From Rhodospirillaceae bacterium (GTDB taxonomy: Bacteria; Pseudomonadota; Alphaproteobacteria; Rhodospirillales; JABHCV01): 64,000 bases of DNA. A program made the translations under genes and the position numbers. The stretch lies in contig JABJHA010000004.1 of assembly GCA_018662005.1 (NCBI GenBank), forward strand, positions 310,001 to 374,000, given 5' to 3'. Position 1 is the first letter of the stretch; each line of letters starts with the position of its first letter. The notes beneath the pieces were generated by a model, which was given only the letters and a program-made list of their open reading frames with translations, was not told where the DNA came from and made no database searches. Shown in pieces: positions 1-64,000 of this stretch.

Positions 1-579
1 CATGGCTACCTGATGCATCAGTTTTTGTCGCCCCTCAGCAATCAGCGAGATGACGCTTATGGCGGCAGTCTCGACAATCGCATGCGCTTCCCGCTTGAGG
101 TCTTCGCGGCGGTTCGGTCTGTATGCCCTGAAGATTACCCGGTTGGCATCAGGGTTTCTGCTACGGATTGGGTAGAGGGCGGCTGGGATCTGGAAAGTAC
201 GATAACTTTTGCGCAGGTACTTTGCGATCTTGGATGTGACTTCATTGACGTTTCCAGCGGCGGTAACTCTCCGGCTCAAAAGATTATTGCCGGCCCCGGA
301 TATCAGACCGGTTTTGCTTCGGCTATCCGTCAGGCTGCCAAAATGACAACCATTGCCGTTGGCCAGATTACCGACCCGCGTCAGGCAGAAACCATCGTCG
401 CATCGGGACAGGCTGATATCGTAGCCCTTGCAAGGGGTATGCTCTACGACCCGCGCTGGCCTTGGCATGCTGCCGAGGTGTTGGGTGCTGATACAGCCTT
501 TCCACCCCAGTACATGCGCGCCCATCCAACGCTTCAAGGAGAGCCGGTTCCCGGCAACCCACCGCCGCCTAAAAAGTGA
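1..579 (+). CDS. NADH:flavin oxidoreductase, Old Yellow Enzyme family (C-terminal part)
   Basis: The reading frame is open from base 1, so the start and the N-terminal FMN-binding half lie outside the window. The 192 visible residues show the classic second half of a YqjM-type ene-reductase barrel: SNQRDDAYGGSLDNR just inside, then PVGIRVSATDW, a D-x-S-S-G-G strand, and a final GQITDPRQAE followed by ALARGMLYDPRWPW. These enzymes bind FMN and reduce activated C=C bonds with NAD(P)H in the cytoplasm. The gene is probably chromosomal, ending about 40 bp before the tRNA-Arg remnant where the island begins. Its substrate cannot be told. Confidence 0.9.
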   Translation, partial: HGYLMHQFLSPLSNQRDDAYGGSLDNRMRFPLEVFAAVRSVCPEDYPVGIRVSATDWVEGGWDLESTITFAQVLCDLGCDFIDVSSGGNSPAQKIIAGPGYQTGFASAIRQAAKMTTIAVGQITDPRQAETIVASGQADIVALARGMLYDPRWPWHAAEVLGADTAFPPQYMRAHPTLQGEPVPGNPPPPKK

Positions 580-620
580 TTGCACCCCGGTTCAAGGCGG
601 CTGTTAAATAGTGAAAAAAT

Positions 621-668
621 TGGCGCACCCGACAGAATTCGAACCTGTGACCTCTGCCTTCGGAGGGC
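621..668 (-). other. tRNA-Arg(CCG) 3'-half, probable attachment site
   Basis: Read on the minus strand this is the anticodon arm (anticodon CCG in the loop CTCCGAA), variable region, T arm with GGTTCGAATTC, acceptor strand and CCA of a tRNA-Arg. The sequence departs from a tRNA immediately 5' of the anticodon stem, so no D arm or 5' acceptor strand exists and it is not a working tRNA. Such 3' halves are what integrases of the P4 type leave at the displaced end of an integrated element. It marks the left boundary of the accessory island. Confidence 0.8.
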
Positions 669-793
669 TTAAAAAGCCTCTTGCAGGGCATCAAATTTGC
701 CACTAACCAATTGATATCATTATGCAGTGCAGTGCAGCATAATTTGGGACAATGCAGCAAAATTCAACCTGAGTGTCCCAAATTTGTCCCAAG
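667..793 (+). repeat. Direct repeat copy A (att-proximal)
   Basis: About 127 bp that recurs as copy B at 3684-3807. Shared blocks include AGGGCATCAAAT, CTAAC, ATTGATAT, ATTATGCAGTGCAGCATAAT, GGGACAATGCAGCAAAAT and ACCTGAGTGTCCCAAAT. Copy A has one extra AGTGC in the palindrome. Inverted GGGACA/TGTCCC pairs look like integrase arm-type or accessory sites. Copy A abuts the tRNA-Arg remnant; together the two copies bracket the first hipBA block. The remainder of the 580-924 gap holds no gene I can support. Confidence 0.75.
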
Positions 794-924
794 ATTTTGA
801 GTCATTCTAAATTACTTGCGCCACATCGGTAGCGTAATATTTTATTTAACGCGGCCATTGACGTCTCTACCTTTGACATCGAAACTCAGGAGTTCGCCGT
901 CAATCAATTTGAGGATTATCACTA

Positions 925-1242
925 ATGGCCATGACACATAATCGCAAACCCACCCATCCCGGAATTTTGGTTAAAAGCGGGGTGATTGACGCCCGCGCCG
1001 TTGAGATAAATGAATTAGCGCAAGACATCAACATGACCCGAACCAACCTGTCGCGTATTTTGAACGGCCACGGACGCATGACCGCAAAAACCGCCTGTAA
1101 GCTGGCTCGGGTTCTCGACATTAGCCCCGAGCCACTTATCAAGGGCCAAGCCGTCTATGACCAGTGGGAAGCTCTCCAGGAATTAAAAGATTGGACTCCT
1201 GCAAAAATATACACCGAAACAAAATCCGCCGCCCTGGCTTGA
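925..1242 (+). CDS. HigA-family antitoxin, XRE helix-turn-helix
   Basis: 105 residues. The N-terminus has HPGILVKSGV, the usual opening of HigA/VapI antitoxins. It is followed by an HTH at about residues 35-62 (LAQDINMTRTNLSRILNG) and a short tail. Such proteins bind their own promoter and neutralise a HigB mRNA interferase. No HigB-like reading frame of about 90 residues is present immediately upstream, where it would be expected, so this is an orphan antitoxin or its toxin has been lost. GAGG lies about 10 bases before the ATG. Confidence 0.8.
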   Translation: MAMTHNRKPTHPGILVKSGVIDARAVEINELAQDINMTRTNLSRILNGHGRMTAKTACKLARVLDISPEPLIKGQAVYDQWEALQELKDWTPAKIYTETKSAALA

Positions 1243-1308
1243 TGCAGTTTCATGAAAGCATCCTTCCCATGCTTGAGTTGGATGGAGGAAACATAAAGGA
1301 ATTTTAGT

Positions 1309-1896
1309 ATGAGCAAGCAAGCTCAGGGTTACCAAATAATCGTGGACGAATTGCCAGAAAATTTTCCCACACATCGCCATGACTCCGAATTTTGGGAGCA
1401 CCTTGGTCGAACAATAGCCACATTTGGCTTTCTTGAGGAAATGTTGGGTAAGGCTATTTTCATACTCACGGGAACCAAAGAGTTTGAGGATGAAGCAGCG
1501 GCTGAGGCAGCATTTGAAAACTGGCAACCGGTTCTTGAAGCGGCCTTAACTGATGTGCTTTCGAAATTAATTTCGTCGTACGAGAAAGCTGTTCGCGATC
1601 ATCAAAGCACCTCGACTGAAGGTCTGGAAGAATTGCTTGATAGGCTTAAAAAGGCGAACGACATCAGAAACGTGTTGTGCCATGGTTCCTGGAAAGCACC
1701 GAATGAAGCGGGAAAATCGGTTCCTCGTTTTGTCAATCGGCGTAAGGAAGTGTTTGATACGCCCGTTGACATCTCGTTTTTGAAACAAACTCGCCAGCAT
1801 GTCGGAGAGCTTGCCTGCGACGTAATGAATACGGTAACGCAAATGGGGTATCAGTTCCCCGGCTCGAAATCCCCAGGGAAATCATTAACGGAGTAA
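1309..1896 (+). CDS. HEPN-like hypothetical protein
   Basis: 195 residues, mostly helical, unrecognised as a named family. Around residue 125 it contains IRNVLCHG, an R-N-x3-H arrangement (Rx4H) of the type that forms the RNase centre of HEPN domains. Long helices precede it (EEMLGKAIFILTG and SKLISSYEKAV). The gene lies 66 bp after the orphan HigA-like gene and before hipBA, in a toxin-rich neighbourhood, so an RNase or abortive-infection role is plausible but is inference. The start is supported by AAAGGAATTTT before the ATG. Confidence 0.6.
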   Translation: MSKQAQGYQIIVDELPENFPTHRHDSEFWEHLGRTIATFGFLEEMLGKAIFILTGTKEFEDEAAAEAAFENWQPVLEAALTDVLSKLISSYEKAVRDHQSTSTEGLEELLDRLKKANDIRNVLCHGSWKAPNEAGKSVPRFVNRRKEVFDTPVDISFLKQTRQHVGELACDVMNTVTQMGYQFPGSKSPGKSLTE

Positions 1897-1945
1897 CAGG
1901 CAAGAGCCAGAACGGGAAAACATCAATTCTTGATTTTTTCTCGTA

Positions 1946-1980
1946 ACTAATACTATAATATTACCTTATTGGGTATAATG
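1946..1980 (+). promoter_or_regulatory. Candidate hipB1 promoter
   Basis: AT-rich stretch with TATAAT at 1954-1959 and again at 1974-1979. The second TATAAT overlaps the ATG at 1978, so hipB1 may be translated from a very short leader. Partly symmetric TAATATTACC and GGGTATAAT blocks could be the HipB operator. No clear -35 box was fixed. Confidence 0.4.
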
Positions 1981-2304
1981 CGAAATTATAACATAATGGT
2001 ATTACTCCTATCGGTTTCAAAGGCGCAAAAACAGATTTCCCTGCATGTTCGTGGCAGGCGGATTGCTATGGGGCTGACGCAGGAGGGGCTTGCCAGCCGT
2101 TCCGGCGTTGCCCTGCCGACCTTGCGCAAGTTCGAGCAAAAGGGGCTGATCTCCCTTGAATCCTTTCTCAAGCTGTTGCTGGTTTTGGGCGGTTTGGAAA
2201 ATGTCGTAAAGGCGCTGGAGCCGGAACGTTCTGAATTTTCGTCCATAGACGATGTGCTGGACACCAGGGCGGCCAAGACTCCCAAAAAAGGCTGGCGTAA
2301 ATGA
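1978..2304 (+). CDS. hipB: HipB-type antitoxin / XRE regulator
   Basis: About 108 residues. The HTH occupies roughly residues 20-60 (LHVRGRRIAMGLTQEGLASRSGVALPT in pieces), typical of HipB proteins that repress their own operon and inhibit the HipA kinase. The frame is also open from a TTG at 1969, and another ATG lies at 1996; none has a good ribosome binding site, so the start is uncertain. The stop overlaps the hipA start by four bases (ATGA), which indicates translational coupling. Confidence 0.85.
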   Translation: MRNYNIMVLLLSVSKAQKQISLHVRGRRIAMGLTQEGLASRSGVALPTLRKFEQKGLISLESFLKLLLVLGGLENVVKALEPERSEFSSIDDVLDTRAAKTPKKGWRK

Positions 2305-3536
2305 AGTATGTTCCTGTTTCCGAGGTCAAGGTCGGACTGGCATTTAATAAAGCGCCCGTTCATGTGGGGCGGCTGGCGACCCGTGACGGGGTGGTCTATT
2401 TTGAATATGACCGTGACTTTCTCAACTCCGGGTTGGATGTTTCACCTTTACGGCTACCGCTTCAACCGGGCTTGCGCTCTTTTGATAGGTTTTTGTTCGA
2501 AGGATTGCCGGGTTTGTTTAACGACAGCCTGCCCGATGGCTGGGGGCGGTTGCTGCTGGATCGGTTCGCAAGGGGGCAGGGGATCTTGCCTGAACAGCTT
2601 GGCCCGCTTGATCGACTGGCCCATGTTGGAAATAACGGTATGGGGGCGCTGGTTTATGAACCGGATCAAAGCCAGGTTACCTGTGAGAATGAAATCAATC
2701 TTGATGCCTTGGCCTTGCAAGCTCGCGAGGTTCTGGACGGCGAAGCTCAAGGCGTGTTGGACGAATTGCTGGCCCTGAACGGATCATCCGCCGGGGCAAG
2801 GCCAAAGGTGATGGTCGGGGTTGATGAAGGCCGCGAAAATATCGTTCATGGAATGGCTGATCTCAAGGAGCCGTTTGCGCCCTGGATCGTCAAGTTTTCC
2901 AACTCGACAGACGGGCTTGATTCAGGGGCGATTGAATATGTGTACGGCTTGATGGCACAAAAAGCGGGGCTGGAAATGAGCGATGTGCATTTGTTTCCCG
3001 CCGATAAAGGCCCCGGATATTTTGCTACCAGGCGGTTTGACCGTGCCCAAGAAAAGCGCATGCATGTTCACAGTGCCTGTGGATTGTTGCATTCGGATTT
3101 CAGAACGCCGTCATTGGATTACGAAGAACTGATCACCCTGACCGGTATGCTCACCCGCGATGTGCGCGAGGTTGAAAAGATGTTTCGCCTCGCCGTGTTC
3201 AACGTGCTGGCCCATAACCGGGACGATCACGCAAAAAACTTCAGCTTCCTTATGAGCGATACCGGGGAGTGGAAGCTCTCCCCTGCGTATGATCTGACTT
3301 TTTCCTCCGGCCCCCGTGGCGAACAAAGCACCATGGTCATGGGAGAAGGCGCAAATCCCGGGATTGAGCATTTGAAAAAACTGGGCGAAGAGGCGAAGCT
3401 GGATAAAGCCTGTGTGAATGAGATCATTGAGGAGACACAAGATGCTCTGGCAAACTGGCCTGAACTTGCCAGGGAGTTTGGCGTTGGTCGAGAGAACATC
3501 GGGCTGGTCAAGGATAAACTGAGTCAGCAAAATTGA
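2301..3536 (+). CDS. hipA: HipA-type serine/threonine kinase toxin
   Basis: 411 residues, normal for the family. It has the N-subdomain 1 (VGRLATRDGVVYFEYD), the phosphorylatable loop GSSAGARPK near residue 162, and the kinase core with HNRDDHAKNFSFL near residue 304 and the metal-binding LSPAYDL near residue 330. HipA kinases phosphorylate an aminoacyl-tRNA synthetase and halt translation. It is coupled to hipB upstream. The two 127-bp repeats flank this toxin-antitoxin block, so it may have arrived as a small unit. Confidence 0.9.
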   Translation: MKYVPVSEVKVGLAFNKAPVHVGRLATRDGVVYFEYDRDFLNSGLDVSPLRLPLQPGLRSFDRFLFEGLPGLFNDSLPDGWGRLLLDRFARGQGILPEQLGPLDRLAHVGNNGMGALVYEPDQSQVTCENEINLDALALQAREVLDGEAQGVLDELLALNGSSAGARPKVMVGVDEGRENIVHGMADLKEPFAPWIVKFSNSTDGLDSGAIEYVYGLMAQKAGLEMSDVHLFPADKGPGYFATRRFDRAQEKRMHVHSACGLLHSDFRTPSLDYEELITLTGMLTRDVREVEKMFRLAVFNVLAHNRDDHAKNFSFLMSDTGEWKLSPAYDLTFSSGPRGEQSTMVMGEGANPGIEHLKKLGEEAKLDKACVNEIIEETQDALANWPELAREFGVGRENIGLVKDKLSQQN

Positions 3537-3683
3537 GTTATAAAAGGGGGCGCTATCGCTCATAACATCCCCGATTCGCTATAAAGTGTAGCGTTAACAT
3601 TTGTTGCACAGATTATCTGACGATTTTTTCTAATTTCCAAAATTATTTTTAATGGTCATACGTGGTCTTGAGACGTCTGGAGA

Positions 3684-3807
3684 GCGCTTAAACAGTCCCT
3701 TATAGGGCATCAAATATACCGCTAACACATTGATATAATTATGCAGTGCAGCATAATTCGGGACAATGCAGCAAAATACAACCTGAGTGTCCCAAATTAG
3801 CCCCAAG
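3684..3807 (+). repeat. Direct repeat copy B
   Basis: Second copy of the att-proximal repeat at 667-793. The central palindrome is shorter here (ATTATGC-AGTGCA-GCATAAT). The region just left (3668-3684) keeps some resemblance to copy A but no tRNA-Arg half. The IS1595 element was inserted right behind this copy; the interrupted sequence resumes at 6159. The bases from 3537 to 3683 hold no gene. Confidence 0.75.
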
Positions 3808-3891
3808 TATTTAGAGAAATTCTGGGAACTATCCGGTTGACGTACCACACCCCAACTGGTAGAATGGCTTCATAATCAAAGGAATGAAGCC

Positions 3892-4819
3892 ATGACTAAA
3901 ATTGACCTTACAAATTCGATCTATCACGACAATGACGCGGCGCGTGAACACCTAGAAACCCTACTGTGGCCCGAAGGCCCCGTTTGCCCCCGCTGTGGCG
4001 TTATAGGCGACCGGATCACCAAGCTACAGGGCAAAAGCACCCGCCCCGGCGTCTACAAGTGCAAGGACTGCCGCAAGCCTTTTACGGTCACTGTAGGGAC
4101 CGTCATGGAGCGGTCCAAAGTACCGCTTTGCAAGTGGGTCATGGCCGCTCAACTGATGGCTTCCTCCAAGAAAGGCATGAGCGCCAAACAGCTTGAACGT
4201 ATGCTTGGCACAAACTACGAAACCGCGTGGTTCTTGTTCCACCGGCTCCGCGAGTGCGCCATCAACCCTACACGCGGCCCCATCCGGGGGCGAAAACAAG
4301 GTCGTCGAAGCCGACGAAACGTACATCGGCGGCAAGGCCAAGAACGCACACCGCAGCAAGCCCGTGCCGAAGAAAGAAGCCGTAGTTTCGCTTATTGAGC
4401 GTGACGGCGAAGTTCGGTCCTTTCATGTAACCAATGTCAACTCCAAGACATTGCGCCCGATCATCGTCAAGAACGCCGACCGTCGGTCATACCTTATGAC
4501 CGACGACAGCATAGTCTACCCCAAGGTCGGTCGCGAATTTTCCGGCCACGGCACCGTCAACCACAGCGCCAAGGAATATGTACGCGGCACTTTCTGGTAT
4601 ACGAACACCGTTGAGAGTTACTTTGCCCTCTTGAAATGCGGCATGATGGGCTCATTCCACAGTGTCAGCGAAGCCCATCTTTACCGTTATCTTGCAGAGT
4701 TCGATTTCAGGCACAACACCCGCGCAATGTCCGACGCCGAACGGGGCGACGAATTGCTGAGGGGCGCAAAAGGCAAGCGGCTCATGTATAATCAACCTTG
4801 TGAAACCGCGAACGTTTAA
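3892..4819 (+). pseudogene. IS1595-family transposase, frameshifted
   Basis: The first frame (3892 to about 4288) encodes the helical N-terminus and a zinc ribbon (CPRCG ... YKCKDCRKPF). The continuation lies in the next frame from about 4289 to 4819. It gives the DDE core: VEADETYIGGK (first D), YLMTDDS (second D) and NTVESYFALLK (third acidic residue, E). The switch falls in CATCCGGGGGCG, a G-run, and needs a skip of one base. It may be a real mutation, a homopolymer sequencing error or a programmed shift. With the frame restored the protein would be of normal length, about 308 residues. Confidence 0.85.
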
Positions 4820-4864
4820 ACAGAAAGCCACGGCGTTCCTACGATGGAAAAAGAAGCAAACTGA

Positions 4865-5089
4865 TCATTGACTCTTAGGTTGTAAAAGAGTCACGATTTC
4901 GACCGATACGGCGGATTCGCGGGATGCTGGTATCGTCCAATAGCCATCCATAGATACAGCTTCTTCCCTGCACTCACTGCAATAAGCAACCCCCGTAGAA
5001 TAAAGCCAAAACGTATAGGCCCCGCATTTGCATTGCCATACGCCAGGATCGTGCCTCGCGCTTGGCGATAACTTAATAATAGAAATAGG
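4865..5089 (-). CDS. Possible zinc-ribbon small protein (no standard start)
   Basis: On the minus strand an open frame ends at TGA (4867-4865). It encodes WQCKCGAYTFW followed by GVAYCSECREEAV, i.e. a CxC...CxxC zinc-binding pattern, with a tail ending LLQPKSQ. The protein reads like a real zinc-ribbon fragment, but no ATG, GTG or TTG is in frame at the expected place. Only ATT codons follow the palindromic Shine-Dalgarno-like stretch at 5084-5099. It could start at ATT or be a decayed gene. It fills the otherwise empty space 4820-5098. Confidence 0.35.
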   Translation of the reverse strand, partial: PISIIKLSPSARHDPGVWQCKCGAYTFWLYSTGVAYCSECREEAVSMDGYWTIPASRESAVSVEIVTLLQPKSQ

Positions 5090-5098
5090 AGAACTCCT

Positions 5099-5239
5099 AT
5101 GGTCGAGAAAAAGAAAACGGTTTATCGAGATTCAAAAGATGGGCAATTCACGACGAAACGAGATGCGGAGCGGCATCCAGATACAACCGAGAAAGAACGT
5201 GTCCGCATTAAACCCCCTGCGCCCAAAAAGAAGAAATAA
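5099..5239 (+). CDS. Small basic conserved-type protein, 46 aa
   Basis: The 46-residue product begins MVEKKKTVYRDSKDGQF and contains TKRDAERHPDTTEKE, ending in a lysine-rich tail. This resembles a widespread family of tiny proteins with a VYRD-DG-F-TK...A..HP.TT pattern, function unknown. AGGAG sits seven bases before the ATG, inside the palindrome ATAGGAG-AACTCCTAT. It is a passenger of the IS1595 element. Confidence 0.65.
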   Translation: MVEKKKTVYRDSKDGQFTTKRDAERHPDTTEKERVRIKPPAPKKKK

Positions 5240-5253
5240 CGAGTTTGATCTGG

Positions 5254-5427
5254 TTACTTGGTTGCGGCCTTCTTTTTTAGCTTCTTCACTGGGGTAGGCT
5301 TTTGCGCGCGCTCGCGCTTAGGGCGCGGTTGTGGCGGCGTCTTTAATAAACGCAGCAACATTTCATCCCTTTGTTGCTCGGCCCCATGTTCGTTTTGGAG
5401 ACCCTTAGATGACTCGCGATCCTGCAT
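5254..5427 (-). CDS. Small hypothetical passenger protein, up to 58 aa
   Basis: Minus-strand frame starting at ATG (5427) or, with a better ribosome site (AAAGGG, five bases ahead), at the internal ATG that begins MLLRLLKTPPQPRPKRER. The stop is at 5254. The RDEMLLRLLKTPP stretch resembles small alphaproteobacterial proteins of unknown function; the C-terminus is lysine-rich. It overlaps the start of the MltR-like gene on the other strand if the longer form is used. No function is assigned. Confidence 0.45.
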   Translation of the reverse strand: MQDRESSKGLQNEHGAEQQRDEMLLRLLKTPPQPRPKRERAQKPTPVKKLKKKAATK

Positions 5428-5972
5428 GGCGTTCCGATCTTAAAAAGCTGGCTTATAACCCTGGCGGCTTGCTAGAGGCATTATACATGCCTAAATATAT
5501 TAGCGAAACAGACGACCGAATCGCAGCAATTCTAGCCGCCACCGGCGTTGAGGATCACTTAATCGCATTTATCCGCACGAGCATGGTTAGCTTAAACAAA
5601 ACAGAAGACAATGAGTTGTTTGGCCAAGCGGGCCCATTAGCAAACCACGGCATACGTATAAAATTGGCATACGCTCTAGGCTTCATCGGCAAAAAAACCC
5701 TAAACAATCTAGAAATCGTCCGATTAATACGCAACGCATTTGCTCACTCGCGTAAGGCCATTTCGTTTTCAACCCCAGAAATCCACGCCGCTTGTAAGAA
5801 GCTGACCATAACCGACCAAACGGAGAGTCAAGAAAGTTCCATGTTGTTTGGTTTACCACTAGACGACCCGCGCAAGCGTTTTTTAGCGACTGCCAGATTA
5901 TTATCCGATGGGTTGATGCGCGCTACTAATCCACAACTTTTTGATGACGGCAGGCATGTCCCATTGGACTAA
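5409..5972 (+). CDS. MltR-like / HEPN-type protein
   Basis: 187 residues. The central block LFGQAGPLANHGIRIKLAYALGFI followed by VRLIRNAFAHS is the signature of the mannitol-repressor (MltR) family, here split for length: LFGQAGPLANHG, then IRIKLAYALGFI. IRNAFAHS is an Rx4H motif shared with HEPN folds. Members occur widely as cargo of transposons and islands, usually far from any mannitol genes, so a repressor role should not be assumed. It is the largest passenger gene of the IS1595 element. Confidence 0.7.
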   Translation: MTRDPAWRSDLKKLAYNPGGLLEALYMPKYISETDDRIAAILAATGVEDHLIAFIRTSMVSLNKTEDNELFGQAGPLANHGIRIKLAYALGFIGKKTLNNLEIVRLIRNAFAHSRKAISFSTPEIHAACKKLTITDQTESQESSMLFGLPLDDPRKRFLATARLLSDGLMRATNPQLFDDGRHVPLD

Positions 5973-6114
5973 CACCAAACATCTCATAAAAAATCTCACA
6001 TGCGATGCTTTCAGAATTATCAAAATTTGGGTCATAACCAGAAAACGCAATCGCCCCCGCCTCCATCATCTCAGGTGTAATTTCAATCTCTGGAAGCACC
6101 GGCCTGTCAGCCAT
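5926..6114 (-). CDS. Small hypothetical protein, 62 aa
   Basis: Minus-strand frame, acidic, MADRPVLPEIEITPEMMEAG..., with a middle FSGYDPNFDNSESIACEIFYEMF. The pattern (P-E-M-x-E-A-G...D...F...E) recurs in small alphaproteobacterial and phage proteins of unknown function. It overlaps the 3' end of the MltR-like gene by 47 bases in the opposite direction and ends the cargo of the IS1595 element. Confidence 0.6.
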   Translation of the reverse strand: MADRPVLPEIEITPEMMEAGAIAFSGYDPNFDNSESIACEIFYEMFGVSPMGHACRHQKVVD

Positions 6115-6214
6115 AATATCTACATCCTGTGTCTTGGTACGTCAACCGGATAGTTCCCGAAATTCTAATGTTGCATCGCAAGGAGATTTACTGGTGTTAG
6201 TGATTTATATGTAA

Positions 6215-6277
6215 CTTTTTTCATGAATGATTATGGGTTTTGAGTAAATTTCATTGCAAGTAACCATTTTTCATGAA
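6215..6277 (+). promoter_or_regulatory. Repeated TTTTTCATGAA boxes before fic
   Basis: Two copies of TTTTTCATGAA (near 6216-6226 and 6267-6277), each preceded by GTAAC, spaced 51 bases apart, in the AT-rich leader of the fic gene. The core TTCATGAA is palindromic. A related TTTCATGAATTG lies at about 8627, just after the downstream gene. This looks like an operator pair, possibly for autoregulation; inference only. Confidence 0.4.
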
Positions 6278-6307
6278 ATTATTATTTTGTAAATTAAAAT
6301 TCATACA

Positions 6308-7876
6308 ATGAAAGCATTTTTCACCAGGATCATGGATAACGATCAATTTTCAGGGCCAGTCAGCGTTTTTCGTGAATGCCGGTTGCCGGAAGTGGCCCTA
6401 CCCGTGGGCTATGCGGCCTTGATCGGAGCCTATGATCTTCATGTGCCTTTGCCGCGCACGCTTTGTGCCATCGGTGCGCACCATAAAGTCTACGAGGATG
6501 ACGGTTGGCGGGTTTACACGCCCCGTCATGCGCCCCGAGCCACGCTGGAAGGGCATCTTGTTTTCGCCCTGAAATACGAGGGACTTGATCTGGCCATTTT
6601 AAAGCGGCTGTTTGAAGCGACCGCTCCGGCGACTATCGAAAACATCGTCCACGCCAAACCGACCGGCAGCTATGCCCGGCGCATCTGGTTTCTGTATGAG
6701 TGGCTGCTCGGACGCGAGCTTGATCTGCCCAATGCCCAAACCGGTAGCTACGCCGATATTGTTGATCGCAAGCAACAATGGGCGGTGGAGGGGGTAACCT
6801 CAAAGCGGCATCGTGTTCGCAACAACCTGCCGGGGACACCGCATTTTTGCCCGCTGGTCTGGCGCACTGAAAAACTGGAACGCTTTGTTGACGCCCGGCT
6901 TGATGAACTGGCGCGGGACGCTGTCGGCAAGGTATCGCCGGGAGTCATGGCACGCACAGCGGCTTTCCTGTTGCTGGAAGATTCGAAGTCCAGTTATGCC
7001 ATTGAGGGTGAATCCCCGCCGCACAACCGCATTCAGCGCTGGGGCAAGGCGATTGGCGAAGCCGGAAAGCACCCGCTGGACTTTGAAGAGTTTCTGCGGT
7101 TGCAGCGGGTGGTTATCGGCTCGGATCGTTTCGTTCGTCTCGGGTTTCGTGATGAAGGCGGGTTTATCGGCGCGCACGAGCAAGGAACGCGCCTGCCGCT
7201 TCCCGATCATATCAGCGCCCGGCACGAGGACCTGCCGACGCTCATGCAGGCCATGATCGACTTTGACCGGGATTTCTCTGGCGGAATTGACCCGGTGATC
7301 GCGGCGGCGGTCTTGGCTTTCGGATTTGTCTATGTTCACCCGTTTGTCGATGGTAACGGCAGGTTGCATCGCTATTTGATACATCACGTTCTGACCGCGC
7401 GCGGATTTAATCCCGCCGGAATCGTCTTCCCGGTTTCCTCAGCTATCCTTCAGCGCATCGATGATTACAGGCGCGTGCTGGAAAGTTACTCCAAACGTTT
7501 GTTACCACTGATCGAGTGGAAGCCCACCGAGAGCATGAATGTGCGCGTCGAGAATGACACGGCGGATTTTTATAAATACTTTGATGCAACGCTTCATGCC
7601 GAGTTTCTGTTCGAATGCGCCCGGAAAACCATCGAGGTAGATCTGCCCGAGGAAGTCGCCTTCTTGGAGCGCTACGATCAATTTAAATCGCGCATCGAAG
7701 CCCATGTCGAAATGCCCGCATCAACCGTCGATCTGCTTTTCAATTTCCTCAAACAAAATGACGGCACACTGTCCAAGCGCGCCCGAGAAAATGAATTCAC
7801 CGCCCTTTCAAATGAAGAGGCCGGAGTGTTCGAACAAATTTATCGGGAGCTGTTCACCGCCACCTCGATTGACTAA
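6308..7876 (+). CDS. Fic-domain AMP transferase
   Basis: 522 residues. The Fic motif HPFVDGNGRLHR is complete near residue 344. An inhibitory-helix motif SYAIEG ((S/T)xxxE(G/N)) lies near residue 229, upstream of the Fic core. That makes it a class II, self-inhibited enzyme expected to transfer AMP (or another nucleotide moiety) to hydroxyl side chains of target proteins. The first ATG has no clear ribosome site and an alternative start lies at 6332. A hypothetical gene follows after 25 bp and may be cotranscribed. Confidence 0.88.
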   Translation: MKAFFTRIMDNDQFSGPVSVFRECRLPEVALPVGYAALIGAYDLHVPLPRTLCAIGAHHKVYEDDGWRVYTPRHAPRATLEGHLVFALKYEGLDLAILKRLFEATAPATIENIVHAKPTGSYARRIWFLYEWLLGRELDLPNAQTGSYADIVDRKQQWAVEGVTSKRHRVRNNLPGTPHFCPLVWRTEKLERFVDARLDELARDAVGKVSPGVMARTAAFLLLEDSKSSYAIEGESPPHNRIQRWGKAIGEAGKHPLDFEEFLRLQRVVIGSDRFVRLGFRDEGGFIGAHEQGTRLPLPDHISARHEDLPTLMQAMIDFDRDFSGGIDPVIAAAVLAFGFVYVHPFVDGNGRLHRYLIHHVLTARGFNPAGIVFPVSSAILQRIDDYRRVLESYSKRLLPLIEWKPTESMNVRVENDTADFYKYFDATLHAEFLFECARKTIEVDLPEEVAFLERYDQFKSRIEAHVEMPASTVDLLFNFLKQNDGTLSKRARENEFTALSNEEAGVFEQIYRELFTATSID

Positions 7877-7901
7877 GAAGAATTAACCGGAGGCCGTAAT
7901 A

Positions 7902-8624
7902 GTGTACGAGAGGGTAACAGTTTCAGAGATAACTCACTTCATCTACAAAATGAATGGGACAGCACCACAGGATGTCGGGTTTGACTTCTTAATGAGGTGG
8001 TTGCGGGCCGAGGAAGAAATTTTTCTGTTTGAACATAAGCCCGGATGGTATCGACCGGAGATTTTTCAATTAGCAACTGGACCGGTACTTAAGCCTCCCG
8101 ACGCACGAGGGGGGCCGGAGTTTTTGGAAATCCCAATGGACAGGCTTTCTATCTTGCACTGGTTTGAACCGGGTTTGGCGGATTCAATTTTTAAGGAAAT
8201 TAGATATATTTTATCGGATCAAAGACTAACTCAGAAAAGAGGAAATATTGGGCTACTAAAAAAAATAACCATCAACGATCTTCAAAATGATCATTGGGAT
8301 ATCCTGAATCGGTTGATGGTAACGACATCATTGGCGATGCGTTATTGCTGGCACGCATGGGGCGAAGTTCCGGCTCAGGTCATAAACAAGCTCAAGGAAA
8401 TGGCTCCAAGGCCGACGGGCAGAGGACAAAAACCAAATATTAAGATGACGAAGAATGACTACTGTAATTTCCTGGACATTCTGATTCAGATCGGAGTTCA
8501 TAAACCAAGGAAAGAAGGTGTTAATGATGCCGCCTTGATGATTCATGAAATTTGGCAGGCAGATCATAAGGTTTCTTTCGTTTACAACAGCATTAAGGGT
8601 CACTACCAAGGCAAGATAAAATGA
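7902..8624 (+). CDS. Hypothetical protein downstream of fic
   Basis: 240 residues starting at GTG, with CCGGAGG eight bases or so ahead. I do not recognise the family. It is soluble, without signal peptide or membrane segment, rich in aromatic residues (HKPGWYRPEIFQL, RYCWHAWGEVP), and has a basic linker around RPTGRGQKPN. Its position 25 bp behind fic suggests one transcript; it could be a partner or immunity protein. Base composition is AT-richer than fic itself. Confidence 0.6.
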   Translation: MYERVTVSEITHFIYKMNGTAPQDVGFDFLMRWLRAEEEIFLFEHKPGWYRPEIFQLATGPVLKPPDARGGPEFLEIPMDRLSILHWFEPGLADSIFKEIRYILSDQRLTQKRGNIGLLKKITINDLQNDHWDILNRLMVTTSLAMRYCWHAWGEVPAQVINKLKEMAPRPTGRGQKPNIKMTKNDYCNFLDILIQIGVHKPRKEGVNDAALMIHEIWQADHKVSFVYNSIKGHYQGKIK

Positions 8625-8729
8625 TTTCATGAATTGAAACCGTCAATTCATGAATCCAAACAATGGCAATGGCATCGAATTAAAGCCAGCCTGATCGCCG
8701 TTCATCGAACAGGATCAGGAACGCCATTA

Positions 8730-8960
8730 ATGCACACATACCTCACACGAAAACAGGTAGCCGAGCGCTATCCGATAAGTTTCTCCCACCTGGCGCATAT
8801 GGCGAGCCAGGGTCGCGGCATTCGTTACCGAATTATTGGCAAGTGCGCGGTTTATCTCGCGGACGATGTCGAAGTATGGCTGGAGAGCAAGGTCATCGAG
8901 CCATCACTTTCAAAAGCTCCCAGAAAACGAGGCCGTCCAAGGAAGATGCCTTCGCGGTAA
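8730..8960 (+). CDS. AlpA-like helix-turn-helix regulator
   Basis: 76 residues. It opens with YLTRKQVAERYPIS and has a short MerR-type winged helix ending in VYLADDVEVWLESKV, then a basic AT-hook-like tail KRGRPRK. AlpA/excisionase-type proteins control excision and mobilisation functions in islands. The chosen ATG (8730) has AGGA 13 bases ahead; the open frame starts earlier at 8634 but that part is not AlpA-like. It precedes the tra operon. Confidence 0.75.
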   Translation: MHTYLTRKQVAERYPISFSHLAHMASQGRGIRYRIIGKCAVYLADDVEVWLESKVIEPSLSKAPRKRGRPRKMPSR

Positions 8961-9035
8961 TCATGATGCCTGCCGGTATTGGCGCCGCAAAAAATCCCGA
9001 TCTCCCCTAACAATATTTGAAAAGGAAACTACACC

Positions 9036-9761
9036 ATGGCCACAATCAATTTTGTACTGCAAGGTAAGGGCGGCGTCGGAAAATCGCTCGTCGCGTCTTT
9101 GTTGACGCAACACTATATGAAGCGCGAGATCGCTACCATCTGCTTTGACACGGACCCCGTAAACAAGACGTTTGCGAGTTACAATGCTTTTAACGTCAGA
9201 ACCATCGATATCCTGAACGACGGCATCATCTGCGTTCAGGAATTCGATAACCTTGTCGAAACCCTGATCGAAGCGCCGGAAGATAGCGCCGTGATTATCG
9301 ATAATGGCGCATCTACGTTCCTGCCTCTCTGCGCCTATCTGAACGATAACGACGTTGTGCCCTTCCTTGAGAAGTTAGGCCACAGCGTGATGTTTCATTC
9401 CGTAGTGACCGGCGGTCAGGCGCTTATCGACACCATGAGCGGCCTCGAAGCCTTATTCGTGAACTTCCCGGACACCCCAGCCACGGTCTGGCTGAATGAA
9501 TACTTTGGTAAGACAGAGATGAACGGAACGACTTTCTCCGAAACTAAATTATGCAACAACCCAAAGCATAAAATTCACGCCCTGATTACCATCGCGGAGT
9601 TGAACAAACACACATTTGGTTACGATTTTGAAAATATGCTGAAGAAGCGCTTGAGTTTTGCCGAAGCCCTGGCGGACCCGAAGTTTACGATTATGACCAG
9701 GCAGCGCCTAGTCATGACCTGGCGCGCCATCAATGAACAGATCACCCAGGCTAACCTGTAG
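9036..9761 (+). CDS. traL: TraL-like conjugal transfer ATPase
   Basis: 241 residues. It begins with the P-loop FVLQGKGGVGKS (deviant Walker A, ParA/MinD type) followed by LVASLLTQHY and CFDTDPVN. This matches the TraL proteins of IncP-type transfer regions, whose exact task in mobilisation is unclear. GAAAAGGA precedes the ATG. Seven bases separate its stop from the traJ-like start. Confidence 0.82.
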   Translation: MATINFVLQGKGGVGKSLVASLLTQHYMKREIATICFDTDPVNKTFASYNAFNVRTIDILNDGIICVQEFDNLVETLIEAPEDSAVIIDNGASTFLPLCAYLNDNDVVPFLEKLGHSVMFHSVVTGGQALIDTMSGLEALFVNFPDTPATVWLNEYFGKTEMNGTTFSETKLCNNPKHKIHALITIAELNKHTFGYDFENMLKKRLSFAEALADPKFTIMTRQRLVMTWRAINEQITQANL

Positions 9762-9768
9762 CACAGGC

Positions 9769-10110
9769 ATGAGCAAGACCCTGCGAACGGCTACCGTCAA
9801 GGCCCATGTTACACCGGGTGAACGCCAACAACTGGTGGCCCGGGCTCACCGCTTGGGCCTGACGGTGTCCGATTACATACGGCGTGTGATGATCAATTTC
9901 AGGCTGCCCGAAAGCGCCATTAACGCTAGGTCGGTCCGTGATCTTTACAAGGTCAACGCAGACCTGGCTCGGCTTGGCAACCTGCTCAAGATGGCCATGG
10001 ACGATGTTGATCTTCCGGTGCCAAGGAGTTCCGACTTGGCACCGGAATCACTATTCCAAAGGATGGAAGAGGCCCGTCAGTTACTAAAAACAAAGATTGA
10101 GAAGCTGTAA
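9769..10110 (+). CDS. traJ: TraJ/MobC-like relaxosome protein
   Basis: 113 residues from the ATG at 9769. The ribbon-helix-helix-like N-terminus (TATVKAHVTPGERQQLVARA) and GLTVSDYIRRVM are typical of IncP TraJ/MobC. These proteins bind the inverted repeat beside nic and load the relaxase. It is tightly packed between traL and the relaxase gene, 14 bp from the latter. Its expected target is the inverted repeat at 13681-13731. Confidence 0.82.
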   Translation: MSKTLRTATVKAHVTPGERQQLVARAHRLGLTVSDYIRRVMINFRLPESAINARSVRDLYKVNADLARLGNLLKMAMDDVDLPVPRSSDLAPESLFQRMEEARQLLKTKIEKL

Positions 10111-10124
10111 CCCAGCCCCTTCGG

Positions 10125-11231
10125 ATGATAGCCAAGCGAGTTAAACGAACCGGCAACAGCAGCTTTGGCCACCTTGCACGCTACATTGCCGGGGCGCGTG
10201 ATCAGGGCGAGAAGCTGGACGCGTTATGGATCGTCAATAGTAACGCCGGGGGCGAACTGGAGGACCTAAGCCACGCCATCCGAGACATCGAGGCTACCCA
10301 GGCGCTAAACTCACGCAGCAATGCCGACAAGACCTATCATCTGATCGTCTCGTTCCGTGACGAAAAACCGCCCTCAGACCAGTTGAGAGAAATCGAACAG
10401 TCCATCGCCAGGGCGCTAGGGTTCGATGACCATCAGCGCGTCATCGCAACCCACCAAAACACCGATAATTTCCATATGCATATTGCCTATAACAAAATTC
10501 ACCCGGAAACCCTGGTCACCCACTCCCCCTTTCAGGACTTCAAAAAGCTGTCCAATGTTTGCCGCGAGATCGAGAAAGAATATGCCCTCAAGGTCGATCC
10601 GGGCATGCAGGAGGGACATGATAAAAACAAGGACAATACCAACCAAGCTGCCAAAGATTTTGAGTCCCACACGTGGCAGCAATCTCTGGATAGTTATGTC
10701 AGGGAACACGCAGAGCCTTTAAAGCAAGGCCTGAATAACGCCGACACCTGGCAAGATTTGCACGAGACCTTCGCCGATTATGGCCTGGAACTAAAACTTC
10801 GAGGCAACGGCATGATCATCAAAGTCTTGGATGGCAAACAAATGGTCAAAGCCAGCACATTGGAGCGAAGTTTTGCTGCCAGAGCAAAAAAGAAGCTTGG
10901 CCCTTTCGTTGCAGCAAACAAAACCAAACGGCCAAAGGTCAAAAAAACTTATGAGGCAATACCAACCACCAACCATAAGGCAACGGCCAAGGTGTGGAGC
11001 CGTTACCAATCAAGGAAGGTCGACAAAGGATCATGGGTCGGCAAAGCGGCAAGCAGCTGGAAACAGTTCCTCAAACTGGAAGCCCTAAACGATCCCCTCG
11101 CCATCGCGATTATTCAGGCGCAAAAGAAGATGTTGAAATTATTGACGTTCGACAAAACTCCAAGAAAAACCAATTTTCACCAACCTTCTAAAAAACCAAG
11201 GAAACGTCATCAGGTCGAGCTTGATCTTTAG
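10125..11231 (+). CDS. traI: TraI/MOBP-type relaxase
   Basis: 368 residues. Motif I surrounds HLARYIAG with the presumed nucleophile Tyr; motif III is HQNTDNFHMHIAYNKIHP, carrying the HxH metal ligands and the conserved Asn. It lacks the long C-terminal extensions of RP4 TraI, as do relaxases of mobilisable islands. It should nick oriT at nic and carry the strand to the recipient using a helper plasmid's channel. The start ATG has no strong ribosome site, consistent with coupling to traJ. Confidence 0.88.
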   Translation: MIAKRVKRTGNSSFGHLARYIAGARDQGEKLDALWIVNSNAGGELEDLSHAIRDIEATQALNSRSNADKTYHLIVSFRDEKPPSDQLREIEQSIARALGFDDHQRVIATHQNTDNFHMHIAYNKIHPETLVTHSPFQDFKKLSNVCREIEKEYALKVDPGMQEGHDKNKDNTNQAAKDFESHTWQQSLDSYVREHAEPLKQGLNNADTWQDLHETFADYGLELKLRGNGMIIKVLDGKQMVKASTLERSFAARAKKKLGPFVAANKTKRPKVKKTYEAIPTTNHKATAKVWSRYQSRKVDKGSWVGKAASSWKQFLKLEALNDPLAIAIIQAQKKMLKLLTFDKTPRKTNFHQPSKKPRKRHQVELDL

Positions 11232-11390
11232 ATGCTTTACAGATGACCGTCAGAGGCAGGCGCGGGAAGGCAGGTTTCCACCGATCGCTCAAGCGGTATA
11301 CCTATTATTAATCATATTTGAATGATGAATTGGCCTGTTGCAGCCCATGAAAAGCGGAAACACCATAGAAGGGTAACGGTCAGGCTTTCA

Positions 11391-11412
11391 GAGTCCCCGT
11401 CTTACGGGGCTC
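11391..11412 (+). terminator. Stem-loop after the relaxase operon
   Basis: GAGTCCCCGT-CTT-ACGGGGCTC forms a strong short hairpin 160 bp behind traI. There is no T-run after it, so it would be a weak or Rho-assisted terminator, or an unrelated structure. Confidence 0.35.
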
Positions 11413-11487
11413 CTCGGTGTGCAATCCCTATTGGAAGTGTCCGTGATGTGTTTGAATTTACAGAGCGGCATTTAGAAACGGCAATTC

Positions 11488-11599
11488 CAGTGTAAAACAT
11501 CAATTTTCCCCTCACAGCCGATTCAGCATTCTTTCAACCCATTTGCAAACCAACCCTATCTTGCCCGATTTTCAGCCAACTCAGTGTAAAACGTCAATT
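11488..11599 (+). repeat. IS21-like terminal repeats
   Basis: CAGTGTAAAACRTCAATT occurs twice in the same direction, at 11488-11505 and 11582-11599. Repeated TGTAAAA-type boxes near an end are a feature of IS21-family elements, but no istA or istB is present. The span 11232-11690 otherwise holds no gene; it looks like the scar of a lost insertion sequence. Confidence 0.4.
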
Positions 11600-11689
11600 A
11601 TGCACTCAGTTGCCAACGCACAAAAATTGATCATCATTTGGAATTATAGGTCGAACTAGAAAATTGTTTAAAACTACGATCAAGTGTCT

Positions 11690-11880
11690 CTGAAAGCGGG
11701 AGCATGCCTGTACACGATCTCTTTCTCCAGAACATTGATCCTGGTGTTCAGATCGCGCAATTGATCGATGATCACTGTCAGGGCCGTCACGGCGGCCTTG
11801 GGAAGGTGCCCTTCTCATTGCTTTCGACATTGGCGGCCAGTTTGGCGATATTCTCAACGCCTTGGCCGCACGTCTCTCTT
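11690..11880 (-). pseudogene. IS110-like transposase fragment
   Basis: Translating the minus strand in two frames gives GQGVENIAKLAANVESNEKG and then, after a shift, AAVTALTVIIDQLRDLNTRI followed by NVLEKEIVYRHA. That is the linker region of IS110-type transposases between the two catalytic halves. Both catalytic halves are missing and one frameshift is needed. It is debris left of hipA2. Confidence 0.5.
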
Positions 11881-11885
11881 AATGA

Positions 11886-13202
11886 TTAAGAGTGAGACAA
11901 ATCGACCATGCGCATACGCCCCAAAACACCGTTTGCGATGGAATCTACAATCTGAATTGGAAAGCCTTCCGGCATTGCGGCGCGGGTTCTATCCAATGCT
12001 CCAGCCATATCCCGTTGAAGCTCTAAGAAGGTTGCTTCAACAACAGCATCGGCGAGGCCGCATCGCGTGGCCGTTTGCTGAAAGTGACGCGGTGCGATTT
12101 CACCAACCCGGTAATGTCGGCTATTTCCAACCGCCATTGCCAACTTCATTTTGTTTTGCGTAATCTGGTGTCTATCGACATTCAACTGGGCCGACATAAC
12201 GTCATACAGGGGCGTTAATCGGAATCCGCCGCCTGGGTGGATGAAAATGCTAAAGTTTTTGGCGTGTCCATCGGTCGCGCCGAGCAACCAGTTAATTACC
12301 TGCGCCTTGAAGAAAAGCTTGCGGTCGTCATCAGGCGTATCGCTGGCTTTCAACAGCTCAAGAATTTGTCCAATTCCTGGACCGCCATCTTGTTCATATT
12401 TACCCGTGGGTGAAACGGACAATGCCTGGCAGCAATCCTCTTGCGGCAGGCGTAACAGGCGTTCTCCACCGTTTGCCCAGCGGCGGTCGAAACGTTTCAG
12501 AGAAAGCACACGTACATCTTCGAATTCAATGATTGCCGAGTTCGTAACAGGCAGACCAAGTTCGCCAAGCAGGCGCAGGCAAAAGTGTTCATTTTCTACG
12601 CTCTGGCTTAGGTCGATACCGTTTTCTAGTTTGCCGATCTGCGGCTTGAGAATGTGGGTCGTCGCTGTTGTACCGTGGGGAATGTGCCAGCGGCCTTCGT
12701 GATACAGGAGCGCGGTTTTCTCCTGAGCCCCGGCGATTGAGATACGGAATTCTTCATCTTCGTCTATGCCGAGCGGCGCGTGTGCAAGGTTCCTAATGAT
12801 CCGTGCTATTTCAGCTTCTTCGACTGGACGACCCGTGAGTGCACCAGCCGCTTCCGGCTCGTGACCCTGAGGAATAAATTGCAATGCGCCAACGCAATCA
12901 CGCCCTATCGCAGAGAGCAGACTGAAAGCGTCCTGCCCGGTGGCTCGCGCTTTCTCAGCCAGGCGTCGGCGAATGGTTTCGTTATCTGGTAACAAGTTAT
13001 CGAACACAGCCATCACAGGCTCGCCGATGTAACGGTCTTCGCGTAGCGGCAGCGATAATGAAACAGGCATGGTATGTTCCCATGTCAGCCATGATGCCTC
13101 ATAGCGGAAGTCGATTGCGCCTGAGGGTTCTCTGTTCAGTTGACCAACGAGGCGAGCGTTGAGGAAAATATTGAGCGGCGCATATGCGCGACGGCGACCC
13201 AT
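11886..13202 (-). CDS. hipA: HipA-type kinase toxin (second locus)
   Basis: 438 residues, closer to classical E. coli-type HipA than the copy at 2301. The phospho-acceptor loop reads ISIAGAQEKTALL, the kinase core NWLLGATDGHAKNFSIF and the metal site RLTPLYDVM. The N-terminal subdomain (LVGQLNREPSGAIDFRYEASW) is intact. The predicted action is phosphorylation of an aminoacyl-tRNA synthetase. Its start abuts the hipB stop (TAATG overlap), so the pair is coupled. It sits between the relaxase operon and oriT. Confidence 0.92.
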   Translation of the reverse strand: MGRRRAYAPLNIFLNARLVGQLNREPSGAIDFRYEASWLTWEHTMPVSLSLPLREDRYIGEPVMAVFDNLLPDNETIRRRLAEKARATGQDAFSLLSAIGRDCVGALQFIPQGHEPEAAGALTGRPVEEAEIARIIRNLAHAPLGIDEDEEFRISIAGAQEKTALLYHEGRWHIPHGTTATTHILKPQIGKLENGIDLSQSVENEHFCLRLLGELGLPVTNSAIIEFEDVRVLSLKRFDRRWANGGERLLRLPQEDCCQALSVSPTGKYEQDGGPGIGQILELLKASDTPDDDRKLFFKAQVINWLLGATDGHAKNFSIFIHPGGGFRLTPLYDVMSAQLNVDRHQITQNKMKLAMAVGNSRHYRVGEIAPRHFQQTATRCGLADAVVEATFLELQRDMAGALDRTRAAMPEGFPIQIVDSIANGVLGRMRMVDLSHS

Positions 13203-13453
13203 TAAAATATATCCTCAATATCTTTTGCGCTTGTTTGCGACCGTGGGCGAATAATCAGTTCCAAACCCAAGGCGGAAAGGATATCGAACAGTGTGCTTAA
13301 CTTGACGCCGCCCTCTCCAGCCTCCAGGGCTGAAACGGTTGGCTGGCGCAGGCCGGCTCTTGCGCTGACGTCTCGCTGGGTTAAGCCCAGGGACTTGCGC
13401 CGGCGGCGGATTGCATCGCCAGTCTGTTTTGCGGTACGCGCTGTATTTTCCAT
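13202..13453 (-). CDS. hipB: HipB antitoxin (second locus)
   Basis: 83 residues from ATG at 13453. The XRE helix-turn-helix spans RRRKSLGLTQRDVSARAGLR and QPTVSALEAG, followed by LSTLFDILSALGLELIIRP, the dimerising tail of HipB. The open frame extends further upstream but that part runs through the operator repeats and is not protein-like. GAGAGGAT lies upstream of the chosen ATG on the coding strand. It should bind the three palindromes at 13480-13551. Confidence 0.88.
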   Translation of the reverse strand: MENTARTAKQTGDAIRRRRKSLGLTQRDVSARAGLRQPTVSALEAGEGGVKLSTLFDILSALGLELIIRPRSQTSAKDIEDIF

Positions 13454-13479
13454 CAATAGAATCCTCTCTCTTTTTTCAA

Positions 13480-13551
13480 TATACGTTACAGCGTATAAAA
13501 ACACAATATACGCTGTAACGTATAAACCACACTTATACGCTACGGCGTATA
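13480..13551. promoter_or_regulatory. Triple HipB operator, TATACG-N6-CGTATA
   Basis: Three 18-bp palindromes of the form TATACG-N6-CGTATA occur at 13480-13497, 13507-13524 and 13534-13551. The arms are perfect in all three and the start-to-start distance is exactly 27 bp. The centres are TTACAG, CTGTAA (its complement) and CTACGG. They lie 27 bases upstream of the hipB2 start. Cooperative binding of HipB dimers here is a firm expectation from the family. Confidence 0.85.
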
Positions 13552-13680
13552 TTGTGTGCGTTGGAACAGTGGCGTTCGTGATGTTGAGGCGATCACCCTT
13601 CACAATCTTAGAGAAATGACCCGTTGAGCACCGAAGGCTGCGAATAAGGCTTCGCCCATCTGGCAAACAGGGTGGCGAAC

Positions 13681-13910
13681 AGGATTGAAGTGGCGGCGCT
13701 TTCGCAGAAAGTGGGCCACTTCTACTATCCTGCCACTCTTACGACAGGGAAAGTTGTGTGTTTTCGGTTCTTTTTATGTGTAATCGGTTTATTTCGGTTG
13801 AGATCCGTTCTTCTCTGTTGTTTTCGAATTATTCTGTCATTTCAAACGGTTATTCATTGTTGCTTTCGGTTATTTTCCGTTACAATCGGTTTAACTCGGT
13901 TGTTTTAGTT
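13681..13910 (+). other. oriT: IncP-type oriT with nic site and phased repeats
   Basis: An inverted repeat (AGGAT-T-GAAGTGG at 13681-13693 against CCACTTC-TACT-ATCCT at 13716-13731) precedes TATCCTGCC at 13726-13734. This matches the IncP nic consensus YATCCTG/Y, with the expected nick after G13732. To the right, TCGGTT-like hexamers recur on a 10-bp grid: 13764, 13784, 13794, 13804, 13814, 13824, then 13846, 13856, 13866, 13876, 13886 and 13896. This is where RP4 has its curved TraK-binding region. A TraK-like gene starts at 13926. No protein is encoded here. Confidence 0.85.
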
Positions 13911-13925
13911 GTGGAAGATTAAGTC

Positions 13926-14267
13926 ATGGCGCGTTGGGGACAGGCAAGGGTCGAAGTCTTGGCACTTCGTCAGGAAATCAAGGATGAGCTGGTCAGGGGC
14001 GTGCCTGTTAAACAGGTCTATGACATGTTTGTAAAGCGTGGCCATATCACGGTCACCTACAATGGTTTCAGGCGACAGGTTCAACCCATTCGCGACGACC
14101 TGCGACGCGCCCCCATTGAGATTTCTGCATCTTCCAAGATATTGGCGAATGCACCGATCGAGACACCGGCATCACCCCTTCCCTCAGAGCGTCCAGAACT
14201 GGTTAAAGGAAAGCCCAAGAAGGGGTTCGCGTTTAATCCCGTCAGTAAGGCAGAAGATTTTTTCTAA
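13926..14267 (+). CDS. traK: TraK-like oriT-binding protein
   Basis: 113 residues, basic. The core EIKDELVRGVPVKQVYDMFV and YNGFRRQVQPI resembles the small TraK proteins of IncP transfer systems (a helix, then W/Y-x-x-F-R recognition). They wrap the oriT region to expose nic. A proline/alanine-rich linker leads to KPKKGFAFNP at the end. It sits directly beside the phased hexamer array, as in RP4, but the other tra genes are 2.5 kb away behind hipBA2. The stretch 14268-14442 holds no gene. Confidence 0.78.
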   Translation: MARWGQARVEVLALRQEIKDELVRGVPVKQVYDMFVKRGHITVTYNGFRRQVQPIRDDLRRAPIEISASSKILANAPIETPASPLPSERPELVKGKPKKGFAFNPVSKAEDFF

Positions 14268-14442
14268 AGGAAAAGCTGTCTGACGTCAGCGCCTTGACCG
14301 GGCAGAGCCGACCATGCACGAACGCAATGCCAACCCGACTAGCATCAAACAAAATGGGTTAGGATATCTCTTAATCAGGGCAGTAACTGACCCAAATATT
14401 CCGACGCCGGACACGAATTATTATTATGAAAACATTTAAGTC

Positions 14443-15096
14443 ATGAGCTTGATAAAATCTAAGGAACGCGTCGCCGATCATGGAGAGGTGTTCACTCCTC
14501 CGTGGCTAGTCGAAGCAATGCTCAACCTCGTTAAGGATGAAGCCGAGCGCATCGACTCCCGATTCCTGGAGCCTGCGTGCGGCAGTGGGAACTTCCTTAT
14601 CCCGATTTTACAGCGGAAGCTTGCTGCAGTCGAACTCAAGTTTGGAAAGGCGGATTTTGAAAAGCGGCACTACGCTCTTCTCGCTCTGATGTGTATCTAC
14701 GGAATCGAGCTGCTGGCAGACAACATTGAAGAGTGCAATTCGAACCTAATTGAAATTTTTGCCGGGTATATGAGCCTAGATAAATCAGATGACTTGTATA
14801 ACGCGGCATCTCATGTGCTGTCCCACAACCTCGTACATGGTGATGCGCTGACGATGAGAACGCATGACGGCCAGCCGATTGCTTTTGCCGAGTGGGGCTA
14901 CATCGGCAAGGGCAAGTTCCAGCGCCGCGACTTTCGCTTTGACGTCCTCACCGGATCATCGGCCTTCAGCGCTGAGGGGTCTCTCTTTGCCCATCTTGGC
15001 AAACACGAAATCTTCAAGCCGATCCAGACCTACCCGCCGATGACGGTTCGCGAACTGGCCGCCGTTCGCGGAGACACACCGAAGGAGGCAGTATGA
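14443..15096 (+). CDS. N6-adenine DNA methylase subunit (SAM-binding half)
   Basis: 217 residues. It has EVFTPPWLVEAML and the SAM-binding motif FLEPACGSGNFL, both typical of type I/Eco57I-like methylases. The catalytic NPPY motif, expected after FDVL, is absent; the text there is FDVLTGSSAFSAEG. It overlaps the next gene by four bases (ATGA), whose product supplies an NPPY motif. The two probably act together in modification. It belongs to a three-gene restriction-modification operon. Confidence 0.8.
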   Translation: MSLIKSKERVADHGEVFTPPWLVEAMLNLVKDEAERIDSRFLEPACGSGNFLIPILQRKLAAVELKFGKADFEKRHYALLALMCIYGIELLADNIEECNSNLIEIFAGYMSLDKSDDLYNAASHVLSHNLVHGDALTMRTHDGQPIAFAEWGYIGKGKFQRRDFRFDVLTGSSAFSAEGSLFAHLGKHEIFKPIQTYPPMTVRELAAVRGDTPKEAV

Positions 15097-16676
15097 GCAT
15101 GCAGACTGGCTTTACCTTGCGCGGGCGCAACCCGGATGTGTTGACATGCATCGCGAATCTCTCGAACGACGAGGTGTTCACACCACCTGAGCTTGCAAAC
15201 CGCATGCTAGACACGCTGGCCGATGCATGGGCGGCTGATCACAACGGCGCCAATCTCTGGGCCGACAAGTCGGTGAGGTTCCTCGACCCGTTCACGAAGT
15301 CGGGCGTTTTCCTTCGAGAGATCACCGACCGCCTCACCGAGGGACTGGCCGATGAGATTCCGAACCTTGAGAAGCGCATCGACCACATTCTGACCAAGCA
15401 GGTTTTCGGCATCGGCATCACATACCTCACCAGCCTATTGGCGCGGCGCAGCGTGTATTGCTCGAAGCACGCCAACGGCGAGCATTCGATCGCAAAAAGT
15501 TTTGACAGCGAAGCTGGCAACATTTGGTTCGAGCGCACCGAACACTCATGGGGGAACGGCAAGTGCAAGTATTGCGGAGCAAGCCAGAAAGCGCTCGATC
15601 GGGGCGAAGGGCTAGAAACCCACGCCTATGCTTTCATTCACACCGACGATATCAAGACTCGGGTCGCCGAGTTGTTTGGAGACGACATGCAATTTGACGT
15701 GATCATCGGCAATCCGCCATACCAACTCGGCTCCGACGGGGGCACCAGGGATGTTCCAATTTACCAGCGCTTTGTTGATCAAGCAAAAATGCTGCAGCCG
15801 CGATACCTAGCAATGGTCATTCCTTCGAGGTGGATGGCCTCGGGCCTCGGACTCAACGAGTTTCGCAAGACAATGCTTGGGGATCGTCGCATACGTGAAC
15901 TTGCCGATTTTCCGGCAGCAAGCGATGTATTTCCGGGTGTCGAGGTAAAAGCGGGGGTCTGCTATTTCCTTTGGGACGCCGTGCACGATGGCGATTGTAT
16001 GGTGACTACGGTACGTAGCGGGGATGTTATTGGGCCAGTTTCAAGAAACCTCGCTGAATACGATGTGTTTGTTCGAGACGCCGGTTCCATCTCGATCCTA
16101 CACAAAGTCCTGAATGGCGGCGAGCCATCTATCAACACGATCCTCGCGCGTGACAAGGAGTTTGGCTGGACCTCGAACTTCGATGGATTTCACGAAAAGG
16201 AACGTCCTGGAGACTTGCCTCTATACTACATTAGGAAGATGAAGCGTGGCGTCGGCCATATTGCTCGCGAAGAAGTAACCAAAAGCAAACGGCTGGTCGA
16301 CACATGGAAGGTACTAGTCCCGCAAGCGTTCAATGGAGGTGACGCGGTTCCTCATCAAATTTTGGGTAAGCCGCTGATCGCACCATTGCCATCAGTCTGC
16401 ACCCAATCATTCTTGTTCTTTTACGTTGACTCGCGCGATGCCACAAAGAGCCTTCAATCATACTATACAACACGGTTTTTCCGCTTTCTTGTCTCGCTGC
16501 GCAAAATTACTCAACACGCAACTCACTCTACTTACGCTTGGGTGCCAGCCCAAACATGGGATCGTATTTGGACAGACGAAGAACTTTACGCGAAGTATGG
16601 TATAACGCCGGAGGAGCAAGAATATATCGAGTCTCAGGTCAGGGTTATGAACCTTGATGATGCTATCAATGAGTAA
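15093..16676 (+). CDS. Eco57I-type restriction-modification methylase
   Basis: 527 residues. It has EVFTPPELANRML, a variant SAM motif FLDPFTKSGVFL (KSG in place of GSG), and a catalytic FDVIIGNPPYQL near residue 205. The C-terminal part may recognise DNA. It also has a possible zinc site CKYCGASQKALD. It should methylate adenine in the target sequence. The stop overlaps the start of the helicase/nuclease gene by eight bases. Confidence 0.85.
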   Translation: MSMQTGFTLRGRNPDVLTCIANLSNDEVFTPPELANRMLDTLADAWAADHNGANLWADKSVRFLDPFTKSGVFLREITDRLTEGLADEIPNLEKRIDHILTKQVFGIGITYLTSLLARRSVYCSKHANGEHSIAKSFDSEAGNIWFERTEHSWGNGKCKYCGASQKALDRGEGLETHAYAFIHTDDIKTRVAELFGDDMQFDVIIGNPPYQLGSDGGTRDVPIYQRFVDQAKMLQPRYLAMVIPSRWMASGLGLNEFRKTMLGDRRIRELADFPAASDVFPGVEVKAGVCYFLWDAVHDGDCMVTTVRSGDVIGPVSRNLAEYDVFVRDAGSISILHKVLNGGEPSINTILARDKEFGWTSNFDGFHEKERPGDLPLYYIRKMKRGVGHIAREEVTKSKRLVDTWKVLVPQAFNGGDAVPHQILGKPLIAPLPSVCTQSFLFFYVDSRDATKSLQSYYTTRFFRFLVSLRKITQHATHSTYAWVPAQTWDRIWTDEELYAKYGITPEEQEYIESQVRVMNLDDAINE

Positions 16677-19296
16677 GCACACTATCGAGGACATCCTAGC
16701 GCCAAAGCCGCAAGCCCGGCCACGCATCTACGCATACTCGATTGCAGATGAAGCTCACGCTGGTCTACTCAAGGTCGGGCAAACGACCCGCGACGTAAAG
16801 CAACGCGTCGCCGAGCAGCTAAAGACCGCCGCCATCAAGAACTATCGCATTGAGTTGGACGAACCCGCCGAGAGCGACGACGGTACAATCTTCAGCGATC
16901 ACGAGGTACGTGCGGCGCTCGTCAAAAAAGGTTTTGAGAACACCGAGCTGGAGTGGATGCGCTGCACGCTCAGCGATATGAAGACCGTGCTCACCGAGCT
17001 GCGGACGGGTCAAATGTTTACCGGTACGCATCACCAGACCTTCCCGACGCGCCGAGAGCAGGCCGAAGCGGTGAACGTGACACACGCCTATTTCCACTCT
17101 CGCTGGGCGGAGGATATGCACGCTGTCCCGCGTTTCCTGTGGAACGCAAAGATGCGTTTTGGTAAGACCTTCACCACCTACCAACTCGCCAAGAAGCTCG
17201 GCGCCAAGCGTGTGCTCGTGGTGACCTTCAAACCCGCTGTGGAGGATGCTTGGCAGACGGACCTTGAGGGCCACGTGGACTTCGACGGTTGGCAGTACCT
17301 GTCGAAGTCCTCCGGTGGCGACCCGACACAGATCGACGGCAGGAAGCCGGTGGTCTATTTCGGTTCCTTCCAGGACCTATTGGGTCGTGACGCAGCAGGG
17401 AACATCAAACCCAAGAATGAATGGCTCCACCAGGTGAATTGGGACCTCGTGGTGTTCGATGAATATCATTTTGGCGCGTGGCGAGAGACCGCAAAGGAGC
17501 TTTTTGAAGGGGAGGAGGAGGCGGTTTCCAAGAAAGAAGCCAAGCTTGAATACGCCGCTGGGCTGGCTGTCAGAATAACGTGATTGTTTCATGTTGAATC
17601 TCCTCAAAAAACATTACGAGAAAATTCTACTCATTTGTACCGCTAAAAATTGGGAGCATTACCCGAGGACCTCACCGTCCTGTCTCAGAAGGAGACAGAG
17701 TTCCTCCCCATCACCACCAAGGCCTACCTCTATCTCTCAGGCACGCCGTTCAAGGCGCTGGCCACCGGCGAGTTCATCGAGGAGCAGTTATTTAACTGGA
17801 CGTATACCGACGAGCAGCGCGCCAAAGAAGAGTTTGCCACCAAACACCCCGGCAAGTGGAACCCCTACGGTGCGATGCCGCAGATGCGGCTTCTGACGTA
17901 CCAAATGCCAGATGAGCTGGTGACGGTCGCGAGCGCTGGTGAGTTCGACGAGTTTGACCTCAACGAGTTCTTTGCGGCAAGCGGCACAGGCAACGCCGCG
18001 CAGTTTAAGCACAAGAGCGACGTACAAAAGTGGCTGGACATCATCCGAGGCCAGTACGGACCAAAGACCGTCGAGAGCCTCAAGACAGGCACGCGGCCCC
18101 CGTTCCCGTATTCAGACGTGCGCTTGTTGCCTTACCTGCAGCACTCGTTCTGGTTCTTGCCCAATGTCGCGGCCTGCCACGCGATGGCAAATCTACTGGC
18201 TGAAAAGCACAACACTTTCTGGCACGAATACGAGGTTGTCATAGCTGCCGGTGCGTCGGCGGGGATCGGGCTCAACGCGCTGCCGCCGGTACGTAAGGCG
18301 ATTGGGAGCGGGTTCCAAAACAAGACAATCACGCTGTCGTGTGGCAAACTAACCACTGGCGTCACTGTGCAGCAGTGGTCTTCCATCCTGATGCTGCGCA
18401 ACCTGAAGTCGCCGGAGACCTACTTCCAAGCTGCGTTTCGCGTTCAATCCCCCTGGTCCATAAAAAACCCGAATGGTGATAACCCGAACGAAGAAGAAAT
18501 CCTCAAACCCGTCTGCTTCGTGTTCGACTTCGCGCCCACGCGCGCGCTGCGGCAACTCTCTGAGTATGGGATCGGCCTATCGCCCAATGAGCCGAACCCG
18601 GAGAATGCGGTTAAGGACCTTGTATCATTTCTGCCGGTGCTGGCTTACGACGGCGCGAACATGACCCAGATCGATGCAGGTGGCATTCTAGATATAGCCA
18701 TGGCGGGTACCTCGGCCACGCTGTTGGCGCGCAAGTGGGAGAGTGCGCTGCTGGTGAACGTGGACAACGATACACTGCGCCGGATCATGGGTAATCCTGA
18801 GGCGATGGCCGCCGTGGAGCGCATAGAGGGCTGGCGCACATTGGGCGACCATGTCATCGAGACCATCATCAACAAGAGCGAGAAAGTCAAAGAACTCAAG
18901 AAAAAAGCCAAGGAGAATGAACTGACAGGGAGGGAGAAAAAGGAACTCACGGTCGAGGAAAAGGAGTACAAGTCCAAGCGAAAGCTCGTGCAGGAGAAGC
19001 TGGTCAAGTTCGCGACGCGTATCCCGGCGTTCATGTACCTGACCGACTTCCGCGAGAACACGCTTCAGGATGTGATAACAAAACTGGAGCCGGATCTGTT
19101 CTTGGCCGTAACGGGCCTTTCAGTGGAGGACTTTCACCTGCTTGTTAGGATGAGGGTGTTCAACACTGAGCAGATGAACCAGGCAGTTTTCGCCTTCCGT
19201 CGCTATGAGGACGCTTCGCTTCGCTACACCGGAGTTGAGAGCCACACTGGCCTGAGCCATTACGGGCTCTACGACACAGTGGTGGCGAGAGAGTGA
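16669..19296 (+). pseudogene. GIY-YIG / DEAD helicase restriction enzyme, interrupted
   Basis: The first part (16669-17583) opens with a GIY-YIG-like domain (RIYAYSIADEAHAGLLKVGQ, then TTRDVKQRV) and helicase motifs AKMRFGKTF (Walker A) and VVFDEYHFG (DEYH box). The second part (17650-19296) has YLYLSGTPFKAL (motif III) and a helicase C domain. Both parts are in the same frame, separated by TGA at 17581 and TAA at 17644 within an AT-rich patch. The protein would have about 875 residues. As written the enzyme is dead unless the two parts associate. Confidence 0.8.
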
Positions 19297-19385
19297 AAGG
19301 CTGTTGTCGGCCCGGATAAGGTAGTAAGAGGGAGCCCGTACCGCTATCACGTAAGAGGATCAGTACCAAGGAGGAATTCCTGACT

Positions 19386-19487
19386 ATGTTTCAGGAATTG
19401 AAAAAGGCGGTTCAGGACGATCCGGACCGTCTTGCCGACAGCGTGTTTGAAAACAAGAAACTCGCCGCGCTTGTTAACGACATTTGA
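19386..19487 (+). CDS. Tiny ORF with good ribosome site
   Basis: 33 residues, MFQELKKAVQDDPDRLADSV and so on, ending ALVNDI. AGGAGG lies 11 bases ahead. It may be the front end of a lost gene, since the following frame has no match. Function unknown. Confidence 0.3.
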   Translation: MFQELKKAVQDDPDRLADSVFENKKLAALVNDI

Positions 19488-19517
19488 GCTTCGGCAAGGG
19501 CCATAGACGGACTGAAA

Positions 19518-19811
19518 TTGGACCCGACTATTCAGATAGACACGCATGTACCCGACCAATTTCCCACTGAATGGAGCGAGTATCAGTGCAAATACAAGGA
19601 ACCCGTCGGGTCGGCCTGGGCGGATATGGTGCTGGATGGATTGTCACTCAACATAGATAAGCTTGAATTTCATGCAATAATTGAAAGTGGCGGCACACTG
19701 GTCCGCAGCGTTGGAATCGTTCGGGCCAAAGCACGCATCGGGCTCAAGAACCTGGCTTACAACATGCGGCGCTTGGTTCAATTGGAGCGATTGGCCACAG
19801 TACCACCATGA
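19518..19811 (+). pseudogene. IS5-family transposase C-terminal remnant
   Basis: The end of the frame, VRSVGIVRAKARIGLKNLAY then NMRRLVQLERLA, is the characteristic C-terminus of IS5-group transposases. The first 60 residues do not look like a transposase and may come from a different gene joined to it. No inverted repeats were found. The following 19812-20523 contains no gene I can support. Confidence 0.6.
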
Positions 19812-20523
19812 TCGCATCCAGGGATGGGTTCTGCTTGAAGCGCCGATTGAAAAAGCAAACGCCCCATGAGGGCAAAAACAATAATCAAACTAATACCAAT
19901 TGGCTTCGTGTCAGGTCAATACCGGCTTAAAGTTCGTGGAAAGGGGCATTAATCGAGGTGCCCATTATTATAATTATTTTTTACAGATGTGACCCGTTCT
20001 CTTGTCCGGCTTGGTACCATTTTGATCAGTTCGCTCAACCTGATACCCATTATTTCCCCCTAGCCTACCCACGTAGATCACTGTCGTATATATTATAAGG
20101 CTTGTTGCCAAAACCGAAGAAATAATAGGCTCCAGTCAATCAGCGCCGGTCAACATTAAGCCCTGAAAAAAACCGCACTGAAATTCGCATAATTCTCAAT
20201 TATGGTGAATCCCTGACAGTCCTCAACAAGTCGCCGTGTTAAGGAATAGACCGATTGAAATAAATCGGGTCGTTATACTGCACGGCGAGGGGCGCCAACT
20301 GCCCGGCGAATATTTGCGGCCCAAGTAAAAAGTGATTGCGCACAAGCGGGCGATAGAGCGGTCAGAAAGAGATCGAAGGGGGGAGGGGGTCGAACGAATA
20401 AGATGCCACCCCACCCCCAAAATGAGAAAAAAGCGAGTGGGACTCCGGTGCCCGGCCTGGGTGCTGGACAAATATTTTGATTTCCCTTTTCCTCGCGCGC
20501 GCACGCGCGAGGAGGCCATATTA

Positions 20524-20943
20524 AACGCTTACCCGGCGCGTATATGAGGAATTACTCAGCTCTGCAGATCGCTCCGTCTGGGCTAGCACATATGCATTTT
20601 TTGACGGACCAAAAGCATTTGAAGTGCTGGCGCGGCGCATGGACGCGACACCCAGCCTACGGGTTACCCTGCTACTGAATATTCAGCGCAAGAGGGGCGA
20701 TACCACCGCCGCCGAGCACCTTGTGCGCAAGTTTGCGGATCGATTTTGGGCTAAGGACTGGCCAGGATCATCACGGCCAAATGTCTACTACGACCCTCGA
20801 GCGCTCGAGACTGAGGGTCCCGCGGGCGTCCTGCATGCCAAGGCCATCGTCGTCGATGACGAGGTTGTTTTCGTGACCTCAGCGAACCTAACCGAGGCCG
20901 CCCTCGACCGCAACATCGAGATAGGACTTCTTATACATAGCGT
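20524..20943 (+). pseudogene. DrmC-like phospholipase D-fold protein, truncated
   Basis: The frame, open from about 20524 without a start codon, reads VYEELLSSADRSVWASTYAF, FDGPKAFEVLARRMD, later VYYDPRALE and LHAKAIVVDDEVVFVTSANL. HAK...SAN is the HxK PLD signature. The layout matches the second half of DrmC, a PLD protein of DISARM defence loci that also occurs alone. The N-terminal half is absent and the C-terminus is cut by the IS110 element. It is a relic in a defence-rich stretch. Confidence 0.7.
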
Positions 20944-22319
20944 AATTCCGGTGGTCACCCTCCCGAGCCTATAATGCGGGGTCGCAGATCAGCGCCCCAA
21001 AGGGCTAAACAGGAGAGTGACCATGGCAGAGTATGTTGGATTTGACGTATCGAAGGAAGAGACGAGTTTTTGCGTAATGGACGAGGCCGGCAAGATATTG
21101 GGGCAAGGCAAGGCATTGAGCGATCCGGAGGCTTTGTTTGCAATGCTCAAAGAGCACACGCTTTGCCCTGAGCGGATAGTTCTTGAGACGGGCACCCTTT
21201 CCAATTGGCTGGCCCGCGGCTTACATGAATATGGATTGCCCGTGGACGTGATCGATGCCCGCCAGGCCCATGCGGTGATGAAGCTTCAGCACAACAAAAC
21301 GGACGCCAATGACGCTATTTTGTTGGCTGAGATCGCGCGGACGGGTTTTTGCCGTTCGGTGGCGGTGAGCAGTGAAGCGGCGCAGGAGCACCGGATTTTG
21401 ATCAAGGCGCGGAAACTTCTAGTCTCTCAGCGCACTGCCACACAGAACGCGATCCGTGGTTTTCTGAGTTCTCTCGGTCTGCGTTTTCCGAAGGGGTCGG
21501 GCAAGCTTGGGGAACGGGTCCTCACGGTATTGACAGCACGGCCTGATTTGTCACCACTGATCGAACCGCTGTTGTCGAGTGCCGAGAACCTAGCCCAGGA
21601 GATCGCGCGTTTTGATCAGGAAATCAAGGCGCGTGCCGGAGAGATGGTGGCCTGCCGCCTGCTGATGACGGTTCCGGGGATTGCGCACAATACCGCTCTG
21701 GCCTTCGTGGCGACCATTGACGAACCCTCGCGGTTCACCGACTCACGCGCGGTGGGTGCCTATCTGGGCCTGACCTCGCGGCGCTATCAGTCCGGGGAGA
21801 TGGACTATACGGGACGGATATCAAAGAACGGCGACGGCCTGTTACGCAGTCTTCTTTATGAAGCGGCTAACGTTCTTTTGACCGTTGTCCGCAAGTCCCA
21901 TCCGATCAAGGATTGGGCACGGCGTATTCGCAAACGCAGCTCTCACAAGAAAGCCTGCGTGGCGTTGGCGCGTAAACTGGCGGTAATCATGCACCGGATG
22001 CTGATCACCGGTGAAACGTTCCGCTGGCCTGAGATGGAGGCGATAGCTTAAAAGGGAAAAAAACGACAACCGGTTCCGTAAAGTAAAGTCACGGAACCTT
22101 CGTCCCCAACCGGGACGATGGCCAAGGCGATCCCGCCCCGCTGGTTGCAAGCCGGACAGAAAACCGTCCGCCATTGCGTCTAATACATTGGGAGGCCAAA
22201 GCCAAAGGGCACTATGATGAAGCATCCGGCCCAACCGCCGGAAACGACTTCGGAGACAACCGTGTTCCCGGTGAAGGATAAAAGAAGGGTTTAGGAGCTT
22301 GACTGCTGAGCCGGAATTA
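20943..22319. mobile_element. IS110-family element
   Basis: Approximate limits. The DrmC homology stops at about 20943, and TAATTCCGG at 20943-20951 is matched inverted by CCGGAATTA at 22311-22319. The transposase fills 21023-22051; the 268 bases behind it are typical of the long non-coding 3' flank that encodes guide (bridge) RNA in this family, although I cannot fold it here. IS110 elements make no clear target duplication. Confidence 0.55.
21023..22051 (+). CDS. IS110-family transposase
   Basis: 342 residues. The DEDD RuvC-like half has GFDVSKEETSF, VLETGTLSNWL and NKTDANDAILLAEI. The C-terminal half has PGIAHNTALAFVATI and the serine region TSRRYQSGEMDYTGRISKNG. AGGAGAG precedes the ATG. 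The gene is intact and may be active. It interrupts the DrmC-like gene. Confidence 0.92.
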   Translation: MAEYVGFDVSKEETSFCVMDEAGKILGQGKALSDPEALFAMLKEHTLCPERIVLETGTLSNWLARGLHEYGLPVDVIDARQAHAVMKLQHNKTDANDAILLAEIARTGFCRSVAVSSEAAQEHRILIKARKLLVSQRTATQNAIRGFLSSLGLRFPKGSGKLGERVLTVLTARPDLSPLIEPLLSSAENLAQEIARFDQEIKARAGEMVACRLLMTVPGIAHNTALAFVATIDEPSRFTDSRAVGAYLGLTSRRYQSGEMDYTGRISKNGDGLLRSLLYEAANVLLTVVRKSHPIKDWARRIRKRSSHKKACVALARKLAVIMHRMLITGETFRWPEMEAIA

Positions 22320-22369
22320 GACAACCAGAGTATATTGAAGTTTGACCCTTTCCTTTTAACAGGAACCCC

Positions 22370-23875
22370 ATGACCGAACTGATTGGATTTTTAGATGCCG
22401 CGAACGATGTTCTGGAAGCGGTAGTTGTTTTTGTGCTGGGTATCGCCATTTTAGCCTTCGGGGTCTTTTTTCTTATTGATGTCACCCAAACGCGAAATGC
22501 AATCCGGCGGAATTTTCCTGTTCTTGGCCGGTTTCGTGCCATCTTCGAGTTCTTCGGAGAATTTTTCCGCCAATACTTTTTTGCCATGGACCGCGAGGAA
22601 ATGCCGTTCAATCGGCATCAAAGAAATTGGGTCCACAGGGCCGCAACTGATAAGAGCAATACGGTCGCATTTGGTTCCACCCGCGATCTGCGACCACCGG
22701 GAACGCTGTTATTTGTTAACAGCCCGTTTCCCACCCTTGAGGAAAGTGTAACGCAAATAAATCCACTTGTGTTTGGTCCTAACTGCGAGAATCCATTTTC
22801 CACGACTTCGTTGTTCAATATCTCTGCCATGAGTTATGGAGCAATTTCGCGGCCTGCGGTTCAGGCGTTGTCGCGGGGTGCGGCGGCGGCGGGGTGCTGG
22901 CTCAATACCGGTGAAGGTGGCTTGTCACCTTATCATCTGGAGGGCGGCTGCGATTTGGTCTTCCAGATTGGCACTGCCAAATACGGCGTGGGCGATAACA
23001 AAGGCCAACTGAGTGACAAGCGTCTGATTGAGATTTCTGCCCACGATCAGGTTCGTATGTTTGAAATCAAGCTCTCCCAGGGCGCGAAGCCCGGGAAAGG
23101 CGGAATCTTGCCGGGTATTAAGGTCACTGAAGAGATCGCCAGGATACGAGGTATAGAACCGGGCAGTGATTCCCTAAGCCCCAATCGAGATCCGGACCTG
23201 GAAACAATTGACGATATCCTCGACCGCATTGCCCACATACGAACGGTCACAGGCAAACCGGTAGGTTTCAAGACGGTTATAGGATCCAAGGGATGGTTAG
23301 TAAGACTGTTTGAAGCCTGCCTTGATCGAGGGATAGATTCCGCCCCGGATTTCATCACCATCGATGGTGCCGAAGGAGGTTCCGGGGCGGCACCCATGGG
23401 ATTGATCGACTACATGGGGTTGCCCATTCATGAAAGCCTACCGTTGGTCGTCGACATGTTGGTCCGCCTTGGGCTCAAGGACCGGGTCAAGGTGATTGCA
23501 TCCGGTAAATTGATAACGCCGCCTGATATCATATGGGCCTTTTGTATCGGAGCCGATGCGGTGGTCTCAGCAAGAGGGTTCATGTTTTCGTTAGGGTGCA
23601 TCCAGGCGCAGCAATGTGATAAGGATACCTGTCCGACAGGCATTACCACTCATAATCCACGCCTCCAACGAGGCTTGGTCGTCGAAGAGAAAGCACAGCT
23701 CGTCGCCAATTACGTTCGCAATATAAACAAAGGTATTCGGCTCATTTGCCATTCCTGCGGAGTGCATGAACCGAGTGAACTCGACCGCAATCACTGCCGT
23801 ATTGTCATGCCCAACGGCAGATCGGTACCCTTGGACGAAATTTATCCCATTCAATTGCCCGCAACAGAAGAATAA
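22370..23875 (+). CDS. FMN-binding glutamate synthase-family protein
   Basis: 501 residues. Two hydrophobic stretches at residues 15-40 suggest an N-terminal membrane anchor. The rest is a GltB-type FMN barrel: NISAMSYGAIS, NTGEGGLSPYH, IKLSQGAKPGKGG, TIDGAEGGSGAAP. A cysteine cluster GCIQAQQCDKDTCPTG follows, of the kind that binds a 3Fe-4S centre. These stand-alone proteins lack the glutaminase domain and their physiological reaction is mostly unknown. AGGAA lies ten bases ahead of the ATG. Confidence 0.88.
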   Translation: MTELIGFLDAANDVLEAVVVFVLGIAILAFGVFFLIDVTQTRNAIRRNFPVLGRFRAIFEFFGEFFRQYFFAMDREEMPFNRHQRNWVHRAATDKSNTVAFGSTRDLRPPGTLLFVNSPFPTLEESVTQINPLVFGPNCENPFSTTSLFNISAMSYGAISRPAVQALSRGAAAAGCWLNTGEGGLSPYHLEGGCDLVFQIGTAKYGVGDNKGQLSDKRLIEISAHDQVRMFEIKLSQGAKPGKGGILPGIKVTEEIARIRGIEPGSDSLSPNRDPDLETIDDILDRIAHIRTVTGKPVGFKTVIGSKGWLVRLFEACLDRGIDSAPDFITIDGAEGGSGAAPMGLIDYMGLPIHESLPLVVDMLVRLGLKDRVKVIASGKLITPPDIIWAFCIGADAVVSARGFMFSLGCIQAQQCDKDTCPTGITTHNPRLQRGLVVEEKAQLVANYVRNINKGIRLICHSCGVHEPSELDRNHCRIVMPNGRSVPLDEIYPIQLPATEE

Positions 23876-23959
23876 TCGATACCCTTTTTGATCAGCAGGC
23901 GGGGCAATCTAAATGGCAATCATGATGATCGTGTCGCCGGTGAATGGCCGCCCTTCGCC

Positions 23960-24150
23960 AAGCTGCAGTTCATGCACCGGCGCCACACCGCCGTCGTCCG
24001 CCTAGAGGAAGCCGGCTGCGAACCCGGCGAGATCGCCGCCATCACCGGCCATTCACGACAGACAATTATCCAGTTCCTCGATCAGCATTACGGCGCCAGA
24101 ACAGAAAAAATGGCCCGCAACGCATGGGCCATGTTACGCGGGTGTAAAAT
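23960..24150 (+). pseudogene. Tyrosine recombinase C-terminal fragment, copy 1
   Basis: The frame reads MHRRHTAVVRLEEAGCEPGE, IAAITGHSRQTII, FLDQHYGARTEKMARNAWA. This is the catalytic box II of phage-type integrases: a degraded HDLRGTA, then GHSR and the C-terminal Tyr in HYGART. The N-terminal part is gone and the last residues diverge. Bases 23999-24131 are repeated at 60377-60509 with six mismatches. The remaining space up to 24375 has no gene. Confidence 0.75.
23999..24131 (+). repeat. 133-bp direct repeat, left copy
   Basis: Paired with 60377-60509 in the same orientation, six mismatches in 133 bases by eye. The two copies frame the whole catabolic cluster, about 36.4 kb apart. Confidence 0.9.
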
Positions 24151-24375
24151 TATGTCGGAACAATTCCACAGGTCTTACCGATTCAGAATATTCTCTCAAA
24201 GCCCTTAATCCTCGAGGCAACCGGAAGCACGGCGCCTTGAATCAACAAAGGTGGCCCCTTTTTACTCCGGAATAGATTCCCTCACCATTGCCATGGTTAG
24301 CGCTTGGGAAAACACGAAACCTTGTCTTTACGACGTTAAAACTTATCGGAACCCTTGACTGCCTATGGTCAGTCC

Positions 24376-25284
24376 CTAAGTCTTTTTTTGCACCAAGCTT
24401 GCCCGGAACCAGACGTAGAGCCCGCTGCCGATAACCAATGCCGTGCCGGACAGCATCCAGGCATCCGGGACGTCCCCGAAGACGACAAGGCTGATCGACA
24501 TTGACGCGAGCAGATGAAAATACGAAAACGGCGCCAGCACCGAGGCCGAGGCTAGACTGTACCCGCGAATCATTAAATAGTGGCCGGTCGCTCCGGCGCT
24601 TCCCAACACCGTCATCAGAAGCCACGATAGCGCCGAAGGCGTGTCCCAGAAAAAAGGCAGCATGGCGCTGAGCACGACCAGTCCCGTCGCCGTCGAATAA
24701 AAGGTGGTGGTCGCGGCGCTGTCCATGGACCGCATGATTCGCGTCATGATCAGGTAGAGGCTGAGGCAGATCGCCGTCAATATCGGCAGCAGGGAGGCCC
24801 ACTGAAGCTGGCCGAATCCGGGGTGAACGATCAGCAGGATGCCGATAAAACCGACGACGACGGCGGCCCAGGTGCGGATGCCGACGGATTCTCCCAGGAT
24901 CGGTACGGACAGGGCCGTGACCAGAACGGGGGCGATAAATTGTATCGCCGTGGCGTCGGCCAGGGGCATCAACGAGATCGCGAAATACATGGTCCCCGTC
25001 GCGCCGAGAAGAAATCCGCCCCGTATGGCCTGCAGACCGGGCCGGTTGGCCCGCAAAAAGCCGTAGGACCCTCGGGCGCCGAGGAAGATAAAAGTGACGA
25101 CGACATGAAAGAAAAACCGCGACCAAATGACCACCGCCACCGGATTATCCTGCATCAGGTGTTTGCCGAGTCCATCCATGCTGGCGAGCAAGGCGCCGGC
25201 GACGACAATCAGCAAAATCCCTTTCCGAACATTACCGGTTTCATCGACAGCCGCCGCCCTGACTGGGTTCAGGCGGTAAAACAT
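24376..25284 (-). CDS. DMT/EamA-family transporter
   Basis: 302 residues with ten hydrophobic helices in two EamA halves, starting ILLIVVAGALLASMDGLGKH. Inner-membrane exporters of this superfamily move metabolites or drugs. The ATG overlaps the end of the CoA transferase gene by 16 bases, so the two are cotranscribed; an export role for a pathway intermediate is possible. It ends in the tail VRASLVQKKT. Confidence 0.88.
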   Translation of the reverse strand: MFYRLNPVRAAAVDETGNVRKGILLIVVAGALLASMDGLGKHLMQDNPVAVVIWSRFFFHVVVTFIFLGARGSYGFLRANRPGLQAIRGGFLLGATGTMYFAISLMPLADATAIQFIAPVLVTALSVPILGESVGIRTWAAVVVGFIGILLIVHPGFGQLQWASLLPILTAICLSLYLIMTRIMRSMDSAATTTFYSTATGLVVLSAMLPFFWDTPSALSWLLMTVLGSAGATGHYLMIRGYSLASASVLAPFSYFHLLASMSISLVVFGDVPDAWMLSGTALVIGSGLYVWFRASLVQKKT

Positions 25285-26798
25285 GCCGTTGACATGATTG
25301 TCGGCTCGACGGGGATGAGCGGTTCGAAGCCCATGCCATCAAGCACATCGCGGCGGATGTCGACGCCCGGCGCGACCTGATCAAGCACCATGCCTTCGGC
25401 GGTCAGGCGGAACACCGCCCGTTCGGTGACATAGAGAACCTCTTGTCCCCGCCGTATCGCCTCGGCGCCGGAATAGGTGATCTGGCCGACCTCATCCAGG
25501 AGCTTCCTGATTTTCCCGGACCGGGTAACCGCGAGGCTGCCGTCGCCGGTCGCAATCTCAGCTCCCTTGGCGTCGAAGGTGCCGCAAAAGACCATCTTGC
25601 GGGCGTTGACGGCGATGTCCATGAAACCGCCAGGCCCGACCGGCAGGCCGCCGAGTCGCGACACGTTGACATTGCCGATCGCGTCAATCTCGCCGAAGCC
25701 AAGGAAGGCGATGTCGAGTCCGCCGCCGGAATAGAAATCGAACTGGGAGGGACCGTCGATCATCGCCGATGCATTGCGCGCGAAGCCGAACAGCATGCCG
25801 TCAAGCAGGGAGCCGCCGTAGGTTCCGTGTTCGATGGTCTGGTAGTAGCGGTCCTGGTCGCCGCGTGCGGCGATGATCTTGGCGATGGCGTCGGGAATGC
25901 CGAAGCCGAAGTTGATCACCGCGCCATCGTAAAGTTCCTCCGCCGCCCGGCGGGCGATGACCTGGCGGACGGTGAAGGGCGACTCGGGTTCGGGCGGCAC
26001 GACGCCCTGGCGTTCACCCGATAGTGTCGGGTCGTAGGGGATGTCGTAAGAGGTCGACTGCTCGGGATCGACCACCACCGCATCGACGATGGCGCCTGGG
26101 ACCCGCACCGCGCGGGCCGGCAGGGTGCCGGTCTCGACCGCCGTGCGCACCTGGACGATCACCTTGCCGCCGGAATTGTGGGCCGCCTGGGCGATGGCGT
26201 AGATGTCCACATTGGCGGTTTCCTGATCGAGGGATATGTTGCCGTGGGCGTCGCCGAAGGAGCCGCGGATGATCGCCACATTGATGGCGAACGGTTTGTA
26301 ACGCAGCATTTCCTGGCCGTCGAATTCGACCAGTTCGACCAGATCATCGGTCGTCCGCTTGTTCATCTTGCCGCCTTCGAGACGGGGGTCGACGAAGGTG
26401 CCGAGGCCGACATGGGTGAACAGCCCGGGCCGGCCGGCGCCGATTTCCCGGTAAAGCTGCATGAGGACGCCGCCGGGCAGCACATAGGCCTCGATTTTTT
26501 CGTCACGGGCCATCTCCTGCATGCGCGGCGACCACACCCAGTGACCGCCGATGACCCGCCGCACCATGCCCTCGTGGGCGAAGCAGTTCATGCCCTTGTC
26601 CTTGCGGTCGCCAATGCCGAGCGAATGAATGGCGGTCAGGTCACGGGGATGACCGGTGTCGAGAAACCGTTTCTCGACGGCGGCGAACAGGCAGGATGCC
26701 TCAACAAGACCGCCACCGCCGCCGATCAGGCCGACGGTGTCGCCGTCGTTGATCAGGGCGACGGCGTCTTCCTTGGACATGAACTTGTTGATGGTCAT
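25269..26798 (-). CDS. Acyl-CoA:acetate/3-ketoacid CoA transferase (fused)
   Basis: 509 residues, alpha and beta domains fused. The alpha half has GDTVGLIGGGGGLVEAS and a G-rich loop; the beta half has NFGFGIPDAIAK and the catalytic glutamate in QTIEHGTYGGS, then SQFDFYSGGGLD. Family I CoA transferases move CoA between carboxylic acids. The start at 26798 has GGAG just ahead. A paralogue lies at 37608-39131; both probably activate pathway acids. Confidence 0.92.
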   Translation of the reverse strand: MTINKFMSKEDAVALINDGDTVGLIGGGGGLVEASCLFAAVEKRFLDTGHPRDLTAIHSLGIGDRKDKGMNCFAHEGMVRRVIGGHWVWSPRMQEMARDEKIEAYVLPGGVLMQLYREIGAGRPGLFTHVGLGTFVDPRLEGGKMNKRTTDDLVELVEFDGQEMLRYKPFAINVAIIRGSFGDAHGNISLDQETANVDIYAIAQAAHNSGGKVIVQVRTAVETGTLPARAVRVPGAIVDAVVVDPEQSTSYDIPYDPTLSGERQGVVPPEPESPFTVRQVIARRAAEELYDGAVINFGFGIPDAIAKIIAARGDQDRYYQTIEHGTYGGSLLDGMLFGFARNASAMIDGPSQFDFYSGGGLDIAFLGFGEIDAIGNVNVSRLGGLPVGPGGFMDIAVNARKMVFCGTFDAKGAEIATGDGSLAVTRSGKIRKLLDEVGQITYSGAEAIRRGQEVLYVTERAVFRLTAEGMVLDQVAPGVDIRRDVLDGMGFEPLIPVEPTIMSTACFTA

Positions 26799-26976
26799 GG
26801 CTCCACTCTTTACGATTTTCAAAGTCCGGGACGATGGCAACCTGCCGTCAAATTATTAAAGACTAATAAAGCTATCTAGGCAACTATATAAAAAAATGTC
26901 ATATAAACTTTATTTTATCGTATCTAATGACGGAGTCGATGGGAATGCCGCCGAAGACTGAAATGAGGAGCAGGCC
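26799..26976. promoter_or_regulatory. Divergent promoter region
   Basis: AT-rich spacer between the leftward CoA transferase/DMT operon and the rightward hydratase gene, with CTATATAAAAAAATGTCATA and TTTATTTTATCGTATC. Probably two promoters; exact boxes not fixed. Confidence 0.4.
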
Positions 26977-27771
26977 ATGGCCGGGCAGCGAAATATAGAG
27001 GCCGCGCGGTTGCTCGCCGATGCCTGGCTCGCCGATTCCGTGATCGAGCCGTTGCCGGCCCATCTGCGGCCCCGCAACCACAGTGAGGCGACGGCGATTC
27101 AGGACGCCATGGCTCGTCGGATCGGTCTGCCGGTGGCCGGCTGGAAGGTCGGGGGGGCGCCGAACGTCGGTCGCATCTTCGCGCCGCGCCTGTTCGCCAC
27201 GCCGGCTGTCCTGCCCGTGCCGGCGTTCGCCGCGGCGCGGATCGAATGCGAACTCGGTTTCCGCTTGCGCCACGACTTGCCACCGCGATCCGATGACTAT
27301 AGCGAGGCCGAGGTCGCCGCCGCCTGCGCGCTGATGCCTTGCGTTGAAATCACCACCGCGCGGGTTCGCCAGGCCCGCCATATCGCCCAGTCGCCGGACG
27401 ACGTGCTCGACATCCTCGCCGACAACGCGGTCCAGGGAGGGCTGGTGGTCGGCGCCGCCATCGACGACTGGCGGACCCTGTCGCTGCTTGACATAACGAT
27501 CGACCTTCGCATTGACGGCGGCCAGGCTGTGCCGCTTAATCCGCGCGAGGACCGCTCCGAGCCGTTCAAGGTCATGGTTTGGCTGGTCAACGCCCTGTCG
27601 GCGCGCGGCATTGGCCTGTCGGTCAGTCAGGTCACCACGCTGGGCAGCATCACGGTCTCGCAACCCCTCGCGCCGGGCCAGTCGGCGGTCGCCGATTACG
27701 GCCGCTTCGGCAGCATCGCGGTCGCCGTCGCGGCGCCGGACGAGCAGGTCATACCGGAAAAACTGCTCTAG
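26977..27771 (+). CDS. 2-keto-4-pentenoate hydratase-like protein (1)
   Basis: 264 residues of the fumarylacetoacetate hydrolase fold, MhpD branch. GWKVGGAPNVGRIFAPRLF and the metal-binding IECELGFRLRHDLP are clear; DNAVQGGLVVG follows. MhpD hydrates 2-hydroxypenta-2,4-dienoate; relatives decarboxylate or isomerise 2-keto acids. GAGGAG precedes the ATG. It faces the 3-dehydroshikimate dehydratase gene tail to tail, six bases apart. A paralogue is at 42114. Confidence 0.88.
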   Translation: MAGQRNIEAARLLADAWLADSVIEPLPAHLRPRNHSEATAIQDAMARRIGLPVAGWKVGGAPNVGRIFAPRLFATPAVLPVPAFAAARIECELGFRLRHDLPPRSDDYSEAEVAAACALMPCVEITTARVRQARHIAQSPDDVLDILADNAVQGGLVVGAAIDDWRTLSLLDITIDLRIDGGQAVPLNPREDRSEPFKVMVWLVNALSARGIGLSVSQVTTLGSITVSQPLAPGQSAVADYGRFGSIAVAVAAPDEQVIPEKLL

Positions 27772-27776
27772 GCGCG

Positions 27777-29642
27777 CTACCCGTTCCGCATCGCGTCGCA
27801 CAGGTTCTGCACCTGTTCGTAGTCGCGGGACTGGGCGGCCATGCGGACCGGTGCGTTGGCGGCGCCCAAACCGGTGTAGCCATCGCGCTGGATGACTTCC
27901 AGGAACAAACCGTTGACGTCGCGGGTGAATATCTGGAAGTAGGCGCCGCCGTCGGCGTCCTGATCGTAGAGAATGTTGCGCGCCTTCATATCCCGGATGG
28001 CCTGCGGTTCGAGGTCGAAGCGCCGCGGCAGGTCATCGTAGTAGTTGGCCGGCGCCTGCAAGATGATGTCCTGATCCAGTGTATCGGCATAGGCGAAAAT
28101 ATCGACGCAGGTAAAGGCGAAATGGTGGTACGAGGCGAGGATGTTCTTGGCCAGGAACCGCTGCGTCGTGGTGTTCGGCCCGATCGACGCGTTGAGAGAC
28201 ATGCGGATGCGCCCGTTATCGTTCGATATGTTGCGGCTGCGCACGGTTCCGTGCGGGTCGAGGACATCCAGTTGTTCGTTCGATTCGAAGCCGAACATGG
28301 CGCAGTAATAGAGCAGGCTGGAAAGGAACTCGGTCGGCGCCACCGCCTGCGAGAAATGATCGATGTCGCGCAGCCCGTTGCCTTCCGCCGGCGGGTGATC
28401 GGCGACTTCCACGAAGTCGACATCGTAGAACGCCGGCGCGCCCTCGCCGCCGTCGAGAAAATAGATCATGCTGCCGCCGAGGCCACGGATGGCCGGTATA
28501 TCAAGTTCGCCGGGCTGCGCCAGATGGCCGATCGTTCCGCCCTGGAACAAGCCGACGCGTTCGACCATCGTCGGCAGCTTGTCGACGTGGAAGGCCAGCC
28601 CGCAGACCGACAGGCCGTGCAGCAGATAGAAGGAATGGGCCGGACAGTCCGGCTGCTCGTTGACAACCAGGTTGATTCCGCCCTGCCGGTAGAGCGAGAC
28701 GTCCTTCGATTTGTGCCGGTGGCTATGGACGAAGCCCATGGCTTCGAGGAGACGCTTGAGGTCGGCGGCGTCCTTGCCTTCGCAGGCGAACTCTATAAAG
28801 CCGATATCCTGAACGACCGGAAGCGACGCCACCTCCGTCGCCGTTTCCTCGAGAAGGTGGAAGGCGCGGATGCCGTCTTCGGCGACCTTATGGGCCGGCA
28901 TGGCGCGCACCTGGTCGTTGAAAATTTCCATCGAAACGGGACCGTCGTAACCCATAGAGCGCAGTAACTTGTAAAGGTCGGTGACAGGCAGATTGCCTTG
29001 ACCGGGGAACAGCCGGAAATGACGCGACAGCAGCTCGATGTCCATTTTGGTGGTCGGCGCGTCGGCTAGGTGAACGAGGAAGATGCGGGCCGGGTCTATG
29101 TCTTCAAGGGGGGCGAAATCGACTTCCATGGCGAAGCTGTGAACGGCGCCGAAAACCAGGCCCAGATTGGTCCTGTCGGCCTTTTCAATAATCTGCCAGG
29201 CCTGCCAATAGGTACGCACGCAATGGCTTGTCGACAGGGCCTCGTAACCGACGCGCAGGCCGCGTTCCGACGCCATGTCGGCGAGCAGGGCGAGATCGGC
29301 GGCCGCCCTGTCGGCGTCGTCCACGGTATCGGGTTGGGTGTTGGCGCAAACGATCAGCATGGGGGCGCCGGTCTCGGCGGCGAGGTCGAGGAAGCGTCCG
29401 GCGCGCTTTAAATTCCATTTCCGGTGTTCGTCCGGCGCCGCCTCGAAGTCGCGCAGGGATTGCAGGCTGAGGATTTCTATTCCGGCCTCGGCGGCGACGC
29501 CGGCGACATCGGACAAGCTGCCGTCGAAGTATATAAGATCTTCGCGGAATATCTCAATGCCGGCAAAACCGGCAGTGGCGGCGGCGAATATTTTTTTTTC
29601 CAGAGGACCGGAAAACGATAAGGATGAGATACCTCGCTTCAT
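27777..29642 (-). CDS. 3-dehydroshikimate dehydratase / HPPD-like fusion
   Basis: 621 residues. The N-terminal 280 form a xylose isomerase-like TIM barrel (GYEALSTSHCVRTY, LVHLADAPT, GPVSMEIFND with the metal-binding acids and histidine). The C-terminal 330 form two VOC modules like 4-hydroxyphenylpyruvate dioxygenase (HFAFTCVDIFAY, GAYFQIFTRDVNGLFLEVIQ). This architecture is that of QuiC/QsuB-type enzymes, which dehydrate 3-dehydroshikimate to protocatechuate. No protocatechuate dioxygenase is in the window. Confidence 0.88.
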   Translation of the reverse strand: MKRGISSLSFSGPLEKKIFAAATAGFAGIEIFREDLIYFDGSLSDVAGVAAEAGIEILSLQSLRDFEAAPDEHRKWNLKRAGRFLDLAAETGAPMLIVCANTQPDTVDDADRAAADLALLADMASERGLRVGYEALSTSHCVRTYWQAWQIIEKADRTNLGLVFGAVHSFAMEVDFAPLEDIDPARIFLVHLADAPTTKMDIELLSRHFRLFPGQGNLPVTDLYKLLRSMGYDGPVSMEIFNDQVRAMPAHKVAEDGIRAFHLLEETATEVASLPVVQDIGFIEFACEGKDAADLKRLLEAMGFVHSHRHKSKDVSLYRQGGINLVVNEQPDCPAHSFYLLHGLSVCGLAFHVDKLPTMVERVGLFQGGTIGHLAQPGELDIPAIRGLGGSMIYFLDGGEGAPAFYDVDFVEVADHPPAEGNGLRDIDHFSQAVAPTEFLSSLLYYCAMFGFESNEQLDVLDPHGTVRSRNISNDNGRIRMSLNASIGPNTTTQRFLAKNILASYHHFAFTCVDIFAYADTLDQDIILQAPANYYDDLPRRFDLEPQAIRDMKARNILYDQDADGGAYFQIFTRDVNGLFLEVIQRDGYTGLGAANAPVRMAAQSRDYEQVQNLCDAMRNG

Positions 29643-29703
29643 GGCGTTCCTCTCCAGGGGGCATTCGTAACGGGTGCCGAAACAGCTCCATAACGAGACA
29701 CCT

Positions 29704-30657
29704 TTATAAGCCGAAACATTTCATCTCGATAGCTCCAATCTCCGTCCCACTTCGCCAGCGGCGGTTGGTCACGGCCTCGCGCATTTCGGCCCGTAAAAGA
29801 CGGATCGTGTCCTCGGCGAAAATGGAGAGGGGGACATCGGCATTGACCACCGCGTATGCCTTGAACGATGTCGGTTCCGCAATCGGCACGCGGACGACAC
29901 CCGGGAAATTCCGCGCGGCGACCGAATACTCATCGATAATGGCGACCCCGAGGTTGTGCCGAACCAGGCTGTAGACGGTCTGTGCGAAACGGGCCTGGAT
30001 GGCGAGCGTGTAGTCATGGCCATTTTCGAGAAATGTCGACGCCAGGATCCGCCCGTAGGGATCGTCGGGATCGATGCCGACCAGCGGATACGCGGCCAAC
30101 GCGGCCAACGACAATTCCTTGCGCCCGGCAAGGGCATGCCCTTCCGGAACGATGGCGACCAGATCTCCGGTCGCCAACTCGTGCGAGATCAGGCCGGGAT
30201 GGTCGATCCGGGAACTCATCGCCACCAGTTCTCCCTTCTTGAGGAGCAGGTAGTTGATGGTCTCTTCAATCTTCAGGACGTTGATGTCCATCGCCAGATC
30301 GGGATACTTTTCGCGCAGCCTTTTCACCGCCCGCGGCATGATGTCCTGCGAGATGCTCGGCGCCGAGGCAAAAGAAAAGACGGACGAGCCGCCGCGCTTG
30401 AGCGCGTCGACGGAATACTGAAGGTCTTCGACTTTCTGGAACACCTCGTTGATCTGGCCGAAGACGTCCCGCGCCTCCTGGGTCGGGATATAGCGGCCAT
30501 GGCGGCGCGAAAACAGGCTGATGCCTAACTGGCTCTCGGCATGTTTCATCACCCGGCTGATGCCGGGCGCCGAGACATTCAGCACCTCGGCGGCACCCTT
30601 GACCGTGCCGGCGGTCATGATGGCGCGAATGACTTCGATCTGGCGTAAGGTCAGCAT
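29704..30657 (-). CDS. LysR-family transcriptional regulator
   Basis: About 317 residues from the ATG giving MLTLRQIEVIRAIMTAGTVK; the frame is open 12 codons further. The winged HTH covers residues 1-60 (GAAEVLNVSAPGISRVMKH) and the rest is a periplasmic-binding-type effector domain. It is divergent from the HMG-CoA lyase-like gene and most likely controls that operon in response to a pathway intermediate. Confidence 0.9.
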   Translation of the reverse strand: MLTLRQIEVIRAIMTAGTVKGAAEVLNVSAPGISRVMKHAESQLGISLFSRRHGRYIPTQEARDVFGQINEVFQKVEDLQYSVDALKRGGSSVFSFASAPSISQDIMPRAVKRLREKYPDLAMDINVLKIEETINYLLLKKGELVAMSSRIDHPGLISHELATGDLVAIVPEGHALAGRKELSLAALAAYPLVGIDPDDPYGRILASTFLENGHDYTLAIQARFAQTVYSLVRHNLGVAIIDEYSVAARNFPGVVRVPIAEPTSFKAYAVVNADVPLSIFAEDTIRLLRAEMREAVTNRRWRSGTEIGAIEMKCFGL

Positions 30658-30813
30658 GCGGCGCGTCCTCTGGTCGGCGGCCAAAATTAACATGAAGTAG
30701 CCTGTATATGCAATATTGATAATTGATGTTATGTTGATTTGGGATTGATATAGCCCTCAACGGTTCCCGTTCCCGGCGATGCGGAATGAAGCGAACCGAT
30801 TGGGAGTTTCTCG

Positions 30814-31719
30814 ATGTTCAATCTGGTCAGCGACGTCCTCATCGAAGACGAATCTTTGCGGGATGGTTTGCAGGGCGAGAAACGCTCGTTCTCTGTCGAG
30901 GAAAAGCAGCACTTCATTCGCGGCATGGAAGCCTGCGGTGTGCGGCGCATTCAGGTGGGATCCTTCGTCCATCCGCAGTGGGTTCCGCAGATGGCCAACA
31001 CCGACGAGCTGTTTTCGCTCCTCGAGCCGGCGCCGGGCGTGACCTATACGGCGCTGGTGCTCAACGACCACGGCCTCGACCGCGCCATTGCCGCAGGGGT
31101 CAAGCACCTCAGCATGTCGGTCTCGGCCAGCGAAACTCATTCGATGAAGAATACCAATCGCAGCTTGGCCGATGCCCGCGCCCTTATCAGGCCGATGATC
31201 GAGAAAGCCTTGTCGCACGGCATTTCCGTGCGCGCCGGTATTCAGTCGGCCTTCGCCTGCTCCTACGATGGCGCCACGCCGCCTGAACGGGTGTGCGAGA
31301 TCGCCGCCAGTTACAGCGAACTGGGCGTCCAGGAAATCAACATCGCCGATTCGCCGGGCCTGGCCAATCCCAGGTCGGTCTACGATCTGGCGACCAGGGT
31401 GCGGGCGGCAGTGGGCGACGATATCGCCTTGTCGCTGCATCTGCACGACACCCGCGGCCTCGGCATCGCCAATATGGTGGCCGGCCTGCAAGCGGGCGTG
31501 GCGATCTTCGACGCCGCCCTCGGCGGCGTCGGCGGTTGTCCGTACATCGCCAACGCCTCGGGCAACATTTCCACAGAAGACGCCGCCTTCGCCCTCGAAC
31601 AGATGGGCGTCGTCACGGGGGTCGACTGGCGACGGCTCTGCGGCCTCGCCCTGGAGATGGAGAAACTACTGGAAAGAACGCTTCCCAGCAGGATGGCGCA
31701 CCTGCAAAGCGCCGCTTGA
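30814..31719 (+). CDS. HMG-CoA lyase-like aldolase
   Basis: 301 residues, DRE-TIM barrel. EDESLRDGLQGEKRSF carries the catalytic Arg-Asp; LHLHDTRGLGIAN has the metal histidines; GGVGGCPYIANASGNI has the conserved Cys and Asn of HMG-CoA lyases. It should cleave a 3-hydroxyacyl-CoA with a tertiary alcohol, or a related aldol. It leads an operon with a cupin, an aldehyde dehydrogenase and, after a terminator, a ThDP enzyme. Confidence 0.87.
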   Translation: MFNLVSDVLIEDESLRDGLQGEKRSFSVEEKQHFIRGMEACGVRRIQVGSFVHPQWVPQMANTDELFSLLEPAPGVTYTALVLNDHGLDRAIAAGVKHLSMSVSASETHSMKNTNRSLADARALIRPMIEKALSHGISVRAGIQSAFACSYDGATPPERVCEIAASYSELGVQEINIADSPGLANPRSVYDLATRVRAAVGDDIALSLHLHDTRGLGIANMVAGLQAGVAIFDAALGGVGGCPYIANASGNISTEDAAFALEQMGVVTGVDWRRLCGLALEMEKLLERTLPSRMAHLQSAA

Positions 31720-31758
31720 ACGGAATTCGACAAGACTATTGAAACAAGGAGAATACAG

Positions 31759-32145
31759 ATGACTGACTCAGTGAGGGTGATGAACCCTTTCAAGGATTGC
31801 GATGAATTGTGGTTGGGTCTCGACGAGGAAGGCCTGCGTCGCAAGGTCTTCCAGGTAGTCACCCCCGAGACCGTCGGGGCCAGCAAAATGCGCGCGGGGC
31901 TGACGGTCTTCGAGCCGGGCGAGCGTTGCGCGCCGCACAATCATCCCGATTCGGAGGAGATCAACATCGTCATCCGTGGCGAGGGTATCGCCTACGACAA
32001 GACGGCCGGCACCGAGACCCGCTTCAAGGAAAACGACTGGATGTTCATTCCGCAGGGCAACGTGCATGTGCATTACAACGATGGCGACGAGCCGCTGTGG
32101 CTGATCTGGTGTTACGCGCCAATGGGCGAGTTGCCGACGCGCTGA
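31759..32145 (+). CDS. Cupin-domain protein
   Basis: 128 residues, single cupin barrel. The metal motif is CAPHNHPDSEEINIVIRGEG and the second is IPQGNVHVHYN. Small cupins of this type serve as isomerases, decarboxylases or binding proteins; the substrate is unknown. AAGGAG lies about 8 bases ahead. It sits between the aldolase and the aldehyde dehydrogenase. Confidence 0.82.
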   Translation: MTDSVRVMNPFKDCDELWLGLDEEGLRRKVFQVVTPETVGASKMRAGLTVFEPGERCAPHNHPDSEEINIVIRGEGIAYDKTAGTETRFKENDWMFIPQGNVHVHYNDGDEPLWLIWCYAPMGELPTR

Positions 32146-32177
32146 ACGGGAATCGACACGAATATTGAAAGGTTGGA

Positions 32178-33605
32178 ATGATGAATAGGGTATCTGCCTG
32201 GGAACGAGAGATCACCGAGGAAGACCGTGCCCATGTCCACACGTTGGTGGCGAAGGCGCGGGCGGCCATGGACGCCATCAAGGATTATGATCAGGCCAGC
32301 ATCGACCGGCTCTGCCAGGCCGTCGGCTGGGCGACGGCCAACGAGGAAACCTTCACCCGCCTCGCCCATATGGGCGTCGACGAGAGCGGCATTGGCGACC
32401 GCGAGGGTCGCCCCAACAAGCGCTTCAAGATCATGGGCGTGCTGCGCGATGCGCTGCGCCAGAAAAGCGTCGGCATCATCGAAGAGGATCCGGAAATGGG
32501 CCTGGTCAAGTACGCCAAGCCGGCCGGCGTCATCGCCTCGCTGATACCGACCACCAACCCGGCGCTGACGCCGCCGGTTACGGCGATTTACGCGCTCAAG
32601 GCCAAGGACGCCGTGATTTTCTCGCCGCACCCGCGCAGCAAGGGCACGACCGTCGAAACCGTGCGTGTCATGCGCGAGACGCTGAAGGCGCTCGGCGCGC
32701 CCGAGGACATATTCCAGTGCATCGAGACGCCGAGCATCCCCGTCACCCAGGAACTGATGGCGAATTGCGACCTGACCATGGCGACCGGCGGCAAGCCGAT
32801 GGTCACCGCCGCCTACAGTTCCGGAAAACCGGCTTACGGCGTCGGCGCCGGCAACTCGACCATGGTCATCGACGAGACCGCCGACATCGAGGAAGCGGCC
32901 CTTAACTCGCGTATCTCGAAGACTTCGGACTTCGGATCCGGTTGTTCGGCGGATGGCAATCTGTTGATCGACAGCAGTATCTACGACCGACTGCGCGATC
33001 GCTTGATCGCCGAAGGCGGCTACCTGTGCACTGGCGAAGAAAAGGCCAGGCTCGAAACCGCCCTGTGGGGCGATAACGGTCACCGGACGATGAACACCAT
33101 CGCCAGCCCGGCCCAGAGCATCGCCAAGATCGCCGGATTCACCATCCCCGCCGACCGAAAGTTCATCATGGTCGAGCAGGATGAGATCGGCAAGCAGCAC
33201 AAGTTCTCCGGCGAGAAACTGTGCCTGGTCATGGCGCTTTATAAATATCACAACTTCGATGAGGCGCTGGACATGGTGGAGCGCATTTACGAAGTCGCCG
33301 GCAAGGGCCACTCGTGCGGCATTTACTCCTTCGACGACGACCACATCGACCGCCTGGCGCAGGTCGCCCCGGTCAGCCGGATGATGGTCCGCCAGCCGCA
33401 GTCGAAGGCCAACGCGGGATCGTTCACCAATGGTATGCCGATGACCTCGAGCCTGGGTTGCGGTATCTGGGGTGGCAACATCACCAACGAAAACGTCCAC
33501 CTGAAGCATTATCTGAACGTGACATGGGTCTCGCGTCCGATACCCGAAGACCGTCCGAGCGAACAGGAACTGTTCGGCGAGTTCTACCAGACACAGGCTC
33601 TTTAG
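32178..33605 (+). CDS. CoA-acylating aldehyde dehydrogenase
   Basis: 475 residues, short for the superfamily. The catalytic cysteine lies in SDFGSGCSADGN near residue 258. The cofactor site includes IPTTNPALTPPV, as in acetaldehyde (EutE/MhpF) and sulfoacetaldehyde (SauS) dehydrogenases, and the end has GIWGGNITNENVHLKHYL as SauS-like proteins do. It would oxidise an aldehyde to its CoA ester with NAD(P). The start may be the second ATG at 32181. Confidence 0.87.
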   Translation: MMNRVSAWEREITEEDRAHVHTLVAKARAAMDAIKDYDQASIDRLCQAVGWATANEETFTRLAHMGVDESGIGDREGRPNKRFKIMGVLRDALRQKSVGIIEEDPEMGLVKYAKPAGVIASLIPTTNPALTPPVTAIYALKAKDAVIFSPHPRSKGTTVETVRVMRETLKALGAPEDIFQCIETPSIPVTQELMANCDLTMATGGKPMVTAAYSSGKPAYGVGAGNSTMVIDETADIEEAALNSRISKTSDFGSGCSADGNLLIDSSIYDRLRDRLIAEGGYLCTGEEKARLETALWGDNGHRTMNTIASPAQSIAKIAGFTIPADRKFIMVEQDEIGKQHKFSGEKLCLVMALYKYHNFDEALDMVERIYEVAGKGHSCGIYSFDDDHIDRLAQVAPVSRMMVRQPQSKANAGSFTNGMPMTSSLGCGIWGGNITNENVHLKHYLNVTWVSRPIPEDRPSEQELFGEFYQTQAL

Positions 33606-33639
33606 ACCCGAGTCGCCCGTTTCTCCCAGGGCCACTCTC

Positions 33640-33687
33640 ACCTCCCCCCCCTTGGGCGCAAAGCGCGCCTGGGGGGCGGGTGTTTTT
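33640..33687 (+). terminator. Rho-independent terminator
   Basis: A GC-rich hairpin (CACCTCCCCCC ... GGGGGGCGGGTG, loop around GCGCAAAGCGC) followed by TTTTT. It closes the aldolase-cupin-dehydrogenase operon, 35 bases behind the last stop. Confidence 0.8.
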
Positions 33688-33733
33688 CCGATAATCGCCG
33701 GGCGCCGGAAACGCCAGGTTCTGGAGATCGAAA

Positions 33734-35491
33734 ATGAAAGACCAGGTATCCAATTTATTGATCCGCTATCTGGAAGGCCGTGGCGTCAAGCACATATTCG
33801 GCCTCTGCGGACACACCAACATCGCCGTCCTGTCGGCCATGTCGAACAGCAAAATCAACTTCGTCACCGTCCGCCACGAGCAGATTGCGGCCCATGCGGC
33901 GGACGGCTATGCGCGCGTGACCGGCAAGGCCTCGGTGCTGCTCAGCCATCTCAGCCCGGGCCTGACCAATGCGGCGACCGGCGTCGCCAACGCGGCCCTG
34001 GATTGCATCCCGATGGTGGTCATCGCCGGCGACGTGCCAAGCCATTACTACGGCAAGCACCCGCATCAGGAAGTCAACCTTCATGCCGACGCCTCTCAAT
34101 TCGAGATCTACCGGCCTTTCGTCAAGCGGGCCTGGCGCGTCGACACGCCGGAGTTGTTCCCGGAAATTATCGAAAAGGCATTCGCCCTGGCCGAGAACGG
34201 CCAACCCGGGCCGGTTCTCGTCGATGTGCCGATGGATATCTTCTCGGCGGAAATCGACGTCGCCCTGTTCGACCGCCTGCGCCACAACACAAAGACATTG
34301 AGCAAGCCATCGATCGACGAAGAGACCGCGGCGACCATCGTCCGTTCCCTTGTCGAGGCCGACAACCCGCTGCTTTATGTCGGTGGCGGCATCGCCTTGG
34401 CGAAAGCCACCGGGGAACTCGAGGAATTCGTCGATCACCTGAACATTCCGGTCGCCCACAGCCTGATGGGCAAGGGCATGATGAGCGACGAACATCCCAT
34501 GATGCTCGGCATGACCGGCTTTTGGGGCACCCAGTTCATCAACGATCAATGCCTCAAGGCCGACTGGGTGCTGGGCCTGGGAACCCGTTTCAAGGAAGCG
34601 GATTGTTCGTCCTGGTATCCCGACTACACGTTTAACTTCCCGCCGGCGAAGCTGATCCACATCGACATCGAGGCGACAGAGATCGGGCGTAATTTTCCGA
34701 CCGAGATCGGCGTCGTGGCGGATCTGAAGCAGGCCCTGAAAGTGATGCTGAAGGTGGCCAGGGAGCTTTATCCGAAAGGCCTTAAGAACCCGGTGCTGGC
34801 CGCCGAGATTGCCGCCTACCGTCTCGATTTCAAGGCCTCCAACGCCGAAATGGAAAGCTCGGACGCCTTCCCGATGATGCCCGAGCGTATCCTTGCCGAT
34901 GTCCGCGCCGCGATGCCGCGTGACGCCATCCTGACCACCGATGTCGGCTGGAACAAGAACGGCGTCGGCCAGCAATTCCCCATCTACACGCCGGCGACTG
35001 TGTTCACGCCCGGTGGATATGCGACCATGGGTTTTGGACCGCCGGCGGCGCTCGGAATCAAGATTGCCTGTCCCGATAAAGTCGTGATTTCGATGGTCGG
35101 CGATGGCGGTTTCGGGCAAAATCCGGCGCTGCTGGCGACCGCCGCGGCGGAGCGGCTGGGCGTCATCTGGGTGGTCATGAACAACAACGCCTTCGGCACC
35201 ATCGCCGGCCTGCAAAAGGCTCACTACGGCCTGACCTACGGCACCACTTTCCCCGACGACGGCGACGAGATGATGCCGAACTACGCCGATATTGCCAAAG
35301 CCTACGGGGTCGATGGCGTGCGGGTGCGTTCCGCGAAGGCCTTCAAGCCCGCCCTCGAGGCGGCCATCGCCTCCGGCCGGCCGACGGTGATCGACGTCGC
35401 CATGATCAACAATCCGACGCCGACCAGCGGTCACTGGAACATCCTCGATATTTACTCGCCCAATAAAGACGTCTCGCATGTGGCGACCTAG
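33734..35491 (+). CDS. ThDP-dependent enzyme, acetolactate synthase-like
   Basis: 585 residues with the three domains of the family. The N-terminal Pyr domain has the catalytic glutamate in VRHEQIAAHAADGYARVTG. The middle domain resembles the FAD or nucleotide domain. The C-terminal PP domain has GDGGFGQNP ... WVVMNNNAFG, the ThDP/Mg motif. Relatives include acetolactate synthase, sulfoacetaldehyde acetyltransferase, and cyclohexane-1,2-dione hydrolase/IolD, which open carbocycles. Its place next to an acylating aldehyde dehydrogenase and shikimate-type dehydrogenase favours C-C bond cleavage giving an aldehyde; that is inference. Confidence 0.87.
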   Translation: MKDQVSNLLIRYLEGRGVKHIFGLCGHTNIAVLSAMSNSKINFVTVRHEQIAAHAADGYARVTGKASVLLSHLSPGLTNAATGVANAALDCIPMVVIAGDVPSHYYGKHPHQEVNLHADASQFEIYRPFVKRAWRVDTPELFPEIIEKAFALAENGQPGPVLVDVPMDIFSAEIDVALFDRLRHNTKTLSKPSIDEETAATIVRSLVEADNPLLYVGGGIALAKATGELEEFVDHLNIPVAHSLMGKGMMSDEHPMMLGMTGFWGTQFINDQCLKADWVLGLGTRFKEADCSSWYPDYTFNFPPAKLIHIDIEATEIGRNFPTEIGVVADLKQALKVMLKVARELYPKGLKNPVLAAEIAAYRLDFKASNAEMESSDAFPMMPERILADVRAAMPRDAILTTDVGWNKNGVGQQFPIYTPATVFTPGGYATMGFGPPAALGIKIACPDKVVISMVGDGGFGQNPALLATAAAERLGVIWVVMNNNAFGTIAGLQKAHYGLTYGTTFPDDGDEMMPNYADIAKAYGVDGVRVRSAKAFKPALEAAIASGRPTVIDVAMINNPTPTSGHWNILDIYSPNKDVSHVAT

Positions 35492-35503
35492 GGAATCCTG
35501 ACT

Positions 35504-36364
35504 ATGGTCTACGGACTCGGCCTTGCCCACGGCCCCGGCAAAACCCGGCCCTTCCCCATGGGGCAGGCACCGGTGCATGGCGATACCTTGCTGACCGGCA
35601 CGGTCGGCGATCCGATCGGCCATGTCCGGGCGCCGGAGGTCATGGCGGCCTGGTTCGCCCGCCGCGGCATCAACGCCATGTGGCTGCCGTTCCACGTCAG
35701 CCCCGAGAATCTGGGGGCTTTCGTCGCCGGCATGCGCGCCCTGGGCAATGTCGCCGGCTTCACGGTCACCATGCCGCACAAGGAGAAGGTCATCCCCCTG
35801 CTCGACCATGTGACGGACATTGTCGAGCGGACGGGCTCCGCCAATCTGGTGCGACGGGAAGCGGATGGTCGCCTGATCGGCGATAATGTGGACGGCGTCG
35901 GCTTCATGGAGGGGTTGCGGGTCAGCGGCGTCTCCGTTACGGGACGCTCCGTCTGGCTGGTCGGCCTCGGCGGCGCCGGCGCCGCCATCGCCTGGGCCTT
36001 GGCCGGGGCCAAACCGGGCCGCATGATCCTGCACGATATCAATGAGACGCGCGCCGTTAACCTCGCCGACTCCCTGCGCCAATGCCATGGCGATATTGCG
36101 ATCGAGGTGGCAAGACCCGAAAGCATCGATGTCGCCATTAACGCGACTCCCCTGGGGTTGCATGCCGAAGATGACCTGCCCTTCGACCCGGGTGTCGTCA
36201 AAACCGGGGGCGACCTTGTCGAAATCATCATGACGCCCGAGGTGACGCCCTTGATGGCGAAGGCCGCCGATCAGGGGTTGCACGTGGTGCCCGGACGCCG
36301 CATGCTCGACGGCCAGTTACAACGTTACGCCGACTTCATGGGGCTGTCCCCGGCCACGGGGTGA
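35504..36364 (+). CDS. Shikimate/quinate dehydrogenase family protein (1)
   Basis: 286 residues. AroE fold: GDPIGHVRAPEVM, catalytic Lys in VTMPHKEKV, Asp in GDNVDGVGFM, and nucleotide loop GLGGAGAAIAWAL. It oxidises or reduces a cyclohexene carboxylate. It differs from SDH 2 (NVDG rather than NTDG) and probably uses another substrate or cofactor. It lies 12 bp behind the ThDP gene and 39 bp before the acyl-CoA dehydrogenase gene, so one operon. Confidence 0.9.
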   Translation: MVYGLGLAHGPGKTRPFPMGQAPVHGDTLLTGTVGDPIGHVRAPEVMAAWFARRGINAMWLPFHVSPENLGAFVAGMRALGNVAGFTVTMPHKEKVIPLLDHVTDIVERTGSANLVRREADGRLIGDNVDGVGFMEGLRVSGVSVTGRSVWLVGLGGAGAAIAWALAGAKPGRMILHDINETRAVNLADSLRQCHGDIAIEVARPESIDVAINATPLGLHAEDDLPFDPGVVKTGGDLVEIIMTPEVTPLMAKAADQGLHVVPGRRMLDGQLQRYADFMGLSPATG

Positions 36365-36403
36365 CGCCGCGTCCGGCGGGTCAGGAAGTAAGGAAACCAA
36401 GTC

Positions 36404-37582
36404 ATGGATTTCGGCCTCGACCATGAACAGCAAATGCTCATCGACACGGTGCGCGATTTCATCGGCAAGGAGCTGCAACCCCTCGAGGAAGAGGTCGAGG
36501 AGACCGGCGTCCTGGCCCCGGAAAAGGCTCGTGCCATTTTTGAAAAATCCCGGCAGCTCGGGTTGTACGCCATGAACATCTCCGAGGAATTCGGCGGCGG
36601 CGGCCTTTCGGCGGTCAACACCATGCTGGTCGAGGAGCAATTCGGCCACACCACCGACATCCTGATCCGGCGCGCCTTCGGCAATGTCTACGAGGTCCTG
36701 CTGGCCTGCCTGGGTCCACAGGTCGAAAGGTGGCTTCTGCCGACCGTCAGGGGCGAGCGCACCTGTTCCATCGCCTTCACGGAACCCGGCGCCGGATCGG
36801 ACGCGGCGGGAATCAAGACCCGCGCCCGCGCCCGCCCCGACGGCGAAGGCTGGCTGCTGTCGGGCAACAAGCACTTCGTCAGCGACGGTATGGTTTCCGA
36901 TTTTTTCGTCGTCACCGCGGTGACCGACCCGGAAAAGAAAGGTAAGGGAATTTCCATGTTCCTGGTCGACAAGGATGCCCCCGGCGTGACCGTCGACCGC
37001 GACCAGCCGATGATGGGCCTGCGCGGCACCAGCCACGTCGGGCTGTTTTTCGACGATGTCGCGTTGAGCCGGGAAAACCTGCTGGGCGAGCAGGACAAGG
37101 GCCTGGGCATGGCGTTGAAGGTGCTCGGGCGGGTCCGCCTGGCGCAGGTCGGGGCGCGGGCGGTCGGCAAGGCCACCCATGTCCTCGAAATGATGGTCGA
37201 TCAGGCCAGGGATCGCCATCAGTTCGGACAGCCGCTCGGCGACTTTCAACTGGTCCAGCAGATGATCGCCGACAGCGTCATCGAGATCAACGCCGCCCGG
37301 CTGATGGTCCTGCGCGCCGCCTGGGAGATCGATCAGGGACGTGATGCCCGGGACTGGATCGCCATGGTCAAGGTGCAGGCGGCCGAAACCCTGGGCCGCG
37401 TCGTCGATCGCGCCGTACAGGTGTTCGGCGGCATGGGCTACTGCAAGGAACTGACCATCGAACGCTATTATCGCGACGCGCGGATTTACCGAATCTTCGA
37501 CGGCGCATCGGAAATCCACCGTTCGGTGCTCGCACGCAGCGCCCAGCGTTCCGGCGCCGGCCTGTTCGACATCGGTCGCTGA
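36404..37582 (+). CDS. Acyl-CoA dehydrogenase
   Basis: 392 residues. Signatures FTEPGAGSDAAG and, near the end, IFDGASEIHRSVLARS are present, with YYRDARIYR before. FAD enzymes of this family form the 2,3 double bond of acyl-CoA. It fits a beta-oxidation-like branch with the CoA transferase just downstream and the hydratases at 40 and 57-59 kb. Ribosome site AAGGAAA precedes the ATG. Confidence 0.92.
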   Translation: MDFGLDHEQQMLIDTVRDFIGKELQPLEEEVEETGVLAPEKARAIFEKSRQLGLYAMNISEEFGGGGLSAVNTMLVEEQFGHTTDILIRRAFGNVYEVLLACLGPQVERWLLPTVRGERTCSIAFTEPGAGSDAAGIKTRARARPDGEGWLLSGNKHFVSDGMVSDFFVVTAVTDPEKKGKGISMFLVDKDAPGVTVDRDQPMMGLRGTSHVGLFFDDVALSRENLLGEQDKGLGMALKVLGRVRLAQVGARAVGKATHVLEMMVDQARDRHQFGQPLGDFQLVQQMIADSVIEINAARLMVLRAAWEIDQGRDARDWIAMVKVQAAETLGRVVDRAVQVFGGMGYCKELTIERYYRDARIYRIFDGASEIHRSVLARSAQRSGAGLFDIGR

Positions 37583-37607
37583 CCGGTTGACGGGGCGGGG
37601 CGCAGCC

Positions 37608-39131
37608 TTGAACGACAAGTTCATCAGCGCCACCGCCGCCGTCGCCTTGATTGCCGACGCCGACACCGTCGGCCTGGTCGGCGGCGGTGGTGGTCTGTTG
37701 GAGGCATCGTGCCTTTTCGCCGCCGTCGAGCGGCGATTTTTCGACACCGGCCAACCCCGCGACCTGACCCTGATCCACTCCCTCGGCATCGGCGATCGCG
37801 GGACAATGGGCCTCAGCCGTTTCGCCCATGAGGGCCTGGTCCGCAAGGTCGTCGGCGGCCATTGGATCTGGTCGCCGCGGATGCAGCAATTGGCCCGCCA
37901 GGAGAAGATCGAGGCCTATGTGCTGCCCGGCGGCGTCATCGCCCAGCTCTATCGCGAGATCGGCGCCCGGCGTCCGGGATTGTTCACCCATGTCGGCCTC
38001 GGCACCTTTGTCGATCCCCGCCACGGCGGCGGCAGGATGAACGCCAGTGCCGGCGACGACTTGGTCGAGGTGGTCACCATCGATGGCCGGGACATCCTGC
38101 GTTACAAGACGTTTCCGGTCCATGTGGCATTGATCCGGGGATCCTTCGCCGACGCCGATGGCAATGTCAGCCTCGACCGGGAGGCCGCCAGCCTGGATAC
38201 CTACGCGGTCGCCCAGGCGGCCCACAATTGCGGTGGCAAGGTGATCGTTCAGGTCCGCTCGGCTGTCGCACGCGGCTCCTTGCCCGCCCGCTCGGTGCAT
38301 ATACCCGGCGCCATCGTCGATGCGGTGGTGGTCGATCCGGACCAGGCCATGACCTACGATTTCTACTACGATCCCTGCATCTCCGGCGAACACAAGGCGC
38401 CGGTCCCCAAGCAGGCGCCGCAGCCCCATTCGATCCGCCGGAGCATCGCCCGGCGGGCGGCGGCGGAACTGCGGGACGGCGCCATCATCAATTTCGGCTA
38501 CGGCATTCCCGACGGCGTCGCCGCGGTTATCGACGAACGCGGGGAGCGGGACCGCTACTACCAATCCCTGGAACATGGCGCCTATGGCGGCACCCTGTTG
38601 TACGGCAAGCAGTTCGGCTTCGTGCGCAACCCGTCGGCCTTTATCGACGCGCCTTCGCAGTTCGATTTCTATTCCGGCGGCGGCCTCGACATCGCGTTCC
38701 TCGGTTTCGGCGAACTGGACGCCGCCGGCAATGTCAACGTCTCCAAGCTGGCCGGCCTGACCGTCGGGCCCGGAGGCTTCATCGATATAGCCCAGAACGC
38801 CCGCAAGGTGGTGTTTTGCGGCGCCTTCGAGGCCAAGGGGCTGGACGCCGAACCGGTCGGCGGGCGGCTGTCCATCAACCGCCACGGCGCCATCCGCAAG
38901 CTGGTTTCGTCCGTCGCCCAGGTCACTTTTTCCGGCCCGCAGGCGGTCCGCCAGGGACAAACAATCGTCTATGTCACCGAGCGGGCCGTCTTCGAGTTGA
39001 CGGCGGAGGGCGTGGTTCTCAGCGAAATCGCCCCGGGCGCGGATCTTAACATCGACATCCTCGATCGCATGGAATTCACCCCGATCATGGCGGTCGCGCC
39101 GAAGCTGATGTCCGAAGAAATTTTCTCTTGA
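37608..39131 (+). CDS. Acyl-CoA:acetate/3-ketoacid CoA transferase, paralogue
   Basis: 507 residues from a TTG start (NDKFISATAAVALIADADTV), which aligns with the start of the paralogue at 25269-26798; an alternative TTG lies at 37587. It has GGGGGLLEAS, NFGYGIPDGVAAV and the catalytic glutamate in SLEHGAYGG. GGGGCGGGG lies upstream of the TTG. Both copies share domain order and most of their core motifs, suggesting an old duplication rather than a recent one. Confidence 0.9.
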   Translation: MNDKFISATAAVALIADADTVGLVGGGGGLLEASCLFAAVERRFFDTGQPRDLTLIHSLGIGDRGTMGLSRFAHEGLVRKVVGGHWIWSPRMQQLARQEKIEAYVLPGGVIAQLYREIGARRPGLFTHVGLGTFVDPRHGGGRMNASAGDDLVEVVTIDGRDILRYKTFPVHVALIRGSFADADGNVSLDREAASLDTYAVAQAAHNCGGKVIVQVRSAVARGSLPARSVHIPGAIVDAVVVDPDQAMTYDFYYDPCISGEHKAPVPKQAPQPHSIRRSIARRAAAELRDGAIINFGYGIPDGVAAVIDERGERDRYYQSLEHGAYGGTLLYGKQFGFVRNPSAFIDAPSQFDFYSGGGLDIAFLGFGELDAAGNVNVSKLAGLTVGPGGFIDIAQNARKVVFCGAFEAKGLDAEPVGGRLSINRHGAIRKLVSSVAQVTFSGPQAVRQGQTIVYVTERAVFELTAEGVVLSEIAPGADLNIDILDRMEFTPIMAVAPKLMSEEIFS

Positions 39132-39132
39132 G

Positions 39133-39948
39133 CTAAAACGAAGCCAGGCCGTCGCCGACCAGCTTGAGGCCGGTAAAAAACAGGAAAACGTAGCAGATAC
39201 GAAAGAACAAGCGATCATTCACACGGTTGTGCAGCCAGGCGCCCAACAGGATGCCGACCAGCGCCAGGGGCAGAAGCGTCACCGAGACGGCCAACGATTC
39301 CGCCTGGAACTGGCCCAGCATCCCGTAGGGAATCACCTTGATATAATTGACCGCCGTGAAGAACACGACGGTCGTCGCCTGATAGGTGGTCTTGTCCAGA
39401 TTTTCGCGCAGCAGGTAGACCTGAACCGGCGGCCCGCCTGCATGGGCCATGAAGCTGGTGAAGCCGGCGACTCCGCTCCAGGCGAGGCCGCGACCGACGC
39501 CGGAACCGACGGCACGATTCGTCGGCGGCGGGCGCAGCGCCTTGATGACGACGCTGGCGGTGAACCACAAGGCGATGCAACCGACGAGCAGCCGGATCAG
39601 GCCATCGTCGAGGAAGCGAAAGCCCAGGGCGCCGATGACGATGCCGACGATGGCTGCGGGGATCATGATCCGCAGGTAAGAGGAATTCTGCTTGCCGCGA
39701 TAGATCCACAGCGAGAACAGGTCCATGAAGCAAAGGATCGGCAGCATGATCGCCGCCGCCAGTGTCGGTGGGATGACCAGAACCATCAACGGCACGGACA
39801 TAACGCCAATGCCGCCGCCGAACCCGCCCTTGGATATGCCGGCGATGAGGACCGCGGGGATAGCGGCGACGTAGAATGCGGTCTGATCGATCATCTGCGG
39901 GGTTTGATTGCCATGGGTGGTCTCTCCCCTCAGGGGTTTTTCACCCAT
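39133..39948 (-). CDS. TauE/SafE-family exporter
   Basis: Up to 271 residues; the sequence-typical part starts at MIDQTAFYVAAIPAVLIAG (start 39894), but the frame from ATG 39948 overlaps the MaoC gene end by 19 bases and may be used by coupling. About eight membrane helices, GISKGGFGGGIGV at the first and AHAGGPPVQVYLL in the middle. The family exports sulfite, sulfoacetate or organic anions. Confidence 0.85.
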   Translation of the reverse strand: MGEKPLRGETTHGNQTPQMIDQTAFYVAAIPAVLIAGISKGGFGGGIGVMSVPLMVLVIPPTLAAAIMLPILCFMDLFSLWIYRGKQNSSYLRIMIPAAIVGIVIGALGFRFLDDGLIRLLVGCIALWFTASVVIKALRPPPTNRAVGSGVGRGLAWSGVAGFTSFMAHAGGPPVQVYLLRENLDKTTYQATTVVFFTAVNYIKVIPYGMLGQFQAESLAVSVTLLPLALVGILLGAWLHNRVNDRLFFRICYVFLFFTGLKLVGDGLASF

Positions 39949-40364
39949 TGCAATATGTGAGTGGCGACAGCGACCAGGGTGTCGTCCTGGTTGGTTACGG
40001 TGATTTCCGCCGTCGAACGCCGGCGTTCAAGATCGACCGTCTTGATCGTGTAATCGAGGCTGACGGTGTCGCCGAAAAATACCGGCGCCAGGAATCGCAC
40101 CCGGTCGAAACCGGCGGCCACGGGGGTTTCATCGGCGACCTCGCGGGTGTGGGCGATGGCCAGGGTCGATACCGTCGACATGAAGCCGACCAAAAGCGCC
40201 CCATGGGCCTGCTGGCGACCGATGCTGGAACGCTCCATGTACGATTTGTTGACATGGTTGGGCGAAAAATCGCCGGTAATACCGGCGAAAAGATAAACAT
40301 CCGTCTCGCTGACCGTCTTGCTGAACGACGCGTGGTCCCCCGGCGTCACATAGAATTCGCTCAT
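39930..40364 (-). CDS. MaoC-family dehydratase (1)
   Basis: 144 residues, single hot-dog fold. The hydratase motif reads FAGITGDFSPNHVN (Asp/His), followed by RQQAHGALLVGFMS. It hydrates enoyl-CoA, or is a thioesterase-like relative. The start is the ATG giving MSEFYVTPGD; the frame is open six codons further. It is divergent from the SDR gene at 40506 and shares a leader with it. Confidence 0.87.
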   Translation of the reverse strand: MSEFYVTPGDHASFSKTVSETDVYLFAGITGDFSPNHVNKSYMERSSIGRQQAHGALLVGFMSTVSTLAIAHTREVADETPVAAGFDRVRFLAPVFFGDTVSLDYTIKTVDLERRRSTAEITVTNQDDTLVAVATHILQWVKNP

Positions 40365-40505
40365 GGTGATTCCCTTATCCACCCGCTGCCATTTCGCCCC
40401 GCCGATGCCATGCCCCGCACGGCGTCAAAGGCGAATAATAGACTATGCATCATTCAAACTTTAATATACAAGTTTAATTATATCTGTTTTCCAGGAGTTA
40501 ATCTT

Positions 40506-41243
40506 ATGAGCGGCTATATATCGGGGCAAACCGCGATCGTTACAGGTGCGGCGCGGGGCATCGGTCTGGGAATCGCCCGTCGCCTGGCCGCTGACGGATG
40601 CCGGGTGGCCGTTTGGGATCGCGATACGACCCCCCTCGAGGATGTTTCGGATTTCGCGCCGGATTTTGTCCAGCAGGTCGATATTACCGATCTTGGCGCC
40701 GTCGAAAGGGCCTTCGCCGCGACCGTCGAGGCCCTGGGAGAGATTCAGATTCTCGTCAACAACGCCGGCATCAACGGTCCCGTCGTGGCGCACTGGGAAT
40801 ACCCGGCCGATCAATGGGACCGGGTCCTGGCGGTCAATCTGACTGGCGTCTTCTATTGCTGCCGGACGGTGGTTCCGCACCTGATCGAACGCGGTTACGG
40901 GCGCATCGTCATCGTCTCGTCGGCGGCCGGCAAGGAAGGCGTGCCAAAAATTTCCGGCTATGCGGCGGCCAAGGCCGGCGTCATCGGCCTGTGTAAATCC
41001 ATGGGCAAGGAACTCATAGAAACCGGCGTCCTGGTCAACAGCATCTGCCCGGTGATGACCGAGACCGACCTGATGCAGGAGATGACCCAGGAGCATATCG
41101 ATTATTGCCGGAGTCTGATCCCGATGGGTCGCTTCCCCAAGATCGCCGAGATCGCCGCCATGGTCGCCTGGATGGCGAGCCCGGAGTGCAGTTTTACGAC
41201 GGGATCGGTGTTCGACCTGTCGGGCGGTCGCGCAACCTACTGA
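40506..41243 (+). CDS. SDR-family oxidoreductase (1)
   Basis: 245 residues, classical SDR. TGAARGIGLGIA binds the cofactor, NNAG, the catalytic Ser in IVSSAAGKEG, and YAAAKAGV with Tyr and Lys are all present. It oxidises an alcohol with NAD(P). AGGAG lies ten bases ahead of the ATG. It leads the rightward operon 40506-42899 with an isomerase and a hydratase. Confidence 0.92.
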   Translation: MSGYISGQTAIVTGAARGIGLGIARRLAADGCRVAVWDRDTTPLEDVSDFAPDFVQQVDITDLGAVERAFAATVEALGEIQILVNNAGINGPVVAHWEYPADQWDRVLAVNLTGVFYCCRTVVPHLIERGYGRIVIVSSAAGKEGVPKISGYAAAKAGVIGLCKSMGKELIETGVLVNSICPVMTETDLMQEMTQEHIDYCRSLIPMGRFPKIAEIAAMVAWMASPECSFTTGSVFDLSGGRATY

Positions 41244-41267
41244 TACCGAGGCCCCGGAGGATCCGCC

Positions 41268-42095
41268 ATGCTCGATGAAAAACTGCTGTCCATCAACCAG
41301 GTCACCGTGCTCAGGCAATGGTCGCTGCCGGAGACGATCGAAGGCCTGGCCCGGCACGGACTTTCGGCGATCAGCGTGTGGCGGGAGAAACTGCACGAGA
41401 CGGGCGTCGATGAGGCGGCGCGGATGCTCGACGATCACGCCATGACGGTCACCGGGCTGTGCTTTGCCGGCATGATCACCTCACCCGATGCAGCCGAGGC
41501 GGAAAAGGCGCGCGACGACGTCCGCCGCGCCCTCGACGAGGCGGCGGCGATCAAGGCCGGTTGCCTGGTGTTCGTCGCCGGCGGCGTCGATCCCCGTGAC
41601 AAGGACCTGGCTTCGACCCGGGCGCGCGCCCGCGACGGCGTGGCGGCCCTGGTGCCGCACGCCCGCGCCGCCGGCGTGCGCATCGCCCTGGAACCCCTGC
41701 ACCCGATGATCTGCGCCAACCGCTCGGTGATCAGCAGCGTCGGCATCGCCAACGACTGGTGCGACGCCATCGACGCCGAAGACGTGCTCGGCATCGCCGT
41801 CGATACCTACGCGGTGTGGTGGGATCCCCATCTCGAAGCCGAGATTGGCCGCGCCGGCAAGCGGATTTGCGCCTTTCACATCAATGACTGGCTGGCCGAC
41901 ACCCGCGATCTGCGCCTGGACCGCGGCATGATGGGTGACGGCGTCATCGACATTCCGGCGATCCGCGGCATGGTCGAGGCGGCCGGCTACACCGGACACC
42001 GTGAAGTCGAGATATTCTCGGAACGCGACTGGTGGCGACGCGATCCCGACGAGGTCATCGGGGTGGTCAAGGAACGCTATCAATCCGCCGTCTGA
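41268..42095 (+). CDS. Sugar phosphate isomerase/epimerase-like TIM barrel
   Basis: 275 residues of the xylose isomerase-like (AP endonuclease 2) fold. Metal-binding residues appear in ALEPLHPM, VDTYAVWWDP, FHINDWLAD and HREVEIFSERDWW. Relatives include IolE/IolI and 3-dehydroshikimate dehydratase of the AsbF type. GGAGG precedes the ATG. The context of SDR, hydratase and dehydrogenases suggests a dehydratase or isomerase for a cyclic polyol. Confidence 0.87.
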   Translation: MLDEKLLSINQVTVLRQWSLPETIEGLARHGLSAISVWREKLHETGVDEAARMLDDHAMTVTGLCFAGMITSPDAAEAEKARDDVRRALDEAAAIKAGCLVFVAGGVDPRDKDLASTRARARDGVAALVPHARAAGVRIALEPLHPMICANRSVISSVGIANDWCDAIDAEDVLGIAVDTYAVWWDPHLEAEIGRAGKRICAFHINDWLADTRDLRLDRGMMGDGVIDIPAIRGMVEAAGYTGHREVEIFSERDWWRRDPDEVIGVVKERYQSAV

Positions 42096-42113
42096 AAGAA
42101 GGAGTCAAAATCA

Positions 42114-42899
42114 ATGACGGAATCCCTGCAAACTCTCGCGCGCGCCCTCGCCGACGCCTGGAACGATGTGACGACGGCCCCGCTGCCGCCTCAGGCCGAC
42201 GCGCCGTCGTCGCGGGCCGATGCCTATATCGTTCAGGACCGGATGGCGGAATTGATTGTGGATTCCCCGGCCGGTTGGAAGGTCGGGGCGACGGTCCCGG
42301 CGGTGCAGCGGCTCGAGGGTCATGATGGTCCGATTCCGGGCCGGCTGTTCGCGTCGCGTCTGTTCGAGCAACCGGCACGGGTGCCGGCGCGTTTGTTCCC
42401 CGGCGCCAATGTCGAATGCGAATTCGCCTTTCGCGCCAACCGCGACCTGCCCTATGGCGAGATGCCGTTCACGGCCTCGGGCATCGTCGATGCCATCGAT
42501 CTGCATCTGGCCGTCGAATTGACCGGTTCACGCTTTACCGCCGATACCGGCGGCAGGCAGCCCGGTTCATTCGACACCATTGCCGACAACGGCAACGGCG
42601 CCGGCTTCGTCTTTGGCCCGGCAATCCGCAACTGGCAGGGTATCGCCTTCGAGACCCTGGCGATTACCCCGCGCATCGACAATGGCCCGGCAATCAAGGC
42701 CTATCAGGGCGAATACCGCCGCGACCCGGTCGCGGTGATGGCCGAAACCCTGAACGACTTGGCCGCCCGCGGCTTCGTCCTGTCGTCCGGCGATTACCTG
42801 TCGACGGGGTCGCTGACCGAACCGACGCCGATCCGCCAGGGCCAGACCCTGATGGCCGACTTCGCCAGCATCGGCACGATGCAGGTGGAACTGGTTTAA
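42114..42899 (+). CDS. 2-keto-4-pentenoate hydratase-like protein (2)
   Basis: 261 residues. GWKVGATVPAVQRLEGHDGP and NVECEFAFRANRDLP hold the metal-binding acids of the MhpD family; DNGNGAGFVFGPA follows. It is a clear paralogue of the protein at 26977, with GRLFASRLFEQPARVPA matching GRIFAPRLFATPAVLPV. Two hydratases suggest two successive enols, or two substrates. It ends seven bases before livH on the other strand. Confidence 0.9.
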   Translation: MTESLQTLARALADAWNDVTTAPLPPQADAPSSRADAYIVQDRMAELIVDSPAGWKVGATVPAVQRLEGHDGPIPGRLFASRLFEQPARVPARLFPGANVECEFAFRANRDLPYGEMPFTASGIVDAIDLHLAVELTGSRFTADTGGRQPGSFDTIADNGNGAGFVFGPAIRNWQGIAFETLAITPRIDNGPAIKAYQGEYRRDPVAVMAETLNDLAARGFVLSSGDYLSTGSLTEPTPIRQGQTLMADFASIGTMQVELV

Positions 42900-42906
42900 A
42901 GCCCGT

Positions 42907-43797
42907 TCAGGCCTTGACCCTGGTGTCGATGCCGAGGATTCCCGACGGCCTGACCATCAGCACGATGATCAACAACATGAACGCGTAGATGTCCTTGTAG
43001 CTGCCCGAGATATATCCGGCCCCGAGGCTCTCTGTGACGCCGACCAGGAGTCCGCCCAGAATGGCGCCGGGAAGGTTGCCGAACCCGCCGACGACGGCGG
43101 CGGCGAAGGCTTTGACCAGGACCCCGATGCCCATCAGCACCTGGACGTAATTAATCGGCGCGACCAGCACACCGGCGGCGGCAGCCATGCCGCAGGCGAC
43201 GCCGAAGGTGATGGAGATGGTCATCGGAACGTTAATGCCCATCAGATAGGCGATATCCTTGTTGTGGGCGACGGCGCGGACGGCGAGTCCGAGCCGGGTT
43301 TTTTTCAGGAACAGGTGCAGGCCGATCATCAGGATCATCGCCGACCCGAATATCCAGAGATACGATTGCGGCAACACCATGGAGCCGATTTCAAAAGGCA
43401 TGCCGAAGGAAACCGGGAACGGCTTGGCCTTCGCTCCCCAAATCAGATTGGCGAGATTCTGCAGCGTGATCGACATGCCGAAGCCGCAGATAATCATCCC
43501 CATGCCGGCGAACGTGTAGCCGCCGCCGGCGCGGGTCAATCGTCGATAGAAGACGCGCTCGATCACCATGCCGAGGAACCCGGTCAGGATCATGGTGATG
43601 GCAATGGTGACCGGAAACGGCAGGCTCAGGGTCTCGGCGACGACCATGCCGATGAAGGCGCCGAACATGTAGATCTCGCCATGGGCGAAATGAACGATAT
43701 CGAGGCCGGAATAGATAAGGGAAATACCCAGCGCCACCAGACCGTAAACCAGCCCGATGGACAGCCCTACAACGACGAGATCGATGAAATACTGCAC
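42907..43797 (-). CDS. livH: Liv-type ABC permease
   Basis: 296 residues, eight or so membrane helices. LVYGLVALGISLIYSGLDIV and HFAHGEIYMFGAF at the start, and AFAAAVVGGFGNLPGA near the end (the ATPase-contact loop), are typical of LivH. It forms the channel with LivM. It lies leftward behind livF, so livF-livH are one operon divergent from the binding-protein operon. Confidence 0.93.
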   Translation of the reverse strand: MQYFIDLVVVGLSIGLVYGLVALGISLIYSGLDIVHFAHGEIYMFGAFIGMVVAETLSLPFPVTIAITMILTGFLGMVIERVFYRRLTRAGGGYTFAGMGMIICGFGMSITLQNLANLIWGAKAKPFPVSFGMPFEIGSMVLPQSYLWIFGSAMILMIGLHLFLKKTRLGLAVRAVAHNKDIAYLMGINVPMTISITFGVACGMAAAAGVLVAPINYVQVLMGIGVLVKAFAAAVVGGFGNLPGAILGGLLVGVTESLGAGYISGSYKDIYAFMLLIIVLMVRPSGILGIDTRVKA

Positions 43798-43856
43798 CTC
43801 AATATTACTCCCTTAAACCGGTCCCGACTTATATATAGAACCTTCTTTTTGCCGTC

Positions 43857-44600
43857 TTACTGTTGCAGATTTTGGCCGCCATGGCGGTCCGCAACCGTGC
43901 CGCCGAGGTAGGACAAGCGGACATTGTCGTCGTGAATCAGATCCTCGGCCGGGCCCTCGATATGGATCACCCCGTCCTTGAGGACGCAGCCGTACTGGGC
44001 CAGCAGCAGCGCCATGCGGACGTTCTGCTCGACGATCAGCAAGGTCATGCCTTCGCGGCAGATACGGCTGATGATGCGGAATATGTCGAGCACGATCTGC
44101 GGCGCCAGCGCCGCGCTCGGCTCGTCAAGGAGCATCATTTTCGGTTCCGACATCAGGCCGCGACCGATACACAGCATCTGCAACTGGCCGCCCGAAAGGG
44201 TCCCCGAGAGTTGCTGGCGACGTTCTTTCAGGATCGGGAAATGATCGTAGACCCGTTCCAGATTGCGGCGGATGCTGGCGCGGTTGTTATTGACGAAGCC
44301 GCCGACCCGGAGGTTCTCTTCGACGGTCATCCCAGGGTAGGCTTCCTTGCTCTGGGTGACCTGGGCCAAGCCGCGCCGGACGATCTGGTTGGGACGCTTG
44401 CCGTCGATGCGTTCGCCATTGAAGGTTATCGTTCCGGCGGTCGGCTTGATGAGTCCCGAGATCGCCTTCAAAATGGTTGATTTGCCAGTCCCGTTGCCGC
44501 CGAGCAGGGCGACGATCTGCGTCTTGGCAACGTTCAGGGTGACCCCGTTCAATATCTGTACGCTGCCGTATCCGGCTTCCAAATTATTTATTTCGAGCAT
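43857..44600 (-). CDS. livF: Liv-type ABC ATPase
   Basis: 247 residues. Walker A LLGGNGTGKSTIL, signature LSGGQLQM (LSGTLSGGQ), Walker B PKMMLLDEPSAAL, followed by VEQNVRMAL. This is LivF. It powers uptake together with LivG. A 59-bp gap separates it from livH. Confidence 0.93.
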   Translation of the reverse strand: MLEINNLEAGYGSVQILNGVTLNVAKTQIVALLGGNGTGKSTILKAISGLIKPTAGTITFNGERIDGKRPNQIVRRGLAQVTQSKEAYPGMTVEENLRVGGFVNNNRASIRRNLERVYDHFPILKERRQQLSGTLSGGQLQMLCIGRGLMSEPKMMLLDEPSAALAPQIVLDIFRIISRICREGMTLLIVEQNVRMALLLAQYGCVLKDGVIHIEGPAEDLIHDDNVRLSYLGGTVADRHGGQNLQQ

Positions 44601-44668
44601 TCATCGCCTTCCACATTCCACCGGCCTCGTGCTTTTCCTCTGATTAGTGTCTCGCCGCCAAAAACATC

Positions 44669-44703
44669 TTGATTAGGACGCTCGGTACGATATACATTAT
44701 ATC
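44669..44703 (+). promoter_or_regulatory. Promoter with palindromic operator before the binding-protein gene
   Basis: TTGATT (44669-44674), 16 bases, TATACA (44691-44696) form a plausible sigma-70 promoter. The -10 box lies inside GATATA-CAT-TATATC (44689-44703), a perfect 6-bp-arm palindrome, which suggests direct repressor control. The GntR regulator is the best candidate in the window; unproven. Confidence 0.45.
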
Positions 44704-44778
44704 TTATTAAATCAAACAAACAAAAGAAAAACAGATTCAACCAACGAAAAACACATGATCGGATTAACGGAGGAAGCT

Positions 44779-45999
44779 ATGCGAAAAAAAGCGTTTTATC
44801 GTACAGGGTGTGCGTTAGCTCTGACGATGGCAATCGGCCTGGTGACGACCACCCTGGCGATCGCCGAGGAAGGGGTGATCCGTATCGGCGTGACCATGCG
44901 GATGCTCACTGAAAATGGCCAGAAATACGGTCGTATGATGAAAGACGAGTTCGACGCGGTCAACGCGGCGGGCGGCATCAACGGCAAAAAGGTCGAGATT
45001 TTCATGCTCGACGATCAATGCAAGCCTGAAATCGGCGTCGCCAACGCCAATCGCTTCATCAGCCAGAACAGGGTTCACCTGATTATCGGCTCGACCTGCA
45101 GTTCCGTCTCCATGCCGATCGTCCCGGTGTCGGCGAAAGCGGAAGTCGCGATGGTCGTTCCCCATTCGACAAATGCAAAAGTCACCAAGCAGAACAGCGA
45201 ATGGGTGTTCCGCGTTTCGGTTTCCGAGCGCTTTTACAGTGCGGTTCACGGCAAGTGGCTTGCCGAGAACGAAGGCAAGAAGGTGGCCTATCTTTACACC
45301 ACCGACAGCGCCGCGATTTCGTTCGCCGATTCGTACATGAAGTACATGCGCGATGCTTACAAGATCGAGCCGGTTTATGTCGGGCAGTTGCAGGAAACCG
45401 ATCTGGATTTCCGTGCTCAATTGCTGCAGATCAAAGGCATTAAGCCCGATATCCTGGCCATCGGCGGCCAGTCCGACGCTCTCGCCCGCCTCGCCCAGCA
45501 GTCCTATGAAGTGGGCATCCCCAAGTCGGTGCGCCGGGTAGCCGCGTCGTCCGCGTCCAACGCCACCTTCGCGCCGCTGGCCGGCGATTCCGCCGTCGGC
45601 CTTGCGTTCGCCGCCGCGTTTTCATGCTTCGACGACCGGCCAATCGCGAAAAAGTTCGTCAAGATGGTACAGGACAAATACGACGTTCCGTGCCCCGACC
45701 ACGACTTTTCCCAAGCCTGGGACTTGGCCCAGATCGTAATCAATGTCCTTAAAAGCGCCGATCTCAAGCTGACCGACGACGCCTTGGTCGCCGATCGCCT
45801 CACGATTCGCGATGGACTGATCAACATGCCGCCATACGAAGGGCTCGCCTCTGGTCCCATCTCATGGTGCGCCGCCGCAACGCCGCAATGCCGCGACGGC
45901 AACCGCACCGGCGTCCTCGTCGAGTACACGAAGGGCGGAAAAAACTATGACATGGGGGTTCTCGCCCGGGTGTCGTTCGAGCCGGACTTCGGCCTCTAG
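44779..45999 (+). CDS. Liv-type periplasmic substrate-binding protein
   Basis: 406 residues. A signal peptide (RKKAFYRTGCALALTMAI ... LAIA/EEG) leads to the type I periplasmic fold: IRIGVTMRMLTENGQKYGRM, AAGGINGKKVEIFMLDDQC and IIGSTCSSVSMP. The HAAT family carries amino acids, but many members bind aromatic or carbocyclic acids. GGAGG lies six bases or so ahead of the ATG at 44779. It heads the rightward operon with livM and livG. Confidence 0.92.
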   Translation: MRKKAFYRTGCALALTMAIGLVTTTLAIAEEGVIRIGVTMRMLTENGQKYGRMMKDEFDAVNAAGGINGKKVEIFMLDDQCKPEIGVANANRFISQNRVHLIIGSTCSSVSMPIVPVSAKAEVAMVVPHSTNAKVTKQNSEWVFRVSVSERFYSAVHGKWLAENEGKKVAYLYTTDSAAISFADSYMKYMRDAYKIEPVYVGQLQETDLDFRAQLLQIKGIKPDILAIGGQSDALARLAQQSYEVGIPKSVRRVAASSASNATFAPLAGDSAVGLAFAAAFSCFDDRPIAKKFVKMVQDKYDVPCPDHDFSQAWDLAQIVINVLKSADLKLTDDALVADRLTIRDGLINMPPYEGLASGPISWCAAATPQCRDGNRTGVLVEYTKGGKNYDMGVLARVSFEPDFGL

Positions 46000-46148
46000 A
46001 ATAGCCGTGTCCAGCCTGTAAAAAGCCGCCGGCCTGTGCGAACAATCGTCAGGCCGGCGGTGTTACAGTCGGGCCGTGCTTTTTCCCCGGCGTCGCATTC
46101 CTTTATCAATTTTTTGAAGGCCTCAATCCCGTGAATGACGAAGGTAAC

Positions 46149-47162
46149 ATGGCCGACGCGCCGGCCCAGGTGGGAATTCTCGAGCGGCTGTCGGGGATGC
46201 CCAGGATCGTTTCCTGGTCCCTCGGGTTCCTGGCGCTGCTGTTTCTGCCGCTGCTGGCCGTCAACGATTACCAGTACTATCTGCTCGATGTCATGATGAT
46301 CAACATCATCCTCGCGGTCGGGCTCAACATCGTCAAGGGCTTCGCCGGGCAGGTCACGGTCGGCCATTTCGCCCTGGCGGCGGTCGGCGCCTATACCTCG
46401 GCCGTGCTTTCGGTCAACTTCGGCTTTCCCTTCTGGCTCGCCCTGCCGTCGGCGGTTATCGTCACCGGGCTGGCCGGCGCGCTGGTCGGCATTCCTTCCT
46501 TCCGGCTCGAGGGCGCCTACCTGGCCCTGGCGACGCTGGGACTCGCCGAATCGGTCCGTGTCTTCATCTCGGCGACCACCTATCTCGGCGCCGCGGAAGG
46601 TTTCGGCGGCATTCCGGCGCCGCGGATCGGCGATTTCGTCCTCGACGGGCATCTGGCATATTATTACATCGTCATGCCGCTGGCGCTGGTCGGCATCTAT
46701 TTCTCGTTTTGCATCCTGCGCTCGGACATCGGTCGCTGCCTGATGGCGTTGCGCGAGGATTCCCTCGCCGCCGCCGCCACCGGCATTAATGTGCGCAAGT
46801 ACAAGCTGTTCGCTTTCTGCGTCAGCGCCCTGTACGCGGGTACCGCAGGCAGCCTGCTAGCCCATATGGCGCCCGGTTTCCTGCATCCCAACAGCTACAC
46901 CATCGTCGAGATGGTGACCCTGCTGCTGATGGTGGTGCTTGGCGGCATCGGCCATATCTGGGGCGGCGTGATCGGCGCCGTGCTGGTGACCATCATCTTC
47001 GATGTTACCCGCGAGTACGCCGAATATCAGTTAATCGTTTTCGGCATGGTCATCGTCTTGACGGTGACCTACCTGCCACGGGGAATCGGCGGTATCATCG
47101 ATCGCTTCTTCGTCACCCGGCGGTTCAAGGCGGCGCGCGAGGTTAGCGGCGATGATTCTTGA
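46149..47162 (+). CDS. livM: Liv-type ABC permease
   Basis: 337 residues from the ATG at 46149 (AAGG four bases ahead); a GTG start at 46131 is also open. Membrane helices and the LivM signatures GLNIVKGFAGQVTVGHFAL, LVGIPSFRLEGAYLALATLG and the coupling loop LLMVVLGGIGHIWG are present. Pairs with LivH. It overlaps livG by 11 bases. Confidence 0.93.
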   Translation: MADAPAQVGILERLSGMPRIVSWSLGFLALLFLPLLAVNDYQYYLLDVMMINIILAVGLNIVKGFAGQVTVGHFALAAVGAYTSAVLSVNFGFPFWLALPSAVIVTGLAGALVGIPSFRLEGAYLALATLGLAESVRVFISATTYLGAAEGFGGIPAPRIGDFVLDGHLAYYYIVMPLALVGIYFSFCILRSDIGRCLMALREDSLAAAATGINVRKYKLFAFCVSALYAGTAGSLLAHMAPGFLHPNSYTIVEMVTLLLMVVLGGIGHIWGGVIGAVLVTIIFDVTREYAEYQLIVFGMVIVLTVTYLPRGIGGIIDRFFVTRRFKAAREVSGDDS

Positions 47163-47952
47163 AACCGCCAACCTGACGAAGAATTTCGGCGGACTGGTCG
47201 CCATTTCGAACGTCGACCTGAGCATCGAGGCGGGCGAGGTCCGCGGCATCATCGGGCCGAACGGGTCGGGCAAGAGCACCCTGTTCAACCTGATTTCCGG
47301 CATCTACAAGCCCGAACAAGGCAGCCGGATCGTTTTCGATGGCGTGGATATCACCAACCAGGAACCCCATGTCATCGCCCGCCAGGGGGTGGCGCGAACG
47401 TTCCAGCTGCTGCGCCTGTTCCAGCAGATGACCGTTCTCGACAACCTCCTCGTCGGCCACCACACCCACGTCCGCTACGGCATGCGCACGGCCCTTGTCG
47501 GCACCATGAAATTATGGGACGAGGAAAAAAGGCTGCGCCAGGAGATGATGGAACTGCTCGATTTCATCGGTCTTGCCGACTATGCCGATATGCCTTCCGC
47601 CGAATTGTCGGGCGGTCAGCGTCGCCTGCTGGCCCTTGGCCGGGCGATGGCGATGCGACCGAAACTGTTGATGCTGGACGAACCGGCGGCCGGGCTGTCG
47701 CCCCCGAACGTCGATAATCTGTTGAAAACGGTGTTCGCCCTCAAGGACCGCTACGGACTGACGCTGGTCATTGTCGAGCATATCCTGAAAGTCGTCATGG
47801 AGACCTGCAATACGGTCACCGTGCTCGAGCATGGCGAGAAAATCGCCGAAGGTCCGCCGGCACAGATCAAGGACGACCACCGCGTCATCGAGGCCTATCT
47901 CGGCAAGGAGATGGACGATGCCGAGGTCCGGGCGTTCCTGACGTCGTCGTAA
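47152..47952 (+). CDS. livG: Liv-type ABC ATPase
   Basis: 266 residues. Walker A IIGPNGSGKSTLF, signature ELSGGQRRLLALGRAMA, Walker B PKLLMLDEPAAGL. The early LTKNFGGLVAISNVDLS is typical of LivG. It overlaps livM by 11 bases, completing a full five-part importer. Confidence 0.93.
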   Translation: MILETANLTKNFGGLVAISNVDLSIEAGEVRGIIGPNGSGKSTLFNLISGIYKPEQGSRIVFDGVDITNQEPHVIARQGVARTFQLLRLFQQMTVLDNLLVGHHTHVRYGMRTALVGTMKLWDEEKRLRQEMMELLDFIGLADYADMPSAELSGGQRRLLALGRAMAMRPKLLMLDEPAAGLSPPNVDNLLKTVFALKDRYGLTLVIVEHILKVVMETCNTVTVLEHGEKIAEGPPAQIKDDHRVIEAYLGKEMDDAEVRAFLTSS

Positions 47953-47994
47953 TTAACCCTGTGAATCCGGAACCAATGGACGAGGAGCCAAGCC

Positions 47995-48948
47995 ATGCCG
48001 GTTGACCAACCATCGATTGTCATCGTCGGCGCCGGCGCCATGGGAAGCCTTTTCGGCGGCCTGCTGGCGGAAGGCGGCCTGGACGTCACCTTGCTCGACA
48101 TCTGGCGAGAGCATGTCGAGACCATCAACGAGAATGGACTGCGCATCGTCGGATACGGTGGCGAACGGGTCATTCCGGTCAAGGCGACCAGCGACGCGGC
48201 GACGATAAAAGCCGCCGACGTTTTCGTGTTCCAGTGCAAGGCGCTCTCCAACGAGGACGCCGCCAACAGCGTCAAGCATCTTTTCCTGGGCGAGACCGCC
48301 GCCGTCAGTTTTCAGAACGGGCTTGGCAACGAGGAAGTCCTGGGTCGCGTTCTCGGGCCCGACAAGATTCTCGCCGGACTGACCGCCCAGGGGGCGGTGA
48401 TCGAGGCGCCCGGCGTGGTCCGTAACCATGGCGACCTGCCGACCTATCTTGGCGAGATCGGCGGCGGGCTCTCGGCCCGCGCCAGCGCCATCGCCGAGGC
48501 CTTCAACGCCCACGGCCTGCCGACCGAAGCGCTGGCCGACGTCAAGCGGGCGAAATGGAAGAAACTGCTCGGCAACATAGGCTTCAGCGCCGTTTCGGGC
48601 ACCACCGACCTCAATTCCATCGCCATCATGGCGGTCCCCGAAATGAAGGAAACGGTGTTTCGCGCCGTTGCCGAGGCGGCGGCGGTGGCCCGCGCCTGCG
48701 GCATCGATCTCAGTGACGATGAATCGCGCGAGATTCTGATGAAAATGGCCGACGTTTCTGGCGGCGGAACCGGCACCACCAAGTCGTCGCTGTGTACCGA
48801 CCTGACCAATCACCGACCGACGGAAGTCGACTTCATCTACGGTACGGTGGCTCGTCTCGGTCGCGACCATCAGGTGCCGACGCCGACACTCGATACCTTG
48901 ATTTCCATCGTCAAGGGACTGGAATCACACTATCTCGCCAACCCATAG
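47995..48948 (+). CDS. Ketopantoate reductase-family dehydrogenase
   Basis: 317 residues. IVGAGAMGSLFGGLLAEGGL binds NAD(P), FQCKALSNED and KRAKWKKLLGNIGF carry the catalytic lysines of the PanE/ApbA family. The position inside a catabolic operon argues against pantothenate synthesis; members of this family reduce or oxidise other 2-oxo acids too. GAGGAG precedes the ATG. Confidence 0.87.
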   Translation: MPVDQPSIVIVGAGAMGSLFGGLLAEGGLDVTLLDIWREHVETINENGLRIVGYGGERVIPVKATSDAATIKAADVFVFQCKALSNEDAANSVKHLFLGETAAVSFQNGLGNEEVLGRVLGPDKILAGLTAQGAVIEAPGVVRNHGDLPTYLGEIGGGLSARASAIAEAFNAHGLPTEALADVKRAKWKKLLGNIGFSAVSGTTDLNSIAIMAVPEMKETVFRAVAEAAAVARACGIDLSDDESREILMKMADVSGGGTGTTKSSLCTDLTNHRPTEVDFIYGTVARLGRDHQVPTPTLDTLISIVKGLESHYLANP

Positions 48949-48957
48949 GAATGCGCC

Positions 48958-49740
48958 ATGAACAACGAATTTGCAGACAAGGTGGTCGTCGTATCCGGCA
49001 GTAGCCGGGGCATCGGCCATGGGATCGCCCGGGCTTTCGCCCGTCAGGGAGCGCAGACGGTACTCGCCGCGCGCGGCCCGTTCGACGCCGCCACCGCCAC
49101 CATCGTCGAGGATGGATCGCTGGCCCCCGTCACCTGCGCCGGCGACCTGCGCACGCCCGAGGGCTGCGCGCAGGTTCTGGCCCTGGTCAGCGAACGCTTC
49201 GGGCGTTGCGATATCCTGGTCAACTCGGCAGGAGCGACCCGCGCCGGGGCCTTCCTCGACCTCGACGAAGATGCCTGGCAGGACGGCTTCGCCCTGAAGT
49301 TCTTCGCCTGTTCACGCCTGTGCCGGCTGTTCTGGCCCCTGCTGGCGGCAGCCGAGGGACATGTCGTCAACATTGTCGGCGGCGCCGCGCGGACCCCGGA
49401 CCCGGAATTCCTGATCGGCGGCGCGGTCAATGCCGCCATGGCCAATTTCTCCAAGGGACTGTCGAAGCTCGGCAAACGCGACAAGGTCAACGTCAACGCC
49501 ATCTATCCCGGCCTGACCGAGACCGAACGGGTTGAACAGCTGTTCCAACAGCGCGCCGAAGCGACCGGCAAGACGCCGCAGGAAGTCCGCGACGAGGCCG
49601 TCGTCAACGAGGGACTGCACAGGCTTGGAAAACCGGAGGACGTCGCCGCGTTGACGCTGTTCCTGTGTTCGCAATCCGCCCGCCATATCCAGGGGACGTC
49701 CATCGCCGTCGATGGCGGCGCGACCGCCTGCCTTTTTTAA
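48958..49740 (+). CDS. SDR-family protein with altered active site (2)
   Basis: 260 residues. The cofactor part is intact: VVSGSSRGIGHGIARAF and LVNSAGATRAG. The usual Tyr-x3-Lys is absent; the aligned stretch reads IGGAVNAAMANFSKGL, with Gly for Tyr and Asn for Lys. A subgroup of SDRs carries this GG..VN form. It may act by another mechanism or be regulatory. It starts ten bases after the ketopantoate reductase-like gene. Confidence 0.85.
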   Translation: MNNEFADKVVVVSGSSRGIGHGIARAFARQGAQTVLAARGPFDAATATIVEDGSLAPVTCAGDLRTPEGCAQVLALVSERFGRCDILVNSAGATRAGAFLDLDEDAWQDGFALKFFACSRLCRLFWPLLAAAEGHVVNIVGGAARTPDPEFLIGGAVNAAMANFSKGLSKLGKRDKVNVNAIYPGLTETERVEQLFQQRAEATGKTPQEVRDEAVVNEGLHRLGKPEDVAALTLFLCSQSARHIQGTSIAVDGGATACLF

Positions 49741-49756
49741 AGAGAGACTCAAACCC

Positions 49757-50848
49757 ATGTCGCCACTACGCATCGCCCTGATCGGCGCCGGAAACATCGG
49801 TCATCGTCATTTAAAGGTTCTGCTGGCCGATCCCGACTATCAGGTGGTCGGCATTGCCGATCCGGCGCCGAACACCGCCGATTACTGTCGTGAGCAGGAA
49901 ATCCCGTACTTCGCCGATCCCGAAGCCATGCTCGACGAGGTCCGGCCCGATGGCGCGATTGTCGCCGTGCCGAACCAGCTGCATGTCATCACCGGGCTCG
50001 CTTGCCTGTCGCGCAAGGTGCCGGTGCTGATCGAGAAACCGCTGGCCGATTCCCTGGACGGGGCCCTCGACATCCTCGACGCCGTTGAAAGTTCCGGCGT
50101 CCCGGTCCTGGTCGGCCACCACCGCCGCCACAATCCGATCATGCGCCGGGCCGCCGAGATTCTCAGGGAAGACGGCGTTGGCAAGATCATAGCGGTCGCC
50201 GGCATGTGGCTGGCCCACAAGCCCGACGACTATTTCGATATTCCCTGGCGCCGCCAGCCGGGCGCCGGGCCGATCCTGACCAACGCCATCCACGATATCG
50301 ATAACCTGCGCATGTTGTGCGGCGAGATCGAAACCATCCAGGCATCGACCTCCAATACCGTCAGGGGCCATCCCATCGAGGACACCGCCGCCGCCGTCAT
50401 CACCTTCGCCAACGGCGCCCTCGGCACCCTGATCGTGTCCGATACGGTGACCTCGCCGTGGAGCTGGGAATGGGTTTCCGAGGAGAACCCGTACTATCCC
50501 CATGAACCGCGCGACTGCTATCTGGTGACCGGTACCGGCGGCAGCCTGGCTGTGCCGTCGCTGGAATTGTGCTGGCACGAACCCGGCGGCCATTGGGGCA
50601 CCCCCTTGACCAAGCGCCGCAACCCGGTCACCCCGGGCGACGCCTATATCGAACAGATGTGCAACTTCGCCGACGTCATCCGCGGCAAGGCGGAACCGGT
50701 GGTCAGCGCCTTTGACGGCGCGCGCACCCTGGCGGCGACCCTGGCGATCACCTTGTCGGCGCGCAGCGGCCAGCCGGTGCAAATCGATGACCTGATGCGC
50801 CGTGACCGCGACCCGGATGCCGCGCCCACCGAAGAGAAGGCGTCATGA
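49757..50848 (+). CDS. Gfo/Idh/MocA-family oxidoreductase (1)
   Basis: 363 residues from the ATG at 49757. RIALIGAGNIGHRHLKVL binds NAD(P), VLIEKPLADS contains the EKP lysine, and GHHRRHNPIMRRA follows. The family oxidises sugars and inositols. It overlaps the following shikimate dehydrogenase by four bases (ATGA). Possible substrate: a ring hydroxyl of a quinate-like compound. Confidence 0.9.
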   Translation: MSPLRIALIGAGNIGHRHLKVLLADPDYQVVGIADPAPNTADYCREQEIPYFADPEAMLDEVRPDGAIVAVPNQLHVITGLACLSRKVPVLIEKPLADSLDGALDILDAVESSGVPVLVGHHRRHNPIMRRAAEILREDGVGKIIAVAGMWLAHKPDDYFDIPWRRQPGAGPILTNAIHDIDNLRMLCGEIETIQASTSNTVRGHPIEDTAAAVITFANGALGTLIVSDTVTSPWSWEWVSEENPYYPHEPRDCYLVTGTGGSLAVPSLELCWHEPGGHWGTPLTKRRNPVTPGDAYIEQMCNFADVIRGKAEPVVSAFDGARTLAATLAITLSARSGQPVQIDDLMRRDRDPDAAPTEEKAS

Positions 50849-51684
50849 GCACGCCGGTTCGCGCCGCCTGCGTGATGGGGTGGCCGGTCGAGCATTCCCG
50901 GGCGCCGATCATGCACGGTTATTGGATCAGCAAGTACGGCATTTCCGGGGATTACCGTAAGGAAGCGATCAGGCCCGAGGATTTCCCCGAATTCGTCAGC
51001 CATTTGAGCGAACACGGATATGTCGGCGGTAACATCACCCAGCCGCACAAGGAGGTGGCGCTGGCCTTATCGACGCCCGATGACCGCGCCCGCGCCATTG
51101 GCGCGGCCAATGTCGTGTGGCTGGACGACGACGAACTGCGCTCCACCAACACCGATGGCGACGGCTTCATCACGGCGCTCGACCACGGCTCGCCGGGCTG
51201 GGACCGGAACCGAGACGTGGCGGTGGTGATCGGCGCCGGCGGCGCCAGCATGAGCGTCGTCTACGTCTTGCTCGAACGCGGCTTTAAGCGGGTTCATGTG
51301 GTCAACCGCACCCTGGCACGTGCCGAGATGCTGCGGGACCGTTTCGGTTCGGCGGTCCATCCGACATCCTGGGACGATCTGCCCAGTGTCCTGGCCGAGG
51401 CGCAATTCCTGGCCAATTCATCGTCGCTGGGCATGGTCGGGGAGCCCGACAAGGACTGGGACTTGTCCTCCCTGCATGACGACGTCGTCGTCGCCGACGT
51501 CGTCTATGCGCCGATCAAGACTTCTCTGCTGGCCGCCGCCGAACGGCGCGGGCTGCGAACTTCCGACGGACTCGGCATGCTGCTGCATCAGGCGGGCCGC
51601 GGTTTCGAACTGTGGTTCGGCGTCCACCCGGAAGTGACAGCAGAACAACGGGCGTTGGTTGAGGCCGCACTGAAAGATCATTGA
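50845..51684 (+). CDS. Shikimate dehydrogenase family protein (2)
   Basis: 279 residues. GWPVEHSRAPIMHGYW, the catalytic Lys in NITQPHKEVALAL, the Asp in STNTDGDGFI, and IGAGGASMSVVYVLL are all in place, nearer to canonical AroE than the copy at 35504. It converts 3-dehydroshikimate and shikimate (or quinate) with NAD(P). It precedes the dehydroquinate dehydratase gene by 33 bp; this pair is characteristic of quinate/shikimate breakdown. Confidence 0.9.
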   Translation: MSTPVRAACVMGWPVEHSRAPIMHGYWISKYGISGDYRKEAIRPEDFPEFVSHLSEHGYVGGNITQPHKEVALALSTPDDRARAIGAANVVWLDDDELRSTNTDGDGFITALDHGSPGWDRNRDVAVVIGAGGASMSVVYVLLERGFKRVHVVNRTLARAEMLRDRFGSAVHPTSWDDLPSVLAEAQFLANSSSLGMVGEPDKDWDLSSLHDDVVVADVVYAPIKTSLLAAAERRGLRTSDGLGMLLHQAGRGFELWFGVHPEVTAEQRALVEAALKDH

Positions 51685-51717
51685 ATAACAACCTGACCAG
51701 TATAAGGAGGAGACGAC

Positions 51718-52179
51718 ATGAAACCCAAAATCATGGTTCTGAACGGCCCAAACTTGAATATGCTCGGAACCCGCCAGCCGGAATTCTACGGCTATGATAC
51801 CCTCGCCGATATCGAGGGCCGGCTGGAAAAGCTGGCCGAGATCCACGGCGCCATCCTGGATCTGCGCCAGACCAATTACGAGGGCGAATTGGTGACCTGG
51901 GTCCAGGAAGCCCGGACAACCTGCGCCGGCATCGTCATCAACCCGGCGGCCTACACCCACACCTCGCTGGCCCTCGGCGACGCGCTGGCCGCCTGCGACA
52001 TCCCGATCATCGAGCTTCACCTCTCCAACCCCCACAAGCGCGAGGAATTCCGCAAGCATTCCTACGTCTCGCTGGTGACGACGGGGGTGATTTTCGGACT
52101 CGGCGCCTATGGCTACGAGGTCGCCTTCGAAGCGATGATCAGGCTCGTCGCCAACAAGGCCGAGGCGGAAGCTAAATAA
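51718..52179 (+). CDS. aroQ: Type II 3-dehydroquinate dehydratase
   Basis: 153 residues, full length. [19 protein letters not shown] has the active-site Tyr, [12 protein letters not shown] the Asn/His, and [20 protein letters not shown] the substrate-binding arginine region. It dehydrates 3-dehydroquinate to 3-dehydroshikimate. In catabolic loci the type II enzyme (QuiB role) follows quinate oxidation. AAGGAGGAG precedes the ATG. Confidence 0.94.
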
Positions 52180-52207
52180 GGGCCGGCGGCTCGCTGCTTA
52201 AAGAATC

Positions 52208-52265
52208 GATCAGTTTTTCACGTTTAGTTCGAACACAACATGTTCAAACTAAACGTGAACTGATC
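52208..52265. terminator. Long stem-loop between convergent genes
   Basis: GATCAGTT-TTT-CACGTTTAGTT-C-GAACA, a CAACA loop, then TGTTC-A-AACTAAACGTG-A-ACTGATC: nearly 25 paired bases with three small bulges. It lies between the stops of aroQ and the leftward Gfo/Idh gene. It has no T-run, so a bidirectional, Rho-assisted or mRNA-protecting role is more likely than a classical terminator. Confidence 0.7.
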
Positions 52266-53260
52266 TAGCGGGGTATGGCGACCGTTTTACCATCGTTAAC
52301 GGAGAGCTTGGCGGCGTCGGCCAGTTGCTGTGCCGCCAGGCCATCCGCAAGGGTCGGGAGTTGGCCCTGCCGACCGCTGGTGATGGCCTCGAAGAACACG
52401 TCCAGTTCCTGCGTGTAGGTGTGTTCGAAACGTTGATACCAGGTCGGAAACAGGCCCTCGTGGGTCATCCCCGATTGCGTAAATTGGCTGTAGGCCCCGA
52501 CCGGCGCCTGCCGGGTCTGCAACATTCCCTTGGAACCGACCACTTCCAGCCGTTCGTCTTGGCCATAGGCGGCGCGCCAACTGAAGTCGAACTGGCACAG
52601 GACCCCGCTCGGCAGACGCATGGTGATCATCGCGGTGTCGACTTCGCCGACCTCGGCGAAACGCGGATTGACCAGCGCCGCCCCCATGGCGAACACCTGC
52701 ACCGGATGCTCACCGGTGATCCAGCGGGCAAGGTCGTAAAAATGGCTGCCTTTTTCCCCGAACAGCCCGCCCGAGGTCTTGATGAACTCGAGCGTCGGCG
52801 CCGCCGCGCTTCGTGAGGTGATGAGAATCGATTCGAGTTGACCGATGTCGCCGCCGGCGACGGCCTCCTTGATGCCGGCATATTGGGGATGAAATCGCCT
52901 GTTGAAAGCCATCCCGGCGGTCAGATGCACCGCCCCTGCGGACTCGACGATCGCCGCCCCCGCCGGGTGATCCGAGGCCAGCGGTTTCTCGCACAGGAAG
53001 GGTTTGCCGGCGGCGACGCAGGCCCTGGCGACGTCGCCGTGGGAGGCCGTCGATGAGGCGATGATAACGGCGTCCATGGTGTCGCCGAGGGCGTCGTCCA
53101 GGGAGGTGGCGGCGCTGGCGCCGTGCTCTTCGGCCACCGTCACCGCCGCTTCCGGGTTGATATCGTAAACGGCGGACAGCCGCGCGCCTGCGTGGCGGGC
53201 CAGGTTGCGGGCGTGAATCCGGCCGATGGCGCCGGCGCCAATGACGGCGATGTTCAGCAT
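52265..53260 (-). CDS. Gfo/Idh/MocA-family oxidoreductase (2)
   Basis: 331 residues. NIAVIGAGAIGRIHARNLA, LCEKPLASDH and AGMAFNRRFHPQY are present, with the His of the active site in FYDLARWITGEHP. Inositol dehydrogenase-like. The stop is TAG inside the end of the stem-loop. It is the last gene of a leftward operon of three with the epimerase and the third Gfo/Idh gene. Confidence 0.9.
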   Translation of the reverse strand: MLNIAVIGAGAIGRIHARNLARHAGARLSAVYDINPEAAVTVAEEHGASAATSLDDALGDTMDAVIIASSTASHGDVARACVAAGKPFLCEKPLASDHPAGAAIVESAGAVHLTAGMAFNRRFHPQYAGIKEAVAGGDIGQLESILITSRSAAAPTLEFIKTSGGLFGEKGSHFYDLARWITGEHPVQVFAMGAALVNPRFAEVGEVDTAMITMRLPSGVLCQFDFSWRAAYGQDERLEVVGSKGMLQTRQAPVGAYSQFTQSGMTHEGLFPTWYQRFEHTYTQELDVFFEAITSGRQGQLPTLADGLAAQQLADAAKLSVNDGKTVAIPR

Positions 53261-53286
53261 TGTAAGTCTCCCAATCGATTATCGTC

Positions 53287-54249
53287 TCAACGGTAGGTTT
53301 CCGGATGGGCGCGCATCCATTCGGCGAATTCAAGGATTCCGGCTTCCAGGGAATGACCGACGGTGAAGCCGGTATCGTGTTGCAGCCGTTCGCCGGCGAG
53401 CGGCCCGCGCGGGGCGGTGTAGGTGGTCCAGGGTTCGGTCCCTGGCCCCAGTTCGATGACGGCGCCGGGTACCGCCGTGCGAACGGCGGCGGCGACCTGG
53501 CTGGTCGTGAAGTTGACCCCCGGGCCGAGATGGTAGAGATCGAAGTTAAGGGCCGGGGCCCGGCAGGCGGCGATCAGGCCAGCGGCGACATCGGCGACAT
53601 AGGTGAAACTGGCGGCGAAGTCGGCGCCGCCGGGGTCGCGCACCGGCGTGCCCGCCAGCGCCTTGGCCAGGAACACGGGAATCGGCCCCCGCGTCGCGTC
53701 GGTGATCACCGTCGGCGGCCCGTACACCCACGAGATACGGACGACCGCCGCCGAGACATCGAACTGGGTGCGATACATGCGGGTCAGCAATTCGGCGCAC
53801 AACTTTGTGGTGCCGTAGATGTTGGTGGCGGTTGGCGTCGTGTCTTCGAAAATCGGCCTGGTGACGTCGTTCAGATTCTGGAAAACCCCGCCCGTGCTGG
53901 CCACGATGACGCGCCGCCAGTGTTTTCGGCGGGCCACATCCAGCAGGTTGGCGACGGCAAGCGCGTTGCTCTGAACCGCCGCCACGGGGTCGGGGCGGGC
54001 ATAGGCCTCGTTGGAGACCGCGGCCAGATGGATGCAGGCGTCGATGGCGTGGTCGTCGGCCAGGGTTTCGATGGCGGCGATATCGACGAGGTCGCAGGGG
54101 AACCAGCGGACGGCGTCGCCAAGGGCCCGGGCGGCGGGCTCATCGAACGTCCGGCGGTACTGGGCGACGACGCCGGCGCCGTCCGCCGATGCCTGGCGGG
54201 CGACTTCATATCCCACTTGTCCCATTGCGCCGGTGACCAGAAGCGCCAT
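53287..54249 (-). CDS. NAD-dependent epimerase/dehydratase
   Basis: 320 residues from the ATG giving MALLVTGAMGQVGYEVARQA; the frame is open five codons further. The extended SDR fold has the catalytic IYGTTKLCAE (Tyr-x3-Lys). Relatives epimerise nucleotide sugars or oxidise uronates. It lies between two Gfo/Idh/MocA genes. Confidence 0.87.
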   Translation of the reverse strand: MALLVTGAMGQVGYEVARQASADGAGVVAQYRRTFDEPAARALGDAVRWFPCDLVDIAAIETLADDHAIDACIHLAAVSNEAYARPDPVAAVQSNALAVANLLDVARRKHWRRVIVASTGGVFQNLNDVTRPIFEDTTPTATNIYGTTKLCAELLTRMYRTQFDVSAAVVRISWVYGPPTVITDATRGPIPVFLAKALAGTPVRDPGGADFAASFTYVADVAAGLIAACRAPALNFDLYHLGPGVNFTTSQVAAAVRTAVPGAVIELGPGTEPWTTYTAPRGPLAGERLQHDTGFTVGHSLEAGILEFAEWMRAHPETYR

Positions 54250-54282
54250 TACTTTTCCTCCCATGGGTTCGCCGATTGGATT

Positions 54283-55494
54283 TTAGAGTTCCAGTTGGCA
54301 ATTGACCCAGGCGCCGCCGGCCTTGTGCGACTCGACGGCGGCTTCGATAAAGCGCACGCCGCGGGCGCCGTCTTCGACCCTGGGATAGAGCAGCCAGTCC
54401 TCGGGCAGGACGATTCCGTCACGGCGCGCCGCTACGGCCAAGGCGAACTCGGTGTAGAGGTTGGCCCAGGCTTCGATCCAGCCCTCAGAGTTGCCGCGCG
54501 ACAGCCGGACAAAGCGTTCGACGCCGGGGCCGATGCCGTCGCCCTGGCCGCGGCTGAGAATTTGATCGGGTTTGCCGAAAATGTTGACCTTGAGGAATTC
54601 CGGTTTTTCGTGATCCCATTCGATGCCGCCCAGGCTGCCGTATATGCGCAGCCGCAGGCCACCGCGATTGCCCGGCGCGACCCGGGTCGCCAGCAGGGTT
54701 CCGGGGATGTCATCGGCGTAGCGGGTCATCATCATGACCGTATCGTCGAGGGTCTTGGGCAAGCCGCAGACATGCAATTCGGCCCGCAGGTGGGTCAACT
54801 CCAGGCCGGAAACGAACGACGCCATGTGATGGGCGTGGGTGCCGATGTCGCCGGTGCAACTCGTCAATCCCGTCTTTGCCGGGTCGAGACGCCATTTGAC
54901 ATGCGGCGCCGCCGCCGTTGCATCGGTGGTCATCCAGTCCTGCATGTATTCGGTATGGATCTGGTTGACCTGTCCGATGACGCCGCCCTGGACCATTTCC
55001 CGGGCCTGGCGGACCATCGGGAAAGACGTGAAGGCATGGGCGACGCAGAACACCAACCCGGTCTTGCGGGCGAGATGCAGCAGTTCGATGGCTTCGGAGA
55101 GATCGTTTGTCAGCGGTTTGTCGCAGAGCACATCGATGCCGGCCTCGAGGAAGGCGCGGGCGGCGCCGTAATGACCGTCATTGGGAGTGGTGATCACGAC
55201 CGCGTCGATGCCGTCGGGACGTTCGGCCTCGATCGTGGCCATCTCCTCATAGGTGGCGAAACAACGCTCATCGGGTAGGAACCAGTCGGCGCCCCGCGCC
55301 TTGGCCGTTACCGGGTCGGACGACAGGGCCCCGGCCACCATCTCCCAGCGGTCACTGAGCCGCGCCCCCATCGCCTGAATGACGGCGATGCGGCCGCCGC
55401 CGACGATGCCGAAGCGCAAGCGCCGGGAAAGACGGGGAAAGGCGCCCTCGAATAAGACCTCGGTCGGAAGCAACCTGTCTCTCGTATCGGTCAT
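54283..55494 (-). CDS. Gfo/Idh/MocA-family oxidoreductase (3)
   Basis: 403 residues from MTDTRDRLLPTEVLFEG. FGIVGGGRIAVIQAMGARL is the cofactor loop, VLCDKPLTND the K-P motif, CVAHAFTSFPMVRQA and CTGDIGTHAHHMA the substrate side. It is the longest of the three homologues. First gene of the leftward operon; its promoter is in the 55495-55691 spacer. Confidence 0.9.
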   Translation of the reverse strand: MTDTRDRLLPTEVLFEGAFPRLSRRLRFGIVGGGRIAVIQAMGARLSDRWEMVAGALSSDPVTAKARGADWFLPDERCFATYEEMATIEAERPDGIDAVVITTPNDGHYGAARAFLEAGIDVLCDKPLTNDLSEAIELLHLARKTGLVFCVAHAFTSFPMVRQAREMVQGGVIGQVNQIHTEYMQDWMTTDATAAAPHVKWRLDPAKTGLTSCTGDIGTHAHHMASFVSGLELTHLRAELHVCGLPKTLDDTVMMMTRYADDIPGTLLATRVAPGNRGGLRLRIYGSLGGIEWDHEKPEFLKVNIFGKPDQILSRGQGDGIGPGVERFVRLSRGNSEGWIEAWANLYTEFALAVAARRDGIVLPEDWLLYPRVEDGARGVRFIEAAVESHKAGGAWVNCQLEL

Positions 55495-55691
55495 GTCTCC
55501 CCCTCGTTGCACCGGCGGGAATAGGATATGTTATTTTAAATAAGGTTCTACCATGTATGCAATATAAAAATAGTTATATCGGATAAAATGCACGGTTCAA
55601 CTTTAAGACACCCAGGCGTCCCCGCTGTCGAGGCGCGGGGCGGCTTGGGGGCTTGTGATGATGAGTGTCTTCAGCCGAGGCGGGATATGCC
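55495..55691. promoter_or_regulatory. Spacer with candidate operator
   Basis: Carries TTATTTTAAATAAGG, CATGTATGCAATATAAAA and GTTATATCGG between the third Gfo/Idh gene and the end of the GntR gene. The motifs resemble those upstream of the LysR gene (TGTATATGCAATATTG) and the binding-protein gene. Promoter for the leftward operon; exact boxes unfixed. Confidence 0.35.
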
Positions 55692-56393
55692 CTAGGTCAG
55701 GATTTGTTCGATGAAAGTCGTCGAAATAACGCTCTGTGCCTCGCGTTCGATGTGGGTGGCCAGGGCCTGGCCGGCCATCTCGCCGTCGCGGTTCAGGGCG
55801 GCGCTGAGGATTCTTTCATGGTCTTCATGCTCGACCTCGCGTTGTTCGGCGGTTCGCTGATCGGTCGAAAGACACCAGTAGCGCTGGGTCTGGTCGTACA
55901 GGGCCGAGATGAATCGAAGCTGCCAGGGGAAACCGCATTTGCCGATCAGGGCCATGTGGAAGCGCCGGTTTTCGTCCTGATAGGCGCCGTCGCCGATATC
56001 GTCCTGTTCGCCTGACGCGGTGGAAAAGCTGGAAAGACGGTACATCGCCCCGACAACCTTGGCCTCCCACTCCAGGTCGCCGTTGTTGACCGAGTGGCAC
56101 AGGGCATCGACCTCAAGGATGATGCGCAGGCGGGTGATTTCGCGGAATTCCTCGAGCGATGCCGGGGCGGCCCAGTACCCCCGCTGGCCTCTTTTCACCA
56201 CCAGCCCCTCGGCGGCCAGGCGTGAAACGGCCTCGCGCACGGGTCCAACACTGGTCTGGTAGCGGTCCTTCAGGTCCGAAATTTGAAGCTTGCTCGACGG
56301 CGCTATGGTGCTGTTGAGAATATCGGTTCTCAGTTGTTCGTATGCCCAATCCTGTTGAGAAATAGGCAGTGGTTCGTTCAAATTTTCAGACAT
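55692..56393 (-). CDS. GntR-family regulator, FCD type
   Basis: 233 residues. The N-terminal winged helix contains LQISDLKDRYQTSVGPVREA and LAAEGLVVKRGQRGYW; the C-terminal helical FCD domain binds metal and a carboxylate ligand. Such repressors control acid catabolism. A likely target set is the AT-rich palindromic sites in front of operons in this cluster; inference only. Confidence 0.9.
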   Translation of the reverse strand: MSENLNEPLPISQQDWAYEQLRTDILNSTIAPSSKLQISDLKDRYQTSVGPVREAVSRLAAEGLVVKRGQRGYWAAPASLEEFREITRLRIILEVDALCHSVNNGDLEWEAKVVGAMYRLSSFSTASGEQDDIGDGAYQDENRRFHMALIGKCGFPWQLRFISALYDQTQRYWCLSTDQRTAEQREVEHEDHERILSAALNRDGEMAGQALATHIEREAQSVISTTFIEQILT

Positions 56394-56574
56394 CGGTCTT
56401 TTTCGCTGAAATCATAATAGTTGAAAAATAGCAGCTCAAATAGGTTTTGTCTAACTAAGAAACAACTATACTCAGTATCCCGGGGCATGGGGTGACTTTT
56501 GGTCGATGAGCGGACAGATCATGTTTGGACGCTCACGGGATTGCACGGAAAACAATGGAATAAGGGCAGCAATC

Positions 56575-57354
56575 ATGGAAAGCAAAAATGAGCATATTAT
56601 TGTCGAGCGGCGCGGCACCGGCTTGATCCTGACCCTTAACAGACCGCAGGTCCGAAATGCCCTGCATCCCCCGGCTCATGACGAACTTTCCCGCGCCTTC
56701 GACCGACTTGAAGCAGACGATTCCGTTCACTATGCGGTTGTTACAGGCGCCGGCGACAAGGCGTTTTGCACGGGCTCGGACCTGAAATTCCGCGCCGAGA
56801 CCGGAGAGACCTATATACCGCCCATGGGGTTCGCCGGCCTGACCGAGCGCTTCGGACTCGACAAGCCGGTCATCGCCGCGATCAATGGCGATGCCGTCGG
56901 CGGCGGCATGGAGATCGTTCTGGCGTGCGATCTGGCGATCGCCGTAAAGGGCGCGCGCTTCGGCTTTCCGGAACCGAAGGTCGGACTGGCGGCGAGTGGC
57001 GGGCTGCATCGTCTGATCCGCCAAATTCCGACGAAATTCGCCATGCAGATCGCCCTCAAGAGCGAGTTGTTTTCCGCCGGCGAGGCGCTTGCCCTGGGGC
57101 TGGTCAATGCGGTCGTCGAGCCGCAGGAACTCAATGACGAAATCGATAAACTGATCCAAACGCTGGAGGCCAATGCGCCCTTGTCCCTGCGGGCAACGAA
57201 ACAGATGATGCTGGCGGGGCTCGACGAGCCTTCCCTGGAAGCGGCGTTCGCCGGCAGTTATCCCGCCTATGAGACGATGCTTGCTTCCGAAGATGCGGTG
57301 GAAGGGCCGCTGGCGTTTTCGCAAAAACGGAAGCCAAAATGGCGCGCCCGATAG
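56575..57354 (+). CDS. Enoyl-CoA hydratase/isomerase family protein
   Basis: 259 residues from MESKNEHIIVERRGTGL. The crotonase signatures GAGDKAFCTGSDLKF (oxyanion hole) and INGDAVGGGMEIVLACDLAIA, then FGFPEPKVGLAASGGLHRL with the glutamate, are all present. It hydrates enoyl-CoA in the beta-oxidation branch. It originally stood close to the MaoC gene at 58450; an IS481 insertion separates them now. Confidence 0.92.
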   Translation: MESKNEHIIVERRGTGLILTLNRPQVRNALHPPAHDELSRAFDRLEADDSVHYAVVTGAGDKAFCTGSDLKFRAETGETYIPPMGFAGLTERFGLDKPVIAAINGDAVGGGMEIVLACDLAIAVKGARFGFPEPKVGLAASGGLHRLIRQIPTKFAMQIALKSELFSAGEALALGLVNAVVEPQELNDEIDKLIQTLEANAPLSLRATKQMMLAGLDEPSLEAAFAGSYPAYETMLASEDAVEGPLAFSQKRKPKWRAR

Positions 57355-57364
57355 AGGGATTAAT

Positions 57365-58389
57365 TGTGGGGTTAACAGACATCCTTTCAATTGATAGTCT
57401 GACAGAATGGATGAAAAGCAACGCGCTCGGCTTGGCTGGATACGGCTTTACGAAGAGGTAAAAGACGCCGGTTTTGTCTGTCGCCGATGCGGTATTTCCC
57501 GACCCACGCTAAGAAAATGGTTTCGTCGTTATCAAGAACACGGCGAGCCTGGATTACTTGATCAATCAAGACGACCACACTCATCCCCTGCCCGGAAGAC
57601 CACTAAGGAGATTGAGAGCTATATCCTTGATCTAAGGAAGAAACGGAATCTTGGGGCAAAGCGCATCAGTAGTGAACTTTTGCGGCTTCGTGACATCACG
57701 TTGTCAGCCCCGGTCATCCAAAAAGTGCTTGTCCGGCAAGGTCTAGGTGAATTGCCCGCTCGCTTGAAAAGGCGAAAGCACCCCATACGTTATAATCGCC
57801 CAATTCCTGGTGATCGTGTACAAATGGATGTCTGCAAAATTGGGCCTGGAATGTATCATTATGCCGCTATAGATGATTGTTCCCGTTACAAGGTTTTGGG
57901 GCTGTACCCGCGCCGTACAGCGGTCAATACCATCCATTTTCTGGAAAGAGTCGTCGAGGAAATGCCCTTTCCGATTCAACGTCTCCAAACAGATCGTGGG
58001 CGAGAATTTTTTGCCTTCAAAGTCCAGACATGGCTTCAGGAATATTGCATTAAATTTCGGCCAATCAAACCGCGCTCACCACATCTCAATGGCAAAGTCG
58101 AACGTGGGCACAAAACCGATTTGCAGGAATTCTATGCCACCGCCGACCTTTCAGCCCCTGATTTACAAGACCGTTTGGATGAGTGGCAGCATTTTTACAA
58201 TTGGCATCGCCCCCATTCATCCCTGGGAGGAAAGCCGCCGATAGATCGCTATCACGAACTCAGCGCTAAAACGCCTTATCAGGATGAGGTCGAGGGCAAC
58301 TACAATCCGGACAATGAACCCATTCGTGAGCAGAACTACAAGCTAGATTTGGCGCTACGAAAATTGAAATGATGTCTATTGTCCTCACA
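57365..58389. mobile_element. IS481-family insertion sequence
   Basis: 1025 bp. The ends TGTGGGGTTAACAGACATCC (left) and the inverted right end (TGTGAGGACAATAGACATCA read from the other strand) match at about 23 of 28 positions. They are flanked by identical 7-bp duplications GATTAAT at 57358-57364 and 58390-58396. It carries one intact transposase gene. The insertion is recent enough to keep its duplication. Confidence 0.93.
57407..58372 (+). CDS. IS481-family transposase
   Basis: 321 residues. An N-terminal HTH (AGFVCRRCGISRPTLRKWFRR) is followed by the DDE integrase core: VQMDVCKIG (D), QTDRGREFFAF (D) and HLNGKVERGHKTDLQEF (E). The protein is intact. IS481 elements move by cut-and-paste. 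Confidence 0.94.
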   Translation: MDEKQRARLGWIRLYEEVKDAGFVCRRCGISRPTLRKWFRRYQEHGEPGLLDQSRRPHSSPARKTTKEIESYILDLRKKRNLGAKRISSELLRLRDITLSAPVIQKVLVRQGLGELPARLKRRKHPIRYNRPIPGDRVQMDVCKIGPGMYHYAAIDDCSRYKVLGLYPRRTAVNTIHFLERVVEEMPFPIQRLQTDRGREFFAFKVQTWLQEYCIKFRPIKPRSPHLNGKVERGHKTDLQEFYATADLSAPDLQDRLDEWQHFYNWHRPHSSLGGKPPIDRYHELSAKTPYQDEVEGNYNPDNEPIREQNYKLDLALRKLK

Positions 58390-58449
58390 GATTAATGTCG
58401 CGTGCCAGGGTTCGTTATTGCCCTTTTCCAAATAAGAAGTGAGAAAAAG

Positions 58450-58908
58450 ATGATTGTGCAGCACTATTTCGACGATGTCTCCGTCGGCGATGCCGGTATC
58501 AGTCCGACCGTGACCATGACGTCGGACATGATCATGGCTTATGCCGACCTCATCGGCGACCACACGCCCGTGCACACCGATGAGGACTATGCCCGCAACT
58601 CGTCCTTTGGGGAACGCGTGGCGCATGGGCTTTTGGGGTTATCCCTCACCGATGGACTCAAGACCAGGGCCGATCTTCAATTTGTGCCGGGCATGTCGCT
58701 TGGCTGGACATGGGATTTCCGACTGCCCATCAAGATCGGCGACAGCTTGCACGTCCGGTTTCATGTCGCCAGCAAGCGGACAACCGGCAAGCCGGGTTGG
58801 GGTATATTGGTTCTCGCCTCCGAGTTGATCAATCAAGACGGAAACGTCGTCCATGAAGGTGAGCACAAGCTGATGATCCCCCTCAATGCCGAAGCTCTCG
58901 AAAAGTGA
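58450..58908 (+). CDS. MaoC-family dehydratase (2)
   Basis: 152 residues from MIVQHYFDDVSVGDAG. The hydratase motif is YADLIGDHTPVHTDEDYA, followed by RVAHGLLGLSL. Hot-dog fold, enoyl-CoA hydration expected. Weak ribosome site (AGAAAAAG). With the enoyl-CoA hydratase upstream of the IS481 copy it forms the right end of the catabolic cluster. Confidence 0.88.
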   Translation: MIVQHYFDDVSVGDAGISPTVTMTSDMIMAYADLIGDHTPVHTDEDYARNSSFGERVAHGLLGLSLTDGLKTRADLQFVPGMSLGWTWDFRLPIKIGDSLHVRFHVASKRTTGKPGWGILVLASELINQDGNVVHEGEHKLMIPLNAEALEK

Positions 58909-58959
58909 ACGCGCTATAACCGGCATTGTCATGTATGGACGCCTCCTGATTTGCAAGTG

Positions 58960-60300
58960 TTTTGATAGTTGATGGCGGGTTGGGTTTGCAGTCATGTATC
59001 CGGCCTTTCGGTGCGACACTCTTGGCCGCTGGCCCTGATGGAATCCGATGGATCGATGCCCAGTCACATTATCGAGCTTTATGCTCGGACAAAGCCTCGG
59101 GTTTGACCGATCCCGGTTACCCTGTTTCGCCATCACGTCATCTTCACCCTCGCAATATCAATTTCGTCTTTGTTTCCTGATTAAGCCCGGGCCTGATCGA
59201 AGTCTTGTTGATCTCTCAACATGGCCCAGATTACACGCGCTGTTTTGTTAGCCATTGCGACAAGGACAACATTGGTTGGCCGCCTCGCCAGCAATCCCTT
59301 GATCCACGGCAAGTGCATCTCGGGTTTCGCCCGGCGCCAGCGCAGGACCGCCCGAGAGCCGTGAACAAGCAAACGTCTCAAATAGCCATCACCACGCTTG
59401 GAGATGCGCCCCAACCTGTCTTTCCCTCCTGATGAGTGTTGGCGCGAGACAAGGCCCAGCCAGGCCGCTAACTGCCTACCGGACTTGAACTGTGAGCCAT
59501 CGCCTATGGTGGCGACCAGTGCTGTTGCTGTAATCACTCCCACCCCGGGAATTGTTGCCAACTGTCGGCTGGTTTCGTGTGAGCGATGCCATGCCTTCAA
59601 ACGCCTCTCAAGATCAGCAACCTCGGTCTTGATGGTGTGAAGCTGGGCAACGAGGGCCCCGAGCGCTTCGCGGGCAAGTGAAGGCAGCCGCGCATCATTT
59701 GTGTCTTCAATGATGGCGATCAACTCATTTACACGCACGGCTCCCTGGCTCACAACAATACCGAACTCACTACAATGACCTCTGAGCGCATTGATCAACA
59801 TCGTTCGTTGGCGCACCAGGAGCTCTCTTGCCCGGTGAAGCATCAATGCCGACTGCTGGTCGGCGCTCTTTACCGACGCAAAATGCATAGTTGGCCGTAC
59901 TAATGCTTCACAGATCGCCTCGGCATCCGCCGCATCATTCTTGTTTGTCTTTACAAACGGCTTCACGTATTGCGGTGGGATCAGTCGCACTTCATGACCA
60001 AGCGCCTCGATCTCACGTGCCCAGTAGTGCGCACTGGCGCAAGCCTCCATGCCAATCAGGCATGGTGGCATTCCAGCAAAGAACTTCAAAACCTGTCCAC
60101 GCCGCATCTTCCGGCGCAACACCGGCTGGCCCTTACGATCCGCTCCATGCACTTGAAACACCGTCTTTGCCAAATCCAGCCCTATCGTCGTAATATCCAT
60201 CTTGGTCGCCTCCTGTAAATGAAGTTCAGCAACTTCCATTATGGCGCAAGTCACGCCGGGACAGGAGGCGTCCATGCCATCACATTAACTGACTGCGGTT
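58960..60300. mobile_element. IS110/IS1111-type element (limits approximate)
   Basis: The transposase lies on the minus strand at 59181-60200. Its left flank (58909-59180) contains no gene but a stretch near 59042-59072 (GATCGATGCCCAGTCACATT) that looks like typical non-coding flank of IS1111-type elements. Exact ends not determined. It adjoins the right recombinase-fragment repeat. Confidence 0.55.
59181..60200 (-). CDS. IS110/IS1111-family transposase
   Basis: 339 residues from MDITTIGLDLAKTVFQ. The DEDD half has GLDLAKTVF, GMEACASAHYW and NKNDAADAEAICEAL. The C-terminal half has IPGVGVITATALVATI and the serine in SRQHSSGGKDRLGRIS. Intact and of normal length. The open frame starts 25 codons earlier at 60275, but that part is not transposase-like. 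Confidence 0.93.
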   Translation of the reverse strand: MDITTIGLDLAKTVFQVHGADRKGQPVLRRKMRRGQVLKFFAGMPPCLIGMEACASAHYWAREIEALGHEVRLIPPQYVKPFVKTNKNDAADAEAICEALVRPTMHFASVKSADQQSALMLHRARELLVRQRTMLINALRGHCSEFGIVVSQGAVRVNELIAIIEDTNDARLPSLAREALGALVAQLHTIKTEVADLERRLKAWHRSHETSRQLATIPGVGVITATALVATIGDGSQFKSGRQLAAWLGLVSRQHSSGGKDRLGRISKRGDGYLRRLLVHGSRAVLRWRRAKPEMHLPWIKGLLARRPTNVVLVAMANKTARVIWAMLRDQQDFDQARA

Positions 60301-60376
60301 TGAGTACTGCCCCCAAGTAACATCTTGAAATGCAGAACATTCCTTCAAGCGTCACCGTTTCCCACCACCAGTCATT

Positions 60377-60509
60377 CGCCTCGAGGAAGCCGGCTGCGAA
60401 CCCGGCGAGATCGCCGCCATCACCGGCCATTCACGACAGACGATTATCCAGATCCTCGATCAGCACTACGGCGCCAGAACCGAAAAAATGGCCCGCAACG
60501 CCTGGGCCA
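60377..60509 (+). repeat. 133-bp direct repeat, right copy
   Basis: Same orientation as the left copy at 23999-24131, six differences. Here the recombinase frame runs on to its natural stop and terminator, so this copy is the less damaged one. Confidence 0.9.
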
Positions 60510-60533
60510 AACGCCTCGACAACGAGCCGGAAT
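60377..60533 (+). pseudogene. Tyrosine recombinase C-terminal fragment, copy 2
   Basis: The frame reads IRLEEAGCEPGEIAAITGHS, RQTIIQILDQHYGARTEKMA, RNAWAKRLDNEPE, then stop. The end of an integrase gene, complete at its 3' end. Bases 60377-60509 repeat 23999-24131 with six mismatches. The N-terminal nine tenths of the gene are missing here as well. Confidence 0.78.
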
Positions 60534-60546
60534 AAGAACGAAACGA

Positions 60547-60588
60547 GGCCAATCATCAAACGCCGTTTGACGATTGGCCTTTTTTTCG
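60547..60588 (+). terminator. Rho-independent terminator
   Basis: AGGCCAATCATCAAACG, loop CC, CGTTTGACGATTGGCCT, then TTTTTTCG. A 17-base stem with one mismatch and a T-run, directly behind the recombinase fragment. Confidence 0.92.
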
Positions 60589-60664
60589 TTTGACGATTGC
60601 AAATGTTCTCATTTTGTTTCAAAGAAAAAACCCTCCCAAGCCATTGACCTGAAAGGGTTTTAAT

Positions 60665-60713
60665 TGGTAGGCGCTGAGGGATTCGAACCCACGACCCGCT
60701 GATTAAGAGTCAG
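60665..60713 (-). other. tRNA-Lys(CTT) 3'-half, attachment site of second element
   Basis: On the minus strand: CTGACTCTTAATCAG (anticodon arm, CTT), then CGGGTCGTGGGTTCGAATCC, acceptor strand and CCA. The D arm and 5' half are missing to the right, where AT-rich element DNA begins. This is the displaced att half of an element whose integrase starts at 60899. The intact tRNA-Lys gene should lie at the element's far end. The rest of 60714-60898, with two GTCACCTAAT boxes, holds no gene. Confidence 0.85.
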
Positions 60714-60898
60714 CCTTTATCGAATATCACCCCATACCATTTCATTGTTTATATTGACTATAAGCTTCTGTTTTTGCTTTATTTTTCAGAATGTGATATA
60801 TCATTGCATAACAGATGGTATCGGTCCATATCAGCAATTTTTGTCACCTAATTGTCACCTAATAGAGCAGCTGATCAGTTATCAGCGGGTCCAGGAAA

Positions 60899-62164
60899 AT
60901 GCCAAAGATCAAGCTAACCAACGCCGCCGTCGAGCGGTTGAAAGCACCCGATGCGGGGCAGGTCGATTACTATGATGCAACCCTCCCCGCCTTTGGCCTC
61001 CGGGTCGGCAGGAGCAGGAAGATGTATTTCATCATCATCCGCATCCACGGGAAACGTTCACGGATTACACTGGGCCAGGCCAAGGTCGGGGATGGCCCCG
61101 GCATATCGCTGAAAGAGGCCAGAGCGAAAGCTGGGGAGGTAAGTGAGCAAACTGCCCTTGGTATTGACCCCCGCCAAACCAGGGCCGCTGAGAAGACCGC
61201 TAACAGGCAAAGGTCAGAGAACACCTTTGAAGCCGTCGCCGACTTATATATAGAACGGTACGCCAAGAAGCAGAAACGGACCTGGCGGGAAGACAAGCGA
61301 ATCATCAATGTCTACTTAAATCCGGCATGGGGCGACACCCCTATCACGGACATCACCCGCGCCGACGTTGTCAGGTTACTTGATGACGTAGAGGATGCAG
61401 CCGCCGCAAAGACCGGCAAAGGCCATTACATGGCGAACAGGGTCTGCGCCTGCGCCCGTAAGATCTTTAATTGGAGCATTGATGAAAGGGCTCTTCTTGA
61501 GAACAACCCTATCGGCAGGAAGATGAAAAGAGGCGTTGAAGGTTCCCGCAAGCGGACCTTTACAGATGAGGAAATTAAGGCAATTTGGAGCGCGGCTGAT
61601 GATATCGGTGGCTTCAAAGGCGGCGCCGTTAAAATGCTAATGCTGACCGGACAGCGTCTCGGGGTGGTAGCCGGGATGAAACATTCCGAAATAGTCGGCG
61701 ATGTGTGGACTATCAGTGGTGATGAGGTCGGCAGGTCGAAGTCTAAACGCGATCATCTGGTGGCGATGTCAAAGCAGGCGAAGGCTGTTTATGAAACGAT
61801 GCCAAAGATCGATGGCGTCGATCACGTTTTCTCCGATGGCCGGCGCGGAGATAAAGCCATCGCAATCGGAGGCAAGATTAGAAACATGATGACAAAAGAA
61901 GGGGCAGGATCTGAGTGGTGTTTCCAGAACCTGCGATCTCTTGTTGCGACTCGGATGCGCAGCCCCTTGGCAGTGTCACCCATAATCGTTGATTTGGTCC
62001 AAGGCCGTATCGATAACTCGGTCCTTTCAAGGCATTACGATGCCAACGAATACGTCGAGGAAAAGCGGACAGCGTTACAGGCGTGGGCGAACCTGCTCGA
62101 TGAGATCGTTGGCGACACCGACCGCGACAATGTGGTTCCGATTAAGGAGGCTCATGATGATTAA
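60899..62164 (+). CDS. P4-type tyrosine integrase
   Basis: 421 residues. The N-terminal DUF4102 arm-binding domain (KIKLTNAAVERLKAP, LRVGRSRKMYFIIIRIHGKR) precedes the SAM-like core-binding domain and the catalytic domain. The latter has the active-site Arg in LTGQRLGVVAGMKHSEI, a modified second box (FQNLRSLVATRMRS) and the C-terminal SRHYDANEYVEEKR with Tyr. It integrates the element at tRNA-Lys. GGTCCAGGAAA lies in front of the ATG. Confidence 0.93.
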   Translation: MPKIKLTNAAVERLKAPDAGQVDYYDATLPAFGLRVGRSRKMYFIIIRIHGKRSRITLGQAKVGDGPGISLKEARAKAGEVSEQTALGIDPRQTRAAEKTANRQRSENTFEAVADLYIERYAKKQKRTWREDKRIINVYLNPAWGDTPITDITRADVVRLLDDVEDAAAAKTGKGHYMANRVCACARKIFNWSIDERALLENNPIGRKMKRGVEGSRKRTFTDEEIKAIWSAADDIGGFKGGAVKMLMLTGQRLGVVAGMKHSEIVGDVWTISGDEVGRSKSKRDHLVAMSKQAKAVYETMPKIDGVDHVFSDGRRGDKAIAIGGKIRNMMTKEGAGSEWCFQNLRSLVATRMRSPLAVSPIIVDLVQGRIDNSVLSRHYDANEYVEEKRTALQAWANLLDEIVGDTDRDNVVPIKEAHDD

Positions 62165-62639
62165 GCGCAAGAGGTCCACACTAATCGGGTCGAGAAAAGT
62201 TATCAGGATTAAACGAGAAAAACCCCAAATCCTAGAAACGCCGACAGACAATTTTGAAGATATTTGGCCAGAATTGATTGATGCGCTCACCACATATTAT
62301 GGAGGGCATGATTGGGGGCAGACAGATCCTGATTGGGCTTCTGTAGCGATGGGGCTTGCAATGGAATACCTTCCTGCATTTCAAGTTCCAGCCACGAAGA
62401 AGCCCCCCGGAACCAATCCAGAAACGCTCAACGATCTCTTATTTGTTTCGGAGATGCAAAAACGGATTTCTAAGGGTGATAGTATAGGGAAGGCCGCTAA
62501 AAATGTGGCTAAGAAATTTCCAGAACTCGCTAAAACGCAGAGAGCGGCACAGGATAAGTATCGCAATATAAGAAAAGATAAGAATAGGTTTCTTCGTCTC
62601 ATTTATCTGTATGAGACGTTAGGTCCTCAAAACAATTAA
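62157..62639 (+). CDS. Hypothetical protein next to integrase
   Basis: 160 residues; AGGAGG lies six bases before the ATG at 62157, overlapping the integrase stop. It begins with a basic stretch (KRKRSTLIGSRKVIRIKREK), then has an acidic, tryptophan-containing middle (IWPELIDALTTYYGGHDWG) and a helical tail. Not recognised. Likely cotranslated with the integrase; an excision or DNA-binding role is possible. Confidence 0.65.
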   Translation: MIKRKRSTLIGSRKVIRIKREKPQILETPTDNFEDIWPELIDALTTYYGGHDWGQTDPDWASVAMGLAMEYLPAFQVPATKKPPGTNPETLNDLLFVSEMQKRISKGDSIGKAAKNVAKKFPELAKTQRAAQDKYRNIRKDKNRFLRLIYLYETLGPQNN

Positions 62640-62738
62640 AATTGTGAAGTAATTCAGAAACCGGATTGCTTCACCTCCCCCCTGCCATGCGATTGCTGTT
62701 GGTACGACGTATCACAGGACAAATCGCAGAGGTGGGTT

Positions 62739-63026
62739 ATGCCGACAAATCACAACCGAGTTGATATTGCTAATCAAAATTCTCTCCCCGAACGCCTGAT
62801 CGGTCGTAGAGCCCTCACCGAGATGTTGGGCGGTATCTCCATGATGACGCTTTGGCGGCGTGAGCACGAGCCGGGGTTTCCCAAGAAAATGAAAATCGGA
62901 GGCGGCGTCTTCTGGCGGTTGTCCGATGTGATGAATTGGATAGATCTGCACGCGCAAGATGATGGCCATATCTCACAACGCCAAGTCTTGCTGAACGGCG
63001 GCACCGTCGAGGCAGCCCGTGACTGA
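62739..63026 (+). CDS. AlpA-family phage regulatory protein
   Basis: 95 residues. LIGRRALTEMLGGISMMTLW and FPKKMKIGGGVFWRLSDVMNW are the two parts of the AlpA helix-turn-helix. In P4-like elements AlpA activates the integrase gene and excision. GGTGGGTT precedes the ATG. Confidence 0.85.
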   Translation: MPTNHNRVDIANQNSLPERLIGRRALTEMLGGISMMTLWRREHEPGFPKKMKIGGGVFWRLSDVMNWIDLHAQDDGHISQRQVLLNGGTVEAARD

Positions 63027-63110
63027 CATCAAGGACCAGTGGTCTCGCGTCTCTGACGGCGATTCTCAGTCGCGGGCTTTGGTCCCCTGCAGGGTCCAGA
63101 GGCTATTTCG

Positions 63111-63854
63111 ATGACTGGGCCGAAGTCATCAATTATGCCTGCAACAGCAGTTAGAGATCCGGATTTAGATCACGCCGCGTTCCGTGTGTTATCCGTTCTA
63201 TGCATCTTCACGGACAAAGGTGGTGAATGTTTCCCGAGTCTCAAGACTATTGCTAAAGAACTTGGAATATCGCCTCAAGCCGTTCATCGGCAGATTAAGA
63301 ATCTAGAGCGACTCGGTCATATCAAAATCACCACTCGGTTTCGTAAAGATGGAAGTCAGACATCGAGTCTATATCAAATTCTAGGCCTTCAACATGAAGT
63401 TGAAAGGTGTTCACCTGATGTTGACACCCCATCAACACCAGAGGTTGACCCCCCATTAACATCTGATGTTGACCCTATTAACGACCCATCTGAACAACCC
63501 AAGAAGAATATATATAAACTTCCGTTATCTCATGAACAGGAACCAGACCCAGAAGAGCTCTTTAATCGCTGGTATGCGTATTATCCCAAGAAGGTCGATA
63601 AGGGGGGAGGCCGAAAGGCTTTTAAATCAGCCCTTCGGAAGACCTCTTTTGAAACACTATTAGATGGTGCCAAGCGCTATGCAGAGTGCGAGACATCGAA
63701 GGGCACCCCCAAACAATTCATTTCTGGTCCTGCAAAATGGCTAAATGGCGAGCGCTGGCTTGACGAATACGACGGCAATTGTCCGGCTTCTCTCGATGAA
63801 TGGGGTTCATACATTTCGAACTCAAATAGTGGAGGACTGACCGATGCAGGTTAA
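63111..63854 (+). CDS. Helix-turn-helix replication-type protein
   Basis: 247 residues. An N-terminal winged helix (AAFRVLSVLCIFTDKGGECF, SLKTIAKELGISPQAVHRQI) and a C-terminal segment WYAYYPKKVDKGGGRKAFKS typical of phage/plasmid replication proteins. The middle has a repeat of DVD...P-S/T-x-E/DVDP units (VDTPSTPEVDPPLTSDVDP), a flexible linker. Overlaps the next gene by 11 bases. Confidence 0.8.
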   Translation: MTGPKSSIMPATAVRDPDLDHAAFRVLSVLCIFTDKGGECFPSLKTIAKELGISPQAVHRQIKNLERLGHIKITTRFRKDGSQTSSLYQILGLQHEVERCSPDVDTPSTPEVDPPLTSDVDPINDPSEQPKKNIYKLPLSHEQEPDPEELFNRWYAYYPKKVDKGGGRKAFKSALRKTSFETLLDGAKRYAECETSKGTPKQFISGPAKWLNGERWLDEYDGNCPASLDEWGSYISNSNSGGLTDAG

Positions 63855-64000
63855 GGAACTTATGCAGCGGATTGATGCTATGTACCCAAGCGCTTTCACA
63901 AACGAAACCTCCCGGCGGTCGTGGGGAAGTACATTTTATGAAATTCTTAATCCCTTTGAAGGCGAAACACTTGCCCGCGCTTGGGACGCGACGATGCGGG
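63844..64000 (+). CDS. Probable replication protein (partial)
   Basis: At least 52 residues, MQVKELMQRIDAMYPSAFTN, running off the window. Small helical start reminiscent of helicase-loader or replisome-organiser proteins that follow such HTH genes. Overlap with the previous gene suggests coupling. Confidence 0.5.
   Translation, partial: MQVKELMQRIDAMYPSAFTNETSRRSWGSTFYEILNPFEGETLARAWDATMR

Follow-up and report, generated by a model that had tools for sequence, protein, structure and literature searches.

A restriction-modification operon (M1-M2-R) of the DrdVI/MaeIV kind whose restriction gene is interrupted by an IS3-family remnant

The stretch of DNA analysed here (64,000 nucleotides, called the window) carries the genes M1, M2 and R of a restriction-modification operon of the DrdVI/MaeIV split-methylase kind (Table 1). 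One end of an IS3-family element interrupts R; as a lesion this is a commonplace example of restriction-gene decay. Restriction has most likely been lost and, by analogy with cloned relatives, modification kept. To the reading as a whole, comprising a DrdVI-type operon, an IS3-remnant lesion, lost restriction with methylation still possible, and M1 and M2 acting as a pair, we assign a probability of about 0.85.

Table 1. Features of the M1-M2-R locus (positions within the window).
Feature	Position	Strand	Description
M1	14443-15096	+	217 aa; SAM-binding half-methyltransferase
M2	15093-16676	+	527 aa; Eco57I-type methyltransferase with GNPPY and a C-terminal recognition region
R 5' part	16669-17583	+	ATG at 16669; GIY-YIG-type domain, Walker A (RFGKTFT) and DEYH; ends at TGA inside the patch
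IS3-family remnant	17563-17663	-	last 101 bp of the element, with its outer end at 17663 and the opening codons of orfA; puts two stops into the R frame (TGA 17581-17583, TAA 17644-17646)
R 3' part	17664-19296	+	remaining helicase from SGTPF on, plus the C-terminal region, severed from the start

Sequence comparison gave the gene order M1-M2-R for the window, for pDrdVI of Deinococcus and for plasmids of Sphingopyxis, Rhizobium and Acuticoccus. M1 of the window is 68-77% identical to the M1 proteins of these plasmids and M2 is 57-66% identical to their M2 proteins; for pDrdVI the values are 71% for M1 and 57% overall for M2. Adjacent genes for M1, M2 and a GIY-YIG plus helicase R protein are present, R being broken yet recognisable and its GIY-YIG domain weak. 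M1 has a SAM motif without NPPY and M2 has NPPY and KSG, a criterion derived in the present analysis. A complete R is not present in the window; the locus is a member of the DrdVI/MaeIV kind by descent and not a working restriction system. The genome contains a single M2 and a single match to the R 3' part. At least 571 confirmed stretches in one species-genome collection encode split methylases of this kind.

Other classes were considered and rejected. In a Type III system one Mod protein carries both the SAM and the catalytic motifs, which here do not lie in one Mod protein. Type ISP systems such as LlaGI combine nuclease, helicase and methylase in a single chain, whereas the window genes are separate. 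Nor are nuclease, methylase and specificity of the window united in one polypeptide as in a Type IIG single-chain system; in distant relatives R can be fused to the NPPY piece, but M1 stands apart there too.

The closest known system is DrdVI of Deinococcus wulumuqiensis 479 (pDrdVI; listed as 6mA, IIG), whose methylase genes have been cloned and expressed, M1-2.DrdVI acting on GCAGCC with 6mA as product (PMC6430315). The window is alike in M1-M2-R order, sizes, motif division and R domains, but its R is broken by the IS end, its M2 is 57% identical overall and its recognition sequence may differ. For the archaeal MaeIV (Methanococcus aeolicus, M1-M2, GCACY) the likeness comes from the published description: in the accessible part of that paper the M1-M2 clone methylates and is called a split methylase like DrdVI (PMC10113651). 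According to passages of PMC4996451, the DrdVI-like Btr188ORF1790/ORF1760 of Bibersteinia trehalosi has a truncated R in three of four strains; there, unlike in the window, the truncation is due to a frameshift and not to an IS, and the methylase is fragmented as well. The accessible text of PMC4335053 mentions, in a remark citing a personal communication, 'split DNA methyltransferases' with two or three subunits, divided as in the window as far as their description goes. EcoP15I (Type III, Mod2Res) resembles the window in having a helicase-nuclease subunit and labour divided between two methylase subunits, which are, however, two copies of one Mod protein (PMC4490356, available section). DrdVI-like systems are named in PMC6430315, PMC10113651 and PMC4996451, and the accessible parts of PMC4752239 describe other Type IIG-like multi-protein systems.

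Both methylase genes of the window are full length. The first-pass annotation had noted PACGSGNF without NPPY in the first methylase and NPPY with a KSG variant in the second, and we found precisely this. M1 contains motifs X (GEVFTP), I (FLEPACGSGNF), II (YGIE) and III (GDA), and FAEW stands at the NPPY position. M2, whose start overlaps the M1 stop (ATGA, four bases), matches PF07669 with an E value of 1e-32 and combines GNPPY with an altered motif I of the KSG type, FLDPFTKSGVFL, and a non-acidic motif II. Searching solved structures by sequence yielded none for M2 and two weak matches for M1; in phage PTm1 the best match to M1 reached only E 0.12. AlphaFold2 models of the single chains had pLDDT values of 88.3 for M1, with strands corresponding to b1-b4 and a hairpin, and 87.7 for M2. 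The best structural match of both models is CamA, the solo adenine methyltransferase of Clostridioides difficile (M1: 7lt5, Z 12.5, rmsd 2.9 over 127 residues; M2: Z 22.5); the M2 fold also resembles the methylase part of LlaGI (5ffj, Z 20.5, rmsd 6.7). The single chain of CamA holds both motifs. It differs from the window proteins in being one chain and, in the accessible text, an orphan without R (PMC8187626).

The reading frames agree with the earlier view that R is disrupted while M1 and M2 are open. R would yield nothing more than a shortened protein whose helicase is incomplete, and restriction would therefore be lost. M1 and M2 could still methylate an adenine of their own site, as the cloned DrdVI and MaeIV M1-M2 pairs do; the evidence that methylation can do without R comes only from these clones of relatives, whose inserts are described as 'M1-M2' and 'MTase genes'. 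The R 3' part could restart at TTG 17650 and the two R pieces might associate, and M1 and M2 may be silent. We regard it as unlikely that the whole operon is decaying and that M1 and M2 are non-functional passengers as well. Such decay would fit the broken R and the nearby DrmC gene, a fragment adjoining an IS110-family transposase, but M1 and M2 align end to end with their relatives and retain the SAM and NPPY motifs of the family.

The patch interrupting R is more than a chance resemblance, because the genome contains eight further copies in which all 101 bases are identical. Its G+C content is 36.6%, compared with 57.2% and 58.6% in the 500-bp flanks. It is assigned to the IS3 family because its DNA resembles annotated elements of that family and contains the start of an orfA. 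The patch matches 439 plasmid records; the 20 matches listed comprise 15 annotated as IS3 family transposase, one as transposase, one as another product and three without annotation. A 140-base query had matches at contig ends and in the window but nowhere else, so that no full IS copy was found in the genome; the three HTH_Tnp_1 places of the genome lie elsewhere. An in-frame insertion or replacement of about 70 bases, not a shift, had been proposed: replacement by foreign DNA holds, this DNA being an IS3-family end, and the length has to be corrected to 101 bp. Alignment with homologues, which had been suggested for defining the patch, gave 29 additional codons in the window, the R flanks aligning on both sides.

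The right junction of the patch is the exact outer end present in the other copies, and the left junction lies 101 bp inside the IS. We infer that the IS inserted into R with its outer end at 17663 and that a later deletion joined the internal point to R at a CTG/CTGG microhomology, removing the remaining IS and about 14 bp of R. The net gain would be 87 bp, with the R frame kept and two IS stops brought in; the frame would have been kept by accident, since 101 bp replace about 14 bp. No close sister dates the lesion, as among other related genomes the R 3' part was found in 0 of 59 and the IS end in 0 of 6. The junction rests on the assembler, because the assembly consists of 53 contigs and all eight other IS copies are at contig ends. 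A contig misjoined through the repeat, hiding a complete IS3 element at this place or an intact R in some members of the population, is improbable. The eight other copies, none more than about 40 bases from the end of a contig, show that the repeat does halt the assembler. Against a misjoin, the left flank joins a point inside the IS and not an IS end, where reads over the junction should be needed, the right junction falls exactly at the outer end of the other copies, and both R flanks match homologues.

The divided motifs had been taken as a peculiarity of this locus, which did not hold: judged from the sequences, the division between M1 and M2 is fixed among the examined relatives. Their M1 proteins have a canonical SAM motif and no NPPY (0 of 64 rows), and their M2 proteins have NPP and a lysine for the first glycine of motif I (each in 69 of 69 rows) and a motif II without acid. 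Of 123 related loci, 116 have M1 in a frame of its own. No M1-M2 fusion was found among 80 genome and 39 viral loci, and M1-profile matches inside M2 frames (at most 35.6 bits) reflect a shared N-terminus. In distant relatives the NPPY and KSG pieces shift between genes or join R, and M1 stays its own gene wherever found. The versions of Lactiplantibacillus, Treponema, Arthrobacter and Bifidobacterium have the NPPY piece as its own gene (334-344 aa in three intact versions) and a KSG-type piece at the R C-terminus. In the accessible parts of the open-access literature we found no account of this mutual loss of motifs or of break points that shift. Programmed frameshifting at the overlap, making M1-M2 one protein with undivided motifs, is very improbable. 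The four-base overlap recurs in 53 of 116 pairs (window included), but the other spacings vary, and in 11 pairs the gap exceeds 100 nt and reaches up to 2,295 nt, distances on which this reading was rejected; moreover, the NPPY piece of distant relatives can be fused to R with M1 still separate.

M1 and M2 would work as a pair: M2 would recognise the site and keep the target adenine in place at NPPY, while M1 would be a SAM-bound partner unable to catalyse by itself. We slightly prefer chemistry in the altered pocket of M2, with M1 as activator, over a shared active site. Partial activity with one subunit, for which evidence is given for split methyltransferases in general in the accessible text of PMC4335053, counts against an obligate pair. 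A more speculative and rather doubtful idea is that one adenine-methyltransferase active site is built from interchangeable pieces, with methyl donor and catalytic motif on different polypeptides: M1, its catalytic motif lost, would load SAM, and the NPPY/recognition piece, its own SAM loop remodelled to KSG, would supply the catalytic motif. The free NPPY piece of the four genera named above could then pair with M1 to methylate or with the KSG-type R C-terminus to restrict. If true, its choice of partner would be a switch between modification and restriction. As split methylases are widespread and motif loss is strictly reciprocal in the examined rows, nature offers in them a test case for two questions: how a pair of incomplete methyltransferases carries out a single reaction, and how methylase and nuclease share a separable recognition piece.

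The R frame of the window contains the TGA and TAA stops that had been reported, no others, and continues unchanged and open to 19296. Of the proposed GIY-YIG/helicase fusion, the helicase agrees with ResIII, which passes its cut-off in five of five R proteins of relatives scanned; the GIY-YIG part is weak in the window (MUG113, E 0.038, below the Pfam cut-off), and T5orf172 passes the cut-off in three of the five. Homologues with R divided into two genes at an equal gap had been named as a refutation of the proposal. The comparison did not refute it: 92 of the 122 related loci have R as a single open frame, and most others are cut by contig ends. A family with R naturally in two proteins and a spacer at the interruption point is hardly credible even though both parts share one frame free of other stops, given those single open frames, which speak against a split in close relatives, and a spacer made of IS DNA. 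In one relative (L038) R is interrupted at the same place by a different IS3-family end.

The three gene positions of the operon given in the first-pass annotation were borne out. The genes lie in the order M1, M2, R, the first two coding for methylase proteins and the third for a restriction protein with a GIY-YIG-type domain and a helicase. Pfam assigned M2 to Eco57I (E 1e-32) and the 5' part of R to ResIII. The GIY-YIG-type match of R in the window was weak (MUG113, E 0.038). Of five R proteins scanned from relatives, three gave a T5orf172 match above its cut-off.

Features of the operon, its surroundings and selected related loci
Feature	Position	Length	Remarks
M1	window 14443-15096	217 aa	FLEPACGSGNF present, NPPY absent
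M2	window 15093-16676	527 aa	GNPPY and FLDPFTKSGVFL
R frame	window, ATG 16669; TGA 17581-17583; TAA 17644-17646		no further stops up to 19296
IS3-family end in R	window 17563-17663	101 bp	outer end of the element at 17663
DrmC-like fragment and IS110-family transposase	window 20525-20974, 21017-22051		
HipA-like kinase and HTH partner	window 11886-13450		upstream of the operon
Contig under a Phycisphaerales MAG	L037:1-3027		100% identity to window 13224-16250
IS3-family end in R, Mycolicibacter kumamotonensis DSM 45093	L038:8537-8618		
Tandem R genes	L082:7544-11054		
Phage gene, Tenacibaculum phage PTm1	L139:4001-5035	344 aa	
Phage gene	L142:3992-5029		

Among the relatives at the DNA level, plasmids of Sphingopyxis, Rhizobium, Acuticoccus and Deinococcus carry M1, M2 and R in identical order, the Deinococcus plasmid being pDrdVI. 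M1-2.DrdVI has been cloned and expressed; it recognizes GCAGCC and its modification is 6mA (PMC6430315). Since gene set and order are shared with pDrdVI and the other plasmids, the locus in the window belongs to a known kind by descent, and the operon is a decayed member of this kind. A fragmented DrdVI-like system is known from Bibersteinia trehalosi (PMC4996451).

The decay concerns R. In an alignment with four intact R proteins the gene of the window contains 29 extra codons, and the terminal 101 bp of an IS3-family element interrupt it. All 101 bases are identical at eight other sites of the same genome, none of them more than about 40 bases from the end of its contig. Similar DNA was matched in 439 plasmid records, and the annotation is IS3-family transposase for 15 of the 20 matches listed. 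On the inner side, gene and element meet 101 bp into the element, where both have a short CTG/CTGG. As the net gain is 87 bp, about 14 bp of the gene were lost; that the frame is preserved across the lesion is a matter of chance, one in three. M2 is present once in the genome, and the 3' part of R has a single match there. Restriction has very probably been lost. Modification is probably kept, judging from the clones of relatives and from the full length of M1 and M2.

R was surveyed at a further 122 loci: 80 from genomes, 4 from plasmids and 38 of the 39 viral ones. R is open in one frame over most of its length at 92 of them and was sorted as broken at six; in three of the six (L089, L126, L128) it merely runs off the contig end, in L035 it has an in-frame stop and in L071 and L077 it is frameshifted. 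No R was in reach at four loci, one with a full M2 (L095) and three with a truncated M2 (L130, L132, L135). The remaining 20 loci are too close to a contig end; they include L038, L049, in which R is present only by its start, and L112, in which no R was found. In L038 an IS3-family end interrupts R at the codon homologous to the IS junction of the window. Two IS3 insertions at one place of an 850-codon gene suggest a hot spot, with only two events to go by. L095 contains M1 and M2, with R not found in 6 kb downstream, and is possibly an orphan split methylase. In L082 a tandem pair of R genes follows a single M1-M2 pair.

The division of the methylase motifs was followed through the relatives. 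The genome scan with the M2 alignment gave at least 571 confirmed stretches, of which the best 80 were used, and the viral scan gave 39 loci. In the best 80 genome loci, the window and four plasmids, motif I of M2 (the SAM motif) reads K-S/T-G in 84 of 84 ungapped sequences, one of the 85 being gapped there and set aside. M1 of the same set has both glycines of motif I in 77 of 77 (3 of the 80 set aside). The wider thinned alignments comprise 69 rows for M2 (the window, 67 of 110 listed rows and the fragment L025) and 64 rows for M1 (the window and 63 picked from the locus lists, one of them 99 rows long). K69 and NPP are present in all 69 M2 rows, which have G, A, P or S at the motif II position and in no case an acidic residue. 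All 64 M1 rows have G47, G49 and the motif II acid; NPP[YFWH] occurs in none of them, its place being occupied by W151 in 64 and E150 in 62. Judged by these alignments, the motif division between M1 and M2 is a rule of the family. Because the N-terminal parts of both proteins are homologous (hhalign probability 97.2%, E 3.5e-11, 56 columns), the simplest history would be an ancient duplication followed by reciprocal loss. C19, C123, H151, C158, C161 and H183 are invariant in all 69 M2 rows (alignment A3) and suggest that the insertion separating motif II from motif IV holds a metal site.

We considered whether M1 and M2 could be joined by frameshifting. M1 occupies its own frame at 116 of the 123 M2-bearing loci (window counted), a count that excludes M1-profile matches within M2 frames, which reach at most 35.6 bits, reflect the common N-terminus and are no fusions. 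The gap is 30 nt or less in 101 pairs, exceeds 100 nt in 11 and reaches 2,295 nt; separate frames at such varied distances argue against frameshifting. Six of the seven loci lacking M1 start at or near the contig start (L024, L025, L030, L078, L080, L102); at L133 no M1 was found at the threshold used despite 5 kb of upstream sequence.

How the two proteins could share the reaction was considered on predicted structures. Four main strands and a hairpin make up the M1 model (pLDDT 88.3), in which the later strands of the fold are absent; it agrees best with the N-terminal part of CamA, the Clostridioides difficile adenine methyltransferase (Z 12.5, rmsd 2.9, 127 residues). The M2 model (pLDDT 87.7) comprises a complete methyltransferase and a recognition part and matches CamA (Z 22.5, rmsd 4.3, 409 residues) and the Type ISP enzyme LlaGI (Z 20.5, rmsd 6.7). 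As modelled, M2 is the entire fold with an altered SAM loop and M1 is a SAM loop within half a fold. Simple strand-swapping into M2 looks awkward with the M1 hairpin next to b4, and the strictly conserved KSG loop favours an altered pocket in M2 that is functional. For these two reasons we slightly favour methylation chemistry in M2 with M1 as partner. PMC4335053 states that partial activity is possible with one subunit of split methyltransferases; this would favour M2 chemistry and count against a strictly obligate pair, though another family may be meant, and our slight preference was not shifted by it.

More distant relatives were found by tblastn with an intact R, which gave 78 plasmid records; 13 beyond the first four plasmids were inspected, and motifs were tabulated for 12 of these, Corynebacterium being omitted. 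The DrdVI layout is present in Variovorax and Mycolicibacterium. In Treponema, Lactiplantibacillus, Arthrobacter and Bifidobacterium R carries the KSG-type piece as its C-terminal end, and a gene of its own encodes the NPPY piece; in Bifidobacterium this gene contains an IS256. Enterococcus, Paenisporosarcina, Lactococcus, Pediococcus, Lysinibacillus and Loigolactobacillus have a single R-KSG-NPPY chain. Eleven of the 12 have K-S/T-G in the loop and Arthrobacter has T-A-G; canonical G-x-G was found there in none of the 12. A separate M1-like gene accompanies 11 of the 12; Treponema lies at the record end, its upstream part outside the sequence seen. Seven of these 11 genes have G-x-G (two read by eye); the other four have EITCGEAPY/F in its place and match the M1 profile weakly (E 4e-12 to 4e-6). 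NPPY is absent from all 11. No description of the reciprocal motif loss or of the shifting break points was found in the literature searched, REBASE being outside that search.

The Corynebacterium crudilactis plasmid pCRULAC2 (L156) carries a full-length R adjoining IS1133 and aminoglycoside-resistance genes, with neither M1 nor M2 annotated within the stretch seen. The phage genes at L139 and L142 consist solely of the NPPY/recognition piece and lack a SAM motif, and the whole record of phage PTm1 showed no convincing M1; such genes might borrow the M1 of the host.

The contig under a Phycisphaerales MAG that is identical to part of the window either comes from the same population or was mis-binned. 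Upstream of the operon lies a hipBA-type pair. A fragment of a DrmC-like (DISARM) phospholipase-D gene adjoins an IS110-family transposase and is a second broken defence gene next to the operon.
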